NCBI GenBank assembly: GCA_026984795.1
Contig: JALSRK010000028.1
Span: forward strand, 124,001-188,000
From: Solibacteraceae bacterium
GTDB lineage: Bacteria > Acidobacteriota > Terriglobia > Bryobacterales > Bryobacteraceae
Direction: 5' to 3'
Length of the DNA: 64,000 bases
Position 1 is the first letter of the stretch, and each line of letters begins with the position of its first letter. Shown here piece by piece: positions 1 through 64,000 of the stretch. The position numbers and the translations under genes are program-made. The notes below the pieces were generated by a model, which worked only from the letters and a program-made list of their open reading frames with translations, was not told the DNA's origin and did no database searches.

Positions 1-3000
1 TGGGCAGGAAGAACCGCTTGGCCAGGCCCATGTCGATGGTGAAATAGCCGTCGCCGCGGACGCCGTTACGCTGACCGCTTTCGCCGGCCCAGGAATGCGC
101 CCACGAGTCGATGGCCGTCACCGGGTTCTTGAAGACGTTCGGTCCCGACGTACCGTCCGGCGCCACGGCATTCTTGTAAACGCCCTGCGTCGGGTTCGGC
201 CCGACTTGTGTCGCATAGCCTGGATCGTTCCAGTTGGTCGGCCAGGTGCCGCCGTTGCCGATGGAGGCCGGCAAGCCGCTGGTCATGCGCCAGAGGCCGG
301 AGATCTGCCAGCCGCCCAGAAGCGTGTTGAGGAAACCATTCCAGTTTCCGCCCCACTTCTTGCCGCGGCCGAACGGCAGCTCCACGATCCAGTCGGCGTT
401 CACCTGGTGGCGCATGTCGAAGTCCGAGTATGACTTCAGTTGGAAGGGATTCCAGGAGTTGACGATGAAGTCCGTGTAAGCTCCGGTCCGCTCAGCCGCG
501 CTGGCGATGTCCAGCGACTTCGAGAACGTGTAATTCAGGTCGAACTGGATGCCGTTGCTGAACCGCTTGCGGACGGTGAACTGAGCCGCGTGGTAGTCCG
601 ACCAACCGATCGAACTCCAGGCCGCCAGCGCCGAGTACTGTGGGCTGAACATGGAGAACCGCCCCAGGCGGTTGGCTGGCAGGACCCAGCCCAGTTCCAT
701 GTCGGCCAGCACGCTGATGAAATCGTACGGACCGCCAAAAGCGATGAACGGTTCGAAGATCTCGTTCATGTAGAAGAGCATGTTCTGGGTGGGAGTGCCC
801 GGAATGAAATAGTCGGCCGCATCCGGCAGCATGTTTTCAAACCACGGGATCGGCTGTGCCGATTCGATCGGTACGCCGGCGTCCCGCATCCGGCCGAGCT
901 GGTTGATCGCCTCCCAGTAGCTCTGGCCGGAATCCGGGTCGACGATCACCGTGGGCATCGCCAGGTCCCGCTGGACCAGTGACCGCCGTCCCAGTCGGCC
1001 GACATAGGACGCCTCGACGAAGAGGTTCCACGGAAGTTCACGCCCGATCGAGAAGTTCAGCGTCATGCTGTATGGCGGCTTGATCCGACTGTCGATGCTG
1101 TTCGTGATTGCGAATGCTTCGGGAGCTTCCTGCGGGAAACCGCCCGGAGGAGGCGGCACCAACCCTTCTTCCGGAATATCCCCCAAACTGGTGAACCGCG
1201 GCGCCGTCGATGGATCGAAGGAGCCCGCGGGATTCAAGATCTCGGTGGACAGCCCCAGGGCGTTGGAATCATACAACCGCATGATACCCTGCCCGAAGTT
1301 GTCATAGAACATGCCGAATCCGGCCCGGATCGAGGTCTTGCCCGGTCCGCCGAACAGCTTGCCCCAGAAGCCGCTCGAAGCCTGCGGTGAGTACGCCAGC
1401 GCAATGCGCGGGGCGAAGTTCTTCTTGTGATACGGATACAGCGGCCTCCCTTGCGGGTCGTCCCGCAGTACGTAGGAGACCTTGCCGGCTTCCATCTGCG
1501 ACTTGCCCTGGGCGGCCAGCCCGCCACGTGTATTGAACCAGTCCTGCAGCTCAGGCACCGCCGACGTCTGGAAACCGTTCTTCTCGTAGACCGGCGGGTG
1601 CAGTTCCCACCGGATGCCGGCCGTCAGCGTCAGGCCCCTGGTGATGCGCCAGGTGTCCATGAAGTAGAACTCGTAGTTCTTTTGGCCGAAGTCCCGGAGC
1701 ACCGGGGTGCCCATAGGCATGACGGTACCGTCGAGTTTGTAGTTGTAGTGGCTTTCGATCTGCGTGACGGTGCCTAACAATGCCGCCATCGCATCCCGGG
1801 CGTTGCGGCCGAAGTACGGGGCCGTGTCCGGCGGCGCCAGAGACCCTGAGCCTACCATCCACGAGGAGTTGATGATCGCCCGGTGGAACGAGTTCGCGTA
1901 ATTCGTGCGCTCGTTGGAGATCAGTCGCACCAGGGCGCCGAACTTGAACGAGTGGTTCCCCTTGATCCAGCTCATGTCATCGCGGATGGTGTGCACCGGC
2001 AGGATACGGACCAAGGTCCGCGTCAGCGGGATCAGATCGCTGAACCGCCGGAACTGAACCTGGGCCTGCTGGCTGGCCCCCGCCCGGTCCACGCCTTGAC
2101 GCGTATACCCGTAGCGGAAAGCGTTGAAGAGGTTCGGCGATAGCGTGGCGTTGTAGCCGAGAGCCATGCCCTTGCTGTTCGTCAGCCAGGTGTAAGTCGG
2201 TACGCCGCCGGGGAACTGCGGCGCGTCAATGGATTCGTCGTCCTGATAGTTGCCCCGGAAGAACAACTGGTGCTTCGCCGCGCTGTCCAGGTAATAATCC
2301 CACCGCGTGATATACGTGTTCAGATTCGTCTTGATGGGAGCCGTGAACCGGTAGCCGCGGCGGTTCAACCCGTCGCCAACCGAGTCGTCGTTCGGCATCG
2401 GGAACTTCTTGAAGTATTCGAGCACGTTCGGATTCGGCCCCAGCCCCAGGGGATCGATTTGCGTCGCGATATCCTCGGGATACATCACCCCGACGGAACC
2501 GTCTTCGCGGATGTACCGGAAGATCCCTTCACGAAGCGTCTCGGACGGCACCGTCCGCACCGCGCTGTCCTCGCTGCGATCAGTGCGCCCTTCGTAGTTG
2601 AAGAAGAAGAAAAAGCGGTTCTTCTTGATCGGCCCACCGATCGCCCCGCCAAAGATGTTCCGGATCAGCTTTGGACGTTTCAGGCCCTGCTTGTTCAAGA
2701 AGAAATCGTTCGCCGTCGTTGCCGTATTGCGGTGGTACCAGTAAGCGGAGCCGTGGAACTCGTTCGTGCCGCTCTTGGTGACCAGCACCACTTGCGCGCC
2801 GGAGGAACGTCCCTGATCGGCCGTCGCATTCAGGGTCGTCGTGCGGAACTCCTGCACCGAGTCCAGCGTCATCCGCAGCACGCTCGTGAACGCTAATCCG
2901 TTCTGCTGATCATTGACGTCCACGCCATCCAACGTAATGTTGGACTGGTCGCTGCGAGCCCCGTTCACCGCCCCGTGGCGCGTGTCATTCGCTGTGGCCG

Positions 3001-3505
3001 GCGTGTCCCGGTTGTAAACGACGCCGGGCTGCAGCGAAAGCAGGTTCACCACGTTGCGCGCTTCGAAGGGCAACTGCAGAATCGGGCGCTCACCCATCGC
3101 GTTGCCGATGCTGGCATCGACGGTGTTGATCTGCGCCGTCTCAGCCTCCACGGAGATGATTTCCGTGACCGCGCCGACCTCGGTGAACTGCACGTTCACC
3201 GTCATGGGCTGGTTCACGCGCAGTTCCACGTTGGGGATCGCCACCGCCACCAGCCCTTCCGCCGTAGCTTTCAGGTTGTACGTCCCCGGAGGCACCTGAG
3301 GGAAGACGTATCCCCCGACCTCGTTCGACTTGGTCGTCAGCGTCGCCTGCGTGGCGACGTTCGTGATCTCGATCGTCGCCCCAGGCACCACCGCCCCCGA
3401 GGGATCGGTGACCGTGCCTTGTAGCGACGAGAAGCCCTGCCCCAGCATCGGCACACTGGTCAACGCCAACGCCAGGAGAATCAATAGGAATCTCTTTTGG
3501 TTCAT
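1..3505 (-). CDS. TonB-dependent receptor with carboxypeptidase-regulatory N-domain (Oar-like), C-terminus cut by window edge
   Basis: An outer-membrane beta-barrel receptor, probably for uptake or binding of a glycan or other large ligand; the ligand cannot be read from sequence. The gene runs off the left edge, so only about 1168 residues are visible. The N-terminus (MNQKRFLLILLALALTSV) is a signal peptide. A carboxypeptidase-regulatory-like domain follows at about residues 27-105 (GTVTDPSGAVVPGATIEI, GGYVFPQVPPGTYNLKA). Then comes a plug domain with NGARSDQSNITLDGVDVNDQ and a long barrel with repeated aromatic-rich strands such as NFAPRIALAYSPQ. This architecture is the usual Acidobacteria Oar/TonB type of roughly 1100-1200 residues. 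The start ATG (3503-3505) has a GAGGAGC ribosome site 4-5 bases upstream. It stands alone, separated from the next gene by about 470 bases. Confidence 0.93.
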   Translation of the reverse strand, partial: MNQKRFLLILLALALTSVPMLGQGFSSLQGTVTDPSGAVVPGATIEITNVATQATLTTKSNEVGGYVFPQVPPGTYNLKATAEGLVAVAIPNVELRVNQPMTVNVQFTEVGAVTEIISVEAETAQINTVDASIGNAMGERPILQLPFEARNVVNLLSLQPGVVYNRDTPATANDTRHGAVNGARSDQSNITLDGVDVNDQQNGLAFTSVLRMTLDSVQEFRTTTLNATADQGRSSGAQVVLVTKSGTNEFHGSAYWYHRNTATTANDFFLNKQGLKRPKLIRNIFGGAIGGPIKKNRFFFFFNYEGRTDRSEDSAVRTVPSETLREGIFRYIREDGSVGVMYPEDIATQIDPLGLGPNPNVLEYFKKFPMPNDDSVGDGLNRRGYRFTAPIKTNLNTYITRWDYYLDSAAKHQLFFRGNYQDDESIDAPQFPGGVPTYTWLTNSKGMALGYNATLSPNLFNAFRYGYTRQGVDRAGASQQAQVQFRRFSDLIPLTRTLVRILPVHTIRDDMSWIKGNHSFKFGALVRLISNERTNYANSFHRAIINSSWMVGSGSLAPPDTAPYFGRNARDAMAALLGTVTQIESHYNYKLDGTVMPMGTPVLRDFGQKNYEFYFMDTWRITRGLTLTAGIRWELHPPVYEKNGFQTSAVPELQDWFNTRGGLAAQGKSQMEAGKVSYVLRDDPQGRPLYPYHKKNFAPRIALAYSPQASSGFWGKLFGGPGKTSIRAGFGMFYDNFGQGIMRLYDSNALGLSTEILNPAGSFDPSTAPRFTSLGDIPEEGLVPPPPGGFPQEAPEAFAITNSIDSRIKPPYSMTLNFSIGRELPWNLFVEASYVGRLGRRSLVQRDLAMPTVIVDPDSGQSYWEAINQLGRMRDAGVPIESAQPIPWFENMLPDAADYFIPGTPTQNMLFYMNEIFEPFIAFGGPYDFISVLADMELGWVLPANRLGRFSMFSPQYSALAAWSSIGWSDYHAAQFTVRKRFSNGIQFDLNYTFSKSLDIASAAERTGAYTDFIVNSWNPFQLKSYSDFDMRHQVNADWIVELPFGRGKKWGGNWNGFLNTLLGGWQISGLWRMTSGLPASIGNGGTWPTNWNDPGYATQVGPNPTQGVYKNAVAPDGTSGPNVFKNPVTAIDSWAHSWAGESGQRNGVRGDGYFTIDMGLAKRFFLP

Positions 3506-3974
3506 AAGCTCCTCAGTGTCCTACGCATTATGGGAAACCCGGGCAGCCCCGCCGGTCCGGGCTCGCGCCCCTCGTCCCCGTGTGCTACCTCAGGGTCGCA
3601 ACAAAAAACTTGACAGCTCTCGGCTCTTGGCAGGCCGAGCCGGGCCGGCGCCAGACGCCAACCCCGAATCGACCAATTGCCGCAGCAGGTGTCATGCCAA
3701 ATTGTGTAAACTTTGATAACGCCTCTATTATCAGTCGGTTGTCCTGCCAGACTGCCGGTTCGTATCCGGAATCTGGAAGTCACTATGCTCCCGATATTAC
3801 ATGTGGAAACGTCTCTTGGCAAGTACCAGCACCGATCGGCGGATGGAACGCCCGCCCGGCCGCCGGCGGCTCGGCCCGCAGACCCATCTCCCACGCGACA
3901 GTTCCTGCGTCTGTCCGCCCCAGCTCCCGCTTTCCGGAGAAAGTCCGCCCCCGAGGCGGTTTTCCGGCCGGTGG
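3506..3974. other. Intergenic region upstream of the TonB receptor
   Basis: No convincing gene lies in these 469 bases; open frames here lack a ribosome site and any recognisable family. The stretch should hold the promoter of the receptor gene, which reads leftward. It is noticeably more AT-rich around 3600-3790 than its surroundings and contains a dyad (listed separately). At 3945-3959 a CCGCC/GGCGG hairpin lies about 15 bases past the end of the leftward PfpI gene. It has no T-run on that strand, so it is at best a weak terminator. Confidence 0.6.
3714..3733. promoter_or_regulatory. Inverted repeat TGATAA-N8-TTATCA, possible operator
   Basis: A perfect 6-base dyad with an 8-base spacer lies in the AT-rich part of the intergenic region, about 210 bases upstream of the TonB receptor start. 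On the minus strand TACACAAT follows shortly after and could serve as a -10. Symmetry, spacing and location suggest a regulator binding site, but no regulator gene is adjacent and nothing else supports it. Confidence 0.25.
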
Positions 3975-4556
3975 TCACAAACGGATTTCCGTACCCAGAA
4001 CCTCCAGGAACTTTCGGAGCCACGCCGGATGCGCCGGCCACGCGGGAGCCGTCACCAGATTCCCGTCGGCCACGGTCCCGTCGATCGGCACTTCGACGTA
4101 GCGCCCGCCAGCTTCCTCAACGTCCGGCGCCACCGCCGGATAGCAGGTGCAGCTTCGGCCCTTCACCGCTCCAGCCGTGTTCAGCACCTGGATCCCATGG
4201 CAGATCGCGGCGATCGGTTTGCCCGCTTCGGCAAAGTGCTGAACGATCTCCACCACGCGGGGATTCAGCCGGATGTACTCCGGCGCCCGCCCGCCCGGAA
4301 TTACCAGCGCATCATAGCCCTCCGGCTTTACGTCCTCAAACGTCGCATTGAGCGTGAAATCGTGTCCGCGCTTCTCGCTGTAGGTCTGGTCGCCTTCGAA
4401 GTCGTGGACCGCCGTCCGCACCTTTTCGCCGGCCTTCTTGTCCGGACAGACGGCCTCCACCGTGTGGCCGGCCATCGACAGGGCCTGGAACGGCACCATG
4501 ACTTCGTAGTCTTCCACGTAGTCGCCCACCAGCATCAGGATCTTCTTGGCTGCCAT
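3975..4556 (-). CDS. DJ-1/PfpI family protein (protein deglycase or protease-like)
   Basis: 193 residues, the normal length of a single-domain PfpI/DJ-1 protein. Members act on glyoxal-type damage to proteins or nucleotides, or as chaperones; the exact activity is not readable from sequence. The nucleophile elbow is AAICHG with C119 followed by H120, and the conserved acidic residue near the N-terminus is E15 in [22 protein letters not shown] is the strand and loop before the elbow. An AGGAGG site lies 9 bases before ATG. The gene follows the thioredoxin-like gene by 33 bases on the same strand, so the two probably share a transcript, which suggests an oxidative or carbonyl-stress pair. Confidence 0.9.
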
Positions 4557-4589
4557 CTCTTTCGCCTCCTCAGTCGGTTCCCGGGAAGA

Positions 4590-5174
4590 TCAATGCTTCC
4601 AGTAGTCCGGCTCATTGCCGGGTTTCCACTTGATATTGCACCCCATGGAGGGTTTCTGGTTCGGATCGACCGGCTTGCCCTCGAGCACCGCGTCGATTGC
4701 CGCCCGCAGGTCCTTCCCCGTCACCGGAATGCCGTTGCCCGGACGGCTGTCGTCGAGCTGGCCCCGGTAGACGAGTTTCCGATTCTCGTCGAACAGGAAG
4801 AAGTCCGGCGTGCAGGCCGCCGTGAATGCCTTGGCGACCTCCTGACTCTCGTCGTAACAATACGGGAAGTTGAAGCCCAACTCCCCGGCCATCCTCTTGA
4901 GGTTCTCCGGCGCGTCCTGGGGATGCGTGCCCACGTAGTTCGAGGAGATCGCGACGATGCCCAACGGCTTGTCTGCATAGTCCCGGCCGATCCGCGCCAG
5001 TTCTTCCCGCACGTGGATCACGTACGGACAGTGAACGCAAATGAACATCACCAACAGCGCCTCGCTGTCCTGAAAGTCCGCTGGTGAAATCGTCTTGCCG
5101 CTCACCACATCGGGCAGCGAAAACTCCGGCAGAGGATGCCCCAGCTCCAGCATCGTCGACTCGGTCAATGCCAT
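4590..5174 (-). CDS. Thioredoxin-fold protein, AhpC/TSA-like, with CVHC active site
   Basis: 194 residues, cytoplasmic (no signal peptide). It belongs to the thioredoxin-like family of stand-alone AhpC/TSA/redoxin proteins with a CxxC motif. The motif here is C46-V-H-C49 followed by proline (FICVHCPYV). Later conserved stretches are AISSNYVGTHPQDAP, FPYCYDESQ and CTPDFFLFDENRKLVYRGQLD. The C-terminus GCNIKWKPGNEPDYW is characteristic of this family. It should act as a thiol-disulfide oxidoreductase or thioredoxin-dependent peroxidase. An AAGGAG site lies 8-9 bases before ATG. It is first of two genes with the PfpI gene and divergent from the GH172 gene across 85 bases. Confidence 0.88.
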   Translation of the reverse strand: MALTESTMLELGHPLPEFSLPDVVSGKTISPADFQDSEALLVMFICVHCPYVIHVREELARIGRDYADKPLGIVAISSNYVGTHPQDAPENLKRMAGELGFNFPYCYDESQEVAKAFTAACTPDFFLFDENRKLVYRGQLDDSRPGNGIPVTGKDLRAAIDAVLEGKPVDPNQKPSMGCNIKWKPGNEPDYWKH

Positions 5175-5187
5175 AGTTCAGCTCTCC

Positions 5188-5215
5188 TTGACAGTCACGC
5201 CCACTTCACCATATG
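5188..5215 (+). promoter_or_regulatory. Possible promoter for the GH172 gene (TTGACA -35)
   Basis: A perfect TTGACA (5188-5193) is followed 16 bases later by CATATG (5210-5215), which matches the -10 consensus in only three positions. It lies in the 85-base divergent gap, 45 bases before the downstream start. The weak -10 keeps confidence low. Confidence 0.3.
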
Positions 5216-5259
5216 GTCGTCGTTACCATTTTTACACCGGAAGGGATAGGAGACCAGTT

Positions 5260-6402
5260 ATGCGAATCTTGCTGCTGCTTTGCCTGATCGCCGCGGCGCC
5301 GGCTGCAGGCGCTGACGAACTCGCCGGGCTTTTCTATCTGAGAGACTATACCGCCATGCGCGCCTCCTCTTACGACCGTACCGGCGCCAACGACGACGGG
5401 AATTGGGCGAACCAGATCCAGAGCGGCGAAACGCGCACCATCGCCGAGCTGGAAGGCCCGGGCATCATCAAGCACATCTGGTTCACCATCGCCACGCCGG
5501 AGAAGTACCACTTGAAAAAGATCGTCCTCCGCATGTACTGGGACGGCCGGGCTCTGCCGGCTGTGGAAGCTCCGATCGGCGATTTTTTCGGCCTCGGGCT
5601 CGGCGAGTACTTCTTGTGGGAGTCGGCCCCGCTCTCGGTCGGCTCCCAGAAGGCCTTGAACTGCTTCTTTCCGATGCCGTTCCGCAAGTCGGCCCGGATC
5701 ACCATCACCAACGAAGGCTCCCAGCCCATCCGCGCCTTCTACTACAACATCGACTGGGAGAAGCACCGCAGCCTGCCCGACGACATCGCCTACTTCCATG
5801 CCGAATACCGCCAGGCGGTTCCCAACAAGGGCTGGACCGACGACTGGAAACGCAACGGCGAACCGAAGGTGAATCAGCGTCGCAACCCGGACGGCAAGGA
5901 CAACTATGTCTTCTTCGAGGCCGAGGGCCGCGGCCACTTCGTCGGAGTAGTCCACTCTGTCCTGCAGAACCAAGGCGACTGGTGGGGCGAGGGCGACGAG
6001 ATGATCTTCATCGACGACCGCGCGAAGCCGAAGATCAACGGCACGGGTTCGGAAGACTACTATCTCGGCGCCTGGTGTTACGGCAACTGCGGCTTGAACC
6101 CGTTCGGAACGTCCCGGCCTACGTTCTCCTACCAGCGCTACGGCAACCCCCGCAACGGCGGCGACCACCGGGGAGCCGCCTGGATGGTCTACCGTTTCCA
6201 CCTGGAATCGCCGATCCCTTTCACCCGCTACTTCAAGATGACCATCGAGCACGGCCACGCCAATCACCGCTCCGACAACTTTTACACCGTCGCCTACTGG
6301 TACCAGACCGGCGAGCACAGGCTCCGCAAGCCGTTGCCGCCCGTCGCCGAGCGGATTCCCCGCGGCGTGAACACCGGCGGACCCACTATGGGCAAGCCGT
6401 GA
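5260..6402 (+). CDS. Secreted glycoside hydrolase family 172 / DUF2961 protein
   Basis: 380 residues with a Sec signal peptide (MRILLLLCLIAAAPAAGA). GH172 enzymes have a jelly-roll fold and act on fructofuranoside or arabinofuranoside linkages; the substrate here is unknown. Family landmarks are GPGIIKHIWFTIATPEKYHLKK, split by the usual beta strands, then FFEAEGRGHFVGVVH, WWGEGDEMIFID and INGTGSEDYYLGAW. The two glutamates E244 (WWGEGD) and E265 (GSEDYY) are 21 residues apart, the spacing I recall for the catalytic pair of the characterised bifidobacterial enzyme. The ATG at 5260 has AGGAG 7 bases upstream; an in-frame upstream extension has no ribosome site and would hide the signal peptide. 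Probably monocistronic and exported to degrade polysaccharide. Confidence 0.9.
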   Translation: MRILLLLCLIAAAPAAGADELAGLFYLRDYTAMRASSYDRTGANDDGNWANQIQSGETRTIAELEGPGIIKHIWFTIATPEKYHLKKIVLRMYWDGRALPAVEAPIGDFFGLGLGEYFLWESAPLSVGSQKALNCFFPMPFRKSARITITNEGSQPIRAFYYNIDWEKHRSLPDDIAYFHAEYRQAVPNKGWTDDWKRNGEPKVNQRRNPDGKDNYVFFEAEGRGHFVGVVHSVLQNQGDWWGEGDEMIFIDDRAKPKINGTGSEDYYLGAWCYGNCGLNPFGTSRPTFSYQRYGNPRNGGDHRGAAWMVYRFHLESPIPFTRYFKMTIEHGHANHRSDNFYTVAYWYQTGEHRLRKPLPPVAERIPRGVNTGGPTMGKP

Positions 6403-6574
6403 CCGGCTTCGCGCTACACTCTGTAACGGCGATGGTGCACCAGAGGACCGACGCTGTGGACGGCGGTCGCGCGGCGCTTCGGCAAGGAGGCATCTCCGGG
6501 GAGGTGCAGAACTGCTGAAATCTCGGACTGTCGGCTCCGGCGCCGCTGCGTTTTCCGCCCGCTTTCCACCGCGG

Positions 6575-8623
6575 GTGACCGCCTTCTTGTGGGCGGCGTG
6601 GCTGGCCGTCGCCGCTTCCCTGACCGCACCGGTGGCGCTGGCGCCGCTTCGCCACGCCCTGCGGACGCAGCCGCGTCTTTTTCCGTGGTTCGCTGGCGCA
6701 ATGCTGGCCGCCGCCTTCGTCGCGCCGGCCCTTTACCAACCCTTGCGGCAGCGGGGCTGGTGGCGATATGAGCTACGCCTGTTCGCCGCCGCGGCTCTCG
6801 TGGTTCCCGCTCTGTACGAGCCCCGGGCTACGGCGGTGGTCCTTTGGATGGCCGCGGTGATAGGCGGGTTCGGATCGTGGCTCCTCATCCGCTTGCGTTT
6901 GGAGCCTTCGGACGCTTGCCGGCGTCTCGTCTTCTCGTTCGCCCTTGGTCTCGGCGCCTTCGCATGGCCGCTGGTCGCGTTGGGGCTGGCCGGATGGCTG
7001 CACCCCTCCGCGTTGATCCTGCTGCTGGCGGCCGGCACGGTCTTCGTTTGGCTGGAGCGCCGCCGCCTGTGGGCGATGGTTCGTACCCTCGATGGGACGT
7101 GGACCTCCAGCCCGCAACTGGCCGGTCCGTTCTTGGGCCTCGTCATTCCGTCTGCCGCATTCCTGCTGGCTTGCACTCTGGCCGTGGCGCTGGCTCCCTC
7201 CATCGCCTTCGATCCCTTGAAGTTCCACCTGCCGCTTGCCAGCCATTACGCGGTCACCGGAGAGATGACGCCGCTGCCCACCGACCATTACGGATACAAC
7301 CCCCAGAACTTTGAACTGTTGCTCGCTCTCGGTTGGTCGCTCGGCGGGCAGGCCGCGGCGCAGCTCGTCACCCCGGTCTTTTTCGGCCTCTTCCTCGCCG
7401 CTCTTTGGAGCGTCGGCCGGGCTGCCGGCGCCGGCCGCGCAGCAGTCGCCGCCGGCTGCGCCCTGGCCGCAGCGGTGCCGTTCCTGCACTGGACGGCGAG
7501 CCAGGTCAAGCACGACGTCATCGTGGCGTTCCTTCACCTCGCCGCTTTACTCGCCTGGTTCGAGTGGCGCCGCGGCGGCAACCTCCGATGGCTCTTCGCC
7601 GGGATGTTTTTCGGTGCTGTGAGCATGGATTTCAAACTCCCGGCCGCCCTGGGCCTGTTGGGCCTGTCGCCGTTGTACCTTTGGGCTGCCTGGAAGGAGC
7701 GCCGGCGCTGGCACGTTCTGGCTGGTTACGCGGCAGTCGCCGCTCTGCTGGGCTCCTTCTGGTTGCTGCGCTCCTGGTGGCTCAGCGGGGACCCATGGCA
7801 TTACGCCGATCCTCGCGGGCCCCTCCGGTCGGCTTGGGCCACCGGTTCCGCCGATCCGAGCCGCTGGCTCATCCGGAAGGTCCTTGTCCCGTGGCGGATC
7901 CATTTCGACGGGGTGCGGTTTTTCCACTCGCCCACGGATTACCCGATGGGTGTCGTCTTGATCCTCTTCTCTCCTTTTTGGCTGCTGTGGAAGCGGGTGG
8001 GAGCCGGGGTCGAAAGGCGGGCTTGCCTGGTGTTTGCCGGGACCACCATCGGTGTTTCGACGTTCTACTTGCCTTTGCTCCGGTTCCTCATCGCCCCGGT
8101 GGCGATCCTCCTCGTCCTCACCGTGGTGAGGGCCGAAGGATGGTTCGCCCAGGCCGGTCTGTTCGGCAGAACCTCATTACGATTGGCCACTGGCTGGTGC
8201 GTCCTCGCTTCGCTGCTCACCGTGGCTTTCCTCGAGATCAACGCTCCACAGCTCCGATACTTCGCCGGCTCTATCGGCAAGAGCGAATACCTGCGCCAGG
8301 CCTTGCTCACCTATCGCTCTTTGGAGGCGCTCCACGGAGTCGCCGGAGCCGAAGACACGGTCTTCGGCGTCCAGAACTGTTCCCGCCTCTACGCGCCATT
8401 CCCGGAGCGGTTCTACTGCGAGTACTACAATCCCGAATCTCCGGCGGAGCGCCTTGCCCTCGGCCGTGCGCTTCAGAAGCTGAATCCCCGCTACTTGGTT
8501 CTGCCCGCGGCCTCAAAACGTCCGGAAGTCCTCCAGGAAATCACCGCCGGCGCCCGCCGGCAGCCGCTGTATCAGGGCCCGCACTACTGGGTTTTCTCTC
8601 TCGAGTGGGGCCGGCCAGAATGA
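6575..8623 (+). CDS. Polytopic membrane glycosyltransferase-like protein (GT-C fold, ArnT/PMT-like)
   Basis: 682 residues with about a dozen hydrophobic helices and a soluble C-terminal part from about residue 560 (DTVFGVQNCSRLYAPFPERF). The loop FDPLKFHLPLASHYAVTGEM after the fifth or sixth helix resembles the first periplasmic loop of GT-C enzymes, where an aspartate acts on a polyprenyl-phosphate sugar; the Asp of FDP would be the candidate. A role in transferring a sugar to a lipid or protein is inference. The GTG start used here has no good ribosome site. The frame stays open upstream, and GGGGAGGTG at 6498-6506 could serve a CTG at 6512 or 6515. The preceding gene ends 172 bases upstream. 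Confidence 0.65.
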   Translation: MTAFLWAAWLAVAASLTAPVALAPLRHALRTQPRLFPWFAGAMLAAAFVAPALYQPLRQRGWWRYELRLFAAAALVVPALYEPRATAVVLWMAAVIGGFGSWLLIRLRLEPSDACRRLVFSFALGLGAFAWPLVALGLAGWLHPSALILLLAAGTVFVWLERRRLWAMVRTLDGTWTSSPQLAGPFLGLVIPSAAFLLACTLAVALAPSIAFDPLKFHLPLASHYAVTGEMTPLPTDHYGYNPQNFELLLALGWSLGGQAAAQLVTPVFFGLFLAALWSVGRAAGAGRAAVAAGCALAAAVPFLHWTASQVKHDVIVAFLHLAALLAWFEWRRGGNLRWLFAGMFFGAVSMDFKLPAALGLLGLSPLYLWAAWKERRRWHVLAGYAAVAALLGSFWLLRSWWLSGDPWHYADPRGPLRSAWATGSADPSRWLIRKVLVPWRIHFDGVRFFHSPTDYPMGVVLILFSPFWLLWKRVGAGVERRACLVFAGTTIGVSTFYLPLLRFLIAPVAILLVLTVVRAEGWFAQAGLFGRTSLRLATGWCVLASLLTVAFLEINAPQLRYFAGSIGKSEYLRQALLTYRSLEALHGVAGAEDTVFGVQNCSRLYAPFPERFYCEYYNPESPAERLALGRALQKLNPRYLVLPAASKRPEVLQEITAGARRQPLYQGPHYWVFSLEWGRPE

Positions 8624-8647
8624 ACCCGGCCGGCCGCTGCGATACGC

Positions 8648-8947
8648 CTACCGCCGTGTGCACTCGCCGCCCTTCACCCTCCGCACGGTGACGATGCCGG
8701 CGTGAGCGTGGCACGTCTTCGCGCACAGATTGCACGCCTTGCAGCCGCCGTCCTCGCGGTGGATCCTCGTCGGCCCGGAGTTGCCCACGATCGCCAGCGC
8801 CGCCCCCAGAGGGTGGGCGTACTTGCAGAGGGAGCGTTCGATGAACAGTGAGCCGATCCATACCGCCGCCCACAGCTTGGGTTTCTCTTATGAAGGGCGC
8901 CCGCGGCGCTTCCAATCGTTGAGGATGGAGACCGGTTGCGATGCCAT
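8648..8947 (-). pseudogene. Broken membrane polyferredoxin (NapH/NosR-like 4Fe-4S protein) fragment
   Basis: Read leftward from an ATG at 8947, the frame gives 19 residues, an in-frame TAA at 8888-8890, then about 80 residues to a TAG at 8648. After the stop the reading contains SLCKYAHPLGAALAIVG, RIHREDGGCKACNLCAK and TCHAHAGIVTV. This matches the C[RK]Y-x-CP-LGA turn and the CxxCxxCxxxC cluster of NapH/NosR-type membrane ferredoxins, with the second turn cysteine replaced by His. There is no start codon after the stop, and the second cluster expected near ECTRR is missing. A nonsense-mutated, doubly truncated remnant is the simplest reading. It sits beside another broken gene in a 700-base decayed stretch. 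Confidence 0.55.
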
Positions 8948-8965
8948 GCCGTCCCGTTCTCCCGG

Positions 8966-9299
8966 TCAGAATCCGAGCAAGCCGGACGCCAGGCTCTCAT
9001 TGCCAGAATCAGTTGAAAAGAACAGGGATAAGAGGGAAAGCCAGCCGCCGGTTAGCCGGAAAGCGCAAAGCTTGCGCGAAAGCAGGGGACCGGAGCGCCG
9101 ATTCTGCACCCCGGTTCGAACAGCCCCGTCTCCGGGGTTGAGGGCAATCGTCACGGTATCGCTCGAACCCACGACGTCGAGCAGATTGAGCGGCGTCGCG
9201 TTCCCTGTCGGGGACGTCAGCGGGACCCCGGACGTTCATCTGGTAGAGGCCGGGAAACCGGGGCTGTTCGCCGGCGAACAGCGCCTCGGCGCACCGTCG
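8966..9299 (-). pseudogene. Frameshifted C-terminal remnant of a TIGR03437 (Solibacter-type) secreted protein
   Basis: The minus strand reads AEALFAGEQPRFPGLYQMNV then RGPADVP from about 9290, which is the ending seen in TIGR03437 domains (FAG...PG..GLYQVNV..P.DVP). At a run of four C (9210-9213 on this strand's complement) the homology jumps frame and continues as TGNATPLNLLDVVGSSDTVTIAL, the last strand of the same domain. One extra base in the C-run restores the register. After VTIAL the frame runs on with unrelated sequence to a stop at 8966. The fragment begins just beyond the end of queA and has no start of its own. Compare the intact copy of this domain at the end of the gene at 60886-62880. 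Confidence 0.65.
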
Positions 9300-9330
9300 A
9301 GGCGGGTTCGTTAGACCGGGTCCCCGGGCG

Positions 9331-10383
9331 CTAGACGATCAACATGCAGTCCCCGTAGGAGTAGAACCGGTAGCCCGCCTCCACCGCGTGCCGGTACGCC
9401 TCGAGCACCAGCTCCCGGCCGGCGAAGGCGCAGACCAGCAGCAGCAGGCTGGAGCGCGGCAGGTGGAAGTTCGTCAGCATCGCCCCGACGACGCGGAAGT
9501 CGAAACCCGGGTAGATGAAGATGTCAGTCTCCCCCCGCTCGCCCCGGGCCGCCGCCTCCAGCGTCCGCACCACCGTCGTGCCCACGGCGACCACCCGCTC
9601 GGCCGCCCGGATCTTGGCCTCTTCTTCGGTAGCGATGTGAAACACCTCCGAGTGCAGCTTCGCCTCCTCCACCACTTCGGTGCGCAGCGGCTGGAATGTT
9701 CCCAGGCCGACGTGAAGCGTGACGTAGGCGATCTCGGCCCCGGCCCGCCGGCAGGCTTCGAGCACCTCCGGGGTGAAGTGCAGCCCGGCGGTGGGAGCGG
9801 CCGCCGATCCCCGCTCCCGGGCGAAAACCGTCTGATAGCGCTCGCGGTCCTCGGGCCGGTCCGGGCGGTGGATGTAGGGCGGCAGCGGCACGTGGCCGAG
9901 CCGCTCGAGCTTCTCGTACAGATCGCCCTCGCAGTGGAACCGCACTTTCCGCAGGCCGTACTCCCCGCGCCAGACGACCTCCGCCTCCAGTTCGTGGTTG
10001 AAATAGACGATCTCGCCGACGCGCACCTTGCGCCCCGGATGAACCAGCGCCTCCCACGTCAGCCCGTCCTCGGAGACCGGCCGCAGCAGCAGCACCTCCA
10101 CCCGACCGGAAAGGTACTCTCGGCGCTTCGGGTTGTGCTTGCCGATGGGGAGTGCGTGGACGCCCTTGCGCCGGCCGTAGAGCCGCGAGGGGATCACCTT
10201 GGAATCGTTCAGCACCAGGCAGTCGCCGGGGCGCAGGTAGCGGGGCAGGTCCCGGAACATCCGGTCCTCCCACCGCCTTTCCCGCCGGTGGAGCACCAGC
10301 ATCCGCGAGCCGGCGCGATCCTCGAGCGGCTCCTGGGCGATGCGGTCTTCCGGCAGGTGATAATCGAAGTCGGAGAGCTTCAT
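9331..10383 (-). CDS. queA: S-adenosylmethionine:tRNA ribosyltransferase-isomerase QueA
   Basis: 350 residues, full length for QueA, which transfers and isomerises the ribosyl moiety of SAM onto preQ1 in tRNA to give epoxyqueuosine (queuosine pathway, cytoplasm). Diagnostic stretches are the N-terminal [36 protein letters not shown], the [12 protein letters not shown] motif, [14 protein letters not shown] and the C-terminal [19 protein letters not shown]. The gene is divergent from tsaD with only 28 bases between start codons. TATTCT on the minus strand (10406-10401) lies 17 bases before ATG and could be the -10. Confidence 0.97.
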
Positions 10384-10399
10384 CCTCGGGCGTCACCGG

Positions 10400-10405
10400 T
10401 AGAAT
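10400..10405 (+). promoter_or_regulatory. TAGAAT -10-like element just upstream of tsaD
   Basis: TAGAAT ends 6 bases before the TTG start of tsaD in the 28-base gap shared with queA. With a start site 6-8 bases downstream the message would begin at or next to the TTG, giving a leaderless transcript. No clear -35 is seen, and no ribosome site precedes the TTG. Confidence 0.35.
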
Positions 10406-10411
10406 AGCAAG

Positions 10412-11491
10412 TTGCGGATTCTGGGCATCGAGACCTCGTGCGACGAGACCGCCGCCGCGGTGGTCGAGGACGGGGTCCGCATCCTTTCCTCGGTGGTCGC
10501 CTCGCAGCTCGACACCCACGGCAAGTACGGGGGCGTGGTGCCGGAGCTGGCCTCCCGCGAGCACCTGCGGGCCATCGTCCCGGTGGTGCGCGAGGCTTTG
10601 CAGCGCGCCGGCTCGACCTATGGCGACCTGGCCGCCGTCGCCGCCACCGAAGGGCCGGGGCTGGTCGGCTCGCTGCTCGTTGGGCTGACCTTCGCCAAGG
10701 GGCTCTGTTTCGCCCGGGGCCTGCCGCTGATCGCCGTCAACCACCTGGAGGGTCACATCCACGCCGTGATGCTTGAGGCCCGCCAGCGGGGCGAAGAGAT
10801 CCGGTTTCCCGCCCTCGCCCTGGTCGTCTCCGGCGGCCACACGCACCTGTACGAGATCAAGGAACCGGGCTCGTACCGCCTTCTCGGACGCACCCGCGAC
10901 GACGCCGCCGGCGAAGCTTACGACAAAGTCGCCAAGCTCCTCGGCTTTTCCTATCCCGGCGGCCCCGTCATCGACCAGCTCGCCCGCTACGGCAACCCCG
11001 AGGCCGTCCGGTTCACCCGCGCCCGCATGAAGGGCAATCCCCTCGACTTCAGCTTCAGCGGCCTGAAGACCGCCGTGCTGCGCTGGTTCGAAAAGCGGGA
11101 CATGGAAGCCGAGGTGCGCGCCCGCCGGGAACTGCTCCGGCACAACCCGCGGCCTTCAATCGAGGACTGGCTGGCGGTGACGCCCCGGGAGACGCTCGAC
11201 CTGCTCGCCTCCTTCCAGGCCACCGTCATCGACGAGCTGCTGCGCCGCGCCGCCGCTTCGGCCGGGCAGATCGGCGCCCGCTCGATGATCATCTCCGGCG
11301 GCGTCGCCTGCAACGCCGGCTTGCGCGAGGCCGCCCGCTCGGCGCACCTTTCCGTGCCGGTCTACTTCCCCACGCCCGGCCTCTCTACCGACAACGCCGC
11401 CATGATCGCCGCCGCCGCCTTCCCGAAATACCGCCGCGGCGAGTTCGCCGGTTTCGACGTCAAGGCCCGGGCCAATCTCGCCCTGGCCTAG
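10412..11491 (+). CDS. tsaD: tRNA N6-threonylcarbamoyladenosine transferase TsaD
   Basis: 359 residues, normal for bacterial TsaD (Gcp/YgjD), which transfers the threonylcarbamoyl group to A37 of ANN-decoding tRNAs together with TsaB and TsaE. The N-terminal [16 protein letters not shown] and the metal-binding HLEGHIHA with H111 and H115 are canonical, as are [28 protein letters not shown] and [12 protein letters not shown]. The start is a TTG at 10412, fixed because the conserved N-terminus begins immediately there; no Shine-Dalgarno is visible. An unusual feature is the 28-base divergent spacing with queA, another tRNA-modification gene. Confidence 0.97.
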
Positions 11492-11524
11492 CGGCGCACC
11501 TTCTTCGCCGGCCGGCGCTTCAGG

Positions 11525-11530
11525 TACAAT
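11525..11530 (+). promoter_or_regulatory. TACAAT -10-like element upstream of the secreted hydrolase
   Basis: TACAAT ends 12 bases before the ATG at 11543. TTCTTC at 11501 sits about 18 bases upstream and matches the -35 consensus poorly. The short leader CACCCAACAGTC has no ribosome site, so the transcript may have only a 4-6-base leader. Confidence 0.4.
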
Positions 11531-11542
11531 CACCCAACAGTC

Positions 11543-13564
11543 ATGCGTGTTCGCCGTCTCGTGCCGTGCGCCGCCGTCTGGCTGTTCTGCTCGTGGCTCG
11601 CTCAGGGAGCCGTCCACCGCATCCGCGTCGTCGAGCGCAGCGACGTCCTCGACGGCCGCAGCTTCGGCAAGGCCGGCCCCTACGAGCGGATCATCGCCAA
11701 GGCCTACTTCCAGGTGGATCCCAAGAACCCCGCCAACCGCATCATCTCGGACATCGATCTGGCGCCCGTGAACGAAGAGGGCAAGGTCGAGTTCTCGGCC
11801 GACCTCTACGTCCTCAAGCCCAGAGACACCGCCCGCGGCAACGGGGCCATTCTGTTCGAGGTCGTCAATCGCGGCCGCAAGCTGATGCTCGGCCAGCTTT
11901 GTCTTGCCGAGCCCTCGAGCGACCCCCGCACCGAGGCCGAGTTCGGCGACGCTTTGCTGCTCGAGCAGGGCTTTACCCTGGTCTGGCTCGGCTGGCAGTT
12001 CGACGTGCCCCGCGAGGAGGGCCGCATGCGCATCTATGTGCCGGTGGCCCGCAACAAGGACGGCTCCCCTATCACCGGCCCCGTCCGCGCCGACTTCGTC
12101 CCGAACCGGCTGGAGTACCGGCACTCCCTGGCCGACCGCAACCACGTCCCCTACCGCGTCCTCGATCCCGGCGACCCTTCGGCGCGCCTCACCGTCCGCG
12201 ACCGCGTGGACGCCCCGCGCCGGGAGATCCCGCGGAAGGACTGGCGGTTCAGCGAAGACGGCGGCGCCGTCGAGCTGCCCTCCGGCTTCCAGCCCGGCAA
12301 GATCTACGAGGTCGTCTACCGCTCGAAAGACCCGGCGCTGGTCGGCCTGGGGCCCGCCGCCATCCGCGATCTCGTCTCCTTCCTCAAGTACAACGAGCCC
12401 CGGCGGAACACCCTGCTGGGAGCGGAGTTCCGCCACCTGGACCGGGCGCTCGCGTTCGGCGTCTCCCAGAGCGGGCGCTTCCTGCGCACGTTCCTCTATT
12501 ACGGCTTCAACAAGGACGAGCAGGGCAAGCGGGTCTTCGACGGGGTCTGGGCTCACGTCGCCGGCGCCGGCCGCGGCAGCTTCAACCACCGTTTCGCCCA
12601 GCCCTCCCGCGACGCCCACCCCCACATGAACTTCTTCTATCCCACCGACATCTTCCCGTTCACCGACCTCACCCAGCGGGATCCCGAGACCGGCCTCGAG
12701 GGCGGCATCCTGGCCCGCGCTCAGGCCGACGGCGTCGTCCCGAAGATCTTCTACACGAACACTTCCTACGAGTACTGGGGCCGCGCCGGCTCGCTGATCC
12801 ACACCACCCTCGACGGCTCCCGCGACGCCGAGATCCCCGCCACCACGCGCATCTATTTCCTGACCGGGGCCCAACACGGCCCGCGGAACTTCCCGCCCTC
12901 CCGCTCCGGCACTCAGTACCTCTCGAATCCGATGGACTACCGGTGGGCGATGCGGGCCCTGCTCGCCGCTTTCGACAAATGGGTGAAGGACGGTGTGGCG
13001 CCGCCGCCTTCCCGCTATCCCCGCATCGACCGCGGCGAGCTCGTCCCGCTGGAGAAGGTCCGCTTCCCCAAGATCCCTGGCGTCCGCTTTCCCGACCGGA
13101 TGCACCGGGCCTGGCGGGTGGACTACGGCCCGGAGTTTTACACCAAAGGAATCGTCTCGATCGAGCCGCCGAAGGTGGGTAGGCGCTTCGTGACGCTGGT
13201 CCCTCAGGTGGACTCCGACGGCAACGAGATCGCCGGCGTCCGGCTGCCGGTTCTCGAGGCGGCCCTGGGAACCTTCACCGGATGGAACTACCGCGCCCCC
13301 GAGATCGGAGCCCCCGAGGAGCTGGCCGACATGATCGGCTCCTACTTCCCTTTCGCCCGCACCGAGGCCGAGCGCAAGAAGGCCGGCGATCCCCGGCGTT
13401 CGGTCGCCGAGCGCTTCGCCGATGAGGCGGCCTACCGGGAAGCCCTGCGGGATGCCGCCCGGCGCCTGGCGGCGCAAGGCTATGTGCTCGAACGGGATAT
13501 CGGCCGCATCGTCGAAGCCGGCATGGCCCAGTGGGACTTCGTCATGGGTGCCGGCGCGCCATGA
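11543..13564 (+). CDS. Secreted alpha/beta-hydrolase-domain protein (PF20091-like)
   Basis: 673 residues with a Sec signal peptide (VPCAAVWLFCSWLAQGAV). It resembles the large exported alpha/beta hydrolase domain proteins common in Acidobacteria, whose substrates are uncharacterised; esterase activity is likely but not shown. The N-terminal part has SFGKAGPYERIIAKAYF and GNGAILFEVVNRGRK. The nucleophile elbow is GVSQSGRFLR at about residues 306-315, with S308 the probable nucleophile in a variant of GxSxG where the last glycine is Ser. A further conserved block is AGAGRGSFNHRFAQPSRD. It lies alone between tsaD and the Mrp ATPase gene, all on the plus strand. Confidence 0.82.
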   Translation: MRVRRLVPCAAVWLFCSWLAQGAVHRIRVVERSDVLDGRSFGKAGPYERIIAKAYFQVDPKNPANRIISDIDLAPVNEEGKVEFSADLYVLKPRDTARGNGAILFEVVNRGRKLMLGQLCLAEPSSDPRTEAEFGDALLLEQGFTLVWLGWQFDVPREEGRMRIYVPVARNKDGSPITGPVRADFVPNRLEYRHSLADRNHVPYRVLDPGDPSARLTVRDRVDAPRREIPRKDWRFSEDGGAVELPSGFQPGKIYEVVYRSKDPALVGLGPAAIRDLVSFLKYNEPRRNTLLGAEFRHLDRALAFGVSQSGRFLRTFLYYGFNKDEQGKRVFDGVWAHVAGAGRGSFNHRFAQPSRDAHPHMNFFYPTDIFPFTDLTQRDPETGLEGGILARAQADGVVPKIFYTNTSYEYWGRAGSLIHTTLDGSRDAEIPATTRIYFLTGAQHGPRNFPPSRSGTQYLSNPMDYRWAMRALLAAFDKWVKDGVAPPPSRYPRIDRGELVPLEKVRFPKIPGVRFPDRMHRAWRVDYGPEFYTKGIVSIEPPKVGRRFVTLVPQVDSDGNEIAGVRLPVLEAALGTFTGWNYRAPEIGAPEELADMIGSYFPFARTEAERKKAGDPRRSVAERFADEAAYREALRDAARRLAAQGYVLERDIGRIVEAGMAQWDFVMGAGAP

Positions 13565-13597
13565 CGGGTGCGACCCCCCGCCTCTGCTAGCATCGAA

Positions 13598-13606
13598 TTG
13601 TATAGA
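13598..13606 (+). promoter_or_regulatory. TTGTAT/TATAGA -10-like element adjoining the Mrp start
   Basis: Overlapping TTGTAT (13598-13603) and TATAGA (13601-13606) lie 2-5 bases before the ATG at 13609. No Shine-Dalgarno is present. TAGCAT at 13588-13593 is an alternative giving a slightly longer leader. Leaderless initiation is possible. Confidence 0.3.
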
Positions 13607-13608
13607 TC

Positions 13609-14442
13609 ATGGCGTCGCAACAACCGCAGGGTCCCCCCAAACTGCCCATCGAGGGCGTCGAGCACGTGGTCGCCGTCGGTTCCGGCAAGGGCGGCGTCGG
13701 CAAGACCACGGTGGCCGTGAACCTCGCCGTCGCTCTCGCCGGCCAGGGCCACAAGGTCGGCCTCATGGACGCCGACGTCTACGGTCCGAACGTGCCGCGG
13801 ATGATGGGCGTTCAAGCGCAACCGATGGCCGCCGGCCAGAAAATCCGGCCGCTCGAGAACTTCGGCATCAAGGTGATGTCGATGGGCTTTCTCAACCCCG
13901 AGAACCGCCCCCTCATCTGGCGCGGCCCTATGCTCCACGGCGTCATCCAGGACTTCCTGCGCCGCGTCGACTGGGGAAACCTGGACTTCCTGATCGTCGA
14001 TCTGCCCCCGGGCACCGGCGACGTCCAGCTCTCGCTGCTGCAGACCGTCCCCATCAGCGGCGCCGTCGTCGTCACCACCCCCTCGGACGTTTCTCTCGAG
14101 GACGCCCGCAAGGCCGTGCTCATGTTCCGCCAGGTGCGGGGCGAGATCCTCGGCATCGTGGAGAACATGAGCTATCTGATCGCTCCCGGCTCCAAGGAGC
14201 GCATCGACGTCTTCGGCACCGGGGGCGGCAAGCGGGTGGCCGACGAAATGAACGTCCACTTCCTGGGCGAGCTGCCGCTCGACCCGGAGATCCGCCTGGG
14301 CGGCGACACCGGCAACCCCGTCGCTCTGCGCGACAGCAACGATCCGAACGCCGCCGCTTTCCATGAGCTGGCCCGCAAGGTCGTCGCCCGCATCCAGGAG
14401 ACCGGACGCCCGGCGGGTCCGTCGATCACCCTCGAGGACTGA
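13609..14442 (+). CDS. mrp: Mrp/NBP35-family P-loop ATPase (ApbC-like), lacking the CPxC motif
   Basis: 277 residues. Mrp/ApbC proteins are dimeric ATPases that carry and transfer Fe-S clusters in the cytoplasm. The deviant Walker A is [11 protein letters not shown] (residues 24-34), followed by [17 protein letters not shown], the Walker B region [19 protein letters not shown] and a switch region [18 protein letters not shown]. Family members normally read NMSY-x-x-CPxC at the dimer interface, where the two cysteines bind the bridging 4Fe-4S cluster. Here the stretch is [12 protein letters not shown], so A192 and S195 replace both cysteines. The N-terminal DUF59/MIP18 domain found in many homologues is also absent. 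Cluster carrying by the usual mechanism is therefore doubtful. The last 17 bases overlap the convergent hybrid kinase gene. Confidence 0.92.
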
Positions 14443-17400
14443 CGCCGCCGGCGACGCCCGGCGTACTCCGCGCGCCGGTGTCTCGCAACTCGGGCTCCGC
14501 GTCGCCCCCCGGCGCCTTTTGGCTTCCCTGCCGCTCCCAGACCTCTTCGAGCGCCGCCAACAGGTCGCCGCGGCGGATCGGCTTGGTGATGAAGGCATCG
14601 GCCCCCAGAAGCCGGCACTCTTCCTGCTCCTCGGCCGCGACGCTGGCGGTGAAAACGAGGATCGGCACGTGGCTGCCGGTTCCGGCCTCCTCCTTCCGGA
14701 TTCGAACGATCGCTTCTCTGCCGCTCATTACCGGCATCTGCATGTCCATCAGGACCAAATCCGGCGCTTCTTTCTCCCACAACTCGACGGCTTGTTTGCC
14801 GTTGTCGGCGACGAGCACTTCGTGGCCGTCGCGCTCCAGCATCCGCCGCGCCACCAGTTGGTTCACCGGGTTGTCTTCGGCCAGCAGGATGCGCAGCACC
14901 GGGATCTTGCGTTTCCGCTTGCTGCGCTTCGGCTTCTGCTCGCCGGGGTCCTGCAGGATCTCCCGCGCCGCTTCCACCAGCGCTTCCAACTCGACCGGTT
15001 TCGGGAGTCTCAGGCCCCGCCAGCGCTGCGCGTACGCCGGCGAGAGGCCGCAGTGCAGCAACGCCGTGCGGCGCGAGGCGCGCCGGGCCAGCAGGCGCTC
15101 CAGCCGCTCGTCGACCAGCCGCTCGTCAAGCAAGACGATGTCCGGCCGGCCGTCCCGTCTCTCGAGCGCCGCCGCGGCCTCTTCGGTGGTCGCCGCCGTC
15201 TCCGGCCTGAGTCCTGCCACGCGCGCCAGTCCCGCCAGCCCTTCGCGGTTCCGTGGGTTGGCGTCGGCGATCAGCGCCCGCCACTCGCCGGAGAAAGGCG
15301 GATCTTGCGCGGCGCCGGCGGTACGCAGCCGGATCAGGCAGTGGAAGGCGCTGCCTTCGCCCCCGTCGGTCCCCGGCAGCAGCCCGTGGGGGCTCTGCAC
15401 CCACATCCGCCCGCCCATCGCCTCGACCAGCCGCCGGGAGATGGCCAGCCCCAGGCCCGTGCCGCCGAAGCGGCACGCCGTATTCTTGTCGGCCTGTTTG
15501 AACGCCTCGAAGATGCACCGCTGCTTGTCCGGCGGTATGCCGATGCCGGTGTCCGCCACGACCAGATGAATGGTCGCCGCGCTCTCGTTCCGTCTCTCTA
15601 ATGCGGCGCGTACGTGCACCTCTCCCCGGTCGGTGAACTTGAGCGCGTTGCCGAGCAGGTTCAGCACGATCTGCCGGAACTTTGGACCGTCTCCGATCAG
15701 CGCGTCCGGCACGTCCGCGGCTACCACCCACGTGAGTTCCACCCCTTTCTGGCAGGCGCGCGGACCAAGCAGACGCACCGTTTGGCCCAGGAGCTCCCGC
15801 AAGCGGAATTCCTTCTCGTCCAGCTCCATCTTGCCGGCTTCGATCTTCGAGAAGTCCAGCACGCCGTTGAGCAACGACATCAGCGACCGCGCCGATTCCG
15901 ACGCGGTTTCGAGCAGCCGCCTCTGATCCCGATTGAGGGGCGTGTCGAGCACCAACTCGAGGAGGCCCATGACCCCGTTCATCGGAGTGCGGATCTCGTG
16001 GCTGACATTCGCCACGAAACGGCTCTTGGCTTGGTTGGCTTGTCGGGCCTCGGCGCAGGCGCGGTCCAGCGCCTTCACCAGGTGTCCGCGGTGCTGGTAT
16101 TGGGTCACCGCTGTCGCGAGCATGAGCAACAAGAGCAAACTCGCCGCCGCCAGCAGTGCCTGGAATGCCGGTTCCTCGTACCACGGCGCCAGTACGGCCA
16201 TCGGGATCGTTCGGAGCGGGCTCACGTTTCCGTTACGGTCCATGGCCCGCACCCGCAGCCGGTGCGTCCCCGGGGGCAGACAATTCCACGCCGCTTCTCT
16301 GATCGGAGCGAACGCCGTCCATCGCCCGCCGTCGAGACTCCAGGAATAGAGGAGCCGCAGGGTCGCCGTCGTCTTCCACCGGTCCACACCCCCCAGCGGG
16401 ACCCGTACCAGTGAGTGGGGCGCGAAACGCAGCTCCTCTCGCGGCGGCGCCAACACCCGCGGCGGTTCTTGGTCGGTGGCGGGAACGTAGAGCGCCGGCC
16501 CCGTTCCCGTCCCCGCCCAAATCTGTCCATTCGGCAGTGCCGCCACGGTGAAGACAGCCAGCGTCGGGAGCCCCTCTTCCGGCCCTAGGTCGATCCATGA
16601 GCCTCCGGCGCTCCGGTGAATGCCCGTTTCGCTGGCCAGCCATAACTCTCCGTCCTTCGATTCCACGATGGACCGCACCGCTCCCAGGTCGCTTCGCACC
16701 ACCCGCCATCCCTTGCCGTCGAACTCCTCCAGACGGTTCTGTCCTCCAACGAAGACCTTCCCGTCTCCCCGGACGAGAATCGCGTTCGCTCCGTCGTCCG
16801 ACGGACCGCCCCGCACCACCTCGTAGCGCCCAGCTTCAAATCGGGCCACTCCGTCGCTTCCGCCGATCCATAAGGTTCCCTTCGGATCCTGAACTACACA
16901 CCGCATCTCCCCGACCCGCCAGTCGCTCACGTCGAGGTAGGGCAGGAAACGCGTCCCGTCGAACAATTCCAGTTGCACATCTTCGGTATCGCCGGGAGCG
17001 GACGTCACCACCCAGACGAGGCCGTCGTCACGCCGGTTGATCAGCAAGAACCGCCGGCCGCGCGGGTGCGTCACTGCAACGAACTTCTTCCGGCCGGGCT
17101 GGATCAGGAGCAGCGCGCGGGGATCGTCGCTCAGTGCCACCACGCGCCCGTCCCACAGCACCGCAAGCGCGCCGGGAGAGAACGGCTTCACCGACCGTCC
17201 CCCGGGTACCCGGTACCGCCGCCACTGCCCGTCGGCAAGCCTCAGCAGTTCTGTCCCCGCCGCAAACCAGAGCTCGCCCCCACGGCCGGGGCTGATCGCC
17301 GTGACGGGCTCATCCAAGCCACTCGCCTCAAAGGGCCTCCGCCAGGCGCCCGGCGCGTACCGGTACAAACCGTTCGACGCCGCCACCCAAAGCGCGCCGT

Positions 17401-18391
17401 CGAGCGACATCGCCTGGTCCTGGACGAACCCCATCCGAGTGCCTGTGTCCCGCATCTGGATTCCTCCGCCCGGATCATAGACCGTGAGCCGGTTGTGCTT
17501 GCGGATCCAGAGCCTCCCGGCGCTGTCCCGCCAGGCGGCCACGTTCCGGGCGCGGGTCCGGACCAGCGTCTGCCATCCGGCATCCTCCCTGTAGCTCGCT
17601 ACCTCCCGTCCGCCGTCTTTGAGGGAGCGCAGGAGCACGATCACCTCTCCCGGGGTCCCGAGCGACAGATCCTCGACAATCCGATCCTTGCCGCCGGGAA
17701 GGGCCACGTCGAGCCTTCGGCCTGGCTCTGTGAACCCCGGGCGTTCCAGCCGGTGCAGGCCTCGTTCGGCCGCGATCCAGACCGTTTCCGGCGTTGTGCG
17801 CAGAACCGCGAGATATCTCCCCATCCCCGTGCGCTCGCTCCGCAGGATCGCCCGGCGGGCCTTGGATTTTGCATCGACGAGCAGTACCTGGCCCGGCAGA
17901 ACCACCAGCGCTTTTCCGGTCCCCAGCGGAGCCAGACGCACCCGGTTCCGGATTTCCGGAGCCGCCGCGCTGATTTCCGGAAGGTGCACGTAGTCCCACT
18001 TGCCGCGCCGGTAGCGTTGTACGCCGTGCCGGTCCAGCAGCCAGAGCTCGCCGTCGCCGAGTTCGAAGGTCTTCTCCGCCGTCGCCGGGACACTCAGGCG
18101 GCGCACGTGATAACCATCGAGGACGCTGAGTCCCCTCCCCGAACCATGGCTCGTCCATACCGTCCCGTCTTTGGCCACCCGCACTCGCGCCACGTAGGAC
18201 TCCCACAGCCCGTCGGCCCGCGTCCAGGAGCGCCAGATCCCGGTGTCCGCCTGGGCCGGCGCCCGCCACAGAGCGATCGCCAACAGCGCCGCCGCAGCTC
18301 CCCACGCCCTGCGGCGCCTGCCGCCGAAGCGGCCTCCTGCCCCCCGTTCTGGCCTTTTCAGCACGTGCACACTTGTCCCTCTGGCTTCCAT
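14426..18391 (-). CDS. Hybrid sensor histidine kinase: propeller sensor, Y_Y_Y, HisKA, HATPase, two receiver domains
   Basis: 1321 residues. A signal anchor (about residues 28-48) precedes a periplasmic two-component-regulator propeller of about 650 residues ([52 protein letters not shown]) and a Y_Y_Y domain ([15 protein letters not shown]). A membrane helix at about 735-757 ([20 protein letters not shown]) leads to HisKA with phospho-acceptor H798 in [12 protein letters not shown]. The ATPase domain has [19 protein letters not shown] and GTGLGLAIS. The first receiver keeps D1089 (VLLDERL) but has a reduced acidic pocket (ADAN); the second is canonical, with D1216 (LMDMQMP) and KP. There is no HPt domain or output regulator. 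Such sensors often respond to polysaccharides. The gene is convergent with mrp and divergent from the transporter-like gene. Confidence 0.93.
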
Positions 18392-18486
18392 ATCGCCGCT
18401 TCGCTCCGCAGTTTTAGGCGTTGCGCCGGAAGGTGGCGGGCCGTGCCTTGTAGGCCCCGCAGCCCGCTTGCTACTCTTGGGTATCC

Positions 18487-21273
18487 ATGGGCTTGTTGAG
18501 GCGGTGGTGGCGGCGCACTTTCGACGTCCGTCAGGGTGAGGTCGCCCGCACCCTCTTTATGTCGTTGTATTTCTTCCTGATCCTCTGCGCCGTCCATATC
18601 CTCAAGCCGATCGCCTGGTCCCTCTTTCTGCACCGCTTCTCCATCGACGAACTGGCGCGGCTCTACATCCTGATCGCATTCGTCGGCGGATTGCTTGCCT
18701 ATGTTTACAGCCGCTTGGCGGTCAAGGTCTCGTTGTGGGCCGCGGTGGCGGGCTCCACTCTCGTCATGGTGACCGTCCTTTTCGCTCTATGGCGGGCGGT
18801 CTCCTCCGGTGTCGCCTGGCTCTTCTATTTCTTCGCCGTCTGGGTCAATCTCTTCGGTATCGTCTTCGTCTCCCAGGGCTGGCTCTTCGCCGCCAACATC
18901 TTCGACGGCCGGGAAGCCAAGCGCCTCTATGGGTTGCTCGGGCTCGGCGCCATCCTCGGGGGTATGGCTGGCGGGGCGATCACTGCGGCTGAAGCCGTCA
19001 GCTCCGGCTCCGTCGGCCTGATGCCCGCCGGTATCGCCCTGGTGATGCTCGCTTTTGTGTCCTTGACCGTGGCCGGCTTTGTGAGCCCCCGCCACCAGCG
19101 CGCAGCCGTGCCCCGAATTCCCGAATCATCCCACACGGACGAAGAAGCTCCGGCGGGGAGCGGCCGCACCTTTCAGTTCCGTGACGTCATCGGCGCCGTC
19201 GCCCGCCACCGCCACCTGCTCCTCATCGTCGGCATCATCCTGAGCACGTATGTCGTCGAGGTGCTCGTCGAGTTCCAGTTCAACGTGGCCGCGAAACACG
19301 CGTTCTCCAACCAGGACGAACTGACGGCTTTCCTGGGCCGTTTCAACGGGCTGTTCCTGGGCGTCACGACCTTCCTCTTGCAGGTTTTCTTCACTACCGC
19401 CGCCGTCAGCCGGCTGGGCGTCGGCCGGACCCTGATGGTCTCCCCCCTCGCTGTCGGCGTCACCGCCGCTTTCGGAATCGCGCTTCCGGGTATCACCGGT
19501 CCCGCCGCCACCCGGCTCGTCGAGGCCTCCACCCGGTACTCGATCTCTCGCACCGCCCTGGAACTGCTCTACCTGCCGCTGCCGACGCAGTTGAAGAACC
19601 GCACCAAAGCTTTCATCGACGTCTTTGTGGACCGCCTCGGACGCGGGTTGGCCTCCTTGCTGATCCTGCTCTTGGTGGTCTTCGGCGTCGAGGGCTCCTG
19701 GCGGCTTTCCTTGCTGATCGTCGTCTTCGCCGGTTGCTGGTTCGCGCTGGCGCTTCGGGCCCGCGGCGAGTACATTGCCACCGTCCGCAACCGGGTGGAA
19801 GCGCGCCGCCTTGACCTGGAAAACGCCCGCATCACCGTCCACGACTCCGACACCATCCGGCTGCTCGAGGAAGTGGCGGGCCGCGAAAGCGAGCGCCAGG
19901 CGCTCTACGCGCTGTCACTCCTGGGAGATACCCCAGGTTACGACATCGTCCCTTTGGTTGAGAAGCTGGCCTCCAGTCCCTCCCAGGTGATCCGGGCCAA
20001 GCTCTACGAGCTTGCCCGCAAGGCTCGGCATCCCGGGCTCCGGGAACGGGCTTTGGCCGACATCGAGGGTTCCCCCACTCTTCATCCGGATCTGGCTCGC
20101 GAGGCCGTAGCCTATCTGCTGGAGGTGTCCGGCGATCCGCTTCGCCTCGCCGCTCGCTTGATGGACCACCCGGACTGCTTCGTCGGCCGCGCGGTTCTGG
20201 AAGCCCTCGCCAGCAAACCGGAAGCGCTCGAGACGCTCGTCTCTCGTGACTGGTTGCTCTCTGCGGCAGCGTCAGAAAACCCGGAACGGCGAATGTTGGC
20301 CGCCTTCGCCGCGGGCGTGCGCGGGGAGGCCGGTACGGGAGTGCTTGCCCGCCTGCTCCGGGACCCGGACGCCCGGGTCGTCGCCGCCGCCTGCCGCGCT
20401 GCGGGACGGTTGGGAGAGGAGCGCTACCTGCCAGAGGTCGTCTCGCACTTGCTGGACACCCGGGCCCGCCACGACGTCATCGAGGCCCTCGGCGCTTACG
20501 GCGATCGCGCCGCCGGGTATCTTGGCTCCCTGCTGGCCGATCCGGGCGCCGAACCGGCCTTGAGGCGAAGGATTCCCCGCGTGCTGGCCACCATCGTCTC
20601 CCAGTCGAGCGTCGATGCCCTTCGGCGTGTGCTCGGAGACGCAGACCTCTCCGTGCGGGCGGCCGCCTTGCGGGCCTTGGGCGCACTCCGGGAAGCCGCT
20701 CCCCGTCTCGACTTCGGCGGCGAGGAGCTCCGGCGCCGCATCCGGGAGGAAGCTCAGTCCTACTTCGAGCTGTACGCCGCCCTCGCGCTCTTCCGGCAGT
20801 CCCGCCCGGGCGGCAGGGCCGCCGGCCTGCTGGCCCGCACCCTCGACGATCGCCTCGAGCAGACCATCGAGCGGCTTTTCCGCCTCCTCGGGCTCCGCTA
20901 CGCTCCCGGTCAGATCCGCGCCGCCTACCTGGCCGTGAGGCAGCGCCGGCGCTCGGAAGAGTTCTCGGCCGCCCTCGAGCTGCTGGACAACATCTTGGAT
21001 CATGAGCTTCGGGAAATCCTGGTCCCCATGCTCGACGGGTCCCCCCACCTGCTCGACATCGGCCGCGAAAAGTTCGGCGTGGAGCTGCCCTCGCTCGACG
21101 AGGCTCTGGAACACCAACTGCGGGGCGGAGATCCGTGGCTGACCGCTTGCGCCGTCGCCGCCGCCGGCGAACTGAGGCTGCTCCGCCTCCGCGAGGCCGT
21201 CTCGCGTCTCGCGGCCTCCGGCGATGAGATCATCGCTCCGGTGGCGCAGGCTGCCGCAGCGCAGCTACGCTGA
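18487..21273 (+). CDS. Nucleotide-transporter-like (Npt/TLC-type MFS) membrane protein fused to HEAT repeats
   Basis: 928 residues. Residues 1 to about 430 form about 12 membrane helices resembling the ATP/ADP translocase (Npt1/Npt2, TlcA) branch: [40 protein letters not shown] and [20 protein letters not shown]. The rest is soluble and alpha-helical, with HEAT-like units such as [20 protein letters not shown] and [20 protein letters not shown]. Free-living bacteria with such proteins are unlikely to steal host ATP, so a sensory or scaffold role is plausible; that is inference. The next gene, 11 bases downstream, is a cyclic-nucleotide-binding domain protein, then come a histidine kinase and a response regulator. 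In related proteins I recall the cNMP domain being attached to the same chain, so this may be a split version. Confidence 0.85.
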
Positions 21274-21284
21274 AGAGAGAGGGC

Positions 21285-21707
21285 ATGATCGAGAGGAATA
21301 TCGTCGAAAAAGTCATCGCGCTCGAAGGGGTCGAGCTGCTCAGCGGCCTCACCCCCGACCAGCTTTCCCGGATCGCCCTCATCGCCCGGGAGGTGAACTA
21401 TCCGCCCGGCAAGTTGATCCTGCGGCCCCACGTGCCCCTGGATGCTCTCTATGTGATCCTCGACGGCAGCGTGGAGATCGCCCGTAACGGCGAGGTGTTG
21501 CACGTCGCCCGCCAGAGCGAAGTCCTGGGCTCCTGGGCGCTCTTCGATGATTCGCCGCTGCCCGTCACCGCGAAAACCGTGGACGACACCGCTTTGCTCA
21601 AGATCTCCCGGGACGATTTCTATGACCTGCTCTCCGATCACATGGAACTGGCCGCGGCCATCTTTTCCACCCTCGTCCGCCGCTTCCGCAAGCTCATCGA
21701 GCAGTGA
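21285..21707 (+). CDS. Stand-alone cyclic-nucleotide-binding domain protein
   Basis: 140 residues, essentially one CAP-type cNMP-binding beta-roll with N-terminal helices (EKVIALEGVELLSGLTPDQ) and a C-terminal helix (LSDHMELAAAIFSTLVRRF). The roll shows PPGKLILRPHVPLDALYVI, DGSVEIARNG and EVLGSWALFDDSPLPVTAKT. The phosphate-binding cassette is only partly like the usual RxSA form (LPVTAKT), so ligand binding is uncertain. There is no DNA-binding domain, so it is not a CRP-type regulator. It sits 11 bases after the HEAT transporter-like gene and 45 before the kinase gene, and may be the detached sensor domain of that membrane protein. Ribosome site GAGAGAGGGC. Confidence 0.85.
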   Translation: MIERNIVEKVIALEGVELLSGLTPDQLSRIALIAREVNYPPGKLILRPHVPLDALYVILDGSVEIARNGEVLHVARQSEVLGSWALFDDSPLPVTAKTVDDTALLKISRDDFYDLLSDHMELAAAIFSTLVRRFRKLIEQ

Positions 21708-21752
21708 CTGGTTTGCACCCCCTGCCATAATGGGAGAGATCCGAGTTCGTTC

Positions 21753-22592
21753 ATGACGTCAAGAGACAGCGCCGCCCTGGAAGCCGATTTGCGCCGGCTC
21801 CAGGCGGAGCTCGAAACATGCCGGAAGGAGCTGCGGAAGGTCACTGAGCTGAGCACCGTGGGCCAACTGCTGGCCGGTATCGTGCACGAAATCAACACGC
21901 CGGTCGGCTCGATCCTTTCGAATAACGAAGTCGCGATACGGTCCCTCGAACTGCTCGGAACTTTGCTCGATCAGGCCCGCCGGGAGGGCGCTCCGCCCCC
22001 TCCTAAGACGGCCAAGGTCGTCGCTACGCTCATGAATCTCGCCGCCGTCGACAAGATAGCCTGCGAGCGCATCGTCTCTATCGTACGCGGCCTCAAGACC
22101 CTGGTGGGCGGCGCTGGCGAGGAGTTCGTCGAAGCCGACGTCAACACCATTCTCGAAGATACGCTCAAACTCGCCCGCTGCGAGTTCAGACGCCGGATCC
22201 AGGTCGAAACTCACTACGGCGACCTGCCGAAGCTATGGTGCCGTCCGAACCGGCTCGGCCAGGTCTTCTTGAATATCCTCGTCAATGCGGGCCAGGCCAT
22301 CCGGGGCGAGGGTAAGGTGATCATCCGGACCGAGAAAGAAGGGGAGTTCGTCCATGTGGCGATCTCCGACAACGGCCCGGGTATCGCGCCGGAAGACCGC
22401 CCCCGGATCTTCTCCTCAGGCTTCACTACCAAACCAACCGGGGTCGGCTCCGGCCTCGGACTGGCGATCTCGAAAGATATCGTCGTCGGCGAACACGGCG
22501 GACGGATCGATTTCGAAAGCGAGGTCGGCAAAGGAACGACGTTTCATATTTGGATCCCCGTGGCGCGGAAAACGGAGGAACAACAGCTTTGA
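21753..22592 (+). CDS. Soluble sensor histidine kinase
   Basis: 279 residues without membrane helices. An N-terminal coiled coil (ADLRRLQAELETCRKELRKV) leads into a HisKA-like domain with H45 in GIVHEINTPVGS. The ATPase domain carries NILVNAGQAI (N box), DNGPGIAPED (G1), FTTKPTGVGSGLGLAIS (F and G2 boxes) and KGTTFHIWIPV. No sensor domain is present, so its input is probably the coiled coil or a partner such as the cNMP protein upstream. The stop codon overlaps the TTG start of the response regulator (TTGA), which implies coupled translation and a cognate pair. Confidence 0.93.
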   Translation: MTSRDSAALEADLRRLQAELETCRKELRKVTELSTVGQLLAGIVHEINTPVGSILSNNEVAIRSLELLGTLLDQARREGAPPPPKTAKVVATLMNLAAVDKIACERIVSIVRGLKTLVGGAGEEFVEADVNTILEDTLKLARCEFRRRIQVETHYGDLPKLWCRPNRLGQVFLNILVNAGQAIRGEGKVIIRTEKEGEFVHVAISDNGPGIAPEDRPRIFSSGFTTKPTGVGSGLGLAISKDIVVGEHGGRIDFESEVGKGTTFHIWIPVARKTEEQQL

Positions 22593-23098
22593 CCGCGACT
22601 GAAAAAGTCTATTCCACCGCTGAGTCCGAACCCGAGCCCACCATCGTCATCGTCGACGATGAAGAGATGGTGCTCACCAGCCTGAGTGCCTACCTGACCC
22701 TGGAGACTGACTACAATGTCGTTACCTTCACCGATGTGGACGAAGCCCTCGCTTATCTGGAAAAACACCCCGTGGACGTGGTCGTCTCCGATTACCTCAT
22801 GCCCAAAATGGACGGAATCAAGTTCCTCGCCCGCGCCAAAGAGCTCCAGCCGGAAACCTCCCGCGTGTTGCTCACCGGGCACGCCGACAAACAGAGCGCG
22901 ATCGAGGCTATCAACAAGGTCGGGCTGTTCCAGTACATCGAGAAGCCTTGGGACAACGCCGCCTTGCTCCTCGTGATCCGCAATGCCTGTGACCGGACAC
23001 GCCTCCTGCGCAGCTTGCAGAGCAAGATCCAACAGCTCGACGAGGCTCACGCCAACCTCAAGACCGCCCAGAGCCAGCTCATCCGGGCTTTTCTCTGA
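22589..23098 (+). CDS. Response regulator, receiver domain plus coiled-coil tail
   Basis: 169 residues from a TTG at 22589, chosen because GGAGGAA lies about 9 bases upstream and TTGA overlaps the kinase stop. The receiver has the acidic pair VDDEEM, phospho-acceptor D68 in VVVSDYLMPKMDG, LLTGHAD and the lysine in YIEKPW, close to receivers of RpfG/HD-GYP and kinase-linked type. After it comes a helical tail (LLRSLQSKIQQLDEAHANL) but no output domain, so the protein probably signals by protein contact. It is last in the four-gene set starting at 18487. Confidence 0.92.
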   Translation: MTATEKVYSTAESEPEPTIVIVDDEEMVLTSLSAYLTLETDYNVVTFTDVDEALAYLEKHPVDVVVSDYLMPKMDGIKFLARAKELQPETSRVLLTGHADKQSAIEAINKVGLFQYIEKPWDNAALLLVIRNACDRTRLLRSLQSKIQQLDEAHANLKTAQSQLIRAFL

Positions 23099-23139
23099 TG
23101 CCGCTCCCCGGCTCGCCGGCCCTCCGGGCGGACGCCCTC

Positions 23140-24471
23140 TCAGCTTTCCTTCGATAACAACACCTTCAGTATCGGCGGCGTCACCAGCGTCGTCACCATG
23201 ACCATCACCACCATTGCCGAGACGGTGTCCGAGGAGAACACCGGCTGCCCATCCACCATCAGCTTCGCTCCGATACCCGTGAAGATCAGTCCCACCTCGC
23301 CTCTGGGGATCATCCCCACGCCTATCACCACCCGGTGCACTCCCTTTTCCAGCACGGCCAGCGAGCAGATCTGCTTGCCGATGATCGCCGCCAGCGTCAC
23401 CACGGCCGCGAACGCCAGCACGTCCCCCTGGGTGAACGCCGCCAGGTCCACCCGCAGGCCCATCATTACGAAGAAGATCGGCGTCAGCACCGCCGCCAGC
23501 GGCCGGATCAGATCCTCGATCGGCATCTCTCCGCGCTGGCGGTATACCTCGTAATCGCTCGGCTCCAGCACCAGCCCCGCGGCAAACGCCCCTACGATCG
23601 GCGCCAGCCCCACCAGCCCCGCCGCCGCCGCCAATGAGAAGCAGAAGCTGAGGGCGATCACCAGCGGGACCCCCGGCACGCGGAAATGCGTTCCCGCCCG
23701 TACCGCGTTGATGTGCACCGCCCGGCCGATGAAAATGGCCCCCACCAGGAAGGCGACGGCTTTGAGAACGATCAGGAGAATGGCGCCTCCTCCCACGCCC
23801 CCGTCGCCTTCCCCGTGAGCGATCGACGTCACGATCCCCGAGACTACTGCCAGGATGATCAGTCCCAGCACGTCGTCCACCACCGCCGCCCCAAGGATGA
23901 TCCGGGCCTCCTTGGTGTCCAGCTTCTTCAAGTCCTTCAACACCCGCGCCGTGATCCCCACGCTCGTCGCCGCCAGCGTGCTCCCCACGAACAAGTGTAC
24001 GTACCAGGGCTCTTCGGCCAAGAAGTAGGCTGACACGGCATAGCCCAGCCCCACCGGCGTCACCACCCCCAGCACCGCCACCAGCAGCGCCGACCAGCCG
24101 ACCGCCAGCAGTTCGCCCAGATGCGACTCCAAACCTACCTCGAACAGCAGCAGGATCACCCCGATCTCGGCCGCCACGTGCAGCCCCGGACTCTCCCGGA
24201 TCCCGGCTACGAACCCCAGGCCTGCTAGGCCCAGGCCGCTCAACGCCATCCCGACCACCAATTCCCCTAGAACCGCCGGCTGGCGCACCCGCTCGAAGAG
24301 TTCGCCGCCGATCTTGGCCGCCACCATGAGCAGTACGAGGCTGAAGAGCCCGATCACGAACTCGGTCTCGCCATGTCCGGCTTCGCCTTCGGCGCCCGGA
24401 CCCGCCGCCGACGCGGCGGTGGCCAATACCAACAAAGTCATCCACATCCAACGCACGGGCGACTGCTTCAC
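23140..24471 (-). CDS. CPA2-type monovalent cation:proton antiporter
   Basis: 443 residues with a possible cleavable N-terminus (MWMTLLVLATAASAAGP) and about 12-13 membrane helices. The CPA2 signature acidic pair is in AAVVDDVLGLIILA. Other landmarks are VLGELVVGMALSG, GVILLLFEVGLES, APIVGAFAAGLVLEP, FFVMMGLRVDL and GMIPRGEVGLIFTG. It exchanges Na+ or K+ for protons across the inner membrane; the ion is not readable. There is no C-terminal TrkA-N domain, unlike KefB/KefC. The GTG start at 24471 overlaps the stop of the flgJ-like gene (GTGA), but an ATG about 8 codons in is also possible. Linkage to a flagellar operon is odd and may reflect readthrough only. Confidence 0.92.
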   Translation of the reverse strand: MKQSPVRWMWMTLLVLATAASAAGPGAEGEAGHGETEFVIGLFSLVLLMVAAKIGGELFERVRQPAVLGELVVGMALSGLGLAGLGFVAGIRESPGLHVAAEIGVILLLFEVGLESHLGELLAVGWSALLVAVLGVVTPVGLGYAVSAYFLAEEPWYVHLFVGSTLAATSVGITARVLKDLKKLDTKEARIILGAAVVDDVLGLIILAVVSGIVTSIAHGEGDGGVGGGAILLIVLKAVAFLVGAIFIGRAVHINAVRAGTHFRVPGVPLVIALSFCFSLAAAAGLVGLAPIVGAFAAGLVLEPSDYEVYRQRGEMPIEDLIRPLAAVLTPIFFVMMGLRVDLAAFTQGDVLAFAAVVTLAAIIGKQICSLAVLEKGVHRVVIGVGMIPRGEVGLIFTGIGAKLMVDGQPVFSSDTVSAMVVMVMVTTLVTPPILKVLLSKES

Positions 24472-24956
24472 TGATCGTTGTCCTCCATTGGCTGATGTTT
24501 GCCGGCGGCAGGCTCCAGGCCGGCGCTCCGCGGGATACCGTCACGGAAAGCGGAACCGTCTATTATCGCAACCTTGTCCCGATGAAGTTCACTGCTGCGG
24601 CCGGCGCTTTGCGCGTCGCGTCCGCTGGCCGCCCCACCCGGGTCTTCCGGCCCCTCAGACTGCCGGCCACGGGACAGCCCGGCGACGATTAGATCCGCCA
24701 GCCCCAGGCCGCCGCCCGCCGCCAGCGCCCGCGCCAGTTGCTGTCGCCCCATGTCCGCCATCAGGCCGCCGGCCGCCGAATCTTCTTCCCCAAGCCAGCC
24801 TCCGCTCGCCGTCCGGATGGACTCCAGCAACTGCCCGATCAGCAGCCCTTCGAACTCCTTCGCCACCTCGCGCAGCGCTTCCGGGGAGTCCGGCTTGCCC
24901 CGGAACCTCTCGATGCCCAGCACCTCCGGTGTCGCCGCCCGCACGGGATCCGTCAT
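24468..24956 (-). CDS. flgJ: FlgJ-type rod-binding protein without muramidase domain
   Basis: 162 residues. Residues about 25-95 match the rod-binding domain (VAKEFEGLLIGQLLESI, GGLMADMGRQQLARALAAGG, GLADLIV), which caps or assembles the flagellar rod in the periplasm. The C-terminal peptidoglycan hydrolase domain of enterobacterial FlgJ is absent, as in many phyla. The last 65 residues (from about 98) are low-complexity and unlike any family, and may be a tail created by a lost stop codon. The stop overlaps the antiporter start by 4 bases. flgI ends 3 bases upstream, so the gene is the last flagellar member of the leftward operon. Confidence 0.82.
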   Translation of the reverse strand: MTDPVRAATPEVLGIERFRGKPDSPEALREVAKEFEGLLIGQLLESIRTASGGWLGEEDSAAGGLMADMGRQQLARALAAGGGLGLADLIVAGLSRGRQSEGPEDPGGAASGRDAQSAGRSSELHRDKVAIIDGSAFRDGIPRSAGLEPAAGKHQPMEDNDQ

Positions 24957-24959
24957 CGC

Positions 24960-26114
24960 TCAAATCACCTCCAGCCGCGCCTGCAGCGCTCCGGCGGCCC
25001 GTAAGTTCTCCAGGATCGCGATGATGTCTCGCGGCGTCGCCCCGATCGAGATCAGCGCCCGCGCCAGGTCCTCCACCGTGGCGCCCGGCTTCAGCCGCAC
25101 GTTCCGTGCCTGCTCTTCGTTCACCCCCACGCCCACCTCGGGCACTACCGCCGTCTCGCCCCGCCCGAACGGCGCCGGCTGCGAGACGGAAAAACTCGTC
25201 TGAATCTCTACCGTCAGCGCTCCATGCAGGATCGAGATCGGCGCAATGGCGATGTCCTGGCCCATGACAATCGTCCCGGTGCGCTCGTTGATCACGATCT
25301 TCTTCTCCGGCTCGGTTGCCACTTCGAGGTTCTCGATCGCCGAAACAAACTCGACCACCCGCCGCCGGTAGTCCTCCGGAATCCGCACCGATACCAGCGC
25401 CGCGTTCTCGGCCTCTGCCACCGCCTCGCCGCCGAATTTCGCATTGATCGCTTCGGCGATCCGCACCGCGGTGGTGAAGTCCCCCTCCCGGAGTTGCCAG
25501 TGGAGCTCTTGCTGCGGGAACTCTTGCGGCGGCGCCTGCTCCACGATCGCCCCGTTTGGGATTCGGCCCGTGGTCGGATGGTTCAGCGTCCGCTGGTTGC
25601 CGCCGCCGCCCGCCAGGAACCCCCCCGTGATCACCGGACCCTGCGCCACCGCGTAGACCTGCCCGTCGGCCGCCTTGAGCGGCGTCAGCAACAGCACGCC
25701 TCCTTGCAGCGTCGTCGCATCGCCCGCCGTCGCTACCGTCACGTCGATCCGCGTGCCCGGCTGCGCGAACGGCGGCAGCACCGCCGTTACCATCACCGCC
25801 GCCGTGTTGCGCACCTGGATCGCCCGCGGGTCCACCGACACGCCCATCCGTTCGAGCAGGTTTGTCAGCGTCTGCGCCGAGAATACCGTCTGCCGCTTGT
25901 CGCCCGTGCCGGCCAGCCCCACCACCAGCCCGTAGCCGAGCAACTGGTTCTCCCGCACCCCTTCGAGTGATGCCAGCTCCTTGATCCGGGAGCGCCGCAG
26001 CCGGGGCTCTCCGGGACCGGCCTCCGTCCCGGCCCTCGCCGTCCCACCAACCACGCCGAACAAGAAGCCGAATAAGAAGCCGAACAATAAGATGCCGTTC
26101 GCCGCTCGCCACAT
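24960..26114 (-). CDS. flgI: Flagellar P-ring protein FlgI
   Basis: 384 residues, slightly longer than typical, exported to the periplasm to form the P ring around the rod in the peptidoglycan layer. Its presence with FlgH indicates a diderm envelope. The signal peptide is unusually repetitive (ILLFGFLFGFLFGVVGG). Conserved parts are ENQLLGYGLVVGLAGTGD, TVFSAQTLTNLLERMGV, RNTAAVMVTAVLPPFAQPG, GDATTLQGGVLLLTPLKAAD, GRIPNGAIVE and VVINERTGTIVMG-like VINERTGTIVMGQDIAIAP. FlgH ends 10 bases upstream and flgJ begins 3 bases downstream. Confidence 0.97.
   Translation of the reverse strand: MWRAANGILLFGFLFGFLFGVVGGTARAGTEAGPGEPRLRRSRIKELASLEGVRENQLLGYGLVVGLAGTGDKRQTVFSAQTLTNLLERMGVSVDPRAIQVRNTAAVMVTAVLPPFAQPGTRIDVTVATAGDATTLQGGVLLLTPLKAADGQVYAVAQGPVITGGFLAGGGGNQRTLNHPTTGRIPNGAIVEQAPPQEFPQQELHWQLREGDFTTAVRIAEAINAKFGGEAVAEAENAALVSVRIPEDYRRRVVEFVSAIENLEVATEPEKKIVINERTGTIVMGQDIAIAPISILHGALTVEIQTSFSVSQPAPFGRGETAVVPEVGVGVNEEQARNVRLKPGATVEDLARALISIGATPRDIIAILENLRAAGALQARLEVI
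26055..26090 (-). repeat. Three imperfect 12-bp tandem repeats in the flgI signal-peptide region
   Basis: Three consecutive 12-base units (gccgaacaagaa, gccgaataagaa, gccgaacaataa on the plus strand) encode the GFLFGFLFG hydrophobic core of the FlgI signal peptide on the minus strand. Because the unit is a multiple of three, gain or loss would keep the frame but change the length of the hydrophobic core. It could be a slippage site. Confidence 0.7.
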
Positions 26115-26124
26115 GGCCGTCGTT

Positions 26125-26799
26125 TCAGAAGGGCAGAAGGCCCAGCAGCAGCCGGTAGAGGAAGTTCGGGCGGCGGACGGCGTCGCCGACCACGCCCTTG
26201 CCGTTCACCCGTACCTCCAGCTCAGCCAGCCGGTCTGAGCGGACCCGGTTGCCGGGTCCGATGTCGTTCCACCGCACGATGCCCCGCACCGTCACCGTCT
26301 GACGCTCGGAGTTGATCATCACCTCTTTGGCCCCTTCCACCACCAGGTTGCCGTTCGGCAGCACGTGGGTGACCCGCGCCGCGATCGTCGTCGTCAGCCG
26401 CGTCTCCCGGCTCGTCTCGCCCTGGCCGTCCAGCTCATAGCCGCCCTTCAGTTCGGCCAGATTCGCAAACACGCTGCCGGCGGGCCTGGCCCCGAACAGC
26501 GCGCTCACGCCATACTTGGCGCTGGAGTTCCTCGACGTCTTCGTCGCGCCCCGGGAGACGGCCGAGGCCCGCTCGGCCACCACGATAGTGACGATGTCGT
26601 CCACCTGATGCGCCCGCAGATCCCGCGCCGCGTCGCCCAGCAGCCCGCCCGGCGCGTAGAGAGAGCCGGGCGCCGCCGGGCGCTCCGCCGCCCGGACTGT
26701 CGCTTCCTGGATGTAACGGTCGATCGGCGAAGCCTTCTCTTGCGCCGTCGCTCCGCCGCCGATCGTCGCCGCCAGCGCCAGCACTGCAGTCCGATTCAT
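26125..26799 (-). CDS. flgH: Flagellar L-ring protein FlgH, no lipobox visible
   Basis: 224 residues. FlgH forms the outer-membrane L ring. Typical elements are SLYAPGGLLGDAARDLRAHQ, VDDIVTIVVAERASAVSRGA, VTHVLPNGNLVVEGAKEVMI, GIVRWNDIGPGNRVRSDRLA and the C-terminal FLYRLLLGLLPF. FlgH is usually a lipoprotein, but the leader here (MNRTAVLALAATIGGGATA) has no cysteine, so the protein is predicted to be exported by a plain signal peptide. The ATG overlaps the flgA stop (ATGA), fixing the start; the frame is open further upstream but lies inside flgA. Confidence 0.95.
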   Translation of the reverse strand: MNRTAVLALAATIGGGATAQEKASPIDRYIQEATVRAAERPAAPGSLYAPGGLLGDAARDLRAHQVDDIVTIVVAERASAVSRGATKTSRNSSAKYGVSALFGARPAGSVFANLAELKGGYELDGQGETSRETRLTTTIAARVTHVLPNGNLVVEGAKEVMINSERQTVTVRGIVRWNDIGPGNRVRSDRLAELEVRVNGKGVVGDAVRRPNFLYRLLLGLLPF

Positions 26800-27728
26800 C
26801 GGTCCTTCTCCAAATCTCCGCCGGCGTGGATCACGGCCCGGCCCACGCCGGTGACCGTCGCCGTCAAATGGGCCTTTTCGTTCAGCGGGCTGCGCAGCCG
26901 TACGAGCTCGCCCTTCCGCGCCGAGTTTTCCGCCCTCGCCTCGAACGCCAGCCGGGTCCCGCCGCTGAGGACCTCCACCCGCACCAGGTCCCCCCGGGAA
27001 ACCGCCGCCGGGATCGCTACCGCATCGGCGAAGACCGGCTCGCCCGCAGCGATCCTCCTGCGCACGCGGGCGCCCAGCACCGCCTCCCTCCGGCGAAACC
27101 CTTCCGGAGCCGTCGGCGCCACTTCTACTTCCCGGACCGCAACGCTCGCGGCCTTCACCTCTTCGCCGGGCTTCAGCTCCCGCCGCGCTACCACCAACCT
27201 GCGCCGCTCGGCCAGGCGCACCCGCGCCCAGAACGGGGCGCTCCGGCCGCGGCCGTAAACCACGCGGCCCCGCCACAGGATTTCCGTTTCCGGCCCGGCC
27301 CCCGCCGCGACCGCCAGACGGTTCCGTGGGAACTCGAGACGCCCCTCCGGCGCCGGCGTCCGCTGGTAGTCCACCACCTCGACCCGCACTTCGCGATCCC
27401 CCCAGGCGCGCCGCGCCGCTTCAGCCACCTCCTCGGCCGTGCGCCGCCGCGCCGCCCGCTCGAAACAGACCGGAGCGGGCGTCTTCCCGGCCAGGCCGTG
27501 GGCTTGCATCAAGCGCTTGAGTTGCCCGCTCGTGAAGACGCGCCGCACCCCCGGCGCCGGCGCAAATCCGAGAAACGCTTCCGGATCCGCCTGGCCGAAC
27601 ACCGGCCGGAGCCGGGCCAGGTCCTTCATGTGGATCCGGTCCCCGCTCACCACGGCGCACCCGTCTCCGGCCCGCGCCGCGGCCACCGCGCTCACCGCCG
27701 CCATGATGCCGCTCAGGATCCGTTTCAT
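26796..27728 (-). CDS. flgA: Flagellar P-ring assembly chaperone FlgA
   Basis: 310 residues with a signal peptide (MKRILSGIMAAVSAVAAARA). FlgA is a periplasmic chaperone for P-ring assembly. The C-terminal SAF and beta domains are visible as RRRLVVARRELKPGEEVKAA, GARVRRRIAAGEPVFADAV, VSRGDLVRVEVLSGGTRLAF and LVRLRSPLNEKAHLTATV. The protein is longer than the enterobacterial one because of an extra N-terminal region with MKDLARLRPVFGQADPE. Both ends overlap neighbours by 4 bases (flgG stop, flgH start), showing a translationally coupled operon. Confidence 0.9.
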   Translation of the reverse strand: MKRILSGIMAAVSAVAAARAGDGCAVVSGDRIHMKDLARLRPVFGQADPEAFLGFAPAPGVRRVFTSGQLKRLMQAHGLAGKTPAPVCFERAARRRTAEEVAEAARRAWGDREVRVEVVDYQRTPAPEGRLEFPRNRLAVAAGAGPETEILWRGRVVYGRGRSAPFWARVRLAERRRLVVARRELKPGEEVKAASVAVREVEVAPTAPEGFRRREAVLGARVRRRIAAGEPVFADAVAIPAAVSRGDLVRVEVLSGGTRLAFEARAENSARKGELVRLRSPLNEKAHLTATVTGVGRAVIHAGGDLEKDR

Positions 27729-28516
27729 CGCGTCACGTTGTTTACTTGCTGGTACATCTCGTCCGCCGCCCGCACCACCTTGGCGTTGGCCTCGTAGGCC
27801 CGCTGGCTGACGATCAGGTTGATGAACTCCTCGACCACGCTCACGTTGGACTGCTCCACGTAGCCCTGAAGCAGCGTCCCCAGACCCTCCTGCCCGCCGG
27901 GAACGCCGATCGTCGGCTCCCCGGAAGCGTCGGTCGGCAAGTAAAGGTTCCGCCCGATGCTGTTCAGGCCCGCTGGATTGGTGAACAACGCGAGTTGGAT
28001 CTGCCCGGCGAGCTGGGCCGCCGTTTCGCCCGCCTGAATGTAGCTCACCGTGCCATCGGGGGCGATGGTGATCGACTTGGCCTCCGGCGGGATCGTGATC
28101 TGCGGTTCCAGCGGATCTCCGTCGGCGGTGACGATGTTGCCGTCGCGGTCCAGGTGAAACGTCCCGGCGCGGGTGTAGGCCAGTTCCCCCGAGGGCAGCC
28201 GGATCTGGAACATCCCGCGGCCCTCGATCACCAGGTCGAGGGGATTGTTCGTAGACAGGAAGTCGCCCTGGGTGAAGATGATCTCGTTGGCCACCGGCCG
28301 CGCCCCCAGACCGAGCTGCAGGCCGGTGGGCACGATCGTTTGCGAGCCCGCCGCCGCCCCCGGCTGGACGAAATTCTGATACAAGAGGTCCTCGAACTGC
28401 GTCCGGCGCGTTTTGAACCCGACCGTGTTGGCGTTGGCCAGGTTGTGCGCGATGTTGTCCACGTTCATCTGCTGGGCCGTCATCCCGCTGGCGGCGCTGT
28501 AGAGTGCTCGAATCAT
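27725..28516 (-). CDS. flgG: Flagellar distal rod protein FlgG
   Basis: 263 residues, the usual length of FlgG. N-terminal helix MIRALYSAASGMTAQQMNVD with NIAHNLANANTVGFK, the central GDFLSTNNPLDLVIEGRGMF and YTRAGTFHLDRDGNIVTADG, and the C-terminal helix VVEEFINLIVSQRAYEANAK are all canonical. The protein is exported by the flagellar type III system without a signal peptide and polymerises as the distal rod. It lies 123 bases after flgF and overlaps flgA by 4 bases. Confidence 0.97.
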   Translation of the reverse strand: MIRALYSAASGMTAQQMNVDNIAHNLANANTVGFKTRRTQFEDLLYQNFVQPGAAAGSQTIVPTGLQLGLGARPVANEIIFTQGDFLSTNNPLDLVIEGRGMFQIRLPSGELAYTRAGTFHLDRDGNIVTADGDPLEPQITIPPEAKSITIAPDGTVSYIQAGETAAQLAGQIQLALFTNPAGLNSIGRNLYLPTDASGEPTIGVPGGQEGLGTLLQGYVEQSNVSVVEEFINLIVSQRAYEANAKVVRAADEMYQQVNNVTR

Positions 28517-28639
28517 CGTTCGTCGCTTCCTCCTTTTTTCTCCTCGCTTTCGTTCCCGCCGGCCGCGCCCTTCGGGTCACGTCCCGCCGGCTCGTCTCCG
28601 GCTCGGTCAACCAGGGCCGGCCCGGCGCCGCCCGGCCGC

Positions 28640-29368
28640 TCAGCGCAGCCGCGCCACTTCGTCCACCGCCCGGCGGTCCATTTCCGAGCCGATCCGCAGC
28701 GCCCGCTGCAGCATCTCGAACTGGCGCATCACCGTCACCAGCCGGACCGCCGCCTCGGCCGGGTTCAGGTTCGCCCCTTCGAGCTTGCCCTGGTGCACCT
28801 CGGCGCCGCGGGCCGGCTTCGGTTTCTGGCCGGCGGAGACGGCCTCGAAGTAGACGCCCCGGCGCTTGCGCAGCGCCTCCGGACGGTCGAACGCCACCAG
28901 CTTGAGCCGGGCCACCACGATGCCTTCCTGGAGGATCTCGCCGGTCCGGGAAACTTCGAACGGCCGGCTGGGATCCACCCGCACCGGCTGGCCGCCGGCG
29001 TCCAGCACGGGAAAACCTTCCTCCGTCCGCCACTCGCCGCCGGCGCCGACGCGGAAGTTCCCGTTCCGGGTATAGAGGGGGCCCGCCGGGCCCTGGACGA
29101 CGAAAAACCCCGGCCCCGAGATCGCGACATCCGTCGGATTCCCCGTGTCGGCCAGCGTGCCCTGCGAGAAGTCCGTCCACTGTCGCTCGATCACCGGCAG
29201 CGCTGGAGCGGCGGCCCAGGAAGTCGGGTAGGCGGAATATAAGTTGTATGCCTCCCGGTCCGCCTTGAAGCCCGCGGTCGCTTGGTTGGCTAGGTTGTTG
29301 GCGAGCATCTGGAGGGACTCGATCCGAGCCCGGATCCCGCTCGCCGCCGATGCCGTCAGTGTGTCCAT
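28640..29368 (-). CDS. flgF: Flagellar proximal rod protein FlgF (FlgF/FlgG family)
   Basis: 242 residues of the rod/hook family. N-terminal SGIRARIESLQMLANNLANQ and ATAGFKADREAYN, central NPTDVAISGPGFFVVQGPAG and LYTRNGNFRVGAGGEW, and C-terminal AVRLVTVMRQFEMLQRALR. Position before flgG and the divergent N-terminal sequence point to FlgF. The start ATG at 29368 is preceded by GGAG 7-8 bases away. It is first in the leftward rod-ring operon, divergent from the hook operon. Confidence 0.88.
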   Translation of the reverse strand: MDTLTASAASGIRARIESLQMLANNLANQATAGFKADREAYNLYSAYPTSWAAAPALPVIERQWTDFSQGTLADTGNPTDVAISGPGFFVVQGPAGPLYTRNGNFRVGAGGEWRTEEGFPVLDAGGQPVRVDPSRPFEVSRTGEILQEGIVVARLKLVAFDRPEALRKRRGVYFEAVSAGQKPKPARGAEVHQGKLEGANLNPAEAAVRLVTVMRQFEMLQRALRIGSEMDRRAVDEVARLR

Positions 29369-29788
29369 GGCCGGCTCCGGCGTTTCGCCTTGCAATCGGT
29401 GTACCGGCCGGCTTGCCGGGCCCCGTGGCCGCCCCCGGCCGCGAGCCCGGGGCGGCGGCTCCGGCGCGGACCGCACCGCGGTACGCCGCTCCCGGCGGCG
29501 CACCTGCATCTGTCCGGAAGAGAATCGCTTAGAGCCTTTCGGGCCGCGATCCGTGCGGCCTCTTGCGCCACCGCCGCTCGCGCTCCCCGGCGCTCTCCCG
29601 ATCCTCGTCCGCTCGCCGCGGAAGCGACGGTGCGGGCGTTTCAAAACGGAACGCGGGGCGGCCCCGCGGTGACGACAACGTGCCAGATTGAACCGCCGCG
29701 CCAACTTCTTGGCATCCGGCGGATCGCCCGTGGCGTTGAAAACAAAGGCAGGTCGGCGGTTGGTCGTCCAAGTGCATCCCCGGCCGGC
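29369..29788. other. Divergent intergenic region between the two flagellar arms
   Basis: About 420 bases separate flgF from the proposed start of fliK. A frame in register with fliK is open through most of it, but the encoded sequence is arginine-rich and unlike FliK, with no ribosome site, so I treat it as non-coding. No convincing sigma-28 (TAAA-N15-GCCGATAA) or sigma-54 (GG-N10-GC) promoter could be picked out on either strand. Confidence 0.5.
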
Positions 29789-31330
29789 GTGAACGTTGCC
29801 GCGCCCGCTGCTCCAGCAATGAACGCCCCGGCGCCCGCTGGCCCGGAAACAGGGTCCCCTCTCCCTATGCCACCCGGCTTGGGGGCCGCCGAGGCGCTGC
29901 CCGCAGCCGCTCCGGTGTCCGGCGAGGCCCGGCGGCTGTTCGCCGCCCTCTGGCGCGCGGCGCTGCTGGGGCCGGAGGGCTCTTCGCCGGGAACCGTCAA
30001 TCCCTTGATGGCCGTCGCCGGTCCCCGGGATCACTCCCCCGAGCCCAAGGGCTTCGACGCGACGCCCGTCCCGCTGATCGGGGTGGCCGGCGCTCCCCCG
30101 CCCGCGCCATTCCCCGAGGCCGGCCGTAAGGAAGACCGCGCCGGGGAGGCGGTCGCGCCGGCAGCGGGTGCGCCGGCGCTGGCGCCGGCTGGCGGCGCCG
30201 CGGGTGGGATCTCCGATGCCGCTTTGCGGGAGCCGCGCCCGGCCCTTTCCGGAGCGGCGGCTCCCCCACCACGACTGGGGGGAGGACTTCTGGGACGGCT
30301 CGTCGCCGCTGGCGCCGCCCGGTCGCCGTTGGCGCCGGCGGCGGTCCCGTGGGCGATCTCTGTCCTCAGAGCGTCAGCGGCCGACCCCGCGGAGGCGCCG
30401 CCGGGGCGGTCGTCGGATACCAATCTCGATCCCGGAGTGCCCATCCGCACCGTTTTGGGCCATCCGGAGAAGGCTGCCGTCGCGGGCCGGCTCTCCGGGG
30501 CGCGCGGGACCCCGCCATTGAGCTTTGCCGCCCGGCTGCAGGCGACACCTGCTGTCGCCGGGCCGCACGTGCGCCTGCCGCGTGCCTCGCCGCCGCCGGA
30601 GGGCGCGCCGACCGCCGGGGCGGATGGCGGCGCCCGGGACCTTCGCCGGGAGGCCGCCGTTTCGGTTTCCGCCCCCGGGCGCGGACTCGGCAGCGACCCG
30701 CGGCATGGCGAGCGGTTGGTGCAGATACAGGCTCAGGCCGGTGGGGCGGCGGCCGTGGGGCGCCTCGACACCTCGGCGCCCTCCACGCATCCCGCGGTGT
30801 CCCCGCCGGGCGTCCGCCCGAGCTTGCCGGAAAAGCATCCCGACGGCGCGGGTCGGCCCGCCGAACCCCCCTCGCCCGAGCCCGCCGGCGGCAAGCCCTG
30901 GCTCGCCGCGCCCGTGCGGAGGATCCATTTGCAGATTGGAGAGACCGGCGCCGTCCGGCTGGACGTCGTCGAGCGGGCCGGCGGGATCCACGTGGCGGTG
31001 CGGTCCCGCCGTTCCCGGCTCAGCTCGGCCTTGCGCGATGAGTTGGGCGTGCTCGTCCACAAGGTCCAGGTCGAAGGCTTCCGGATCGAAACCTGGACCC
31101 CGCCCCACACGCCTCGCCGAGATTCGAGCTATCCCGACGGCTCCGGCGGCGGTCGCCAGGGCGGCGACGGCTCCCCTGGAAACCCCTCTCACGGCTCTGG
31201 GAGGCAGGATGGGAGCGAATCGGACCAGTCGGCGCCGCCCGCGTGGCTCGAAGAACTCGGCGCCGGCGCTCCAGGCTTTGGAAACCAATCAGAGGAGGTA
31301 TGGAGATGGTTGCAGCATCGCGTCCGCTGA
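29789..31330 (+). CDS. fliK: FliK-like flagellar hook-length control protein
   Basis: About 513 residues from a GTG at 29789; an ATG at 29819 is an alternative and neither has a clear ribosome site. Most of the protein is a Pro/Ala/Gly-rich disordered ruler-like region. The C-terminal part VRRIHLQIGETGAVRLDVVE, GGIHVAVRSRRSRLSSALRD and ELGVLVHKVQVEGFRIETW matches the FliK C-terminal domain that contacts FlhB to switch export specificity after hook completion. Position directly before flgD and flgE supports this. Sequence outside the C-terminal domain is poorly conserved, so the start is uncertain. The end overlaps flgD by 25 bases. Confidence 0.8.
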   Translation: MNVAAPAAPAMNAPAPAGPETGSPLPMPPGLGAAEALPAAAPVSGEARRLFAALWRAALLGPEGSSPGTVNPLMAVAGPRDHSPEPKGFDATPVPLIGVAGAPPPAPFPEAGRKEDRAGEAVAPAAGAPALAPAGGAAGGISDAALREPRPALSGAAAPPPRLGGGLLGRLVAAGAARSPLAPAAVPWAISVLRASAADPAEAPPGRSSDTNLDPGVPIRTVLGHPEKAAVAGRLSGARGTPPLSFAARLQATPAVAGPHVRLPRASPPPEGAPTAGADGGARDLRREAAVSVSAPGRGLGSDPRHGERLVQIQAQAGGAAAVGRLDTSAPSTHPAVSPPGVRPSLPEKHPDGAGRPAEPPSPEPAGGKPWLAAPVRRIHLQIGETGAVRLDVVERAGGIHVAVRSRRSRLSSALRDELGVLVHKVQVEGFRIETWTPPHTPRRDSSYPDGSGGGRQGGDGSPGNPSHGSGRQDGSESDQSAPPAWLEELGAGAPGFGNQSEEVWRWLQHRVR

Positions 31331-31599
31331 GCGCCGCTGAGTCCGCCGTCCAGGCCGCTCCGGCCCGGGAGGCGGCGCCGGGCGGCCCAGTGACCAAAGA
31401 GATGTTCTTGAAACTGCTCGTCACGCAGATCCGGAATCAGAACCCGCTCAACCCGGCCGACGGCACCCAGTTTCTCACCCAACTGGCGCAGTTCACCGAG
31501 CTCGAGCAGACGATTGCCATCCGCCAGGAGCTCGAGGCGATTGCCGCCCGGCTGGACTCCGGGGCGGCCCCGCCCGAGCCGGCGGAGGCCGGAAAGTAA
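31306..31599 (+). CDS. flgD: Flagellar hook-capping protein FlgD, short form
   Basis: 97 residues. It contains the FlgD N-terminal scaffold region (VTKEMFLKLLVTQIRNQNPL, NPADGTQFLTQLAQFTELEQ) and ends after a short helix, lacking the Ig/FlgD C-terminal domains of the roughly 220-residue enterobacterial protein. FlgD caps the growing hook and is exported by the flagellar system. I chose ATG 31306 over ATG 31300 because AGGAGG (31293-31298) is 7 bases from it. It overlaps the end of fliK and precedes flgE by 32 bases. Confidence 0.9.
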   Translation: MVAASRPLSAAESAVQAAPAREAAPGGPVTKEMFLKLLVTQIRNQNPLNPADGTQFLTQLAQFTELEQTIAIRQELEAIAARLDSGAAPPEPAEAGK

Positions 31600-31631
31600 G
31601 GACCCAATCGAAGCCGGGAGGTGATGGAATC

Positions 31632-32876
31632 ATGTTTACTTCATTCTCGACAGCATTGTCAGCGCTCGATGCGCATTCCACCGCCATCGATGTGGTGGGC
31701 AACAACCTGGCCAATCTGAACACGCCGGGGTTCAAGAAAAGCGTCGTGGCGTTCCACGATCTGGTGACCCAGTCGCTCGGCGCCGGGCTCGGCGAGACCC
31801 AGGTCGGGTTCGGCGTCGGCAGGCCGATCACGCTCCGGCAGTTCTCCCAGGGAGCGATCCGGTCCAGCTCGGGACCGCTGGACGCCGCCATCCAAGGCGA
31901 CGGCTTCCTGATCGTGAAGAACGCCTCCGGAGCGTTGCTGTATACCCGCGGCGGGCACCTGCAGGTGGACAAGGACGGGAATCTGATGACCGCCACCGGG
32001 GAGCGGCTGCAGGGCTGGACGAGGTCCGGCGGCGTGTTGGACACCAACGGACCGGTCGGCGACATTGCGATCCCGGTCGGCACGCTCAAGGAGCCGGTCG
32101 AGTCCACACGGTTCTCCTTCGACCTGAACCTGGACGCCGGGGCCACCGCCGGACCCCCGCCCGATACCTTCACTACTTCCATCGAGGTCTTCGATTCGCT
32201 GGGCGTCTCTCACGTGGTGACGGTCACTTTCACCAAGAGCGCCACGCCGAACCAGTGGGACTACGCGGTCACCGTGCCCGACTCGGATCTGAGCGCCCCG
32301 TTCACCCCGGTGGCCGGGACCGTCACCTTCGACTCCTCCGGCCGGCTGACCGATCCTCCGCCCGGAGGGCCCTTCCCGACGATCAGCATCACCGGGCTGC
32401 TGAGCGGCGCCGACGACATGGACCTCACCTGGGAATTCTACGACGGCGCCACGCCCCGGCTGACCCAGTTCGCGCAGCCCTCGGCGGTCGCCGCCAACGC
32501 CCAGGACGGCTCGCCGGCGGCTCAGCTCGTCCGGATCGGTCTCGCCAACGGAGGCGCGGTCCTGGCGCAGTACTCCAACGGCCAGCAGGAGGTCGTCGCT
32601 CAGCTCGCCATGGCCGCCATCCGGAACCCTGAATCCCTGATCGCCGTCGGCCAAAACAATTTCCAGCTCAGCGCCCGGAGCGCCTTGCCGGCCGTGGGCA
32701 TGCCGGGTACCGGCGGACGCGGCACCATCATCGGGGGCGCGGTAGAGGCCTCCACGGTGGACATCGCCGAAGAGTTCACCAACCTGATCGTTTTCCAGCG
32801 CGGCTATCAGGCCAACACGCGAGTGGTGACCACCGTGGACGAGCTGAGCCAGGAGACCATCAATCTGAAGCGCTGA
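31632..32876 (+). CDS. flgE: Flagellar hook protein FlgE
   Basis: 414 residues. N-terminal FTSFSTALSALDAHSTAIDV with VGNNLANLNTPGFKKS, the DAAIQGDGFLIVKNASGALL and YTRGGHLQVDKDGNLMTATG blocks, a variable middle (FDSLGVSHVVTVTF) and the C-terminal VDIAEEFTNLIVFQRGYQAN are those of FlgE. It is exported through the flagellar channel and polymerises as the hook; its length is typical. GGGAGGTG lies about 8 bases before ATG. First large structural gene of the rightward arm after fliK-flgD. Confidence 0.96.
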   Translation: MFTSFSTALSALDAHSTAIDVVGNNLANLNTPGFKKSVVAFHDLVTQSLGAGLGETQVGFGVGRPITLRQFSQGAIRSSSGPLDAAIQGDGFLIVKNASGALLYTRGGHLQVDKDGNLMTATGERLQGWTRSGGVLDTNGPVGDIAIPVGTLKEPVESTRFSFDLNLDAGATAGPPPDTFTTSIEVFDSLGVSHVVTVTFTKSATPNQWDYAVTVPDSDLSAPFTPVAGTVTFDSSGRLTDPPPGGPFPTISITGLLSGADDMDLTWEFYDGATPRLTQFAQPSAVAANAQDGSPAAQLVRIGLANGGAVLAQYSNGQQEVVAQLAMAAIRNPESLIAVGQNNFQLSARSALPAVGMPGTGGRGTIIGGAVEASTVDIAEEFTNLIVFQRGYQANTRVVTTVDELSQETINLKR

Positions 32877-32895
32877 GCGATGCGCCGGAGGCCCG

Positions 32896-33159
32896 ATGGA
32901 TCCTCAAGAGTACGCCGGCGCCGATGCCGTCAGGAACTTCGAAGACCTGCTGCTGCCGATCGACGTGGAGCTGGATCGCGAGGTCATGCCCATAAAGCGG
33001 ATCCTCCGCCTCCAGGTCGGCAGTGTGATCAAGTTCCGGCGCTCGGCCGGCGAAAACATCGACATTCTGGTCGGCGGAGCGCTGGTCGCCTCCGGCGAAA
33101 TCGTGGTTCTCGAGGAGTCGATCGGCGTGCGCATCACCGATTTCAACGACGAGGTTTGA
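32896..33159 (+). CDS. fliN: Flagellar switch protein FliN (single SpoA domain)
   Basis: 87 residues, almost entirely a SpoA/FliMN C-terminal domain: LLPIDVELDREVMPIKRIL, LQVGSVIKFRRSAGENIDIL, VASGEIVVLEESIGVRITDF. FliN sits in the cytoplasmic C ring, binding FliM and FliH. No FliM is encoded in this window. A second SpoA protein lies at 40565-41410, so the motor may use both. Spacing to flgE (19 bases) and fliO (3 bases) supports one transcript. Ribosome site CCGGAGG. Confidence 0.9.
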   Translation: MDPQEYAGADAVRNFEDLLLPIDVELDREVMPIKRILRLQVGSVIKFRRSAGENIDILVGGALVASGEIVVLEESIGVRITDFNDEV

Positions 33160-33162
33160 GCG

Positions 33163-33456
33163 ATGGGGCTCTACGTCCAGCTGCTGGTGGCCGCCGCAGT
33201 CGTTGCGCTGGCGGTCTTTCTCACCCGGCGCCTGCCGGGCTCTCGGTTCTGGCGCGCTGTCCGCCCGGGTGGCCGCGGGCGGTGGATGGCTTCTGTCGAG
33301 CGGCTCTCGCTGACGCCGCAACACACGCTCCATCTGGTCCGGGTGCGCGACCGGGCCGTGCTGGTGGCCGCCCACAGCCGCGGCTGCCAGCTGCTCGGCA
33401 CCTGGCCGTGGGAAGGGGGCGGCGCGGCATCGGCCGAAGGTTCGCCGGAGGCGTGA
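33163..33456 (+). CDS. fliO: FliO-like flagellar export assembly protein
   Basis: 97 residues: one N-terminal membrane helix (LYVQLLVAAAVVALAVFLT) followed by a small cytoplasmic domain with VERLSLTPQHTLHLVRVRDR and AVLVAAHSRGCQLLGTW, the usual FliO layout. FliO helps FliP assemble in the membrane. The assignment rests on layout, size and position between fliN and fliP, because FliO is weakly conserved. TGATG links its stop to the fliP start. Confidence 0.82.
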   Translation: MGLYVQLLVAAAVVALAVFLTRRLPGSRFWRAVRPGGRGRWMASVERLSLTPQHTLHLVRVRDRAVLVAAHSRGCQLLGTWPWEGGGAASAEGSPEA

Positions 33457-34172
33457 TGGCGAAGCGCATGGCGATCAGCGTGCTCGGCTTGGCCGCCGCC
33501 GTTCCAGTCCAGGCGGCCGGGACCGGCCCCGCGGGTTCGGCGCAGGTGATGGGCGTCCCCATGCAGATCATCGTTTTGCTCACCGCCCTCACCGTCCTGC
33601 CGGCGCTGATCATCTCGGTGACGCCGTTTCTCCGGATCACCATCGTCCTGCACTTCCTACGGCAGGCGCTCGGCACCCAGACGACGCCGTCGAACCAGGT
33701 CCTGGTGGGGTTGGCGCTTTTCCTGACGTTCCTGATCATGCAGCCGGTCGCCGACCGGGTCTATGCGGAGGCCTGGGAGCCCCTCGAACGCGGCGAGATC
33801 ACCGTCGCCGAAGCCCTGCACCGCTCGGCCGACCCGTTGCGGGGATTCCTGCTCCGCTACGTGCGCGAAAAGGACGTGGCGCTTCTGCTGGAACTCGCGC
33901 ACACTCCCGCTCCGGACTCGCCCGAGCAGCTCGGACTCAAGATCCTCGTGCCCGCCTACGTGCTCTCCGAGCTCCGCACCGGTTTCCAGATCGGCGCGGT
34001 GCTGTTTCTGCCGTTCCTGATCATCGACCTGGTGGTGGCCTCGGTAACGCTTTCCATCGGCATGGTGCAACTGCCGCCGGTCATGGTCTCGGCCCCGTTC
34101 AAGGTTCTGCTCTTCGTCCTCGTCGACGGCTGGAATCTCGTCGTCGGGTCGCTGGTTCGCAGTTTCTACTGA
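33456..34172 (+). CDS. fliP: Flagellar export gate protein FliP
   Basis: 238 residues, usual length. A cleavable N-terminal signal (MAKRMAISVLGLAAAVPVQA) precedes the membrane core: PALIISVTPFLRITIVLHFL, RQALGTQTTPSNQVLVGLAL, LTFLIMQPVADRVYAEAWEP, VPAYVLSELRTGFQIGAVLF and LPPVMVSAPFKVLLFVLVDG are conserved. FliP forms the export pore with FliQ and FliR. The ATG shares its first base with the fliO stop. Confidence 0.97.
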   Translation: MAKRMAISVLGLAAAVPVQAAGTGPAGSAQVMGVPMQIIVLLTALTVLPALIISVTPFLRITIVLHFLRQALGTQTTPSNQVLVGLALFLTFLIMQPVADRVYAEAWEPLERGEITVAEALHRSADPLRGFLLRYVREKDVALLLELAHTPAPDSPEQLGLKILVPAYVLSELRTGFQIGAVLFLPFLIIDLVVASVTLSIGMVQLPPVMVSAPFKVLLFVLVDGWNLVVGSLVRSFY

Positions 34173-34194
34173 TCCGGAGGAGTTGAAGAAGTCG

Positions 34195-34464
34195 ATGAGC
34201 GAACAACAGGTCGTCGACATCGTCCGCCAGGCGCTCGTGACGACATTCTGGTTGAGCCTGCCGCTGCTGGCCGTGGGCTTCGTCGCCGGGGTCCTCATGG
34301 GCCTGGTGCAGATTCTCACCTCCATCCAGGACTCGGCCTTCGGGACGATACCCCGGTTGGCTGCCTTCCTGGGTGGGGCGCTGCTGTTTCTGCCGTGGAT
34401 GCTGATGCGGATCACCTCCTACACCGCCGCGCTGCTGGGGGATCTCGGTCGCTATGCCCGTTGA
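34195..34464 (+). CDS. fliQ: Flagellar export gate protein FliQ
   Basis: 89 residues from ATG 34195, exactly the usual FliQ size; an in-frame TTG four codons earlier is nearer the GGAGGAG site and is a possible alternative. Two membrane helices with SEQQVVDIVRQALVTTFWL, LMGLVQILTSIQDSAFGTIP and FLPWMLMRITSYTAALLGDL are typical. It overlaps fliR by 11 bases. Confidence 0.95.
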   Translation: MSEQQVVDIVRQALVTTFWLSLPLLAVGFVAGVLMGLVQILTSIQDSAFGTIPRLAAFLGGALLFLPWMLMRITSYTAALLGDLGRYAR

Positions 34465-35233
34465 GCTGCTCCTGCCCCTGCCGGTCGTCGTCGGCGGCCT
34501 CGTGGTGCTCGCCCGCGTCGCCGCCGCCGTCAGCCTCGTTCCGCTGCCCGGCCGGGAAGCCTTCCCGGCGGCCGCCAGGATCGTCCTGGCCCTGGCCGTC
34601 ACCGGCGTGCTGTTCCCTTTCTGGCCGACTCCCCGTCTCCGCGAATTCAGTCCCGCGTCTCTGCTTGCTCTGCTGCTGCCGGAGATCGCCTTCGGACTCA
34701 CCATCGGCTTGGGGGTGAGCTTGCTGAATGAAGCCTTCGTTCTCGCCAGCCAGATCTTCGGCCTCCAGGCCGGCTACGGCTACGCCGCCACCATCGACCC
34801 GGCCACCCAGGCCGACAGCAGTGTCTTGCAGATCCTGGCCCACCTCACCGCCGGCCTGCTGTTCTTCGCCGCCGGGCTGGACCGCGAGGTGATCCGGACC
34901 TTCGCGCTCAGCTTCCAGACGTGGCCGCCGGGCGGCTACGCCGTCACCCCGCCCCTGGCCGAGGTTCTGGTGCGCGCCGGCGCGGTGATGTTCTCGACGG
35001 CGGTCCGGCTGGCGCTGCCCGTGGTTGGCCTGCTGCTGCTGATTGACGTCTCGCTGGCTCTACTCGGCCGGATCAACGCCCAGCTTCAGTTGCTCATGCT
35101 CGCCTTCCCGGCCAAGATGCTCGTTTCGGTGGCCCTGCTGGCGGCCGTCGCGGCGACGCTCCCGGCGCTCTATGCTCACGCGGCGCGTCCGCTCGTCGGG
35201 CTGCTCCGGGATCTGGCCGCCGGGACCGGATGA
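34454..35233 (+). CDS. fliR: Flagellar export gate protein FliR
   Basis: 259 residues with six or so membrane helices, the normal FliR size. Conserved parts include VLARVAAAVSLVPLPGREAF, IGLGVSLLNEAFVLASQIFG, LQAGYGYAATIDPATQADSS and VAVLL-type C-terminal helices (LLLLIDVSLALLGRINAQLQ). It completes the FliPQR export channel. It starts inside fliQ and is followed 12 bases later by flhB. Confidence 0.95.
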   Translation: MPVELLLPLPVVVGGLVVLARVAAAVSLVPLPGREAFPAAARIVLALAVTGVLFPFWPTPRLREFSPASLLALLLPEIAFGLTIGLGVSLLNEAFVLASQIFGLQAGYGYAATIDPATQADSSVLQILAHLTAGLLFFAAGLDREVIRTFALSFQTWPPGGYAVTPPLAEVLVRAGAVMFSTAVRLALPVVGLLLLIDVSLALLGRINAQLQLLMLAFPAKMLVSVALLAAVAATLPALYAHAARPLVGLLRDLAAGTG

Positions 35234-35245
35234 GGGGATCGCGCC

Positions 35246-36334
35246 ATGTCGGACAAGAGCCAACGCACGGAACCACCGACCCAACGGCGCCTCGAAAAGG
35301 CCCGCAAGGAGGGCACTTTCCCCGTCAGCCGGGATTTCGTTTCTTCTCTTCAGTTCGTCGCTTTCGTCGGTCTGGTGGCGGCTTTCGGCCCGGAGGCGGT
35401 CGGCGGTCTGGGCCGCCTCACCCGCTCGCTGCTGCGGTTCGGCTTCGAACAACCACTCACCCCAGCGGCCGTCGAGCACGTCTTCGCCGGCCTCCTGGCC
35501 CCGGCCTGCCTGCCGTTGATGGGAGCCGGCGCCTTGCTTGTGGTTCTTGGCCTGGGTGTCCAACTGGCCACCACCGGGATGGGATTCGCTGTGGCCAAGC
35601 TCCGCCCGGATTTCAGCCGCCTCGATCCGGCCAAGCGCCTGCGGAACCTGCCCCGCCAGAACGTGCCGCAGTTCCTGCAGGCGGCCATCCTGCTGCCCTT
35701 GTTTCTCGCCATCGTCTATGCGCTCGCAGCCGGCGACCTGCCCGCGCTGCTGGCACTGCCGCTGATGGGCGCTCCAGCCGCCATGGCCGAAGTCGGGCGC
35801 ATCCTCCAGGAGCTGCTCTGGAGGGCCGCCGCGGCCTTTCTTGTCCTGGGTGCGATCGATCTTTTCCGGCAGCGCCGCCGCTACCGCGAGGACTTGAAGA
35901 TGACGAAGCAGGAGGTCCGCGACGAGCTCAAGGAGGTCGAAGGCGACCCCCGGACCAAAGCCCGAATCCGCCGCCTCCAGAGGGCCTTGCTCGAACGGCG
36001 CATGATGGACGGCGTCGCCCGCTCCACCGCCGTCATCGTCAACCCCACCCATTACGCGGTGGCGATCCGCTACGAGCCCGCCTCGATGGGCGCGCCGCGG
36101 GTCCTCGCCAAGGGCAAGAACTATCTCGCCCGGCGCATCCGCGAAAAGGCTCTGGAGCACGAGATCCCCATCATCGAGAACCCACCGCTGGCGCGGGCGC
36201 TCTACGAAGCGGTGGAGGTCGGCCAGGAGATTCCCGTGCACCTGTACCGCGCCGTGGCCGAAATCCTGGCCTACATCTATCGGGTCATGGGCGGGCGGCT
36301 GCCTGGCGCCGAAGAACGAAGAGCGTGGAGATAG
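35246..36334 (+). CDS. flhB: Flagellar export switch protein FlhB
   Basis: 362 residues. N-terminal SDKSQRTEPPTQRRLEKARK and EGTFPVSRDF, four membrane helices, the linker YREDLKMTKQEVRDELKEVE and the self-cleaving N266-P-T-H motif (VNPTHYAVAIRY), followed by GAPRVLAKGKNYLARRIREK and IPIIENPPLARALYEAVEVG. FlhB sets export specificity and interacts with FliK, encoded upstream. Ribosome site TGAGGGGAT; three bases separate it from flhA. Confidence 0.97.
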   Translation: MSDKSQRTEPPTQRRLEKARKEGTFPVSRDFVSSLQFVAFVGLVAAFGPEAVGGLGRLTRSLLRFGFEQPLTPAAVEHVFAGLLAPACLPLMGAGALLVVLGLGVQLATTGMGFAVAKLRPDFSRLDPAKRLRNLPRQNVPQFLQAAILLPLFLAIVYALAAGDLPALLALPLMGAPAAMAEVGRILQELLWRAAAAFLVLGAIDLFRQRRRYREDLKMTKQEVRDELKEVEGDPRTKARIRRLQRALLERRMMDGVARSTAVIVNPTHYAVAIRYEPASMGAPRVLAKGKNYLARRIREKALEHEIPIIENPPLARALYEAVEVGQEIPVHLYRAVAEILAYIYRVMGGRLPGAEERRAWR

Positions 36335-36337
36335 AGC

Positions 36338-38491
36338 ATGGCTGCACCCAGTTCCGCCGTACAATCGGTCCGCGACGCCCCGCCTCCGGTGGCCGAGGCC
36401 CGGAACAGGTCACGGAGCTCCGGGAGCCCCGCCCCGGTGGCGGCCGGTTTCCGCTTCGCCTTCCCGAGCGCCGGCTTGGGCGATCTGGCCGTCCCCATCG
36501 CCGTGCTGGGCATCGTCCTGGCGATGGTTACGCCGGTGCCCCCGGCGCTGCTCGACATCTTGATCAGCGCCAATATCACTGTCTCGGTCATCGTCCTGCT
36601 GGTTTCGATGTACATCACCAGACCGGTCGAGTTCAGCGTCTTCCCCACCACCCTGCTGCTGCTCACCATGTTCCGCCTCGCTCTGAACATCTCTTCCTCC
36701 CGGCTGATCCTCCTCAACGGAAACGCGGGCACCTCGGCCGCGGGAGAGGTGATCGAAGCCTTCGGCAACTTCGTGGTCGGCGGCAGTTACATCATCGGCG
36801 CCGTGATCTTCCTGGTCCTCATCGCCATCCAGTACGTGGTCATCAACCACGGCGCCGTGCGCATCTCCGAGGTCACCGCCCGCTTCACCCTGGACGCCAT
36901 GCCGGGCAAGCAGATGTCGATCGATTCGGACCTGAACGCCGGTCTCATCGATGAAGCCGGGGCCCGCCGGCGCCGGAAGGAACTGGCTGCCGAGTCAGAG
37001 TTCTACGGCGCCATGGACGGCGCTTCGCGCTTTACCCAGCGCGACGCCGTAGCCAGCATCATCATCACCGCCATCAACATCGTGGCGGGCTTCCTGATCG
37101 GCGTGTTCCAGCACGGCATGGACCTGCTCACCGCGCTCCAGACCTACACCGTGCTCACCATCGGCGACGGCCTGGTGACCGTCATTCCGGCGCTGATGAT
37201 CTCGGTTTCCGGCGGTCTCATCGTCACCCGCGCCGGCGCCGATGCTCGCCTCGGCGCCGAATTCCGCCGTCAGGTCTTCGGCAACGTCCAGCCCCTCTAC
37301 CTCGCCGGTGCAGTGCTGGTGGCGATGGCCGCCTTCCCCGGTCTGCCCAAGATCCCTTTTCTCATCCTTGGCGCCTCCGTCGGCGGCTACGCCTGGCGGG
37401 CGAGCCGGAAAGCGATCACTGCCAAAGAAATGGCGCCCCGGAAGGCGGCGAAGCCGGCGCGTGAGAGCCTTGAAGATCTGCTGCGAGTCGAGCCGCTGGC
37501 GATCGAAGTCGGGCTCGGGCTGGTCCGTCTCGTCGAGGGCGGCTCCGATTCTCCCCTGTTGCGCCGCATCGCGGCCATCCGCCGGCAGCTCGCCTCCGAG
37601 CTCGGCTACCTGCTGCCGCCGGTCCGGGTCACCGACAACCTCAACCTGAAAGCCGGCGAATACGTGATCTGCCTCAAAGGCGTGGAGGTGGCCCGCTATG
37701 AGCTGCAGCTCGGCTGCGAGCTGGCCATCCAGCCCGCCGACGGCAAGGCCGCCAAGATCGAGGGGACGCCGGCGCGGGAGCCGGCCTTCGGAATCCCCGC
37801 CCTGTGGGTGCCCGCGGCGCATGCCGAAGCGGCCCGCAAGGCCGGTTACACCGTCGTGGACGCCACCAGCCTGCTGGGAACACACCTGGCCGAGATGGCC
37901 CGGACTTTCGCCCACGAACTCTTTTCGCGCCAGGACGCCAAGGCGGTGCTGGAACGCGTCGCCGCCAGCCATCCCCGCGTGGTGGAGGACCTGGTACCAA
38001 AATTGCTGCCCCTCAGTACGGTGCAGAAGGTTTTGCAGAATTTGTTGCGCGAACGGGTTTCAATCCGGGACAGCGTTTCCATTTTGGAAGCTCTCGGCGA
38101 GGCCGCGCACATTACCCGTAACCCGGTGCTGCTGACCGAGTACGTGCGTCAGGCCATCCGGCGCATGATCGTCAAGCCGTACCTGAACTCCCGCCGCGAG
38201 CTCCCCGCTTTCCTGCTCGGTGGAGAGCTCGACGGGGAAATCGAAGCGGCGGTGGAGCACGGCGAGCACACCAGCCACTTGAACCTGCCGCCCGTTCGGG
38301 TCCGCGAGATCCTCGAACGAATTACCAAGACCGTCGGAGAGGCGGCCACGCCGGTGGTGCTGCTGGCCGGTTCCGGGTCGCGCTTCTTCGTCCGGCAGAT
38401 CGCCGAGCCGGCCCTGCGCAATCTTGTGGTCATCGCTCACGGGGAAGTCCCCGCCGAGGTCAAGGTGGTCTCGCTGGGTGTTGTGCAATGA
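36338..38491 (+). CDS. flhA: Flagellar export gate protein FlhA
   Basis: 717 residues, about 20-30 more than usual because of an N-terminal Pro/Arg-rich extension (VQSVRDAPPPVAEARNRSRS). Eight membrane helices include TVSVIVLLVSMYITRPVEFS, PTTLLLLTMFRLALNISSSR and the FHIPEP signature region RISEVTARFTLDAMPGKQMS with IDSDLNAGLIDEAGARRRRK. The cytoplasmic domain has VRVTDNLNLKAGEYVICLKG, TVVDATSLLGTHLAEMARTF and a C-terminal VRQIAEPALRNLVVIAHGEV. It is the nonameric docking platform for export substrates. Confidence 0.97.
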   Translation: MAAPSSAVQSVRDAPPPVAEARNRSRSSGSPAPVAAGFRFAFPSAGLGDLAVPIAVLGIVLAMVTPVPPALLDILISANITVSVIVLLVSMYITRPVEFSVFPTTLLLLTMFRLALNISSSRLILLNGNAGTSAAGEVIEAFGNFVVGGSYIIGAVIFLVLIAIQYVVINHGAVRISEVTARFTLDAMPGKQMSIDSDLNAGLIDEAGARRRRKELAAESEFYGAMDGASRFTQRDAVASIIITAINIVAGFLIGVFQHGMDLLTALQTYTVLTIGDGLVTVIPALMISVSGGLIVTRAGADARLGAEFRRQVFGNVQPLYLAGAVLVAMAAFPGLPKIPFLILGASVGGYAWRASRKAITAKEMAPRKAAKPARESLEDLLRVEPLAIEVGLGLVRLVEGGSDSPLLRRIAAIRRQLASELGYLLPPVRVTDNLNLKAGEYVICLKGVEVARYELQLGCELAIQPADGKAAKIEGTPAREPAFGIPALWVPAAHAEAARKAGYTVVDATSLLGTHLAEMARTFAHELFSRQDAKAVLERVAASHPRVVEDLVPKLLPLSTVQKVLQNLLRERVSIRDSVSILEALGEAAHITRNPVLLTEYVRQAIRRMIVKPYLNSRRELPAFLLGGELDGEIEAAVEHGEHTSHLNLPPVRVREILERITKTVGEAATPVVLLAGSGSRFFVRQIAEPALRNLVVIAHGEVPAEVKVVSLGVVQ

Positions 38492-38534
38492 ACTCTGCCG
38501 TCGCCGGTGAGCGGATACGAAGAGGACGGTGCCG

Positions 38535-39740
38535 ATGAAACTGAAATCCTTTTTTGCTGACAGCGTCGAGGCGGCCCTCGAGAGAGCGCGGAAGGAGCTT
38601 GGTCCAGAGGCATTGCTCGTCTACTCTCGGGAGGCGCCGCCGGAGGCCCGGGGCCTGGGCGCATACGAGGTGGTCTTCGCCGCGTCGGCCGGAGAGGGGA
38701 TCCCGGGAACCGCCGGCCCGGCGCCTGGAGGCAGGGCGACGGCGGCAGAGGGCTCCGGGGAAGCCTGCGGCGCGCTGGTCTCGGCGGAGTTGGGCGAGCT
38801 GCGGCGCCAGGTAGGCCGGCTGGCGGCGGCGTTGGCTCGCTCGAGCGTAGTCGCGCCGCCGCCGGGGAGCTTCGCCGAAGCCGCTGAGGCCGCTTCCGAG
38901 GGGCTGATCGAGGCGGGACTGGACGATGGTTTCCTGGCCGGGCTGATGGGGCGGCTGCAGGCGCGGTTCGAGCGGCAGAAACCGCCGGAGGGGCCGGCGT
39001 TGCCGGCGGCGGTCGGCGGCTGGCTCCGCGAGGAGATCGAGGCGGCCCTGCCCGTGGCCGGCGCCGAGGAGGACGGCCTCGGCGAGCAGGCCGTGCTGCT
39101 GGCTGGGCCGCCGGGCTCCGGTAAGACGACCACGCTGGCCAAGCTGGCCGCGCGCTACGGCGTCGAACGGGGCCGCCGGGTGCGGCTGCTTTCCCTCGAC
39201 GGCGGGCGGGTGGGCGCCGCTCACGAGATCCGGGCCTACGCGGCGATTCTCGGCGCCGGCTGCCGGTTTCTCGAAGCGCCGTCGGAGCTGGCCGCGGCTG
39301 CCCTCGACGGCGCCCCTGGGGAGCTGACGCTGATCGACACTCCCGGCTATGCCGGCTCCGACGGCGAGGCTCTGGCGGAGTTGGGCGCTGCCCTCACCCG
39401 GCAGCCGCCCATCGACGTCCATCTGGTCCTGCCGGCGACGATGAAGCCTGCCGACCTGCGCCGGGCGGCGGAGCGGTTCCGACCGTTGCGGCCGGATCGG
39501 CTGATCTTCACCCGTTTGGACGAGACCGCGTCGCCGGGCTCCGCCGTCGCGGAAGCGATCCGCTCCCGGCTCCCGGTGTCGTTTCTGAGCGTTGGGCGGC
39601 GGATCCCCGAGGATCTTGAGGAGGCGAGCGCCGGGCGTCTCGTCGAGCTGCTCGCCGGCGGCGTCGCGAGGCGGCTGGCCGGGCTGTGGAACGCTGAGCG
39701 CCGGCCTGCCGCCGGAGCCGGCCGCGCGGCCGCCGCCTGA
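38535..39740 (+). CDS. flhF: Flagellar biosynthesis GTPase FlhF
   Basis: 401 residues. The N-terminal B domain MKLKSFFADSVEAALERARK, with ELGPEALLVYSRE, is followed by a variable linker and an SRP-type GTPase domain with P-loop AGPPGSGKTTTLAKLAARYG (G191-T198), LLSLDGGRVGAAHEIRAYA, LIDTPGYAGSD and LIFTRLDETASPGSAV. The G motifs deviate from the common GPTGVGKTTT, DTAG and TKLDE forms. FlhF places polar flagella and recruits FliF. ATG 38535 has AGAGGA 8 bases upstream. No FlhG/YlxH ATPase follows, unlike the usual order; fliA comes next. Confidence 0.92.
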   Translation: MKLKSFFADSVEAALERARKELGPEALLVYSREAPPEARGLGAYEVVFAASAGEGIPGTAGPAPGGRATAAEGSGEACGALVSAELGELRRQVGRLAAALARSSVVAPPPGSFAEAAEAASEGLIEAGLDDGFLAGLMGRLQARFERQKPPEGPALPAAVGGWLREEIEAALPVAGAEEDGLGEQAVLLAGPPGSGKTTTLAKLAARYGVERGRRVRLLSLDGGRVGAAHEIRAYAAILGAGCRFLEAPSELAAAALDGAPGELTLIDTPGYAGSDGEALAELGAALTRQPPIDVHLVLPATMKPADLRRAAERFRPLRPDRLIFTRLDETASPGSAVAEAIRSRLPVSFLSVGRRIPEDLEEASAGRLVELLAGGVARRLAGLWNAERRPAAGAGRAAAA

Positions 39741-39778
39741 GGGGTCCGGGAAAGCCGATGAGGGCTGGTGGAGTATCG

Positions 39779-40525
39779 ATGCATCCCTACAAGGCAGCTT
39801 CGGAGTCCAAGGCGGAAGAGCGGGAGCGCCTGATCCTCGAGCACCTGCCTCAGGTGCGCTTGATCGCCCGTAGGATTCATGAGCGGTTGCCCGAAAGTGT
39901 CAGTCTGGACGACTTGATCTCGACCGGGATCGTCGGCCTGATCTCAGCCATCGACAACTTCGACGCCCGCCACAAAGTCAAGCTCAAGACTTACGCCGAG
40001 TACAAGATTCGGGGCGCGATCCTCGATAGCCTGCGCGGGCTTGACTGGGCGCCGAGAAAACAGCGTAAGAAGGCCAAGCAGATCGAGGCGGCCATCGCCG
40101 TCCTGGAGCAGAAGCTGCAACGCAGCCCGTCCGAAGAGGAGATCGCTTCCGAGCTCGGCATCGACCTGGACGAGTACCACTCCTGGCTGGTCGACGTACG
40201 CGGCGTCAATCTCGGCAGCCTGGAAGCCGTCACCGGCGAAGAGGACGGCCGCGACCTGCTCCAGTTCATCTCCGACAGCGAAGAGCACTGGCCCTCACGC
40301 CTGGTGGAGCGCTCCGAACTCGAACGGGTTCTGGCCGAGGCGATCGAGAAGATGCCCTACATCGAGCGGACGATACTTAGCCTGTACTACTACGAGGAAC
40401 TCACGTTGCGCGAGGTGGCCAAGATCGTAAAGCTGCATGAGTCCCGGGTCTCGCAGCTCAAGAGCCAGGCGATTCTGCGCCTGCGCAGCTACATCCAGAA
40501 ACGCTGGCCGGGAGGGCGCGACTAA
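39779..40525 (+). CDS. fliA: FliA/WhiG-family sigma factor (sigma-28)
   Basis: 248 residues. Region 2 is ERERLILEHLPQVRLIARRI, LDDLISTGIVGLISAIDNFD and FKTYA-like LKTYAEYKIRGAILDSLRGL with DWAPRKQRKK; region 3 is LEQKLQRSPSEEEIASELGI; region 4 is MPYIERTILSLYYYEELTLR and EVAKIVKLHESRVSQLKSQA. The factor directs RNA polymerase to late flagellar genes. I chose ATG 39779 because GGTGGAG lies 6 bases upstream; ATG 39758 is an alternative. No anti-sigma factor FlgM was found in the window. Confidence 0.95.
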   Translation: MHPYKAASESKAEERERLILEHLPQVRLIARRIHERLPESVSLDDLISTGIVGLISAIDNFDARHKVKLKTYAEYKIRGAILDSLRGLDWAPRKQRKKAKQIEAAIAVLEQKLQRSPSEEEIASELGIDLDEYHSWLVDVRGVNLGSLEAVTGEEDGRDLLQFISDSEEHWPSRLVERSELERVLAEAIEKMPYIERTILSLYYYEELTLREVAKIVKLHESRVSQLKSQAILRLRSYIQKRWPGGRD

Positions 40526-40564
40526 GCGGTCCGGCGGTTGGGCCGCCGAAGAAGGACGGCAGCC

Positions 40565-41410
40565 ATGGAAGCCAAGGAATCAAGCAGCGCCGCACGCATC
40601 CTGGAATGGGTTGCCGAAGAGTGGCGGAAGACCGTCGCCGCCATCTTGGAAACCTTTATCGGGGAGGCGGTGGAAACCAGCGCCGCGTCCGGGTCGCCCC
40701 CGGAAGGGCTATCCTGGCAGCGAATCGACTTCGACCTTGCTCCAGGAGCATCCGTCTTCGTGGGTGTGGATCCGGAGGACCGGAACCGGATTGCCGGGGC
40801 GATGCTCGAGGCTACTTCAGGCTCCTCCGGGGCCCAGGACGAGGCCGAGGCGGCGGCCGTTTGCGAGGAGTGTTTTTCACAAGCGGCGGCCGGGTTGGCT
40901 CAGGCGTTGACTAGCCGCCTGGGCGGGGAAACGGCGCCCAGCGGGAAGACCGAAGCGCCTCCCCCGCCGGGGACCTCCTTCCGGGTGGTGACGGTCCGGC
41001 TGCCCGGCGGCGCCGAAGCATCCCAATGGCTGGCGGTGTCCGCCGCGCTGGCGGATGTCGTTTCGGCGCCGCAAGCCCCCGCTCCCGACGCTCCACTGGA
41101 ACCGCCGCGGGAACGCGCCCGCCTCGGTCCAGGGGTTTCCGGCGATTCTTGCGGGGGCGTCGAGGTGCTCCTCGATGTCGAACTCCCGGTCAGCGCCTCG
41201 TTCGGGCGGGCCCACCTGCCGCTCAAGGACGTGCTGAAACTGACTTCTGGCTCCATCGTGGAACTCAACCGTTCGGTTTCCGAGCCGGTGGAGATCATCG
41301 TCAACAACTGTGTCATCGCCCGCGGCGAGGTTGTCGTCGTCGAGGGCAATTACGGCGTGCGCATCACCGAGATCATCAGCCGTTGCGAACGGCTCCGCAC
41401 ACTGATTTGA
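40565..41410 (+). CDS. FliY/FliN-like protein with C-terminal SpoA domain
   Basis: 281 residues. The N-terminal 150 residues (ILEWVAEEWRKTVAAILETF, EAAAVCEECFSQAAAGLAQA) suggest a degenerate CheC/FliM-like helical domain. A Pro/Ala-rich linker follows, then a clear SpoA domain: VLLDVELPVSASFGRAHLPL, KDVLKLTSGSIVELNRSVSE and VIARGEVVVVEGNYGVRITE. This layout is that of FliY, a switch component that may also dephosphorylate CheY; CheC active-site motifs are not apparent. It is a second FliN-type protein beside the one at 32896. ATG 40565 has AAGGA about 9 bases upstream. Confidence 0.82.
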   Translation: MEAKESSSAARILEWVAEEWRKTVAAILETFIGEAVETSAASGSPPEGLSWQRIDFDLAPGASVFVGVDPEDRNRIAGAMLEATSGSSGAQDEAEAAAVCEECFSQAAAGLAQALTSRLGGETAPSGKTEAPPPPGTSFRVVTVRLPGGAEASQWLAVSAALADVVSAPQAPAPDAPLEPPRERARLGPGVSGDSCGGVEVLLDVELPVSASFGRAHLPLKDVLKLTSGSIVELNRSVSEPVEIIVNNCVIARGEVVVVEGNYGVRITEIISRCERLRTLI

Positions 41411-41431
41411 ACCTTTGGGGAGACGCGAGAT

Positions 41432-41821
41432 ATGGAGAACCTGATCTTGCTTCTGTTGGTGGATGGCCTGCTGGCCGCCGGGCTCTTGCTGGCGGCCGGC
41501 CTGTTCCTGGCCTCGAAAAGAGAGATCGCCCGCGTGGCTCTCCGCCGCCGGCGCGGCGATGAAGCCCTGGCGCAGTCCCTGGACCAGCTCAGGAAGGAAC
41601 TCGAAGCCCTGCGCGCCGGGGCCGCCGAGCTGGATCGCCGGCTGCGTGAGCTTCCCGTTTCGGCCGCCCCGGAGGCCGAGATGGACCCCGTCCGGCGCTC
41701 CCAGGTGCTCCGCATGCACCGCCGCGGAGAACGGCCCGAACAGATCGCCGCCGTCCTGGGGCTGCCGCGGGGCGAAGTCGATCTGTTGCTGAAACTGCAA
41801 CGCATCTCGAACGCCGCCTGA
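41432..41821 (+). CDS. SwrB/DUF2802-like flagellar-operon membrane protein
   Basis: 129 residues: an N-terminal membrane helix (LILLLLVDGLLAAGLLLAAG), a coiled coil (SLDQLRKELEALRAGAAELD) and a C-terminal helix-turn-helix-like segment (QVLRMHRRGERPEQIAAVLG, LPRGEVDLLLKLQ). This arrangement matches the small SwrB/YlxL and DUF2802 proteins found at the end of flagellar operons after fliY/fliA, where SwrB promotes flagellar assembly. The match is by architecture and context rather than by residue conservation. It ends the rightward flagellar operon. Confidence 0.7.
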   Translation: MENLILLLLVDGLLAAGLLLAAGLFLASKREIARVALRRRRGDEALAQSLDQLRKELEALRAGAAELDRRLRELPVSAAPEAEMDPVRRSQVLRMHRRGERPEQIAAVLGLPRGEVDLLLKLQRISNAA

Positions 41822-42040
41822 CTCTCGAACGCTCGTTCGGCGCCGCCGGGAGCCGCAGGATCGGCGTCCCGTCGGGTCCCAACGGTCGCGCTGTCGTCGA
41901 TGGCCGGTCGGTGCGATCCCCGACACGCAGCCTCCCGCCCTTCAGCCGTTGGCGCTCCCTCTGGCGTTGGAACCCACCGCGGTTGGCGGACCATCTTACA
42001 TTGGACAGGCCTCTGCCGCCCATGGCGACGTCCCCGGTAG

Positions 42041-42046
42041 TACAAT
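42041..42046 (+). promoter_or_regulatory. TACAAT -10-like element upstream of the heparinase-like gene
   Basis: TACAAT ends 17 bases before ATG 42064, with GGAGG (42053-42057) between. No convincing -35 was seen at 16-18 bases. The preceding flagellar operon ends 220 bases upstream, so a separate promoter is expected here. Confidence 0.4.
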
Positions 42047-42063
42047 GCCCGCGGAGGCCGTTG

Positions 42064-44580
42064 ATGCTTTGCCGCTTCGCCGCCGTTGCCGCGCCCATTA
42101 CCCTTTGTGCTCTTGCCCCCGGCTGCGGAACGCGAACCTGGACCGGTTCACTTCCTGTCCTCGAGCGCGCTCCTCGCGCCGAGGAGCTCGCCGCCTACCC
42201 CGTCAGCGGCCGTCCGGCCGGCGTCAATCCCCCCGGCTTCTGCTGGACTCCCCATGACGAGGCGGCCAGCTACCGGTTGGAAGTAGCCGCGGCGGACTCT
42301 CCTCAACGTCTGGTGCTCCGGGCCGCCAATCTCTCTTCTACCGTTTTTCCGCCCGCGGAGCCTCTCCCGCCCGGCGACTACCTCTGGCAGGTCGTCTACG
42401 TCGGCTCCGACGGCGCCGACTATGGCGTCTCGCAAACCCGCCGGTTCTCTCTTCCGGAAGACGCCCCGGAATTGCCGATGCCCGACGTCGCCGCACTGGA
42501 ACGCCGCCTCGCCGGCGTGCGGCCGCGCCTCTTCCTCGCCGGAGACCGCCTGGAACGCATCCGCGAAGCGGTCAAACAAGGCCGCGCCCCGCTCTGGGAC
42601 TTCTTCATCGCCGCTGCCGATGACGCCCTCGAGGAACCCCTGTACCCGGAACCTGAAGGCTACCGTGGCGGCCGGTTCAATGTGGACGACTGGCGCCGCA
42701 TTTACCGTCCCGCCAAGATCGGCAGCGCTCACCTGGCGCGCCTCGCCCTCGCCTACCGGATTACCGGCGAGAGGAAATACCTCGAAGGCGCACGCCGCTG
42801 GATGCTCCACATCGCCTCCTGGGATCCGAAAGGCGTCATCAGCCACGACGTTCCCCAGATCGACGGCTCGGAAGGTAATGATGAAGGCTCCATGCCGGTG
42901 CTCGAGCGCATGGCCTTCGCCTGGGACTGGATCGGCCACGAGCTGACCCCCCAGGAGCGCGCCAAGGTCCTCGCCGTCATGGCCGAGCGCGGCAACCAGG
43001 TACTCCGGCTCTTGCACAAGCAGGACTTCCTCTCCCACCCGTTTTCCAACCACGAGGGCCGGGTGCTTGCCTTCCTCGGCAACGCCGGACTCTCGTTCCT
43101 TGGCGACATCCCCGAAGCCCGCGACTGGCTCGACTACGTGTTGCGCTGCTATCTGACGTCGTTTCCCGCCTGGGGCGGCGATGGTGGGGGCTGGGCCCAG
43201 GGCATCGGCTACTGGGGCGCTTACGTCTACTGGCTCAGCACTTTCGCTGAGTCCCTGCGGGATGTCACCGACACCGACATCCTGCGGCGGCCTTTCTACC
43301 GCAACAACGGTTATTTCCCGCTCTTCTTCCACCCGCCCTACGCGCCCATGGGCGCTTTCGGCGACGGCGGCGACGGCAAGCCCAGCCTCCACGAGAAGAT
43401 GCTCGTCGATTACTGGGCCGAGACGTTCCGCGATCCCCTGCTCAAGTGGCACGCCGCCTCGATCCGGGTGCCCGCCCCCCCGAAGCTCACCGATGCCGGC
43501 GAGAAGCGGCGATGGAATGAGTGGTTCCTCGAGGACGTGGTCTCCACCTGGCGCTCCGCCGATCCACCCGCCGTCGAGCCCCGGGCGCCCGATGGGAAAC
43601 CCGCCGCCCGGTTTCTTCCCAACATCGGCTGGGTGGCCATGCACTCGGCCCTCGGCGATGCGCAAAACGACGTCTGGGCGCTGTTCAAGTCCAGCCGTTT
43701 CGGCTCCTTCAGCCACAGCCACGGCGACCAGAACACTTTCCAACTCAACGCCTACGGCGAGGCGCTGGCGATCGACTCCGGCTACTACCCCTTCTACGGC
43801 AGCCCCCACCACGTGCTCTGGACCCGCCAGACGCGGGCCCACAACGGCATCCTCGTCAACGGCCGCGGCCAGCCGCCCTTCAGTTGGGACGCTTCGGGAA
43901 ACATCGAGTACTTCGAGGAAAAAGCCGGCGTCATGATCGCCCGGGGCCAGGCGGCGCAAGCCTATAACGTCCCCATGCGCCCCAGCACTCTCGAGCTGTG
44001 GCGCAAGCACCTCGAGGAGCCCGTGCCGCCGATGGACCCCAAGGTGGAGAGCTTCGAGCGCACCGTGGCCTTCGTCACCGCTGCGGCGCGGCCTTTCCTC
44101 GTCGTCTACGACCATCTCGAGACCGCCTCGCCGACGAGGTTTGACTGGCTTCTCCACGCCCTTGAAGGAATGGAACTCCACGGCTCCGCCGGGGCCGTTA
44201 CGATCCGCCGCGGCAAGGCCCGTTGCGCCGTGCGGCTGATTTCCACGGCCCCGTTGCGCTTCTCGCAGTTCGGCGGCTTCCCGGTCCCGCCCGAAGAGCG
44301 GGCCGCCGGCTCGCCGGACCAGTGGCACCTCACCGCCCGCACCCGGCAAGCGCGCGACGAAATAAAATTCCTGGCAGTTCTCGTCCCTTACCGCGCCGGC
44401 GAAAGTGAACCCGGAATCACCCGGCTCGAGGGCGATCGGTCCGCCGGGTTCCGCATCGATGACGTGGAAGTGGCCGCCTGGTGGGGGAGCGGCCCCACCG
44501 GGCCGATTTCTGTTGAGGGCCTGGAGGGCTCCGGGCGGCTACTGATTCGCACCGGCGCCGCTGTCGTCGCCTCCGAGTGA
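42064..44580 (+). CDS. Exported heparinase II/III-like (DUF4962) polysaccharide lyase family protein
   Basis: 838 residues from ATG 42064 with GGAGG 6 bases upstream. The leader ends in ALAPGC, a loose lipobox, so it may be a lipoprotein. The N-terminal beta domain (SGRPAGVNPPGFCWTPHDEA) and the alpha/alpha toroid (LARLALAYRITGERKYLEGA, GSEGNDEGSMPVLERMAFAW, GDGGGWAQGIGYWGAYVYWL) are DUF4962-like. The C-terminal beta sandwich has FGSFSHSHGDQNTFQLNAYG, the His-rich metal-site motif of heparinase II/III and alginate lyases, then IDSGYYPFYGSPHH. It probably cleaves an acidic polysaccharide; the substrate cannot be told. Confidence 0.88.
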   Translation: MLCRFAAVAAPITLCALAPGCGTRTWTGSLPVLERAPRAEELAAYPVSGRPAGVNPPGFCWTPHDEAASYRLEVAAADSPQRLVLRAANLSSTVFPPAEPLPPGDYLWQVVYVGSDGADYGVSQTRRFSLPEDAPELPMPDVAALERRLAGVRPRLFLAGDRLERIREAVKQGRAPLWDFFIAAADDALEEPLYPEPEGYRGGRFNVDDWRRIYRPAKIGSAHLARLALAYRITGERKYLEGARRWMLHIASWDPKGVISHDVPQIDGSEGNDEGSMPVLERMAFAWDWIGHELTPQERAKVLAVMAERGNQVLRLLHKQDFLSHPFSNHEGRVLAFLGNAGLSFLGDIPEARDWLDYVLRCYLTSFPAWGGDGGGWAQGIGYWGAYVYWLSTFAESLRDVTDTDILRRPFYRNNGYFPLFFHPPYAPMGAFGDGGDGKPSLHEKMLVDYWAETFRDPLLKWHAASIRVPAPPKLTDAGEKRRWNEWFLEDVVSTWRSADPPAVEPRAPDGKPAARFLPNIGWVAMHSALGDAQNDVWALFKSSRFGSFSHSHGDQNTFQLNAYGEALAIDSGYYPFYGSPHHVLWTRQTRAHNGILVNGRGQPPFSWDASGNIEYFEEKAGVMIARGQAAQAYNVPMRPSTLELWRKHLEEPVPPMDPKVESFERTVAFVTAAARPFLVVYDHLETASPTRFDWLLHALEGMELHGSAGAVTIRRGKARCAVRLISTAPLRFSQFGGFPVPPEERAAGSPDQWHLTARTRQARDEIKFLAVLVPYRAGESEPGITRLEGDRSAGFRIDDVEVAAWWGSGPTGPISVEGLEGSGRLLIRTGAAVVASE

Positions 44581-44625
44581 TCCGCGGCGTTGCGCCGCAC
44601 CACGTCGTGACCCGGCGAACCCGAT

Positions 44626-45285
44626 CTACGAGCAGCCCCGGCCGAGCTTCAACTTCTTCCGCGTAGCCGGCTTCTTCCGCGGCGTGGTCTTGGGCGGCGG
44701 AGGCGGAGCCGCTGCCGGGGCGGCGGAACCCTGCGGCTGCCCGGGGGCCCCCATGAAGTACGACCGGATCTGCTTCGCCCGCTGGTAGCCGGCCGGATCC
44801 TGGTCCTCGGACCACAGGCTCCGGGGCGTCATCACCTCGGCCCACCACGCGCTGATGCCGGCCTTCAGCGAATAGGCGTCATAGCCCTTCAGCGCCAACA
44901 GCAACTGCGCCTGCGCGGAGTGGCCCGCCCCCAGCCCGTAGACGACGATCTTCTTGCCGCGTTCCAGCCGCTTCAGCCCGGCCGCCGTAAACAGCTCGCT
45001 CATCGGAATGTTCACCGCCGTCGGAATGTGATAGTCATCGAACTTCCACGGCTCCCGGATGTCAACGAGCTGGAAATCGTCCCGTTTCTCGATCAGCCAT
45101 TGCGCCAGCTCGCCCGGGGTGACGTGGTCCTGCTGGGAGACGATCACTTCCGCAATCGATTCCGCGTTTATCGGCCCCGCGCCTGCGCCCGTCGCCAGCG
45201 TCGAGCCGAACGCCAGCACCACGCCCAGCAACAGCGCGGTTCCAGCCGCCACCTGCTTTCCGCTCAAACTCACATTGATCCTCAT
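44626..45285 (-). CDS. Exported rhodanese-like protein lacking the catalytic cysteine
   Basis: 219 residues with an N-terminal signal or anchor (VAAGTALLLGVVLAFGSTLA) and one rhodanese domain: DDFQLVDIREPWKFDDYHIP, TAVNIPMSELF and LLALKGYDAYSLKAGISAWW. In active rhodaneses the loop after VVY starts with cysteine; here it is VVYGLGAGHSAQA with G117, so sulfurtransfer by the usual mechanism is impossible. The C-terminus is Ala/Pro-rich then strongly basic (PRKKPATRKKLKLGRGCS). Its ATG overlaps the YeeE gene stop by 4 bases and it is last in the five-gene redox operon, so a role in binding a sulfur species or scaffolding the complex in the periplasm is plausible. Confidence 0.88.
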   Translation of the reverse strand: MRINVSLSGKQVAAGTALLLGVVLAFGSTLATGAGAGPINAESIAEVIVSQQDHVTPGELAQWLIEKRDDFQLVDIREPWKFDDYHIPTAVNIPMSELFTAAGLKRLERGKKIVVYGLGAGHSAQAQLLLALKGYDAYSLKAGISAWWAEVMTPRSLWSEDQDPAGYQRAKQIRSYFMGAPGQPQGSAAPAAAPPPPPKTTPRKKPATRKKLKLGRGCS

Positions 45286-45902
45286 TCGTTGCCCTCCCCC
45301 GTCGATTTCCCATAGGTCTTGGCGAACAGGTCCCATTCGCCTTCGCTCTTTTCCGCTACCCAGAACGCTCCGACCGCCATCGCCACGACGGCGAGGATCA
45401 CGATCCCCACGTTCAAGTCCAACCACTCCGGCAGAGTCAGTGTTCCGAGCGAACCGGAAACGTAGAACTCCTCCACCGCCGGATACAGCAGCCCGAACAC
45501 CACCCCTCCGGCGACGATTCCGGCAAGGAAGAACAAGGCGTCCAGGCGACCGACCACGGCCGCCACCACCGAAGTCCCTGGGCAGTAGCCGCCCATGATG
45601 AAGCCGGTCCCCAGCAGTAGCCCGCCGAGGAGCTGCGGCCAAACGTAAGTCGGCGGGATGTATACGAGACTCATGTCGATCCACCCCAGCGCCGACAAAT
45701 AGCCCAGGCCCAACATCGCCGTAACAATGGCGGTGAACATCACCTTCAGCACGGACCAGTCCCGGAAGTAGAACTGCCCCGTCAGCTTGCGCGCCGAAGA
45801 GAACCCGGCTCTTTCCAGGAAGAAGCCGAAGAAAAACCCAATCACCACCGCCAGCGTCAAGTAGACGCCGAGAGAGAACGATTCAAAGTAAGGAGCGTTC
45901 AC
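45282..45902 (-). CDS. YeeE/YedE-family transporter half (second half)
   Basis: 206 residues with about five membrane helices. YeeE/YedE proteins carry thiosulfate or other sulfur compounds inward and contain conserved cysteines in short helices. Seen here: GFFFGFFLERAGFSSARKLT, GLLLGTGFIMGGYCPGTSVV (CPGT motif) and AAVVGRLDALFFLAGIVAGG. The GTG start at 45902 overlaps the upstream stop (GTGA). The partner half is the C-terminal part of the preceding protein. Canonical YeeE is one chain with two such halves, so the transporter appears to be split between two genes. Confidence 0.88.
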   Translation of the reverse strand: MNAPYFESFSLGVYLTLAVVIGFFFGFFLERAGFSSARKLTGQFYFRDWSVLKVMFTAIVTAMLGLGYLSALGWIDMSLVYIPPTYVWPQLLGGLLLGTGFIMGGYCPGTSVVAAVVGRLDALFFLAGIVAGGVVFGLLYPAVEEFYVSGSLGTLTLPEWLDLNVGIVILAVVAMAVGAFWVAEKSEGEWDLFAKTYGKSTGEGNE

Positions 45903-47356
45903 GTCCAATCCCTCCTCAGCAGATACGCACCGGCGAAACCGGCGGCGAAGACCGCCATCATGAAAATCCACGAGCCCGCAGCCAGCACGGCGCCGCCGCT
46001 CAGCGCCTGCCCGCTCGTACACCCGCGCGCAAAGCGCGCGCCGATGGCCGAGAGCATCCCGCCGGTGAACGCCAGCGCGTAACGCCGCCGGTTGGAAATC
46101 CGCGGACCTTTCTCGACCATCACCTTCAGCCGGCCTCCCAGCCAGCCGGATACGAAGCCGCCGATCATCACGCCGATCACTTCAAACACCACGAAGTTCA
46201 CCAGCGGGGACTGCCCTTCGCCGAGATAGCGGCCCCAGAACGGACTGGCGGCGGCCTGTTCGGGAGCTACTGCGCCCAGCAAGGCCGCTGTCCACCGCAC
46301 AAAGGCGCTCGACGCCCCCAGTCCTTCGCCCATCAGAATGAAGCTCGCCAGCAGCGTCAGCCCCAGGCCGAATCCGGCCGCATAAGGCGGCCAGTCGTTC
46401 GGACTCCGCAGCGCCCGGCGAAGCCAGGACCCGCGCTCGGCCGCCGGCCGCTCCTGGGCTGAAGCAAGCGGCTCAGTAGGCTCAGTAAAGGTTGTGTTGC
46501 GTTCCTCACTTGTCGCCATTTCATCTCCTGTTGCCGTCGCCCCGGCTCCAGCTTCTCCGTTCGTTCTGGCCCACGCCAGTTCCAACTTCCGCCTCCACTT
46601 CAGTTCCTCCAGCTTGTACTCGCGCCACCACTTGAAGTGGTGCCGGTAGGCGAACAACTCATTCACTTTGCCGGTGAACATGGAAAAGAACGCCGGCTTT
46701 TCCTCAGGGAATACGGCGGCCATGTAGACATGGACCATCAGCCCGGAAACGATCAGGCCCACCGCCGTGAAGTGCGCCACGATGGCCGCCCGGATCCACT
46801 CGGGGCTTCCCCAGTGGAAGGTCATCATCAACCCGGTGATCATGATCACGGGCACGAGCGAGTAGACAGCCAGGGCGAATAGCTTCTGGCCCGCATTGTA
46901 GTTGCTCTGCGGGGGAAGCGGTTCGTCGCTGCGCCCGAGCAGCCGCAGGGCGCGGACCATCAGCCAGCGGATGTCATCCCTGTCCAGCGCGATCTCCTTG
47001 CGGTAGACCTGCCGCAGCAGGTAAGTCCGGAAGCCGAACGTCCCGTAGATCGCGAAGACGAAGATCCAGGCCAGGCCCACCGCTATGTGAAAGTGGAGCA
47101 GGTTGGACCGCGTCCCGAACAGCGTCTCGACCATCCGGATGTACCATTCCGGCGCGAAGCGGAACTCGGGCGAAGAGATGAGCGCCGCGCCCGTGGCCAC
47201 CTCCAGGAACCAGACGGTGGCGTTGAACCAGTGAAGCAGGATGATGGCCACATGATGTTTCTTGATCTGCTTCTGCGCCATCGCCTCGGCCTGCTGCGGG
47301 CTCAGCGGGACGGGCTTCTCAGGGATCTCCGGAAACTTCGCCGTTTCTGTCGCCAT
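45899..47356 (-). CDS. Fusion of formate-dehydrogenase-gamma-type cytochrome b with a YeeE/YedE half
   Basis: 485 residues. Residues about 30-240 form a four-helix di-heme cytochrome b of the FdnI/FdoI type, with likely heme histidines in KKHHVAIILLHWFNATVWFL, NLLHFHIAVGLAWIFVFAIY and IVAHFTAVGLIVSGLMVHVY; the C-terminal part (FTGKVNELFAYRHHFKWWRE) is typical of that subunit. A linker of about 50 residues follows. Residues about 325-480 are a YeeE/YedE half with GGFVSGWLGGRLKVMVEKGP and IGARFARGCTSGQALSGGAV (GC-x-SG motif). It should pass electrons between the membrane quinone pool and the ferredoxin subunit while forming half of a sulfur-compound transporter. Gene spacing is 3 bases upstream and a 4-base overlap downstream. 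Confidence 0.87.
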   Translation of the reverse strand: MATETAKFPEIPEKPVPLSPQQAEAMAQKQIKKHHVAIILLHWFNATVWFLEVATGAALISSPEFRFAPEWYIRMVETLFGTRSNLLHFHIAVGLAWIFVFAIYGTFGFRTYLLRQVYRKEIALDRDDIRWLMVRALRLLGRSDEPLPPQSNYNAGQKLFALAVYSLVPVIMITGLMMTFHWGSPEWIRAAIVAHFTAVGLIVSGLMVHVYMAAVFPEEKPAFFSMFTGKVNELFAYRHHFKWWREYKLEELKWRRKLELAWARTNGEAGAGATATGDEMATSEERNTTFTEPTEPLASAQERPAAERGSWLRRALRSPNDWPPYAAGFGLGLTLLASFILMGEGLGASSAFVRWTAALLGAVAPEQAAASPFWGRYLGEGQSPLVNFVVFEVIGVMIGGFVSGWLGGRLKVMVEKGPRISNRRRYALAFTGGMLSAIGARFARGCTSGQALSGGAVLAAGSWIFMMAVFAAGFAGAYLLRRDWT

Positions 47357-47359
47357 GGC

Positions 47360-48091
47360 CTAATCCTCGAACTGTTCCTCGCCGTGCCAGAGCTGGTAGA
47401 AGAACGCCACCGCCTGGCCCAGGAACGTGGCGCCGACAGCCGCGAACACCAGCGGTTTCACCACCTTGCTCCACCAGTCGCCGGCTTTCGGCATACGTGG
47501 CTCCCGCGGGGCGAACCTCGCCGCGACCAGCTCCAGTTGCTGTTCTGTTCCCAGGTAATACACGTTCGGCCCGACCGCTACCTCATCGGTTTCGAGCCTC
47601 TTGGCTCCACGGTCATACACCAGCCGGAAGACTTCGCTCGAGCGGTCTTCGAGGTCGCCGAAGAACTTCGCGTGGGCCGTGCACGTCTCCACGCACGCGG
47701 GCAGTTCTCCCCGCTGGAGCCGGGCGCTGCAGAAATCGCACTTGTCCACCTTGTTCGTGACCGGGTCGATGTGGCGGGCGTCGTACGGGCAGGCTTCGAC
47801 GCAGAAGCCGCACCCGATACAGAGATCCTTGTCCACCGCGACGATGCCGTCGGTTCCCTGGAATGTCGCCCCGGTCGGGCAGGGCTTCACACACGGCGGG
47901 TCGTCGCAATGGTTGCACTGGGAAACGAAGACGCTCTCCATCACGTTCGGGAACTTGCCGATGGCCCCGGTGGAAGCGACTTTCGTGCGCGCGAAGCCGG
48001 GCGGCACGTTCCATTCCACGTTGCAGGCCACCGTGCAGGCGTGGCAGGCGACGCACTTCTTCAGATCGATCACCATTGCGTAGCGCGCCAT
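47360..48091 (-). CDS. Four-cluster 4Fe-4S ferredoxin subunit with C-terminal membrane helix
   Basis: 243 residues of the DmsB/PsrB/FdnH type. Cysteine groups are CVACHACTVACN (C13-C23), CNHCDDPPCVKPCPTGA, CIGCGFCVEACPYDARH and CDFCSARLQRGELPACVETC, enough for four 4Fe-4S clusters. A C-terminal membrane helix (VVKPLVFAAVGATFLGQAVA) resembles FdnH and HybA and would hold the subunit on the periplasmic face next to the cytochrome b. It should wire the molybdenum subunit to the heme subunit. The ATG shares one base with the stop of the catalytic gene, and its stop is 3 bases from the cytochrome gene. Confidence 0.94.
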   Translation of the reverse strand: MARYAMVIDLKKCVACHACTVACNVEWNVPPGFARTKVASTGAIGKFPNVMESVFVSQCNHCDDPPCVKPCPTGATFQGTDGIVAVDKDLCIGCGFCVEACPYDARHIDPVTNKVDKCDFCSARLQRGELPACVETCTAHAKFFGDLEDRSSEVFRLVYDRGAKRLETDEVAVGPNVYYLGTEQQLELVAARFAPREPRMPKAGDWWSKVVKPLVFAAVGATFLGQAVAFFYQLWHGEEQFED

Positions 48092-50304
48092 CAGCCGGCC
48101 TCCTCTCCACTCAGCAGGCGGACGAAGTTCACCCGCATGCCGGTACCGCCCATCATCGGATCGATCTTGACCCGCGTCATGAGCCCGGCGTCGGAAGCCC
48201 CCTTGCCATACGCCAGATGCAGCTTCGGGGAGCGATGCCCGAAGCCGTGGACCATGTAGGCGCAGTCCGGCCGGATTCCCGGCGTAACCCGGAGCCGGAC
48301 GGCGTTCGTCTGCACGCCGTCGGAGTTCTCCAGCACCACCATCTGCCCGTCGGCCAGCGACAGCGCCCGGGCCGCCTCGTCATTGACCCATACTTCGTTC
48401 TCGTCCATCAGCCCGTCCAGGATCGCGTTGTTCTCGCTGCGGGCGAACGAGTGCACCGGCGCCCGTCCGTAGATGAGCCGGAACCAGCCCGGCGGTGGAT
48501 CTTCGACCGGCGTGTACCGCGGCAACGGGTCGAACCCGTACTCTTCAGCCAGCGTCGAGTAGAGCTCGATCTTGCCGCTGGGCGTCGGAAACAGCGGGCC
48601 GTCCTCCGGACGCCGGTTCTCCAGGTACGGGCGCCCCGGGAACTTCACCGCCCCGCGCGCCCGCAGCGCCGCCGGGTTCACGCCCAGCGGCTTCACCAGC
48701 ATCTCCAGGTGCTCTTCCGGCGTTTCCCACGGAAGATACGCCTTGAGCCCCAGCCGCTTCGCCAGCTCCTTGGCGATCCACCAGCCCGGCCGGGACTCGT
48801 ACATCGGTTTCACGGCCGGGAACCGCACGGCGAGGAACGGCTCTTTGGCCGTCACCACCACGTGCGGCATGTCGTAGCGCTCCAGATAGGTGGCCTCCGG
48901 AAGTACCAGGTCGGCGTAGAGCGTCTGCTCCACCGGAAGCACGTCCACCACCGCCAGCAGGTCCAGCTTGTCGATCGCTTGCAGCGTCTTTTCGCGCTGG
49001 GGGATGCTTTCGAGCACGTTCTGCCCATATACGATCCAGCCTTTGATCGGGTACGGCTGCCCCGTAAGCGTGGCGTCGATGAGCCCGTTCGTCACTCCTT
49101 GTTCCTCGGAAGCGAACGGGTATTTGTCGCCGGCGCCGTCGGCCCGGCCTCTTTCCGATTCCGGCATCGGCGGCGTCGGGATCTTGCCCGTCGAGATCGG
49201 TGTCGGCAGGAAGATTCCTCCCTTGCGCCCCCACGCCCCCAGCAGGGCCGTCACGATGGCCATGGCCCGCGCCCGCTGGGAATCGTCCCCGTACCAGGTG
49301 ACGTGCCGTCCCGGGTGCAGCGCCACCGCCGGCTTCGCCTCCGCCATCGCCCGCGCCGTCGCCCGGATCTTCGCCGCCGGGATCTCGGTGATCGGCTCGG
49401 CCCACTCCGGCGTCAACCCCTGGACGTGCCGCGCCAGCCGGTCGAATCCCGTCGCATACCGCCGGATGTAGTCCCGGTCATAGGCGCCGTCGGAGATCAA
49501 CACGTTCATCCATGCCAGAAGCAGCGCGATATCTGTGCCCGGCCGGATCGGCAGCCACCAGTCGGCTTTGGCCGCGGCAGTGGACAGGCGCGGATCGACG
49601 ACGATCAGCTTCGCCCCCCGCCCCAGCGCTCCGGCGAACTGCGTGATCTGGCTCGTGAAGACGTTCTCGCCGATGTGCGTGCCGATCAGCACGATCAGCC
49701 GCGTCTCGTCGAAGTCCACCGGCTCGGGTGAGCCGAGCCCTTGCCCGAAGGTCAGGGCGTAGCCGACCTCCCGCGGTCCCCGGCACTGGGCGAACGCCGG
49801 TTCGGCATGATTCGGCGTCCCGTAGGCCTCCATCACGATCCGGAAGAATGCCGAGGCGACCCCGTGCGGGAAGAACGCTACGGCCTCCGGACCGTGTTTC
49901 GCTTTGATCTCCTGCAGCCGTTCGGCCAGGTAGTCCAGCGCCGTTTCCCAGCTCACCCGCCGGAACTTGCCTTCTCCCCGGGCCCCGGTGCGCAGCATCG
50001 GGTATTTCAGCCGGTCCGGATCGTAAGTCAGCCCGATGCCGGCGTTGCCCCGGGCGCAGAGGCGGCCTTTGGTGAGCGGATGGTCCGGGTTGCCCTCGAT
50101 GCGGACCACCTTGCCGTTTTCCACCTCGGCGAGAATACCGCAACGCCAGAAGCACATCTCGCAGTTCGAGGCGATGGTGTGGACCGGGGTGACGCCGTGA
50201 TGGCCCGGCGGCGCCGGTCCTTCACCCGGCGCGCCTCTTGCGGCGCCGGCCATCGTGCCTGCCACCGCCGCTGAACGCAGGAAGTCGCGGCGCGTTCCGC
50301 CCAT
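48091..50304 (-). CDS. Tat-exported molybdopterin-guanine-dinucleotide oxidoreductase, PsrA/PhsA-like
   Basis: 737 residues. The N-terminus TRRDFLRSAAVAGTMAGAA is a twin-arginine signal. The 4Fe-4S site is C48-x2-C51-x3-C55-x27-C83 (NCEMCFWRCGI, GRLCARGN). The likely Mo/W ligand is C174 in FAQCRGPREVGYALTFG. Cofactor-binding stretches include IVLIGTHIGENVFTSQITQF, LIVVDPRLSTAAAKADWWLP and AYMVHGFGHRSPKLHLAYGK. It is of the DMSO-reductase family, nearer in size and layout to polysulfide, thiosulfate and related sulfur-redox enzymes than to formate dehydrogenase. Physiological direction and substrate are unknown; the linked YeeE and rhodanese genes favour a sulfur compound. AGGAGG lies 4-5 bases before ATG. 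Confidence 0.92.
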   Translation of the reverse strand: MGGTRRDFLRSAAVAGTMAGAARGAPGEGPAPPGHHGVTPVHTIASNCEMCFWRCGILAEVENGKVVRIEGNPDHPLTKGRLCARGNAGIGLTYDPDRLKYPMLRTGARGEGKFRRVSWETALDYLAERLQEIKAKHGPEAVAFFPHGVASAFFRIVMEAYGTPNHAEPAFAQCRGPREVGYALTFGQGLGSPEPVDFDETRLIVLIGTHIGENVFTSQITQFAGALGRGAKLIVVDPRLSTAAAKADWWLPIRPGTDIALLLAWMNVLISDGAYDRDYIRRYATGFDRLARHVQGLTPEWAEPITEIPAAKIRATARAMAEAKPAVALHPGRHVTWYGDDSQRARAMAIVTALLGAWGRKGGIFLPTPISTGKIPTPPMPESERGRADGAGDKYPFASEEQGVTNGLIDATLTGQPYPIKGWIVYGQNVLESIPQREKTLQAIDKLDLLAVVDVLPVEQTLYADLVLPEATYLERYDMPHVVVTAKEPFLAVRFPAVKPMYESRPGWWIAKELAKRLGLKAYLPWETPEEHLEMLVKPLGVNPAALRARGAVKFPGRPYLENRRPEDGPLFPTPSGKIELYSTLAEEYGFDPLPRYTPVEDPPPGWFRLIYGRAPVHSFARSENNAILDGLMDENEVWVNDEAARALSLADGQMVVLENSDGVQTNAVRLRVTPGIRPDCAYMVHGFGHRSPKLHLAYGKGASDAGLMTRVKIDPMMGGTGMRVNFVRLLSGEEAG

Positions 50305-50988
50305 GTTCCTCCTTTCCCGTCAGCCGCCGGAGAGCGGGCCTCTCCAGCGTGACGCGCCGGCCGCCGAGAGCCGGTTGTGCCGTTATACCGGATATGGCTA
50401 TCCGGATTCCGCGGCCGGGTCCATTGCCTTCGTGATCCCCGGCCCGCCTGCCGCCTGCGCCGGCAAAGCTCTCCGGCTGTTGAACTGATGCTCCATCGAC
50501 CCGTTCCGATGCTCTTCAACAAGCGGCTTTGGCCTTCGTTGCTACCAAGCCAAATCCGGCATGACGGTCTCAAATGTTCAGGATTCGGTCACCCGGCGAA
50601 GGTGACACTTTTCCGGGCCTGCTCCTCATCTTCAATTGCGGACGGCTCTGCGGCTCGGTCTCGTGGTAATGCCGGGATTCCTCGGGCTTCACTTAGCCCC
50701 GGCGCCCTGCAGCGGGAAAGGACGCGGCGGCGTCGGGAAGGCCGGAGACGGGCTCGCCGTCGTGCGTGTCAATTCGCCGGTCACCGGCCGCTGCACGGGC
50801 CGATCCCTCTGTGTTCCAGCCGTTTGCCCCCGGCCGGGACCGTTCGGGGAGCGATTCCGTGCTACAACCTGACGTGGGGCCGCGAGACGTCGGCTCTCGG
50901 AAACGGTCGATCTCCATGGCGGATCCGATGACAGTGCGGCGGGGTCTCGGGCGCCGCCCGGAGGGCCCGCTGTCTTCGCCTTTTTTTC

Positions 50989-51003
50989 GCAGTAACTTAC
51001 TGC
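50989..51003. promoter_or_regulatory. Perfect 15-base palindrome GCAGTAACTTACTGC
   Basis: Two 7-base arms flank a single central base, immediately after a run of seven T. Such short, tight symmetry in an AT-richer stretch of non-coding DNA suggests a dimeric regulator site. It is about 690 bases from the start of the molybdenum-enzyme operon and about 170 bases from the end of the SDR gene, so its target is unclear. Confidence 0.35.
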
Positions 51004-51082
51004 CGCTTCCGGGTGACGCCGCCCCGGCGCGACGCGTCACACGTCCCGCTAACACTAAGATAGGAAACGGGATATCGTTTTC

Positions 51083-51108
51083 AACGTTCTGCGTGATTTC
51101 TGAACGTT
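51083..51108. promoter_or_regulatory. Inverted repeat AACGTTC-N12-GAACGTT
   Basis: Perfect 7-base arms (51083-51089 and 51102-51108) around a 12-base spacer, 67 bases past the end of the SDR gene. It could be a regulator site or a transcript-end stem; there is no T-run after it on the minus strand. Confidence 0.3.
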
Positions 51109-51175
51109 ACGCGCCACGCTTCACGGCGGACGGGTTGGCCGTGGGGTGCGGCCGCCGCGGACCCGGGCTCGGACG

Positions 51176-52186
51176 TTACCCGGCGCAGGCCGGCCGGCGC
51201 TCGAGCAGCCCCTGCTCCCAGTACCAGCGGATGGCCTCGCGGAGGCTCTCCCGGATGGGACGGTAGCGAATCCCCAGTTCCCGAGCGGCTTTCGACCCAT
51301 CCACCCGGAAGCCGTGCCGGGCGACCTCGAAGGAATCACGGGTGAGCACCGGCCGCCGTCCGGTGCGCCGTGCCCGCCATTCCTCGAAACGGGCGAACCA
51401 GCCGGCGGCGACGCTGGGCACGAAGGGCGGCCGCCGGACGCCGGCCAGCTCCGCCACCATGCCGAAGAACTCCCGGGTGGTCAGGATCTCGGCGGCGAGG
51501 ATGAAGGTCTCGCCCCAGCGTTCCTGTTCGGCTGCGGCTACGTGCCCCCGGGCGGCGTCGCCGGCGTCCACGAAGGTGAGCACGCCGTGGAACAGCGCCG
51601 GGAACCGGCCGTTGATCATGTCAATCACCGCCTGGCCCGTGGGCTTCAGATCGCCGGGACCGGTGACGGCCGCCGGCTGCAGGATCACCATCGGCAGGCG
51701 TCCGGCATACTCCCGGGCCGCCTGCTCGGCGCGGTGCTTCGCCTCCTCGTAGGCGGTGAGGAAGTAGCCGCGGTGCGGGGTCCTCTCAGTGCCGGTTTGG
51801 CCCCGCCGTTCGCCGACGCAGGCCGCCGTCGAAGTGTAGACGGCCCGCCGGACGCCGGCTTTCAGGGCCGCCTCGAGGGCGTTGCGGGTACCCTCGACCT
51901 CGGTGCGCATCAACAGATCCTTGTCGGGCACCCAGGTCTCATAGATCGCCGCGGCGTGGAAGAGCGTATCGCAGCCTTCCAGAGCCCGCTCGATGGAGCC
52001 GCGGTCGAGAATGTCGCCGCGGGCGATCTCGACACCGAGCTTCTCGAGCGCGGCGGTCTTCGAGGTGGGCCGCGCCAGGACGCGGACGCGGTGGCCGCGG
52101 CGCAGCAGCTCGCGCACGATCGCCCCGCCGACGAAACCCGTGCCGCCGGTCACCAGCGCGTTCATCGTGGGGGGCCTTGGCGGCAT
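51176..52186 (-). CDS. NAD-dependent epimerase/dehydratase family protein (extended SDR)
   Basis: 336 residues. Rossmann motif VTGGTGFVGGAIVRELLRRG near the N-terminus, RGDILDRGSIERALEGCDTL, VEGTRNALEAALKAGVRRAV, the catalytic Tyr/Lys in YEEAKHRAEQ and VILQPAAVTGPGDLKPTGQA are those of extended SDRs close to dihydroflavonol-reductase and HpnA-like proteins. The substrate (sugar nucleotide, steroid or hopanoid precursor, or aldehyde) cannot be assigned. ATG at 52186 or the seventh-codon-later ATG (MNALVTGG) are both possible starts. It is divergent from a small membrane-protein gene. Confidence 0.88.
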   Translation of the reverse strand: MPPRPPTMNALVTGGTGFVGGAIVRELLRRGHRVRVLARPTSKTAALEKLGVEIARGDILDRGSIERALEGCDTLFHAAAIYETWVPDKDLLMRTEVEGTRNALEAALKAGVRRAVYTSTAACVGERRGQTGTERTPHRGYFLTAYEEAKHRAEQAAREYAGRLPMVILQPAAVTGPGDLKPTGQAVIDMINGRFPALFHGVLTFVDAGDAARGHVAAAEQERWGETFILAAEILTTREFFGMVAELAGVRRPPFVPSVAAGWFARFEEWRARRTGRRPVLTRDSFEVARHGFRVDGSKAARELGIRYRPIRESLREAIRWYWEQGLLERRPACAG

Positions 52187-52258
52187 GGGAGAGTCCTATT
52201 TTCTCATTGCGCGCCGCCGCCGGGCGTTGCCTTTCCGGTCTCGGAGATGCGCCGGCTC

Positions 52259-52264
52259 TATAAA
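52259..52264 (+). promoter_or_regulatory. TATAAA -10-like element for the small membrane protein
   Basis: TATAAA lies 24 bases before ATG 52289, with GGGGGAGGG between. No good -35 is seen. It is in the roughly 100-base divergent gap with the SDR gene. Confidence 0.4.
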
Positions 52265-52288
52265 ATGGATAGCGGGGGAGGGAAAGCG

Positions 52289-52570
52289 ATGTCGGCCGCA
52301 CTCGTCTTTGCGGTGTACGGCTCGGTCATCGTCGTGGCCTTGGCCGTTCTTCACTTCTTCCGGGCCAGACGGTGGTACTGGCACGCCCTCAGCGTGCTGC
52401 TGGCGCTGGTCATCGGTCTGATGCCGATGCCCTCCGGGTGGAACACTCCGGCGCACGAGCTCTCCGTCGGGGCTGTGTTCCTGTTCCTGTTCCTCTGGGG
52501 GGTCTGTGCGCCGCTGTTCCCGCGGCACGGGCACGGCGGCGAGCGCCATGCGCCGCCACACCGGGCCTGA
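52289..52570 (+). CDS. Small hypothetical membrane protein
   Basis: 93 residues from an ATG with a strong GGGAGGG site 7 bases upstream. Three hydrophobic segments are visible: AALVFAVYGSVIVVALAVLH, HALSVLLALVIGLMPMP and LSVGAVFLFLFLWGVCAPLF, separated by FFRARRWYW and SGWNTPAHE; the tail is His/Arg-rich (PRHGHGGERHAPPHRA). I do not recognise a family. The first ATG in this frame with a ribosome site was taken; the frame is open much further upstream, but that part is antisense to the SDR gene. It is convergent with the methyltransferase gene. Confidence 0.7.
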   Translation: MSAALVFAVYGSVIVVALAVLHFFRARRWYWHALSVLLALVIGLMPMPSGWNTPAHELSVGAVFLFLFLWGVCAPLFPRHGHGGERHAPPHRA

Positions 52571-52612
52571 CGGCCGGGCGATGGTGACCGTGAGGCTGCT
52601 CGAGCGGGCCTC

Positions 52613-53506
52613 TCACGGCTCGTAGAGAAAGCGGGGGTAGCGGTCGATTTGCGCCTGGCCGCGTGGCCTGGCCAGGCAGTAGATCTGCTCGCCTCGAAGC
52701 CCGGTGTCGAAGCCGTGGTCGCGGAGCAGTTGCCAGGCCCACGTGCCTTCTTCGTGGCCGCCGATCCTGCCGGTGAAAAGGCGCTCGATCCGGAAGCCGG
52801 CGGCCCCGAGCAACTGCGCCAGCTCGTACGGCGTGTACTCCCGGATGTGGGGGCTCTCGCCCGAGTGCCCCTCCGGGTGCGGGTAGCAGGAGAAGATCTG
52901 CGGATTCTGCCGGCCGAGCAGCACGCGGACGACGCTCGAGAGGCTGGCGCAGTTCGGCGTCGTGAGCACCAGCGCGCCGCCGGGGGCCAGGACCCGCCGG
53001 ATCTCGACGAGCATGTGCATCGGATCCTCGCGTAGGTGCTCGAGGATCTCACAGGCGAGCACGCAGTGGAAAAAGCCGCCCGGGTACGGGAAGGAATCCC
53101 GTTCGGCGTCGAAAAGGTCGATCCGGCAACCGAAGGTTTCGCCGGACGGCAGCCGGAGCTCCTTCCACTCGTGGCGGCCCGCCGGCCCGTAGTAGGCTCC
53201 GCGGACCTCTGAATAGCCCAGCCGGAGCGCCAACGCCGGCGTCATCTGCATGTAGCAGCCGAGCTCGAGCGCCCGGCCGCCCGCCGGAGCCGGCGGCACG
53301 AGAGCCATCGTCCGGGCGAGGCGTTCCCTGTGCGTGGCGCGGTAGGCGGCGTCGCCGGAGCCGAGCTCGTCGAAGAACTCGAGCCACCCGGCCAGCTCAG
53401 CTTCCTCCGGGGGCTGGAAATAGGGGGCGGGGGCCGCGCGCCGGGTGATCGCGATGTCGGCCGCCTGCAGCAGACGCCGAAGTTTGCCCAGCAGGTTCAG
53501 CCTCAC
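52613..53506 (-). CDS. Class I SAM-dependent methyltransferase
   Basis: 297 residues. Motif I is ALELGCYMQMTPALALRLGY, an unusual version of the glycine-rich loop, preceded by an N-terminal helical part (FFDELGSGDAAYRATHRERL). Motif II/III region FHCVLACEILEHLREDPMHM and LVEIRRVLAPGGALVLTTPN are typical of Methyltransf_11/23 proteins. EYTPYELAQLLGAAGFRIER follows, as in enzymes acting on glycans or lipids. The substrate is unknown. It is divergent from the fucosidase gene, with 105 bases between. Confidence 0.87.
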   Translation of the reverse strand: MRLNLLGKLRRLLQAADIAITRRAAPAPYFQPPEEAELAGWLEFFDELGSGDAAYRATHRERLARTMALVPPAPAGGRALELGCYMQMTPALALRLGYSEVRGAYYGPAGRHEWKELRLPSGETFGCRIDLFDAERDSFPYPGGFFHCVLACEILEHLREDPMHMLVEIRRVLAPGGALVLTTPNCASLSSVVRVLLGRQNPQIFSCYPHPEGHSGESPHIREYTPYELAQLLGAAGFRIERLFTGRIGGHEEGTWAWQLLRDHGFDTGLRGEQIYCLARPRGQAQIDRYPRFLYEP

Positions 53507-53585
53507 TCCCCCATCTTATGGGGGCGCGGTCCGGCGCCGGAGACCGGCCGTGAAGAAGGGCTTCCGCGGTGCTGCGTAATCGTTT

Positions 53586-53591
53586 TAGAAT
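53586..53591 (+). promoter_or_regulatory. TAGAAT -10-like element for the fucosidase gene
   Basis: TAGAAT lies 20 bases before ATG 53612 in the divergent gap with the methyltransferase gene; CGGAG (53601-53605) is the ribosome site. No strong -35 was found. Confidence 0.4.
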
Positions 53592-53611
53592 AGGCGGAAC
53601 CGGAGATTGCT

Positions 53612-55384
53612 ATGGAACGGAAAACAGCCAACGTTATCGTGATCGCTCTCGGGCTCTCGTTCTTGTTCGCCGGGGCGTGTTCGACGAGCCCGCCGCCGCC
53701 CGACGAGTCCGAGATCCAGAAGCGGACCGCCGAGGCGTTGAAACGCTTCGACGACATGAAGTTCGGCATGTTCATCCACTGGGGGCTCTACGCCATCCCC
53801 GCCGGCGAGTGGAAGGGCAAGTACGTGCGCGGCATCGGCGAGTGGATCATGTTCCGCGAAAAGATCCCGGTGGCCGAGTATGAGAAGCTGGCCGAGCAGT
53901 TCAACCCGGTGAAGTTCAGCGGCGACGAGTGGGCGCAGCTCGCCCAGGACGCCGGTATGCGCTACATGGTGATCACCTCGAAGCACCACGACGGCTTCGC
54001 CATGTTCCACTCCAAGGCCTCGCCGTACAACATCGTCGATGCGACGCCCTACGGCAAGGACCCGATGAAGGAGCTTTCGGCCGCCTGCGCCCGCCGGGGC
54101 ATCGCCTTCGGCTTCTACTACTCCCAGGACCAGGACTGGCACGAGCCGAACGCCCGGGGCAACACCTGGGACTTCCCCGAAGAGCGCAACCCGGAGATCT
54201 ATCTGCGCAACAAGGTCTTCCCGCAGGTCGAGGAGATCCTCAGCAACTACGGCAAGCTGGCGCTGATCTGGTTCGATACGCCCGGCATCCTCTCCGAGGC
54301 CCAGGTCACCGAACTGCGCGACCTGGTCAAGAGGCTCCAGCCGGACTGCCTGCTCAACAGCCGCATCGGCCACGGCAAGGGCGACTACATCCAGACCGGC
54401 GACAACGCCATCCCCATCCAGGTCTATACCAAGGACGGCAAGTGGGAGGTGCCCGCCACCCTGAACGACACCTGGGGCTACAAGAAGAACGACCACCACT
54501 GGAAGGATCCCCGCGACTTGATCGGCAAGCTTGCCGACATCGTCAGCAAGGGCGGCAACTACCTGCTGAACGTCGGGCCCACGGCCGAGGGCGTGATCCC
54601 GAAGCCGAGCCAGGACATCCTGCGGACCATGGGCAAGTGGCTCGAGGCGAACGGCGAATCGATCTACGGCGCCTCGCCCAGCCCGTTCTACTTCCCGGAC
54701 ATCACCTGGCGGGCGACGGTGAAGCCGGGCAAGCTCTACCTGCACATCCTGAACTGGCCCGGCAAGAAGTTCCGCTTCGAGGGCCTGGAAAGCGAAGTGA
54801 AGAGGGCCTACTTCCTGGCCAACGGCGACGAGGTTCCCTTCCGCCGGGACGGCGCGGCGCTGATCTTCGATTTGCCGGCCCAGCCGGTCGATCCCTATGA
54901 CACGGTGCTCGTACTTGAGCTGGCCGACGAGACGCCCAGGGTCGCCGACGGCTACCGCGCCGGCCAGTTGCCGGACCGCATGGACCTCTACGCCTGGGCG
55001 GCGCGGCTCCGCGGCGAAGAGATCCGCTACGACTTCGACACCCTCAGCGCCACCAACTTCGTCCCCGCCGAGCAGTTCGCCAACGAGCTGTGGTGGTACC
55101 CCTACGGGGCGCTCGACGGCGAGTATGAAGTCGAGCTGACCTACGCCTGCGACAACGCCGAGGCCGGCGGCACGCTTCGGCTGGCCACCGGCGGCCGGCG
55201 GACCCCGCGGAAGAGCGGGATCGAGTGGAAAGTCTCGGCGACCGGCGGCAAGTTCGTCACCAGGAAGCTGCCGGGCAAGATCACCGTCGACCCGAAGACC
55301 GGCATGATCATCCTGGGCATCGACGGCGAGCAGAGTTCCGGCATCAGGGTGCGCAAGATCACCTTGATCCGGCAGACTGTCTGA
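53612..55384 (+). CDS. Alpha-L-fucosidase (GH29), lipoprotein
   Basis: 590 residues. The leader ends in LFAGAC followed by Ser, a lipobox, so the enzyme is probably anchored to a membrane. GH29 landmarks are FDDMKFGMFIHWGLYAIPAG, RYMVITSKHHDGFAMFHSKA, AFGFYYSQDQDWHEPN and LALIWFDTPG, where D222 is the expected nucleophile. NDTWGYKKNDHHWKDPRDLI and VSKGGNYLLNVGPTAEGVIP follow. After the catalytic domain (to about residue 360) come a beta domain and a C-terminal jelly-roll-like region. It releases fucose from glycans, in line with the other secreted glycosidases here. CGGAG lies 6 bases before ATG. Confidence 0.95.
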   Translation: MERKTANVIVIALGLSFLFAGACSTSPPPPDESEIQKRTAEALKRFDDMKFGMFIHWGLYAIPAGEWKGKYVRGIGEWIMFREKIPVAEYEKLAEQFNPVKFSGDEWAQLAQDAGMRYMVITSKHHDGFAMFHSKASPYNIVDATPYGKDPMKELSAACARRGIAFGFYYSQDQDWHEPNARGNTWDFPEERNPEIYLRNKVFPQVEEILSNYGKLALIWFDTPGILSEAQVTELRDLVKRLQPDCLLNSRIGHGKGDYIQTGDNAIPIQVYTKDGKWEVPATLNDTWGYKKNDHHWKDPRDLIGKLADIVSKGGNYLLNVGPTAEGVIPKPSQDILRTMGKWLEANGESIYGASPSPFYFPDITWRATVKPGKLYLHILNWPGKKFRFEGLESEVKRAYFLANGDEVPFRRDGAALIFDLPAQPVDPYDTVLVLELADETPRVADGYRAGQLPDRMDLYAWAARLRGEEIRYDFDTLSATNFVPAEQFANELWWYPYGALDGEYEVELTYACDNAEAGGTLRLATGGRRTPRKSGIEWKVSATGGKFVTRKLPGKITVDPKTGMIILGIDGEQSSGIRVRKITLIRQTV

Positions 55385-55396
55385 GCGGCGGAGCGC

Positions 55397-55567
55397 CTAC
55401 TTGCGCGACGCATAGGCGGTCGCCGTGACGAACCAGCCGAGCGAGGCTGCGGCGAAGAGGTTCTCGAAGGCCGCCTCGGCGAGCCAGCCCTGGAAGTAGG
55501 CCGCCGGGGCGGCCAGGCACGTCAGCAGCGAAACGGCGGCCACGGCCGCGCAAACCGTCTTAAGCAT
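55397..55567 (-). CDS. 56-residue membrane protein overlapping the NCS1 permease
   Basis: Reading left from the ATG at 55567 gives 56 residues ending at a TAG at 55397. Two hydrophobic segments are present: TVCAAVAAVSLLTCLAAPAA and FENLFAAASLGWFVTATAYA, joined by YFQGWLAEAA. The ATG lies inside the last codons of the permease gene (ATGCTTAA overlap of 8 bases), which suggests coupled translation and a partner or small subunit of that transporter. I know of no family match. Codon use is GC-rich at third positions like real genes here, which supports coding. Confidence 0.6.
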   Translation of the reverse strand: MLKTVCAAVAAVSLLTCLAAPAAYFQGWLAEAAFENLFAAASLGWFVTATAYASRK

Positions 55568-56936
55568 AGCGGGCCTCCTTGGCGGTGAGCTTGACGAGCA
55601 GCGTGTAGGCGGCCACGGCGAGGAACCAGCCCGGCAGCCACAGATAAAAGAGGTGGAGCGGCAGGAAACGGCAGACGGCCAACGTGCCCACCCAGACCGC
55701 CAGCGCCTGCCAGTTCAGCAGCAGCTTGCCTTCCTCAGCCCGGTAGCGGGGCAGCCCGAGGCGGGGGAAGATCCAGTGCTCGGCGAAGACGACGGCCCCG
55801 ATGGGCATCAGCACCAGCCCGTAGATCGCCACGTAGTCGAGCAGCTTCATGAAGAAGACCGGGAAGCAAGCGAGCACGGCCGTCACCATCCCCGCGGCCA
55901 GGGTGATCTTCCATCGCGGCCAGCCCGGCGTGATCACCTGAAGCGCCAGGCCCACACGGTAGAGGGTGGGGTTCGCCGTCGTCCAACCGGCCAGCAGGAC
56001 GCCGAAGACCCCGGCCACGCCCACCGCCGTGTAGGCCATCAGCCCCGGGTTCATCTCCCGGCCGATGGCCGCCACCATGATGCCCGAGCATAGCCAAGCC
56101 AGCATGTGCCCCGGGTACATGCCGAAGGCCGAGTAGAGGCCGTACTTCCAGCTCCGGGCGTAGCGGAACAGGGCCATGTCCGAGAGGCCCACGTGCATGG
56201 CCAGGTTGGCGAACCAGGCGAAGAAAGCGATGTGCCACAACCCGAACCGCTCCTGGCCTTCGGTGGGCACGCCGTTCCAGACCTTGGTGGTCATGACCTC
56301 CCAGAAGTTGTCCAGGTTCGGGTGGACGCCGAGCTTGGGCAGCGTGGCCACGGCCCCGGCGATGAAGACGACGAAGATCCAGGGCGAGCAGACGCCGGCG
56401 AAGCGGCTGAGCTTCTCGAAGCCGAGGATCGCCAGGATGGTGAAGGCCACGCCGATCGAGAAGGTCGTCACCACCCAGCCGATGCTGCTCGGGTAGACGT
56501 CGGTGAGCGCCGGCGTCTCGATGCCGAAGCCCAGGCCCACCGCCGTGGAGGCCACCGACACCATCGCCCCGGCCAGGATGCAGTAGAGGAACGCGTTGGC
56601 GATGTTGTAGAGGAACGTCAGGCCCGGCCCGGCGATCTTCTGCAGGTACCAGTAGAGCGTCAGGCGGGTCTGGACGGCGATCGGAGCGCAGATGAAGGTC
56701 CAGGAGAGCACCGCCAGCAGGTTGCCCACCAGCAGGCCGAGGATCAGATCCCGGGCGGTGACCCCGTGCAGGACGAAGAAGGCCCCGATGACGAACTCGG
56801 TGGCGGCGACGTGCTCGCCGGCGAACAGGCCCGCAAACCGCCGGCCGGACTGGAGCTTGTCCTCGGTGACCGGCTCGCGATCGAACTCGTAGAGCTTGTC
56901 CATGCGGCTGGCGACTTCGGCGATCTTGACAGGCAT
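55560..56936 (-). CDS. NCS1-family purine/cytosine-type permease
   Basis: 458 residues from ATG 56936; another ATG at 56948 overlaps a TACAAT hexamer. It has about 12 membrane helices: LFAGEHVAATEFVIGAFFVL, NLLAVLSWTFICAPIAVQTR, GLTFLYNIANAFLYCILAGA, FAWFANLAMHVGLSDMALFR, GVLLAGWTTANPTLYRVGLA and YVAIYGLVLMPIGAVVFAEH. This is the cytosine/purine/allantoin Na+ or H+ symporter family (LeuT fold); the substrate is not readable and the family also includes vitamin and hydantoin transporters. It follows the E1 dehydrogenase gene by 41 bases and overlaps the small ORF downstream. Confidence 0.88.
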   Translation of the reverse strand: MPVKIAEVASRMDKLYEFDREPVTEDKLQSGRRFAGLFAGEHVAATEFVIGAFFVLHGVTARDLILGLLVGNLLAVLSWTFICAPIAVQTRLTLYWYLQKIAGPGLTFLYNIANAFLYCILAGAMVSVASTAVGLGFGIETPALTDVYPSSIGWVVTTFSIGVAFTILAILGFEKLSRFAGVCSPWIFVVFIAGAVATLPKLGVHPNLDNFWEVMTTKVWNGVPTEGQERFGLWHIAFFAWFANLAMHVGLSDMALFRYARSWKYGLYSAFGMYPGHMLAWLCSGIMVAAIGREMNPGLMAYTAVGVAGVFGVLLAGWTTANPTLYRVGLALQVITPGWPRWKITLAAGMVTAVLACFPVFFMKLLDYVAIYGLVLMPIGAVVFAEHWIFPRLGLPRYRAEEGKLLLNWQALAVWVGTLAVCRFLPLHLFYLWLPGWFLAVAAYTLLVKLTAKEARYA

Positions 56937-56946
56937 AATCTCGCCC

Positions 56947-56952
56947 ATTGTA
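56947..56952 (-). promoter_or_regulatory. TACAAT -10-like element upstream of the NCS1 permease
   Basis: On the minus strand TACAAT overlaps a first ATG (56948-56946) and lies 10 bases before the second ATG (56936). If it is the -10, transcription starts about 4 bases before the second ATG, which supports that start and a nearly leaderless message. Confidence 0.4.
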
Positions 56953-56977
56953 CTTGAAGGCGGCGCCGGTGGTCTTA

Positions 56978-58987
56978 TCAGTAGGCCAGCAGGCGCTCCA
57001 GGGCCCCGCGGAGCCGGGACCGGGCCGAGTAGATCTCCGCTTCGAGGCTCTTGGAGAAGGGGATCGGCGTGTCCAGGCCGGCGACGCGCACCGGTGGAGC
57101 GTCCAGCAGCTCGAAGCCCGCCTCGGCGATCTCGGCGGCGATCTCGGCCCCGAAGCCCGCGGTACGCGGGGCCTCGTGCACCACCAGCAGCCGGCTGGTC
57201 TTGTCCAGCGAAGCGAGTACCGCCTCGCGGTCCCAGGGAACCAGCGTGCGCAAGTCCACTACTTCGAGCGACTTGCCGTGCTCCTCGAACCAGGCGGCCT
57301 CCTCGAGCGCCCAGTGCACCGCCAGCCCCCAAGCGACGATGGTGGCGTCGCGGCCCTCCCGGGCGATGCGGACCTTGCCGAGCGGGACCTCGTAGGCCGG
57401 CTCCGGGACTTCGCCGCGGACGGCCCGGTAGAGGTACTTGTGCTCGAGGAACAGGACCGGGTTCGGATCGGCGATGGCGGCCAGCAGCAGGCCCTTGGCG
57501 TCTTCGGGCGTGGCCGGAACCACCACTTTGAGGCCCGGCACGTGGCAGAACCAGGCTTCGTTCGACTGCGAGTGGAAGGGGCCGGCCCCGATCGAGCCGC
57601 CGTAGGGCGCCCGGATGGTGACGTTCACTTCGGCGCCCCAGCGGTAGTGCGTGGTGGCGATGTTGTTGGCGATCTGGTTGAAGGCGCAGGAGAGGAAGTC
57701 GGCGTACTGGATCTCGAGCACCGGCTTCCAGCCGGCCAGCGCCAGCCCCAGCGCCGCCCCGGCGGCGCCGCTCTCGATGATCGGCGTGTTGCGGACGCGC
57801 TCCTTGCCGAAGCGCTCCAAGAACCCTTGGGTCACCTTGAAGACTCCGCCGTACTCGGCGATGTCCTGGCCGAGGAGCAGCACCCGCTCGTCGCGTTCCA
57901 TGGCCTGGCGCAGGCCTTCGCTGACGGCGTCCACGAAGCGGAGTTCGCGGCGGGGGGCGTCTACCGCGGCGGGCGTCCAGGCAGGCGACGGAGCGAAGAC
58001 GCCGGCCGTTTCGGCCTCGAGCGTGCTTTCGGTTACCGGCTGCGCCAGGGCGTACTCAGCGGCGGTGAGAATCTCCTCGGCGAGTTCGCCGCGGATGGCA
58101 TCGATCCGCTCTTCGGTGAGATGGCTGTGCTCGACAAGGAACCGGGTGAACCGGGCGATGGGGTCCTTCCTCGCCCACTGCTCCAGCAGCTCCTTGGGGA
58201 CGTACTTCGTCCCGGACGCCTCCTCGTGGCCGCGCATCCGGAAGGTCTTGGCTTCGATGAGGGTGGGGCCGCGGCCGCGCCGGGCCCGGTCGGCGGCCTT
58301 TTCGACGGCCTCGATGACCGCCATGAGGTCGTTGCCGTCCACGATGACGCCGGGGATGGCGTAGGCGGCTGCGGCGTCGGCGATGTCCTTGGTGGGGATC
58401 GCCTCGTTCACCGGCGTCGAAAGCCCGTAGAGGTTGTTCTCGATCAAGAAGATGACGGGCAGCTTCCAGACCGCGGCCAGATTCACCGCCTCGTGGAAGT
58501 CGCCCTCGCGGGTGGCTCCGTCGCCGGAGAAGGCCAGCGCCACGGCCTTCTCGCCGCGCAGCCGTTCGGCCAGGCCGAGCCCGCAAGCCACCGGCAGCAT
58601 GGCCCCCATGTGAGAGATCATGCCGACGATGCGCTTCTCCAGGAGCCCGAAATGGAAGGTCCGGTCGCGGCCCTTCGTGAAGCCGCCGGCGCGGCCCATG
58701 AGCTGGCAAAACAGGGGCTTCAGGGGAACGCCCCGGGTGGTCCAGACGCCCAGGTTGCGGTGGGTGGGCAGGATCCAGTCTTCGGGGCGCAGGGCCGCCG
58801 TGGCGCCGACAGCCACCGCCTCCTGCCCATAGCCGCTGAACCACTTGGCCAGGCGGCCCTGGCGGATCAACAGCAGCATCCGCTCCTCGATGAGGCGGGG
58901 CAGCAGGAGGGCCCGGCAGAGCGCCTCCCAGTCACGGCGGGCCTGGCCCCGGCGGGGCTTCCGGTTGGCGGCGGCGGTGTCGGCCAT
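56978..58987 (-). CDS. Thiamine-diphosphate dehydrogenase E1, alpha and beta fused (2-oxoacid dehydrogenase type)
   Basis: 669 residues. The alpha half has FSGYGQEAVAVGATAALRPE, FHFGLLEKRIVGMISHMGAM and the ThDP motif FSGDGATREGDFHEAV ending in IENN. After about residue 350 the beta half begins: RELRFVDAVSEGLRQAMERD, LLGQDIAEYGGVFKVTQGFL, NTPIIESGAAGAALGLALAG, RAPYGGSIGAGPFHSQSNEA and LEVVDLRTLVPWDREAVLAS. Such fusions are known in branched-chain and acetoin/pyruvate-type E1 enzymes. No E2 or E3 gene is adjacent, so they must be encoded elsewhere. The start ATG at 58987 has GAGGGG directly before it; TAATAC 10 bases upstream is a weak -10. Confidence 0.92.
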   Translation of the reverse strand: MADTAAANRKPRRGQARRDWEALCRALLLPRLIEERMLLLIRQGRLAKWFSGYGQEAVAVGATAALRPEDWILPTHRNLGVWTTRGVPLKPLFCQLMGRAGGFTKGRDRTFHFGLLEKRIVGMISHMGAMLPVACGLGLAERLRGEKAVALAFSGDGATREGDFHEAVNLAAVWKLPVIFLIENNLYGLSTPVNEAIPTKDIADAAAAYAIPGVIVDGNDLMAVIEAVEKAADRARRGRGPTLIEAKTFRMRGHEEASGTKYVPKELLEQWARKDPIARFTRFLVEHSHLTEERIDAIRGELAEEILTAAEYALAQPVTESTLEAETAGVFAPSPAWTPAAVDAPRRELRFVDAVSEGLRQAMERDERVLLLGQDIAEYGGVFKVTQGFLERFGKERVRNTPIIESGAAGAALGLALAGWKPVLEIQYADFLSCAFNQIANNIATTHYRWGAEVNVTIRAPYGGSIGAGPFHSQSNEAWFCHVPGLKVVVPATPEDAKGLLLAAIADPNPVLFLEHKYLYRAVRGEVPEPAYEVPLGKVRIAREGRDATIVAWGLAVHWALEEAAWFEEHGKSLEVVDLRTLVPWDREAVLASLDKTSRLLVVHEAPRTAGFGAEIAAEIAEAGFELLDAPPVRVAGLDTPIPFSKSLEAEIYSARSRLRGALERLLAY

Positions 58988-59115
58988 CCCCTCTAGCGTA
59001 TTACGGAACCGGGGCGGCGCAAGGCGCCCGGCGGGGCGCTCAGCGGCGGCGAAGGACCGGTACTCCGGGGCCGAAAAGAGTCGAAATTCTGTACGCCGGA
59101 GCAGACGGTTCCGCG

Positions 59116-59121
59116 TATAAT
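59116..59121 (+). promoter_or_regulatory. Consensus TATAAT 3 bases before an ATG
   Basis: A perfect TATAAT lies 3 bases before ATG 59125. A start site 6-8 bases downstream would fall at or past this ATG, so it may favour the in-frame GTG at 59146, which has GGAGGAGGG about 10 bases upstream. No -35 match is obvious. Confidence 0.45.
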
Positions 59122-59124
59122 TCC

Positions 59125-59442
59125 ATGGAGGAGGGCGCAAAGGCCGTGCTGGAGTGTCCGAACTGCCGCGGCAGCGTCGCGGCTCGAGACGCCCTCGGCC
59201 CATGCGAGGCGGTTTGCCCGTGCTGCGGCGCGGCGCTGGTCGCCAAGCGCTGGTCCGTCTACCTGCCGCACCTGGCCGCCTTCTTGGGCTGGTTCGGCGC
59301 CGGCTACGCGCTCGAATCATCCGGCGTGGGGGGCATCGTCGGCTTCCTGATCCAGCTCGGCGTGTTCACGCTGGTCTACTCGATCTCCTACCCGCTGGCG
59401 ATTCGCTTTGAGCCTAAGCCGCCGGCTTCGCTTCTGCGCTGA
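59125..59442 (+). CDS. Small zinc-ribbon membrane protein
   Basis: 105 residues from ATG 59125, or 98 from GTG 59146. The N-terminal part has two CxxC knuckles (CPNCRGS and CPCCGAA), a zinc ribbon. Two hydrophobic segments follow (YLPHLAAFLGWFGAGYALES and GGIVGFLIQLGVFTLVYSIS) and a short basic tail. The layout resembles DUF983-like and other zinc-ribbon membrane proteins, but no specific family is recognised and no function is proposed. The gene is divergent from the E1 gene and convergent with the NYN gene. Confidence 0.75.
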   Translation: MEEGAKAVLECPNCRGSVAARDALGPCEAVCPCCGAALVAKRWSVYLPHLAAFLGWFGAGYALESSGVGGIVGFLIQLGVFTLVYSISYPLAIRFEPKPPASLLR

Positions 59443-59523
59443 AGGGTTCTGCCGGTCTGGAGAGGGGATCCACCCGGGAGCCGCCGTTCCCGCCCGGGAC
59501 CTATCTCGCGGTGACGATTTGGC

Positions 59524-60714
59524 TCATTGTTCCGCCGTACTCCCGGTTGAGGCCTTCTTGCGGGTGCGTTTCCGCGTAGAAGTGGTCTTGCGAGTCGACC
59601 GGCGGCGCGTGCGCTTTGTGGTTGTGGACGAGATCGAAGCTGGAGCCGCAGCCGGCGCGGCGGCCGTCGGATAGAACTCCTCGCCCAGGTAGACCAGCAG
59701 GCCCTGCTCCTCGTCCGGCTCGATGCGGACGACGAGCTTGTCCTGGGCGTAGTTGAGCAGCTCGGCGAACTCCTGGAAGCCGTAGTCCTTCCAGTCGAAG
59801 TTCGGCGCCTCCTCGGAGATCCAGGCCTCGATCTGGTCGGCCGGCACGCCCTCTTCGACCTCCAAACGGTGGGTCTCCAGCACGTCGCGGAGCACCGGCA
59901 GCGCCTCTTCGGGCTTCACCAGCTCCTTCTCGGCCTCCGGCGCGGCCTTGGTCTCGATCATCGCCTGGCCGCCGGAGCCGGTGACCTTCACGTAGCCGGC
60001 CTCGGAAAGCTTGTCGATCAGCTCCGAGAAGCTGCCGGCGCCGTAGTCCCGCTCGCTGAAGCGGGCGTCGAGCTGGAGCATGGTGGACTTGAGCAGCCCG
60101 AGCTGCGGCTGCACGTTTCGGCGTTCGAGCACCCGCAGGGCGCGTTTGATCAGCGGCATCACGCGGGCCAGGTCCAGCGTCTCACTCCGCCGCCGGCGCG
60201 AACGGCCGCTCTTGGTCTCCTGGGCCTTCGCCTCGGCCTTGCGGGCGTCGCCGACGATCGACTCGTAGCTGATGAACTCGTGGCAGTTCTGCTGCAGGAT
60301 GTTGCTGGTGAAGGCCTTGCCCCCGACGACGAAGACCTTCTTGCCGTACTCCTTGAGCTTGTTGACCAGCGGGTTGAAGTCGCTGTCGCCGCTGACGATG
60401 GCGAAGGCGTTCACGTGGTCGTGGGTGAAGGCCATCTCGAGGGCGTCGAGGGCGAGGTTGATGTCGCCGCCGTTCTTGTCGCCCCGGGGCGAGGGGTTCC
60501 GCTGGACCATCTGGACGGCGTTTTCCGCCATTTGTCGGGTCGCCTTGGCTTGCATGCTCCAGTTGGCATAAGCGAACTTGGCGACGATGTCGCCCCGCTC
60601 GCGGAGCGCATCGAGGGTGGCCCCGACGTCGAAGTCGCGGCGCAGGGTGGATTTCACCCCGATCTCGATGTTGTCGTAATCGATGAATACAGCGATATTG
60701 AGTTTTTCGTCCAT
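59524..60714 (-). CDS. NYN-domain (LabA/DUF88-like) protein with two OST-HTH/LOTUS-like domains
   Basis: 396 residues. Residues 5-150 are a NYN/PIN-like nuclease domain with acidic residues in VFIDYDNIEIG (D12, D14), NGGDINLALDALEMAF and FAIVSGDSDFNPLVNKLKEY, which fit a metal-binding RNase site. Two winged-helix LOTUS-type domains follow: LARVMPLIKRALRVLERRNV to GSFSELIDKLSEAGYVKVTG, and LPVLRDVLETHRLEVEEGVP to GFQEFAELLNYAQDKLVVRI. The C-terminus is disordered and very basic (TKRTRRRSTRKTTSTRKRTR), suited to nucleic-acid binding. It is probably an RNA-binding or RNA-processing protein; targets are unknown. It is divergent from the SBBP gene. Confidence 0.9.
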   Translation of the reverse strand: MDEKLNIAVFIDYDNIEIGVKSTLRRDFDVGATLDALRERGDIVAKFAYANWSMQAKATRQMAENAVQMVQRNPSPRGDKNGGDINLALDALEMAFTHDHVNAFAIVSGDSDFNPLVNKLKEYGKKVFVVGGKAFTSNILQQNCHEFISYESIVGDARKAEAKAQETKSGRSRRRRSETLDLARVMPLIKRALRVLERRNVQPQLGLLKSTMLQLDARFSERDYGAGSFSELIDKLSEAGYVKVTGSGGQAMIETKAAPEAEKELVKPEEALPVLRDVLETHRLEVEEGVPADQIEAWISEEAPNFDWKDYGFQEFAELLNYAQDKLVVRIEPDEEQGLLVYLGEEFYPTAAAPAAAPASISSTTTKRTRRRSTRKTTSTRKRTRKKASTGSTAEQ

Positions 60715-60772
60715 GGAACCGGTTCGCAGGGCGGGCCTTTCCGGCAGGCTCGGCAAGCTCCCTCCACTTTCA

Positions 60773-60778
60773 ATTATA
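60773..60778 (-). promoter_or_regulatory. TATAAT -10 upstream of the NYN gene
   Basis: A perfect TATAAT on the minus strand, 58 bases before the ATG at 60714, in the 171-base divergent gap with the SBBP-repeat gene. The -35 region (CAGGGG or nearby) is poor. On the plus strand the same gap has a perfect TTGACA at 60823-60828 for the SBBP gene, but no matching -10. Confidence 0.45.
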
Positions 60779-60885
60779 GATGCAGCAATAGAACCCCTGG
60801 ACCCGTTTGTACTTTTTGGGCCTTGACATCGGGCGCCAAGGGTCCCAAGGTTTGTAGAGAGCACCACCGAACGGAGGAGAGGAAA

Positions 60886-62880
60886 ATGCGGCATCGCGCG
60901 AGCCGCGCCTGGCGGCGCGGGCTGCGGCTCTGGCTCGTGGCTGCTGTCGTTGGGATTCCGGCGGCAGCGGCGCCCCCACAGTTGTCGTTCTCCAGCTACC
61001 TTGGCGGGGCCGGCGACCAGCGCGGCTATGGGGTCGCGGCGGGGCCCCAGGGCGACCTCTACATAGTCACCGGGAACGAATTGGCGAAGGTGGACCCCAC
61101 CGGCAAGCGATTGCTGTATACGTTGCGGCTTCCTGTGGACGCGCGCGCGGTGGCCGTGGTCCCGTCGGGCGAGGTGTGGGTGACCGGCGGCGGCCTCTTG
61201 TTCCGTTACGCGGCCGACGGCGGCCCGCCGCTGCAGGGTACCAATCTCGGCGAAATGGAGGACCGGATGGCGCTGGCGGTGGACCCCAACGGCAACCTTT
61301 GGCTGGCCGGCTCGAGGACCCGCGAGGCCACCGGCGGGCTGCGCGACGTCTACGTGGCGAAGTTCAACCCGGCGGGGAAACTCCAGTTTTCGACCTACCT
61401 GGGCGGCAGCCAGCAGGACACGGCCAAGGCCATCGCCGTCGATCAGGAGGGCAACGCCTATGTGGCCGGCGACACGCTCTCGGCCGACTTCCCGACGAAG
61501 AACGCCTTGCGGGACCGGCCCTTCGACGCCGGGCTGGGCGACGTATTCCTCGCCAAACTCAGCCCTTCGGGCGAGCTGCTGTTCTCCACCTACTGGGGCG
61601 GCAACGGCCAGGACATGGCCGGGGCCGTGGCGGTGGATTCGAGCGGCGCCGTTCACGTCTGCGGCGGAACCAACTCGAGCGACTTCCCCACTACCAGCGA
61701 CGCGGTGCAGCGCCTCTATCAGGCGGGTTGGGACGCCTTCGTGACGAGCTTCGACCCCTCGGGCAAGCCGGCGACCTATTCGACCTACCTCGGGGCGTCG
61801 GGCGCTGATTTCTGCGAAGGGCTCGTCGCCGCGCCCGGCGGAGACCTGCTGCTCACCGGCGAGACGCAGTCGCCCGACTTTCCGGTGAAAGATGCGCTCC
61901 AGGACCGGTATGGCGGCAAGGGCGGGACCGTGGGGGACGCCTTCATCGCCCTGATCCGGCCGGGTGTGCGCGACCCTGTCTTCTCGACCTACTTCGGCGG
62001 AAGCGGCGGCGACATCGGGCTGGCGGCGGCTCTGGCGCCCGGCCGCACGGCGGTGATCACCGGCTACACGACGAGCGCCGACTTCCCGACGCTGGAAGCC
62101 TTCCAGCCGGGACGGGGCGGCGGCGAGGACGCCTTCGTGGCCGGGCTGGCTCTGCCGGGGCCGCGCATCTCCGCTGAAGGGGTGGTCAATGCGGCCAGCA
62201 ATCTGGGCGGCGCAGTCGCTCCGGGCGAGATCGTAGTGATCTACGGAGCCGGGATCGGGCCGCCGGAGCTGCGGGGCCTGGAGTTGGACGACGAGGGACG
62301 GGTAGCGCGGGAGCTCGGCGGGGTGCGCGTCCTGTTCGACGGCATGCCGGCGCCGCTGATTTACGTCTGGCAGACGCAGGTGAGCGCCGTGGTTCCCTAT
62401 GGAGTCCACGGGCGGGACGAGACGCGCCTGGTGGTGGAGTACGACGGCGCCGCCTCCAACGCGGTGACCCTGCCGGTGGCGGCTGCTGCGCCGGCCATCT
62501 TCTCGGTGGACTTCAGCGGCCGGGGCCAAGGGGCGATCCTGAACCAGGATGGGCTGACGGTCAACTCGAGCGCCACCCCGGCGGAGAAGGGTTCGGTGGT
62601 GGCCATCTACTGCACCGGCGAAGGCATGACCGAGCCCGAGGTGGAAGACGGCCACGTGAATGTGGCGCCGCCGTTCCCGGCTCCGGTGCTGCCGGTGACG
62701 GCGGAAGTCGGGGGCGTGCCGGCGAAGGTCTGGTACGCCGGCGCGGCTCCTGAAATGGTCGCCGGCGTCTTTCAGGTGAACGTCGAGATTCCGCAATCGG
62801 TCCCGTCGGGCGACGTCCCGGTGGTGATCCGGGTGGGCGAGTTCGCCACTCAGGACGGGATCACGGTTGCGGTTCGCTGA
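60886..62880 (+). CDS. Secreted SBBP-repeat protein with C-terminal TIGR03437 domain
   Basis: 664 residues with a signal peptide (LRLWLVAAVVGIPAAAAP). Residues about 30-415 hold beta-propeller-like SBBP repeats; four clear copies start with FSTYLGGSQQDTAKAIAVD, FSTYWGGNGQDMAGAVAVD, YSTYLGASGADFCEGLVAA and FSTYFGGSGGDIGLAAALA, each ending in a SxDFPT motif. The C-terminal 240 residues are a TIGR03437 domain: GVVNAASNLGGAVAPGEIVV, IYGAGIGPPELRG, FDGMPAPLIYVWQTQVSAVV, IYCTGEGMTEP and WYAGAAPEMVAGVFQVNVEI. Such proteins are abundant in Solibacter-type Acidobacteria; the role is unknown, probably cell-surface or extracellular. GGAGGAGAGG lies before ATG 60886. The 3' end overlaps the convergent gene by 20 bases. 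Confidence 0.93.
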   Translation: MRHRASRAWRRGLRLWLVAAVVGIPAAAAPPQLSFSSYLGGAGDQRGYGVAAGPQGDLYIVTGNELAKVDPTGKRLLYTLRLPVDARAVAVVPSGEVWVTGGGLLFRYAADGGPPLQGTNLGEMEDRMALAVDPNGNLWLAGSRTREATGGLRDVYVAKFNPAGKLQFSTYLGGSQQDTAKAIAVDQEGNAYVAGDTLSADFPTKNALRDRPFDAGLGDVFLAKLSPSGELLFSTYWGGNGQDMAGAVAVDSSGAVHVCGGTNSSDFPTTSDAVQRLYQAGWDAFVTSFDPSGKPATYSTYLGASGADFCEGLVAAPGGDLLLTGETQSPDFPVKDALQDRYGGKGGTVGDAFIALIRPGVRDPVFSTYFGGSGGDIGLAAALAPGRTAVITGYTTSADFPTLEAFQPGRGGGEDAFVAGLALPGPRISAEGVVNAASNLGGAVAPGEIVVIYGAGIGPPELRGLELDDEGRVARELGGVRVLFDGMPAPLIYVWQTQVSAVVPYGVHGRDETRLVVEYDGAASNAVTLPVAAAAPAIFSVDFSGRGQGAILNQDGLTVNSSATPAEKGSVVAIYCTGEGMTEPEVEDGHVNVAPPFPAPVLPVTAEVGGVPAKVWYAGAAPEMVAGVFQVNVEIPQSVPSGDVPVVIRVGEFATQDGITVAVR

Positions 62881-64000
62881 GGCCGCCGCCGGGCGGAATG
62901 ATCAGCAGGATCTCGATCCGGACGGGCACGGCGTCGCGCGTGGCGGGGCGGAACTCCCATTCCTCTAAGGCATTGAGGATGTCTTCCGGCGCCGGATCGT
63001 TCCCCAAAATGCGAAGCTGCTCGAAGCGGCCTTCCGCAGAGAGAAATCCGTGGACCGGCAGGCGGCGGTCCGGCGGAAACAGCTCGGCCGGCGGCACGAG
63101 GGCGACTTTCGGATAAGGGGCCACGAGGGGAGCGGGATTCCCCAACTGCACCACGCGGGTGCCGCGCTCGTCCGAGTCGGGCGGGGCCGCCGGGAGGCAG
63201 TACTGCATCACCCATTCGCCGGCTTCCTCGATGGGGATGTACGCCGTATAAATAGGGTTGCCGGACAAGACACCGGCCTGCAGTCCGAAAGCCTCCTCGG
63301 GCGTCGCCTGGATCAGGACGACGTCGAACTTGCCGTTGGGCGGGTAGACGACACGCCGGGGGCCGAGGGCGGGAACTGTGGCCGCCGCCGGGGCTCCGGC
63401 CGGTCCCGCGTCAGCCGGCGCGCTGGCGGCCGCGCCGGGAGACGGGGCGGAACCGCCGCCTGCCGCGGTTCCCGTTGCCCGGGCGACTTCCCCCGAGCCG
63501 CCGGTCGCACCAGCTCCTCCGGATCCGGATCCCGGCCGCGAGTCTCCCGTCGCAGTCCCTGCGCCGCCATTGCCTGTCCCGGAGGTGTCCGCCGCGCCTG
63601 CTATGCCCGCTACTTCAGCATCCCCGGTTCCACCTGCTCCCGCCGCCGAACCGGTTGCCAGGCCAACGCCCGCTCCGCCGGCTTCAGTTGCCCCTCCGGA
63701 CGCTGCCAGGGACGCCGTGAGCGACGGAGCCCCATCGGCGGATTTCCCCGGTTCGCCGCCCGAAGGGGCGAGCTGGTTGCCCGGCGGCACATCGAGCTCG
63801 TCGCTCCACGGGGCGGGGTCCGGCGACAGGGACAAAGCGGCCATGAGGTATGGCTCCCCTTGCTTCAGCCCGATCTGCACGTCCATGGCGTCCTGGCCGG
63901 CGGCGGATTCGTCCTGCACCGGGACGACGCTCGAGACCTCGACCGGCAGTTCGGGGAACTCCGGCACCGGGGCGAAGCCGATCTTCAGATCGGCGACCGG
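62861..64000 (-). CDS. TonB C-terminal-domain protein, N-terminal part beyond window
   Basis: At least 379 residues, open at the right edge (VADLKIGFAPVPEFPELPVE continues upstream), so the start is not in this window. A Gly/Ala/Thr-rich low-complexity stretch (about 63700-63370) is followed by a conserved C-terminal region: YPPNGKFDVVLIQATPEEAF, GLQAGVLSGNPIYTAYIPIE and PVHGFLSAEGRFEQLRILGN, with ILNALEEWEFRPATRDAVPV and RIEILLIIPPG. The last block is the TonB-C fold of TonB family and VirB10-like energy transducers in Acidobacteria. It may link inner-membrane energy to an outer-membrane receptor, or act as a secreted TonB-like protein; the missing N-terminus would decide. Confidence 0.8.
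   Translation of the reverse strand, partial: PVADLKIGFAPVPEFPELPVEVSSVVPVQDESAAGQDAMDVQIGLKQGEPYLMAALSLSPDPAPWSDELDVPPGNQLAPSGGEPGKSADGAPSLTASLAASGGATEAGGAGVGLATGSAAGAGGTGDAEVAGIAGAADTSGTGNGGAGTATGDSRPGSGSGGAGATGGSGEVARATGTAAGGGSAPSPGAAASAPADAGPAGAPAAATVPALGPRRVVYPPNGKFDVVLIQATPEEAFGLQAGVLSGNPIYTAYIPIEEAGEWVMQYCLPAAPPDSDERGTRVVQLGNPAPLVAPYPKVALVPPAELFPPDRRLPVHGFLSAEGRFEQLRILGNDPAPEDILNALEEWEFRPATRDAVPVRIEILLIIPPGGGLSEPQP

Follow-up and report, generated by a model that had tools for sequence, protein, structure and literature searches.

Organisation of the operon

Five open reading frames lie on the minus strand of the window, the 64,000-nt stretch of DNA that was analysed and to which all positions below refer. 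By reading of the frames and Pfam they encode, in gene order, a molybdenum catalytic subunit of the PsrA/PhsA type (48091-50304; 737 residues), a ferredoxin subunit (47360-48091; 243 residues), a fusion of a cytochrome b with YeeE (45899-47356; 485 residues), a YeeE half resembling the N-terminal half PmpB (45282-45902; 206 residues, GTG start) and a membrane-anchored rhodanese-like protein with a C-terminal cysteine tail (44626-45285; 219 residues). The first ATG of the operon is preceded by AAGGAGGA, and the junctions, read directly, are in turn a 1-base overlap, a 3-base gap and two 4-base overlaps. Pfam identifies Molybdopterin, Fe4S4 and binding domains in the first product, Fer4_11 in the second, Ni_hydr_CYTB together with Sulf_transp positions 160-308 in the third, Sulf_transp positions 2-153 in the fourth and Rhodanese in the fifth. 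The reading frames, junctions and domain calls given in a preliminary description of this DNA were confirmed by direct reading and Pfam, as was its pairing of a sulfur-type molybdenum enzyme, here with a Tat motif, and YeeE in one operon.

Catalytic and electron-transfer subunits

The Tat motif of the catalytic subunit is TRRDFLR. Sequence and alignment place C48, C51, C55 and C83 at the 4Fe-4S ligand positions; we take these to be the cluster ligands and C174 (codon 49783-49785, minus strand), whose counterpart in the alignment is the cysteine of the Thermus PsrA segment CTAPREV, to be the candidate molybdenum ligand. Among PDB entries, Thermus PsrA matches at 751 bits with nearly the whole chain aligned, the next match scoring 209; among profiles, PhsA (NF012032) scores 524 bits, below its equivalog cut-off of 694, and the next profile 265. 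Identity to the E. coli plasmid PhsA is 33% over 735 columns. FdnG stands apart from the subunit in a catalytic-subunit tree in which FdnG and PhsA were the sole outside references, without SreA, SoeA, TtrA, ArrA or Thermus PsrA, and in which one locus, L170, was assigned to the cytochrome group by hand, its third subunit lying beyond the fetched stretch. On these sequence comparisons the subunit is classed as a PsrA/PhsA-type enzyme, nearer to these than to formate dehydrogenase, DMSO reductase, Arr or Ttr. A formate, DMSO or arsenate enzyme was ruled out by the profile and PDB scores. The earlier expectation that the subunit would fall among sulfur enzymes holds for PsrA/PhsA by profile and PDB scores, and with respect to FdnG by the tree; the comparison with SreA, SoeA and TtrA is one of scores only.

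The ferredoxin holds 16 cysteines, which probably bind four clusters, and consists of a PsrB-like core and an FdnH-like C-terminal membrane anchor; its score against the ferredoxin subunit of Thermus polysulfide reductase (2vpw) is 176 bits. The cytochrome b domain of the fusion (46598-47254, minus strand; candidate heme ligands His 42, 88 or 90, 195 and 209) has the FdnI fold, the Foldseek match to 1kqf_C (E 6e-8) being the only one below E 0.001 for the fusion model. BLAST agrees, with E 4e-11 for FdnI versus 0.04 for PhsC. The domain is therefore of the cytochrome b561/FdnI type and is neither the NrfD-type membrane subunit of PsrABC nor the PhsC-type cytochrome b of PhsABC.

The redox part of the operon thus resembles several known systems in part. 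PsrABC of Thermus thermophilus (PDB 2vpw) is like it in the catalytic and ferredoxin subunits, but has a membrane subunit, PsrC, which we take to be of the NrfD type, where the window instead joins a cytochrome b resembling FdnI to the C-terminal half of YeeE. PhsABC of the E. coli plasmid pSE11-3 shares the type of catalytic subunit and a cytochrome b membrane subunit, while its annotated neighbours are a symporter, a transposase and a cut hypothetical gene. Formate dehydrogenase N (FdnGHI) shares the cytochrome fold and the membrane anchor of the ferredoxin, but profile score and tree both set the catalytic subunit in the window apart from formate dehydrogenases.

The split YeeE channel

The Sulf_transp domain is spread over both halves of YeeE (71.5 and 61.5 bits, each above the cut-off of 27). 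The C-terminal, PmpA-like half, fused to the cytochrome (45902-46450, minus strand), has a single cysteine, Cys446 (codon 46019-46021, minus strand), which corresponds to C293 of StYeeE as counted in the printed alignment and is invariant in 22 of 22 aligned sequences. The N-terminal half has only Cys107, in the motif GGYCPGT, invariant in all 24 sequences aligned; this second pore cysteine was assigned from Pfam, conservation and the description in PMC11582611. C293 is called the first of three cysteines in the available text of PMC11073785. The window has one cysteine per half instead of the three pore cysteines of TsuA, the third, C22 of StYeeE, having no counterpart in either half, and the halves score 31.5 and 24.2 bits against the TsuA equivalog (NCBIfam; cut-off 400 bits).

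The available part of PMC11582611 describes PmpA and PmpB as YeeE halves that bear the two cysteines equivalent to C293 and C91, and by that account the two halves in the window carry the counterparts of these cysteines, as in the YeeE/TsuA and PmpA-PmpB channels. The window differs from these in that the PmpA-like half is fused to a cytochrome, the C-terminal half precedes the N-terminal half in gene order and a TusA/YeeD-like acceptor is absent from the five genes. In the model of the fusion protein, confidence was lower for the YeeE-C half, which gave no Foldseek fold match, and no PDB relative was found for the YeeE-N half (P0004) alone. The YeeE-C tree is poorly resolved, its bootstrap not settled, and places L045 and L046 on a long branch away from the rest.

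The rhodanese-like protein and its C-terminal tail

The rhodanese fold of the fifth product is supported by Pfam and by Foldseek, whose matches are rhodanese-domain structures. The active-site cysteine is missing, and catalysis as a rhodanese was accordingly rejected. The protein had been described as cysteine-less, which is wrong: it has exactly one cysteine, residue 218 of 219, on a conserved tail. This tail (residues 180-219; 44629-44748, minus strand) is rich in Pro/Ala and then in Lys/Arg and ends KKLKLGRGCS, the codon of Cys218 lying at 44632-44634; confidence in the predicted structure drops from about residue 180. Each of the last three parts of the system, the two YeeE halves and the rhodanese-like protein, therefore carries a single conserved cysteine.

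As judged from sequence, no other feature of the rhodanese-like family is conserved as well as the tail. An alignment of 62 rows leaves just three positions invariant, G143, G217 and C218. A glycine directly precedes the tail cysteine in 125 of 128 tailed rhodanese ORFs, the same number have at least two Lys/Arg within the 12 residues before it, and the active-site region is without cysteine in 118 of 127. A periplasmic position of the protein is predicted from the positive-inside rule: under a stricter rule for choosing the membrane helix, Lys/Arg were more numerous on its N-terminal side in 64 of 98 proteins, equal in 15 and fewer in 19, while a cruder choice of helix gave no charge signal (57 versus 54 of 128).

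A terminal cysteine was rare in a control sample of rhodaneses. In this sample, made up of the best rhodanese from each of 30 genomes of a phylum sample and three more from the window's genome, only 2 of 33 had a cysteine in the last four residues, and one of these was the window's own. Chance was rejected as the origin of the terminal cysteine, both by this control and by the counts in other ORFs of the system given below.

Occurrence of the module and its tail

Loci were found through the fusion protein or the YeeE-C half, never through the rhodanese, and 143 loci with a YeeE-C gene were scored. Of some 161 places listed, namely matches above 150 bits together with those of further searches, about 18 were left out, by rank and an upper limit on number and not by content. 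L169 was dropped before counting as a duplicate of L168, and for most of the places of the short loci L060-L161, not separately analysed, larger regions were used. The tail counts cover ORFs that have a stop within the fetched stretch, and the counts are not independent, because the sequences are related.

The order molybdenum subunit, FeS subunit, membrane subunit, YeeE-C, YeeE-N, rhodanese is found in genomes of several phyla, and this recurrence argues that it is not due to chance. The search for the same gene order elsewhere, proposed earlier, thus shows the linkage of PsrA, YeeE and rhodanese recurring across phyla. Its distribution is patchy; neither the fusion protein nor YeeE-C had a match in two genomes from the family to which the window belongs. 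The membrane subunit of most PsrAB loci is NrfD, not cytochrome b. In other loci an octaheme cytochrome replaces the molybdenum enzyme and is followed by the same module, mostly accompanied by cytochrome b561.

The tail is nearly universal. It lies on a rhodanese-domain protein in 124 of the 143 loci, on the molybdenum subunit in 3, on YeeE-N in 4 and on another secreted-looking protein in 3; 7 loci are cut by contig ends and 2 are without any tail. Of 153 rhodanese-domain ORFs, a number that takes in unrelated rhodaneses of the loci, 128 have a cysteine among the last three residues. The corresponding counts are 3 of 91 for the molybdenum subunit, and none for YeeE-C (0/144), ferredoxin (0/89), NrfD (0/79), octaheme cytochrome (0/34) and cytochrome b (0/11 and 0/32 with two models).

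Where the rhodanese is without the tail, it is found on other scaffolds. These are molybdenum subunits (L045, L046 and L217, all with Tat motifs), YeeE-N (L225, L226, L228 and L229) and small or lipoprotein-like, secreted-looking proteins (L034, L227, L040, L041, L042 and L170). In L045 and L046 the rhodanese retains its catalytic cysteine, and the tail is on the molybdenum subunit instead. Thermus PsrA has no such tail in the part aligned, which stops short of its last 20 residues. Among the other genes of the system, a tail occurs in 0 of 400 where the locus has a tailed rhodanese (125 loci) and in 7 of 72 where it has none (22 loci; Fisher p 1.5e-6, representing only two or three independent events). 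No tail was found in L164 and L176, which have both YeeE halves, or in L043, an operon of the cytochrome type; in L176 the rhodanese lacks the active-site cysteine as well. The tails are rich in Lys/Arg on most rhodaneses and acidic at the end on YeeE-N and on the molybdenum subunit of L045 and L046, a difference in charge that makes one common docking site not obvious.

Relation to known sulfur carriers

SoxY and DsrC have terminal motifs in which a cysteine lies next to a glycine at a flexible C terminus. The window tail is built alike, with one cysteine at or beside a flexible C terminus and an adjoining glycine. The fold of the window protein, as judged by its matches to rhodanese-domain structures, differs from theirs. 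Moreover, the window-type tail is not confined to one protein, and the enzymes it goes with are of the PsrA and octaheme types. The arm is best read as analogous, not homologous, to those of SoxY and DsrC.

A secreted rhodanese-domain protein is also encoded in the Psr operon of Desulfurivibrio dismutans; it differs in having three rhodanese domains, and neither a terminal cysteine tail nor YeeE in the operon is mentioned in the available part of PMC12142623. The literature searched yielded no description of a cysteine-tailed carrier arm and no biochemistry for any family member seen.

Proposed mechanism and alternatives

We consider it probable that the five products make up a single membrane complex, which carries out sulfane-sulfur redox chemistry on the outer side of the cytoplasmic membrane with the tail cysteine as carrier. 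The molybdenum subunit would reduce or oxidise sulfur-sulfur bonds, and electrons would pass between it and the quinone pool by way of the ferredoxin and the FdnI-like diheme cytochrome b. The PmpA-like fused half would pair with the PmpB-like half, each contributing one cysteine, to make a split YeeE channel. The rhodanese domain, its catalysis lost, would act as the docking body of a periplasmic carrier, and the single cysteine close to the tip of its flexible tail, about 40 residues long, may be loaded with sulfur in persulfide (or S-thiosulfonate) form and shuttle it between the molybdenum site and the channel mouth. We infer the carriage of sulfur by the tail thiol, its docking place and the directions of transport and electron flow. 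Several observations above speak against this reading: the loci without a tail, the differing charge of the tails, the charge signal for a periplasmic rhodanese that depends on the choice of helix, and the lack of a counterpart of C22 in the YeeE halves and of a TusA/YeeD-like acceptor in the operon.

To our knowledge, two questions are unsettled: by what route sulfur that is reactive or sparingly soluble arrives at the active sites of polysulfide and thiosulfate reductases, and by what means YeeE channels receive their load on the outer side of the membrane. An arm and two channel halves with one cysteine each would provide a concrete relay, testable by a single point mutation. A broader proposal, which we hold to be as open to doubt as to belief, is that the Gly-Cys arm constitutes a class of periplasmic sulfur carriers that has so far escaped notice, independent of fold and a convergent counterpart of SoxY and DsrC. 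It would be borne by inactive rhodaneses, the molybdenum subunit, the YeeE half, beta-lactamase-fold or multi-rhodanese proteins and small secreted proteins, and in each case would serve as the link to a split YeeE channel, to a quinone-coupled sulfur-redox enzyme or to both, the enzyme being PsrAB with either NrfD or cytochrome b, or else an octaheme cytochrome. If so, many 'rhodanese' genes would be re-annotated as carriers, PsrA-type and octaheme enzymes would be linked through one module, and a terminal Gly-Cys beside YeeE or PsrA genes would be a sequence mark for sulfur-respiring lineages in metagenomes.

It is possible, if on the unlikely side, that the system works outwards or oxidatively, a variant of the carrier complex in which surplus sulfane sulfur would exit through YeeE onto the tail and be reduced to sulfide outside, or sulfide would be converted to polysulfide with electrons passing to quinone. 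FdnI-like cytochromes belong to quinone-reducing enzymes, as this variant would have it, but Thermus PsrA, the closest solved relative, is a reductase. The available portions of the YeeE literature gave no transport direction for this split-YeeE group, which leaves room for export; against it, the characterised YeeE/TsuA proteins are thiosulfate importers in the available text of PMC11582611 and PMC11073785.

That the molybdenum, FeS and cytochrome b subunits form an ordinary thiosulfate or polysulfide reductase, and the YeeE pair and rhodanese a separate import cassette sharing its promoter, seems doubtful, although this would be compatible with the other alternatives. The preliminary description had named conservation of the first three genes without those for YeeE and rhodanese as counting against its reading, and this is in part borne out by five operons without adjoining YeeE (L040, L041, L043, L044 and a second operon in L042), as separate cassettes would predict; a Gly-Cys-tailed protein nevertheless lies near four of them, all but L043. 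Similarly, 58 of the 143 loci have YeeE without PsrAB in the fetched stretch, some being cut short, but 33 of the 58 have an octaheme cytochrome, another redox head of quinone type. The fusion of cytochrome and YeeE-C also speaks for one complex, and is found both in the window and in L045 and L046, which lie apart from it in both trees.

A purely structural cysteine, forming a lasting disulfide or thioether tether to the molybdenum subunit or YeeE, or serving as a lipidation or processing site with no sulfur carried, is improbable: tethering would fit a single cysteine at a flexible terminus, and basic tails, as we reason, can bind membranes, but a tether would be superfluous where the tail sits on the molybdenum subunit or YeeE-N themselves, the tails read have no hydrophobic segment directly before them, and the loci hold sulfur-type redox enzymes or sulfur channels. 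The tails of L057 and L208, moreover, end in GGCGG, resembling SoxY, of which we take this to be the motif.

Organisation of the operon

The system described here, which combines sulfur redox chemistry with transport and carries a strongly conserved C-terminal thiol arm, is real and recurrent. On reading the open frames, the five minus-strand genes in the window (44626–50304), their coordinates and their tight junctions were all confirmed as first reported. By Pfam, genes 1 and 2 encode a molybdopterin oxidoreductase and a 4Fe-4S ferredoxin, and gene 5 a protein with a rhodanese domain. The third product is a cytochrome b561 followed by positions 160–308 of the 310-position Sulf_transp (YeeE) model, and the gene 4 product covers positions 2–153. 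One YeeE is therefore split in two, with its C-terminal half (YeeE-C) fused behind the cytochrome and encoded ahead of its N-terminal half (YeeE-N). PMC11582611 describes PmpA and PmpB as the C- and N-halves of YeeE, with equivalents of C293 and C91, and proposes a heterodimer.

Exactly one cysteine is present in each of three products of the window: the fusion protein, YeeE-N and the rhodanese. Counted in the printed alignment, Cys446 of the fusion occupies the position of C293 in StYeeE, which has been crystallised; PMC11073785 counts C293 as the first of its three cysteines. Cys446 is invariant in 22 of 22 aligned relatives, as is Cys107 of gene 4 in 24 of 24. Fusion of cytochrome to YeeE seems to have happened twice, because the fetched relatives' loci L045 and L046 stand apart from the window in both the catalytic-subunit and YeeE-C trees. 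Past the 3' end of the operon, on the plus strand (39758–41410), translations alone suggest two genes, one for a sigma factor of flagellar type and one whose product resembles the FliN/FliM switch family.

Catalytic subunit and electron path

The closest solved protein to the Mo subunit is Thermus thermophilus PsrA, alike over residues 5–734 (751 bits; next match 209). PhsA is the best curated model at 524 bits (next 265), under that model's 694-bit cut-off. The subunit contains a Tat motif, four cluster cysteines and a candidate Mo-ligand, Cys174. In a tree of 48 rows, it falls in a 7-row clade (100/99) within an 11-row clade (97/89) of cytochrome b enzymes, where L170 is counted in the cytochrome-type group by similarity. 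Outside the 11-row clade are FdnG, E. coli PhsA and the full sample of 32 NrfD-type relatives; one cytochrome-type row, L208, also falls outside it. In L208 the ferredoxin and cytochrome b share one open frame (3345–4757), possibly a further fusion.

The ferredoxin is PsrB-like with an FdnH-like membrane anchor, and the cytochrome resembles FdnI more than PhsC. The enzyme thus combines a PsrA-type head with an electron path of the FdnHI type.

A C-terminal cysteine on changing scaffolds

The gene 5 protein has a rhodanese fold (Pfam, Foldseek) and no active-site Cys. It had been called cysteine-less in the preliminary description; one Cys is present, at residue 218 of 219, ending a Pro/Ala- then Lys/Arg-rich stretch that lacks predicted secondary structure in the structure model. 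Across 62 aligned rhodaneses, only one fold glycine and the terminal Gly-Cys are invariant.

The first query used to collect loci was the fusion protein; the second was the YeeE-C domain by itself (alignment A1). In the window's phylum, 38 of 396 genomes match at E 1e-15, with 30 places above 150 bits clearly apart from the rest (≤103 bits). At E 1e-30, matches occur in 50/282, 15/297 and 50/296 genomes of the phyla of a Myxococcota, a Geobacteraceae and a Bacteroidia locus, respectively. After regions were fetched, 143 loci with a YeeE-C gene were scored, and in 124 of them a protein with a rhodanese domain ends in a Cys tail. In seven of these (L058, L230–L232, L234–L236) the rhodanese fused to or after YeeE-N is untailed, and the tail sits on a rhodanese or multi-rhodanese protein just upstream; both upstream proteins checked (L058, L232) have a metallo-beta-lactamase domain by Pfam. 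Multi-rhodanese proteins ending in AGC or VGC directly precede the YeeE pair in L058 (10154–12274), L230, L232, L234, L235 and L236. In L254 (7630–8242) the rhodanese lies in two overlapping frames, the second with a Gly-Cys tail, a frameshift or sequencing error.

Among the 19 loci without a tailed rhodanese, the tail is found on the Mo subunit in three (L045, L046, L217), on YeeE-N in four (L225, L226, L228, L229) and on another secreted-looking protein in three (L034, L227, L170). Seven are interrupted by a contig end (L035, L048, L178, L195, L200, L201, L212), and no tail was found in two (L164, L176). Within the 11-row cytochrome-type clade, the tail is on the rhodanese in the window and L044, on the Mo subunit in L045, L046 and L217, and on a small secreted-looking protein in L040, L041, L042 and L170; none was seen in L043, and L178 is interrupted by a contig end. 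The thiol is kept and the scaffold is not.

The L217 subunit (822–4808) is of PsrA type and is extended at the C terminus by a Pro/Ala-rich segment of its own, which ends PPKGGC. The small Gly-Cys-ending family (L040 4935–6311, C-terminal part; L041 7297–7638; L042 13793–14194; L170 10615–11010) lies in the vicinity of cytochrome-type PsrA operons with no neighbouring tailed rhodanese, and the two members checked (L040, L042) have no Pfam match.

As a control, Cys was scored within the last three residues of each ORF. It occurs there in 128/153 rhodanese-domain ORFs and 3/91 Mo subunits, and in none of 144 YeeE-C, 89 ferredoxin, 79 NrfD, 11 and 32 cytochrome b (two models) or 34 octaheme ORFs. 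The 76/141 for YeeE-N is due to rhodanese fusions and the four tailed YeeE-N cases. Among ordinary rhodaneses sampled from the window's phylum, 2 of 33 have Cys in the last four residues, one being the window's own. The tail is distributed in a complementary way: none of 400 other system genes is tailed in 125 tailed-rhodanese loci, whereas in the 22 loci lacking a tailed rhodanese 7 of 72 are (p 1.5e-6, four loci without YeeE-C included). Because the seven go back to two or three separate gains, the real strength is less than this value.

Of the 127 rhodanese ORFs with a tail, 118 lack a Cys around the active site, and six of the other nine are multi-rhodanese proteins. Untailed rhodaneses have one in 16 cases and lack it in six, L176 among them. 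In L045 and L046, with the tail on the Mo subunit, the rhodanese retains its catalytic Cys.

Redox heads and described systems

Redox heads were tallied for all 143 loci over the sequence fetched around each. PsrAB occurs with NrfD in 76 (L168 has an octaheme cytochrome as well, and L042 a further, separate operon of cytochrome type), with cytochrome b in six, the window included, and with an unassigned third subunit in three. An octaheme cytochrome c without PsrAB is found in 33, NrfD only in four, and none of these heads within reach in 21; some of the loci in these last two groups are cut short. In 3/3 loci checked, the octaheme protein has a match to PF11783 ('Cytochrome c bacterial'), which we take to be the family of octaheme tetrathionate reductase. 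The octaheme clusters, without a Mo enzyme, parallel the Mo type in the Bacteroidota and Myxococcota sets and in genomes of the window's own phylum. In L281 (4260–8235), L266 (5328–9314), L279 (5261–9355) and others, the cluster consists of an octaheme cytochrome, a cytochrome b561, YeeE-C and a fusion of YeeE-N to a tailed rhodanese; the three named loci are those with the PF11783 match.

The preliminary description had proposed a survey of gene order for its five-gene set; the YeeE-tail module is found with PsrAB in loci from other phyla. The PsrAB-YeeE-tail linkage recurs. Of the 143 loci, the window alone has every part of its own variant (PsrA head, FdnI-like cytochrome–half-YeeE fusion, tailed inactive rhodanese).

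The literature searched yielded no description of a rhodanese with a terminal Cys, nor of these genes as a set; most subscription journals and preprints were outside its scope, and the absence is therefore weak evidence. The nearest case is the Psr operon of Desulfurivibrio dismutans (PMC12142623), in which one protein combines three rhodanese domains with a signal peptide. Two papers, PMC12998232 and PMC13047784, treat MOLY, YTD and Phs/Psr genes, and the terminal-Cys feature is absent from their discussion in the parts consulted.

A possible thiol relay

Tail Cys218 and channel residues Cys446 (the C293 position) and Cys107 could form a thiol relay, with the PsrA-type Mo site or the octaheme site as redox partner. 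The tail would carry sulfane sulfur in persulfide form, either to the enzyme for reduction or oxidation or into the channel; sulfur binding, docking and direction are all inferred.

A periplasmic location is suggested by sequence features: the Tat motif on the Mo subunit, also on tailed Mo subunits; the signal-like N termini of the small tailed proteins, judged by eye; and the positive-inside rule. Applied to the rhodanese anchor, that rule favours this location in 64 of 98 cases, is equal in 15 and against it in 19; a looser form of the rule gave no signal.
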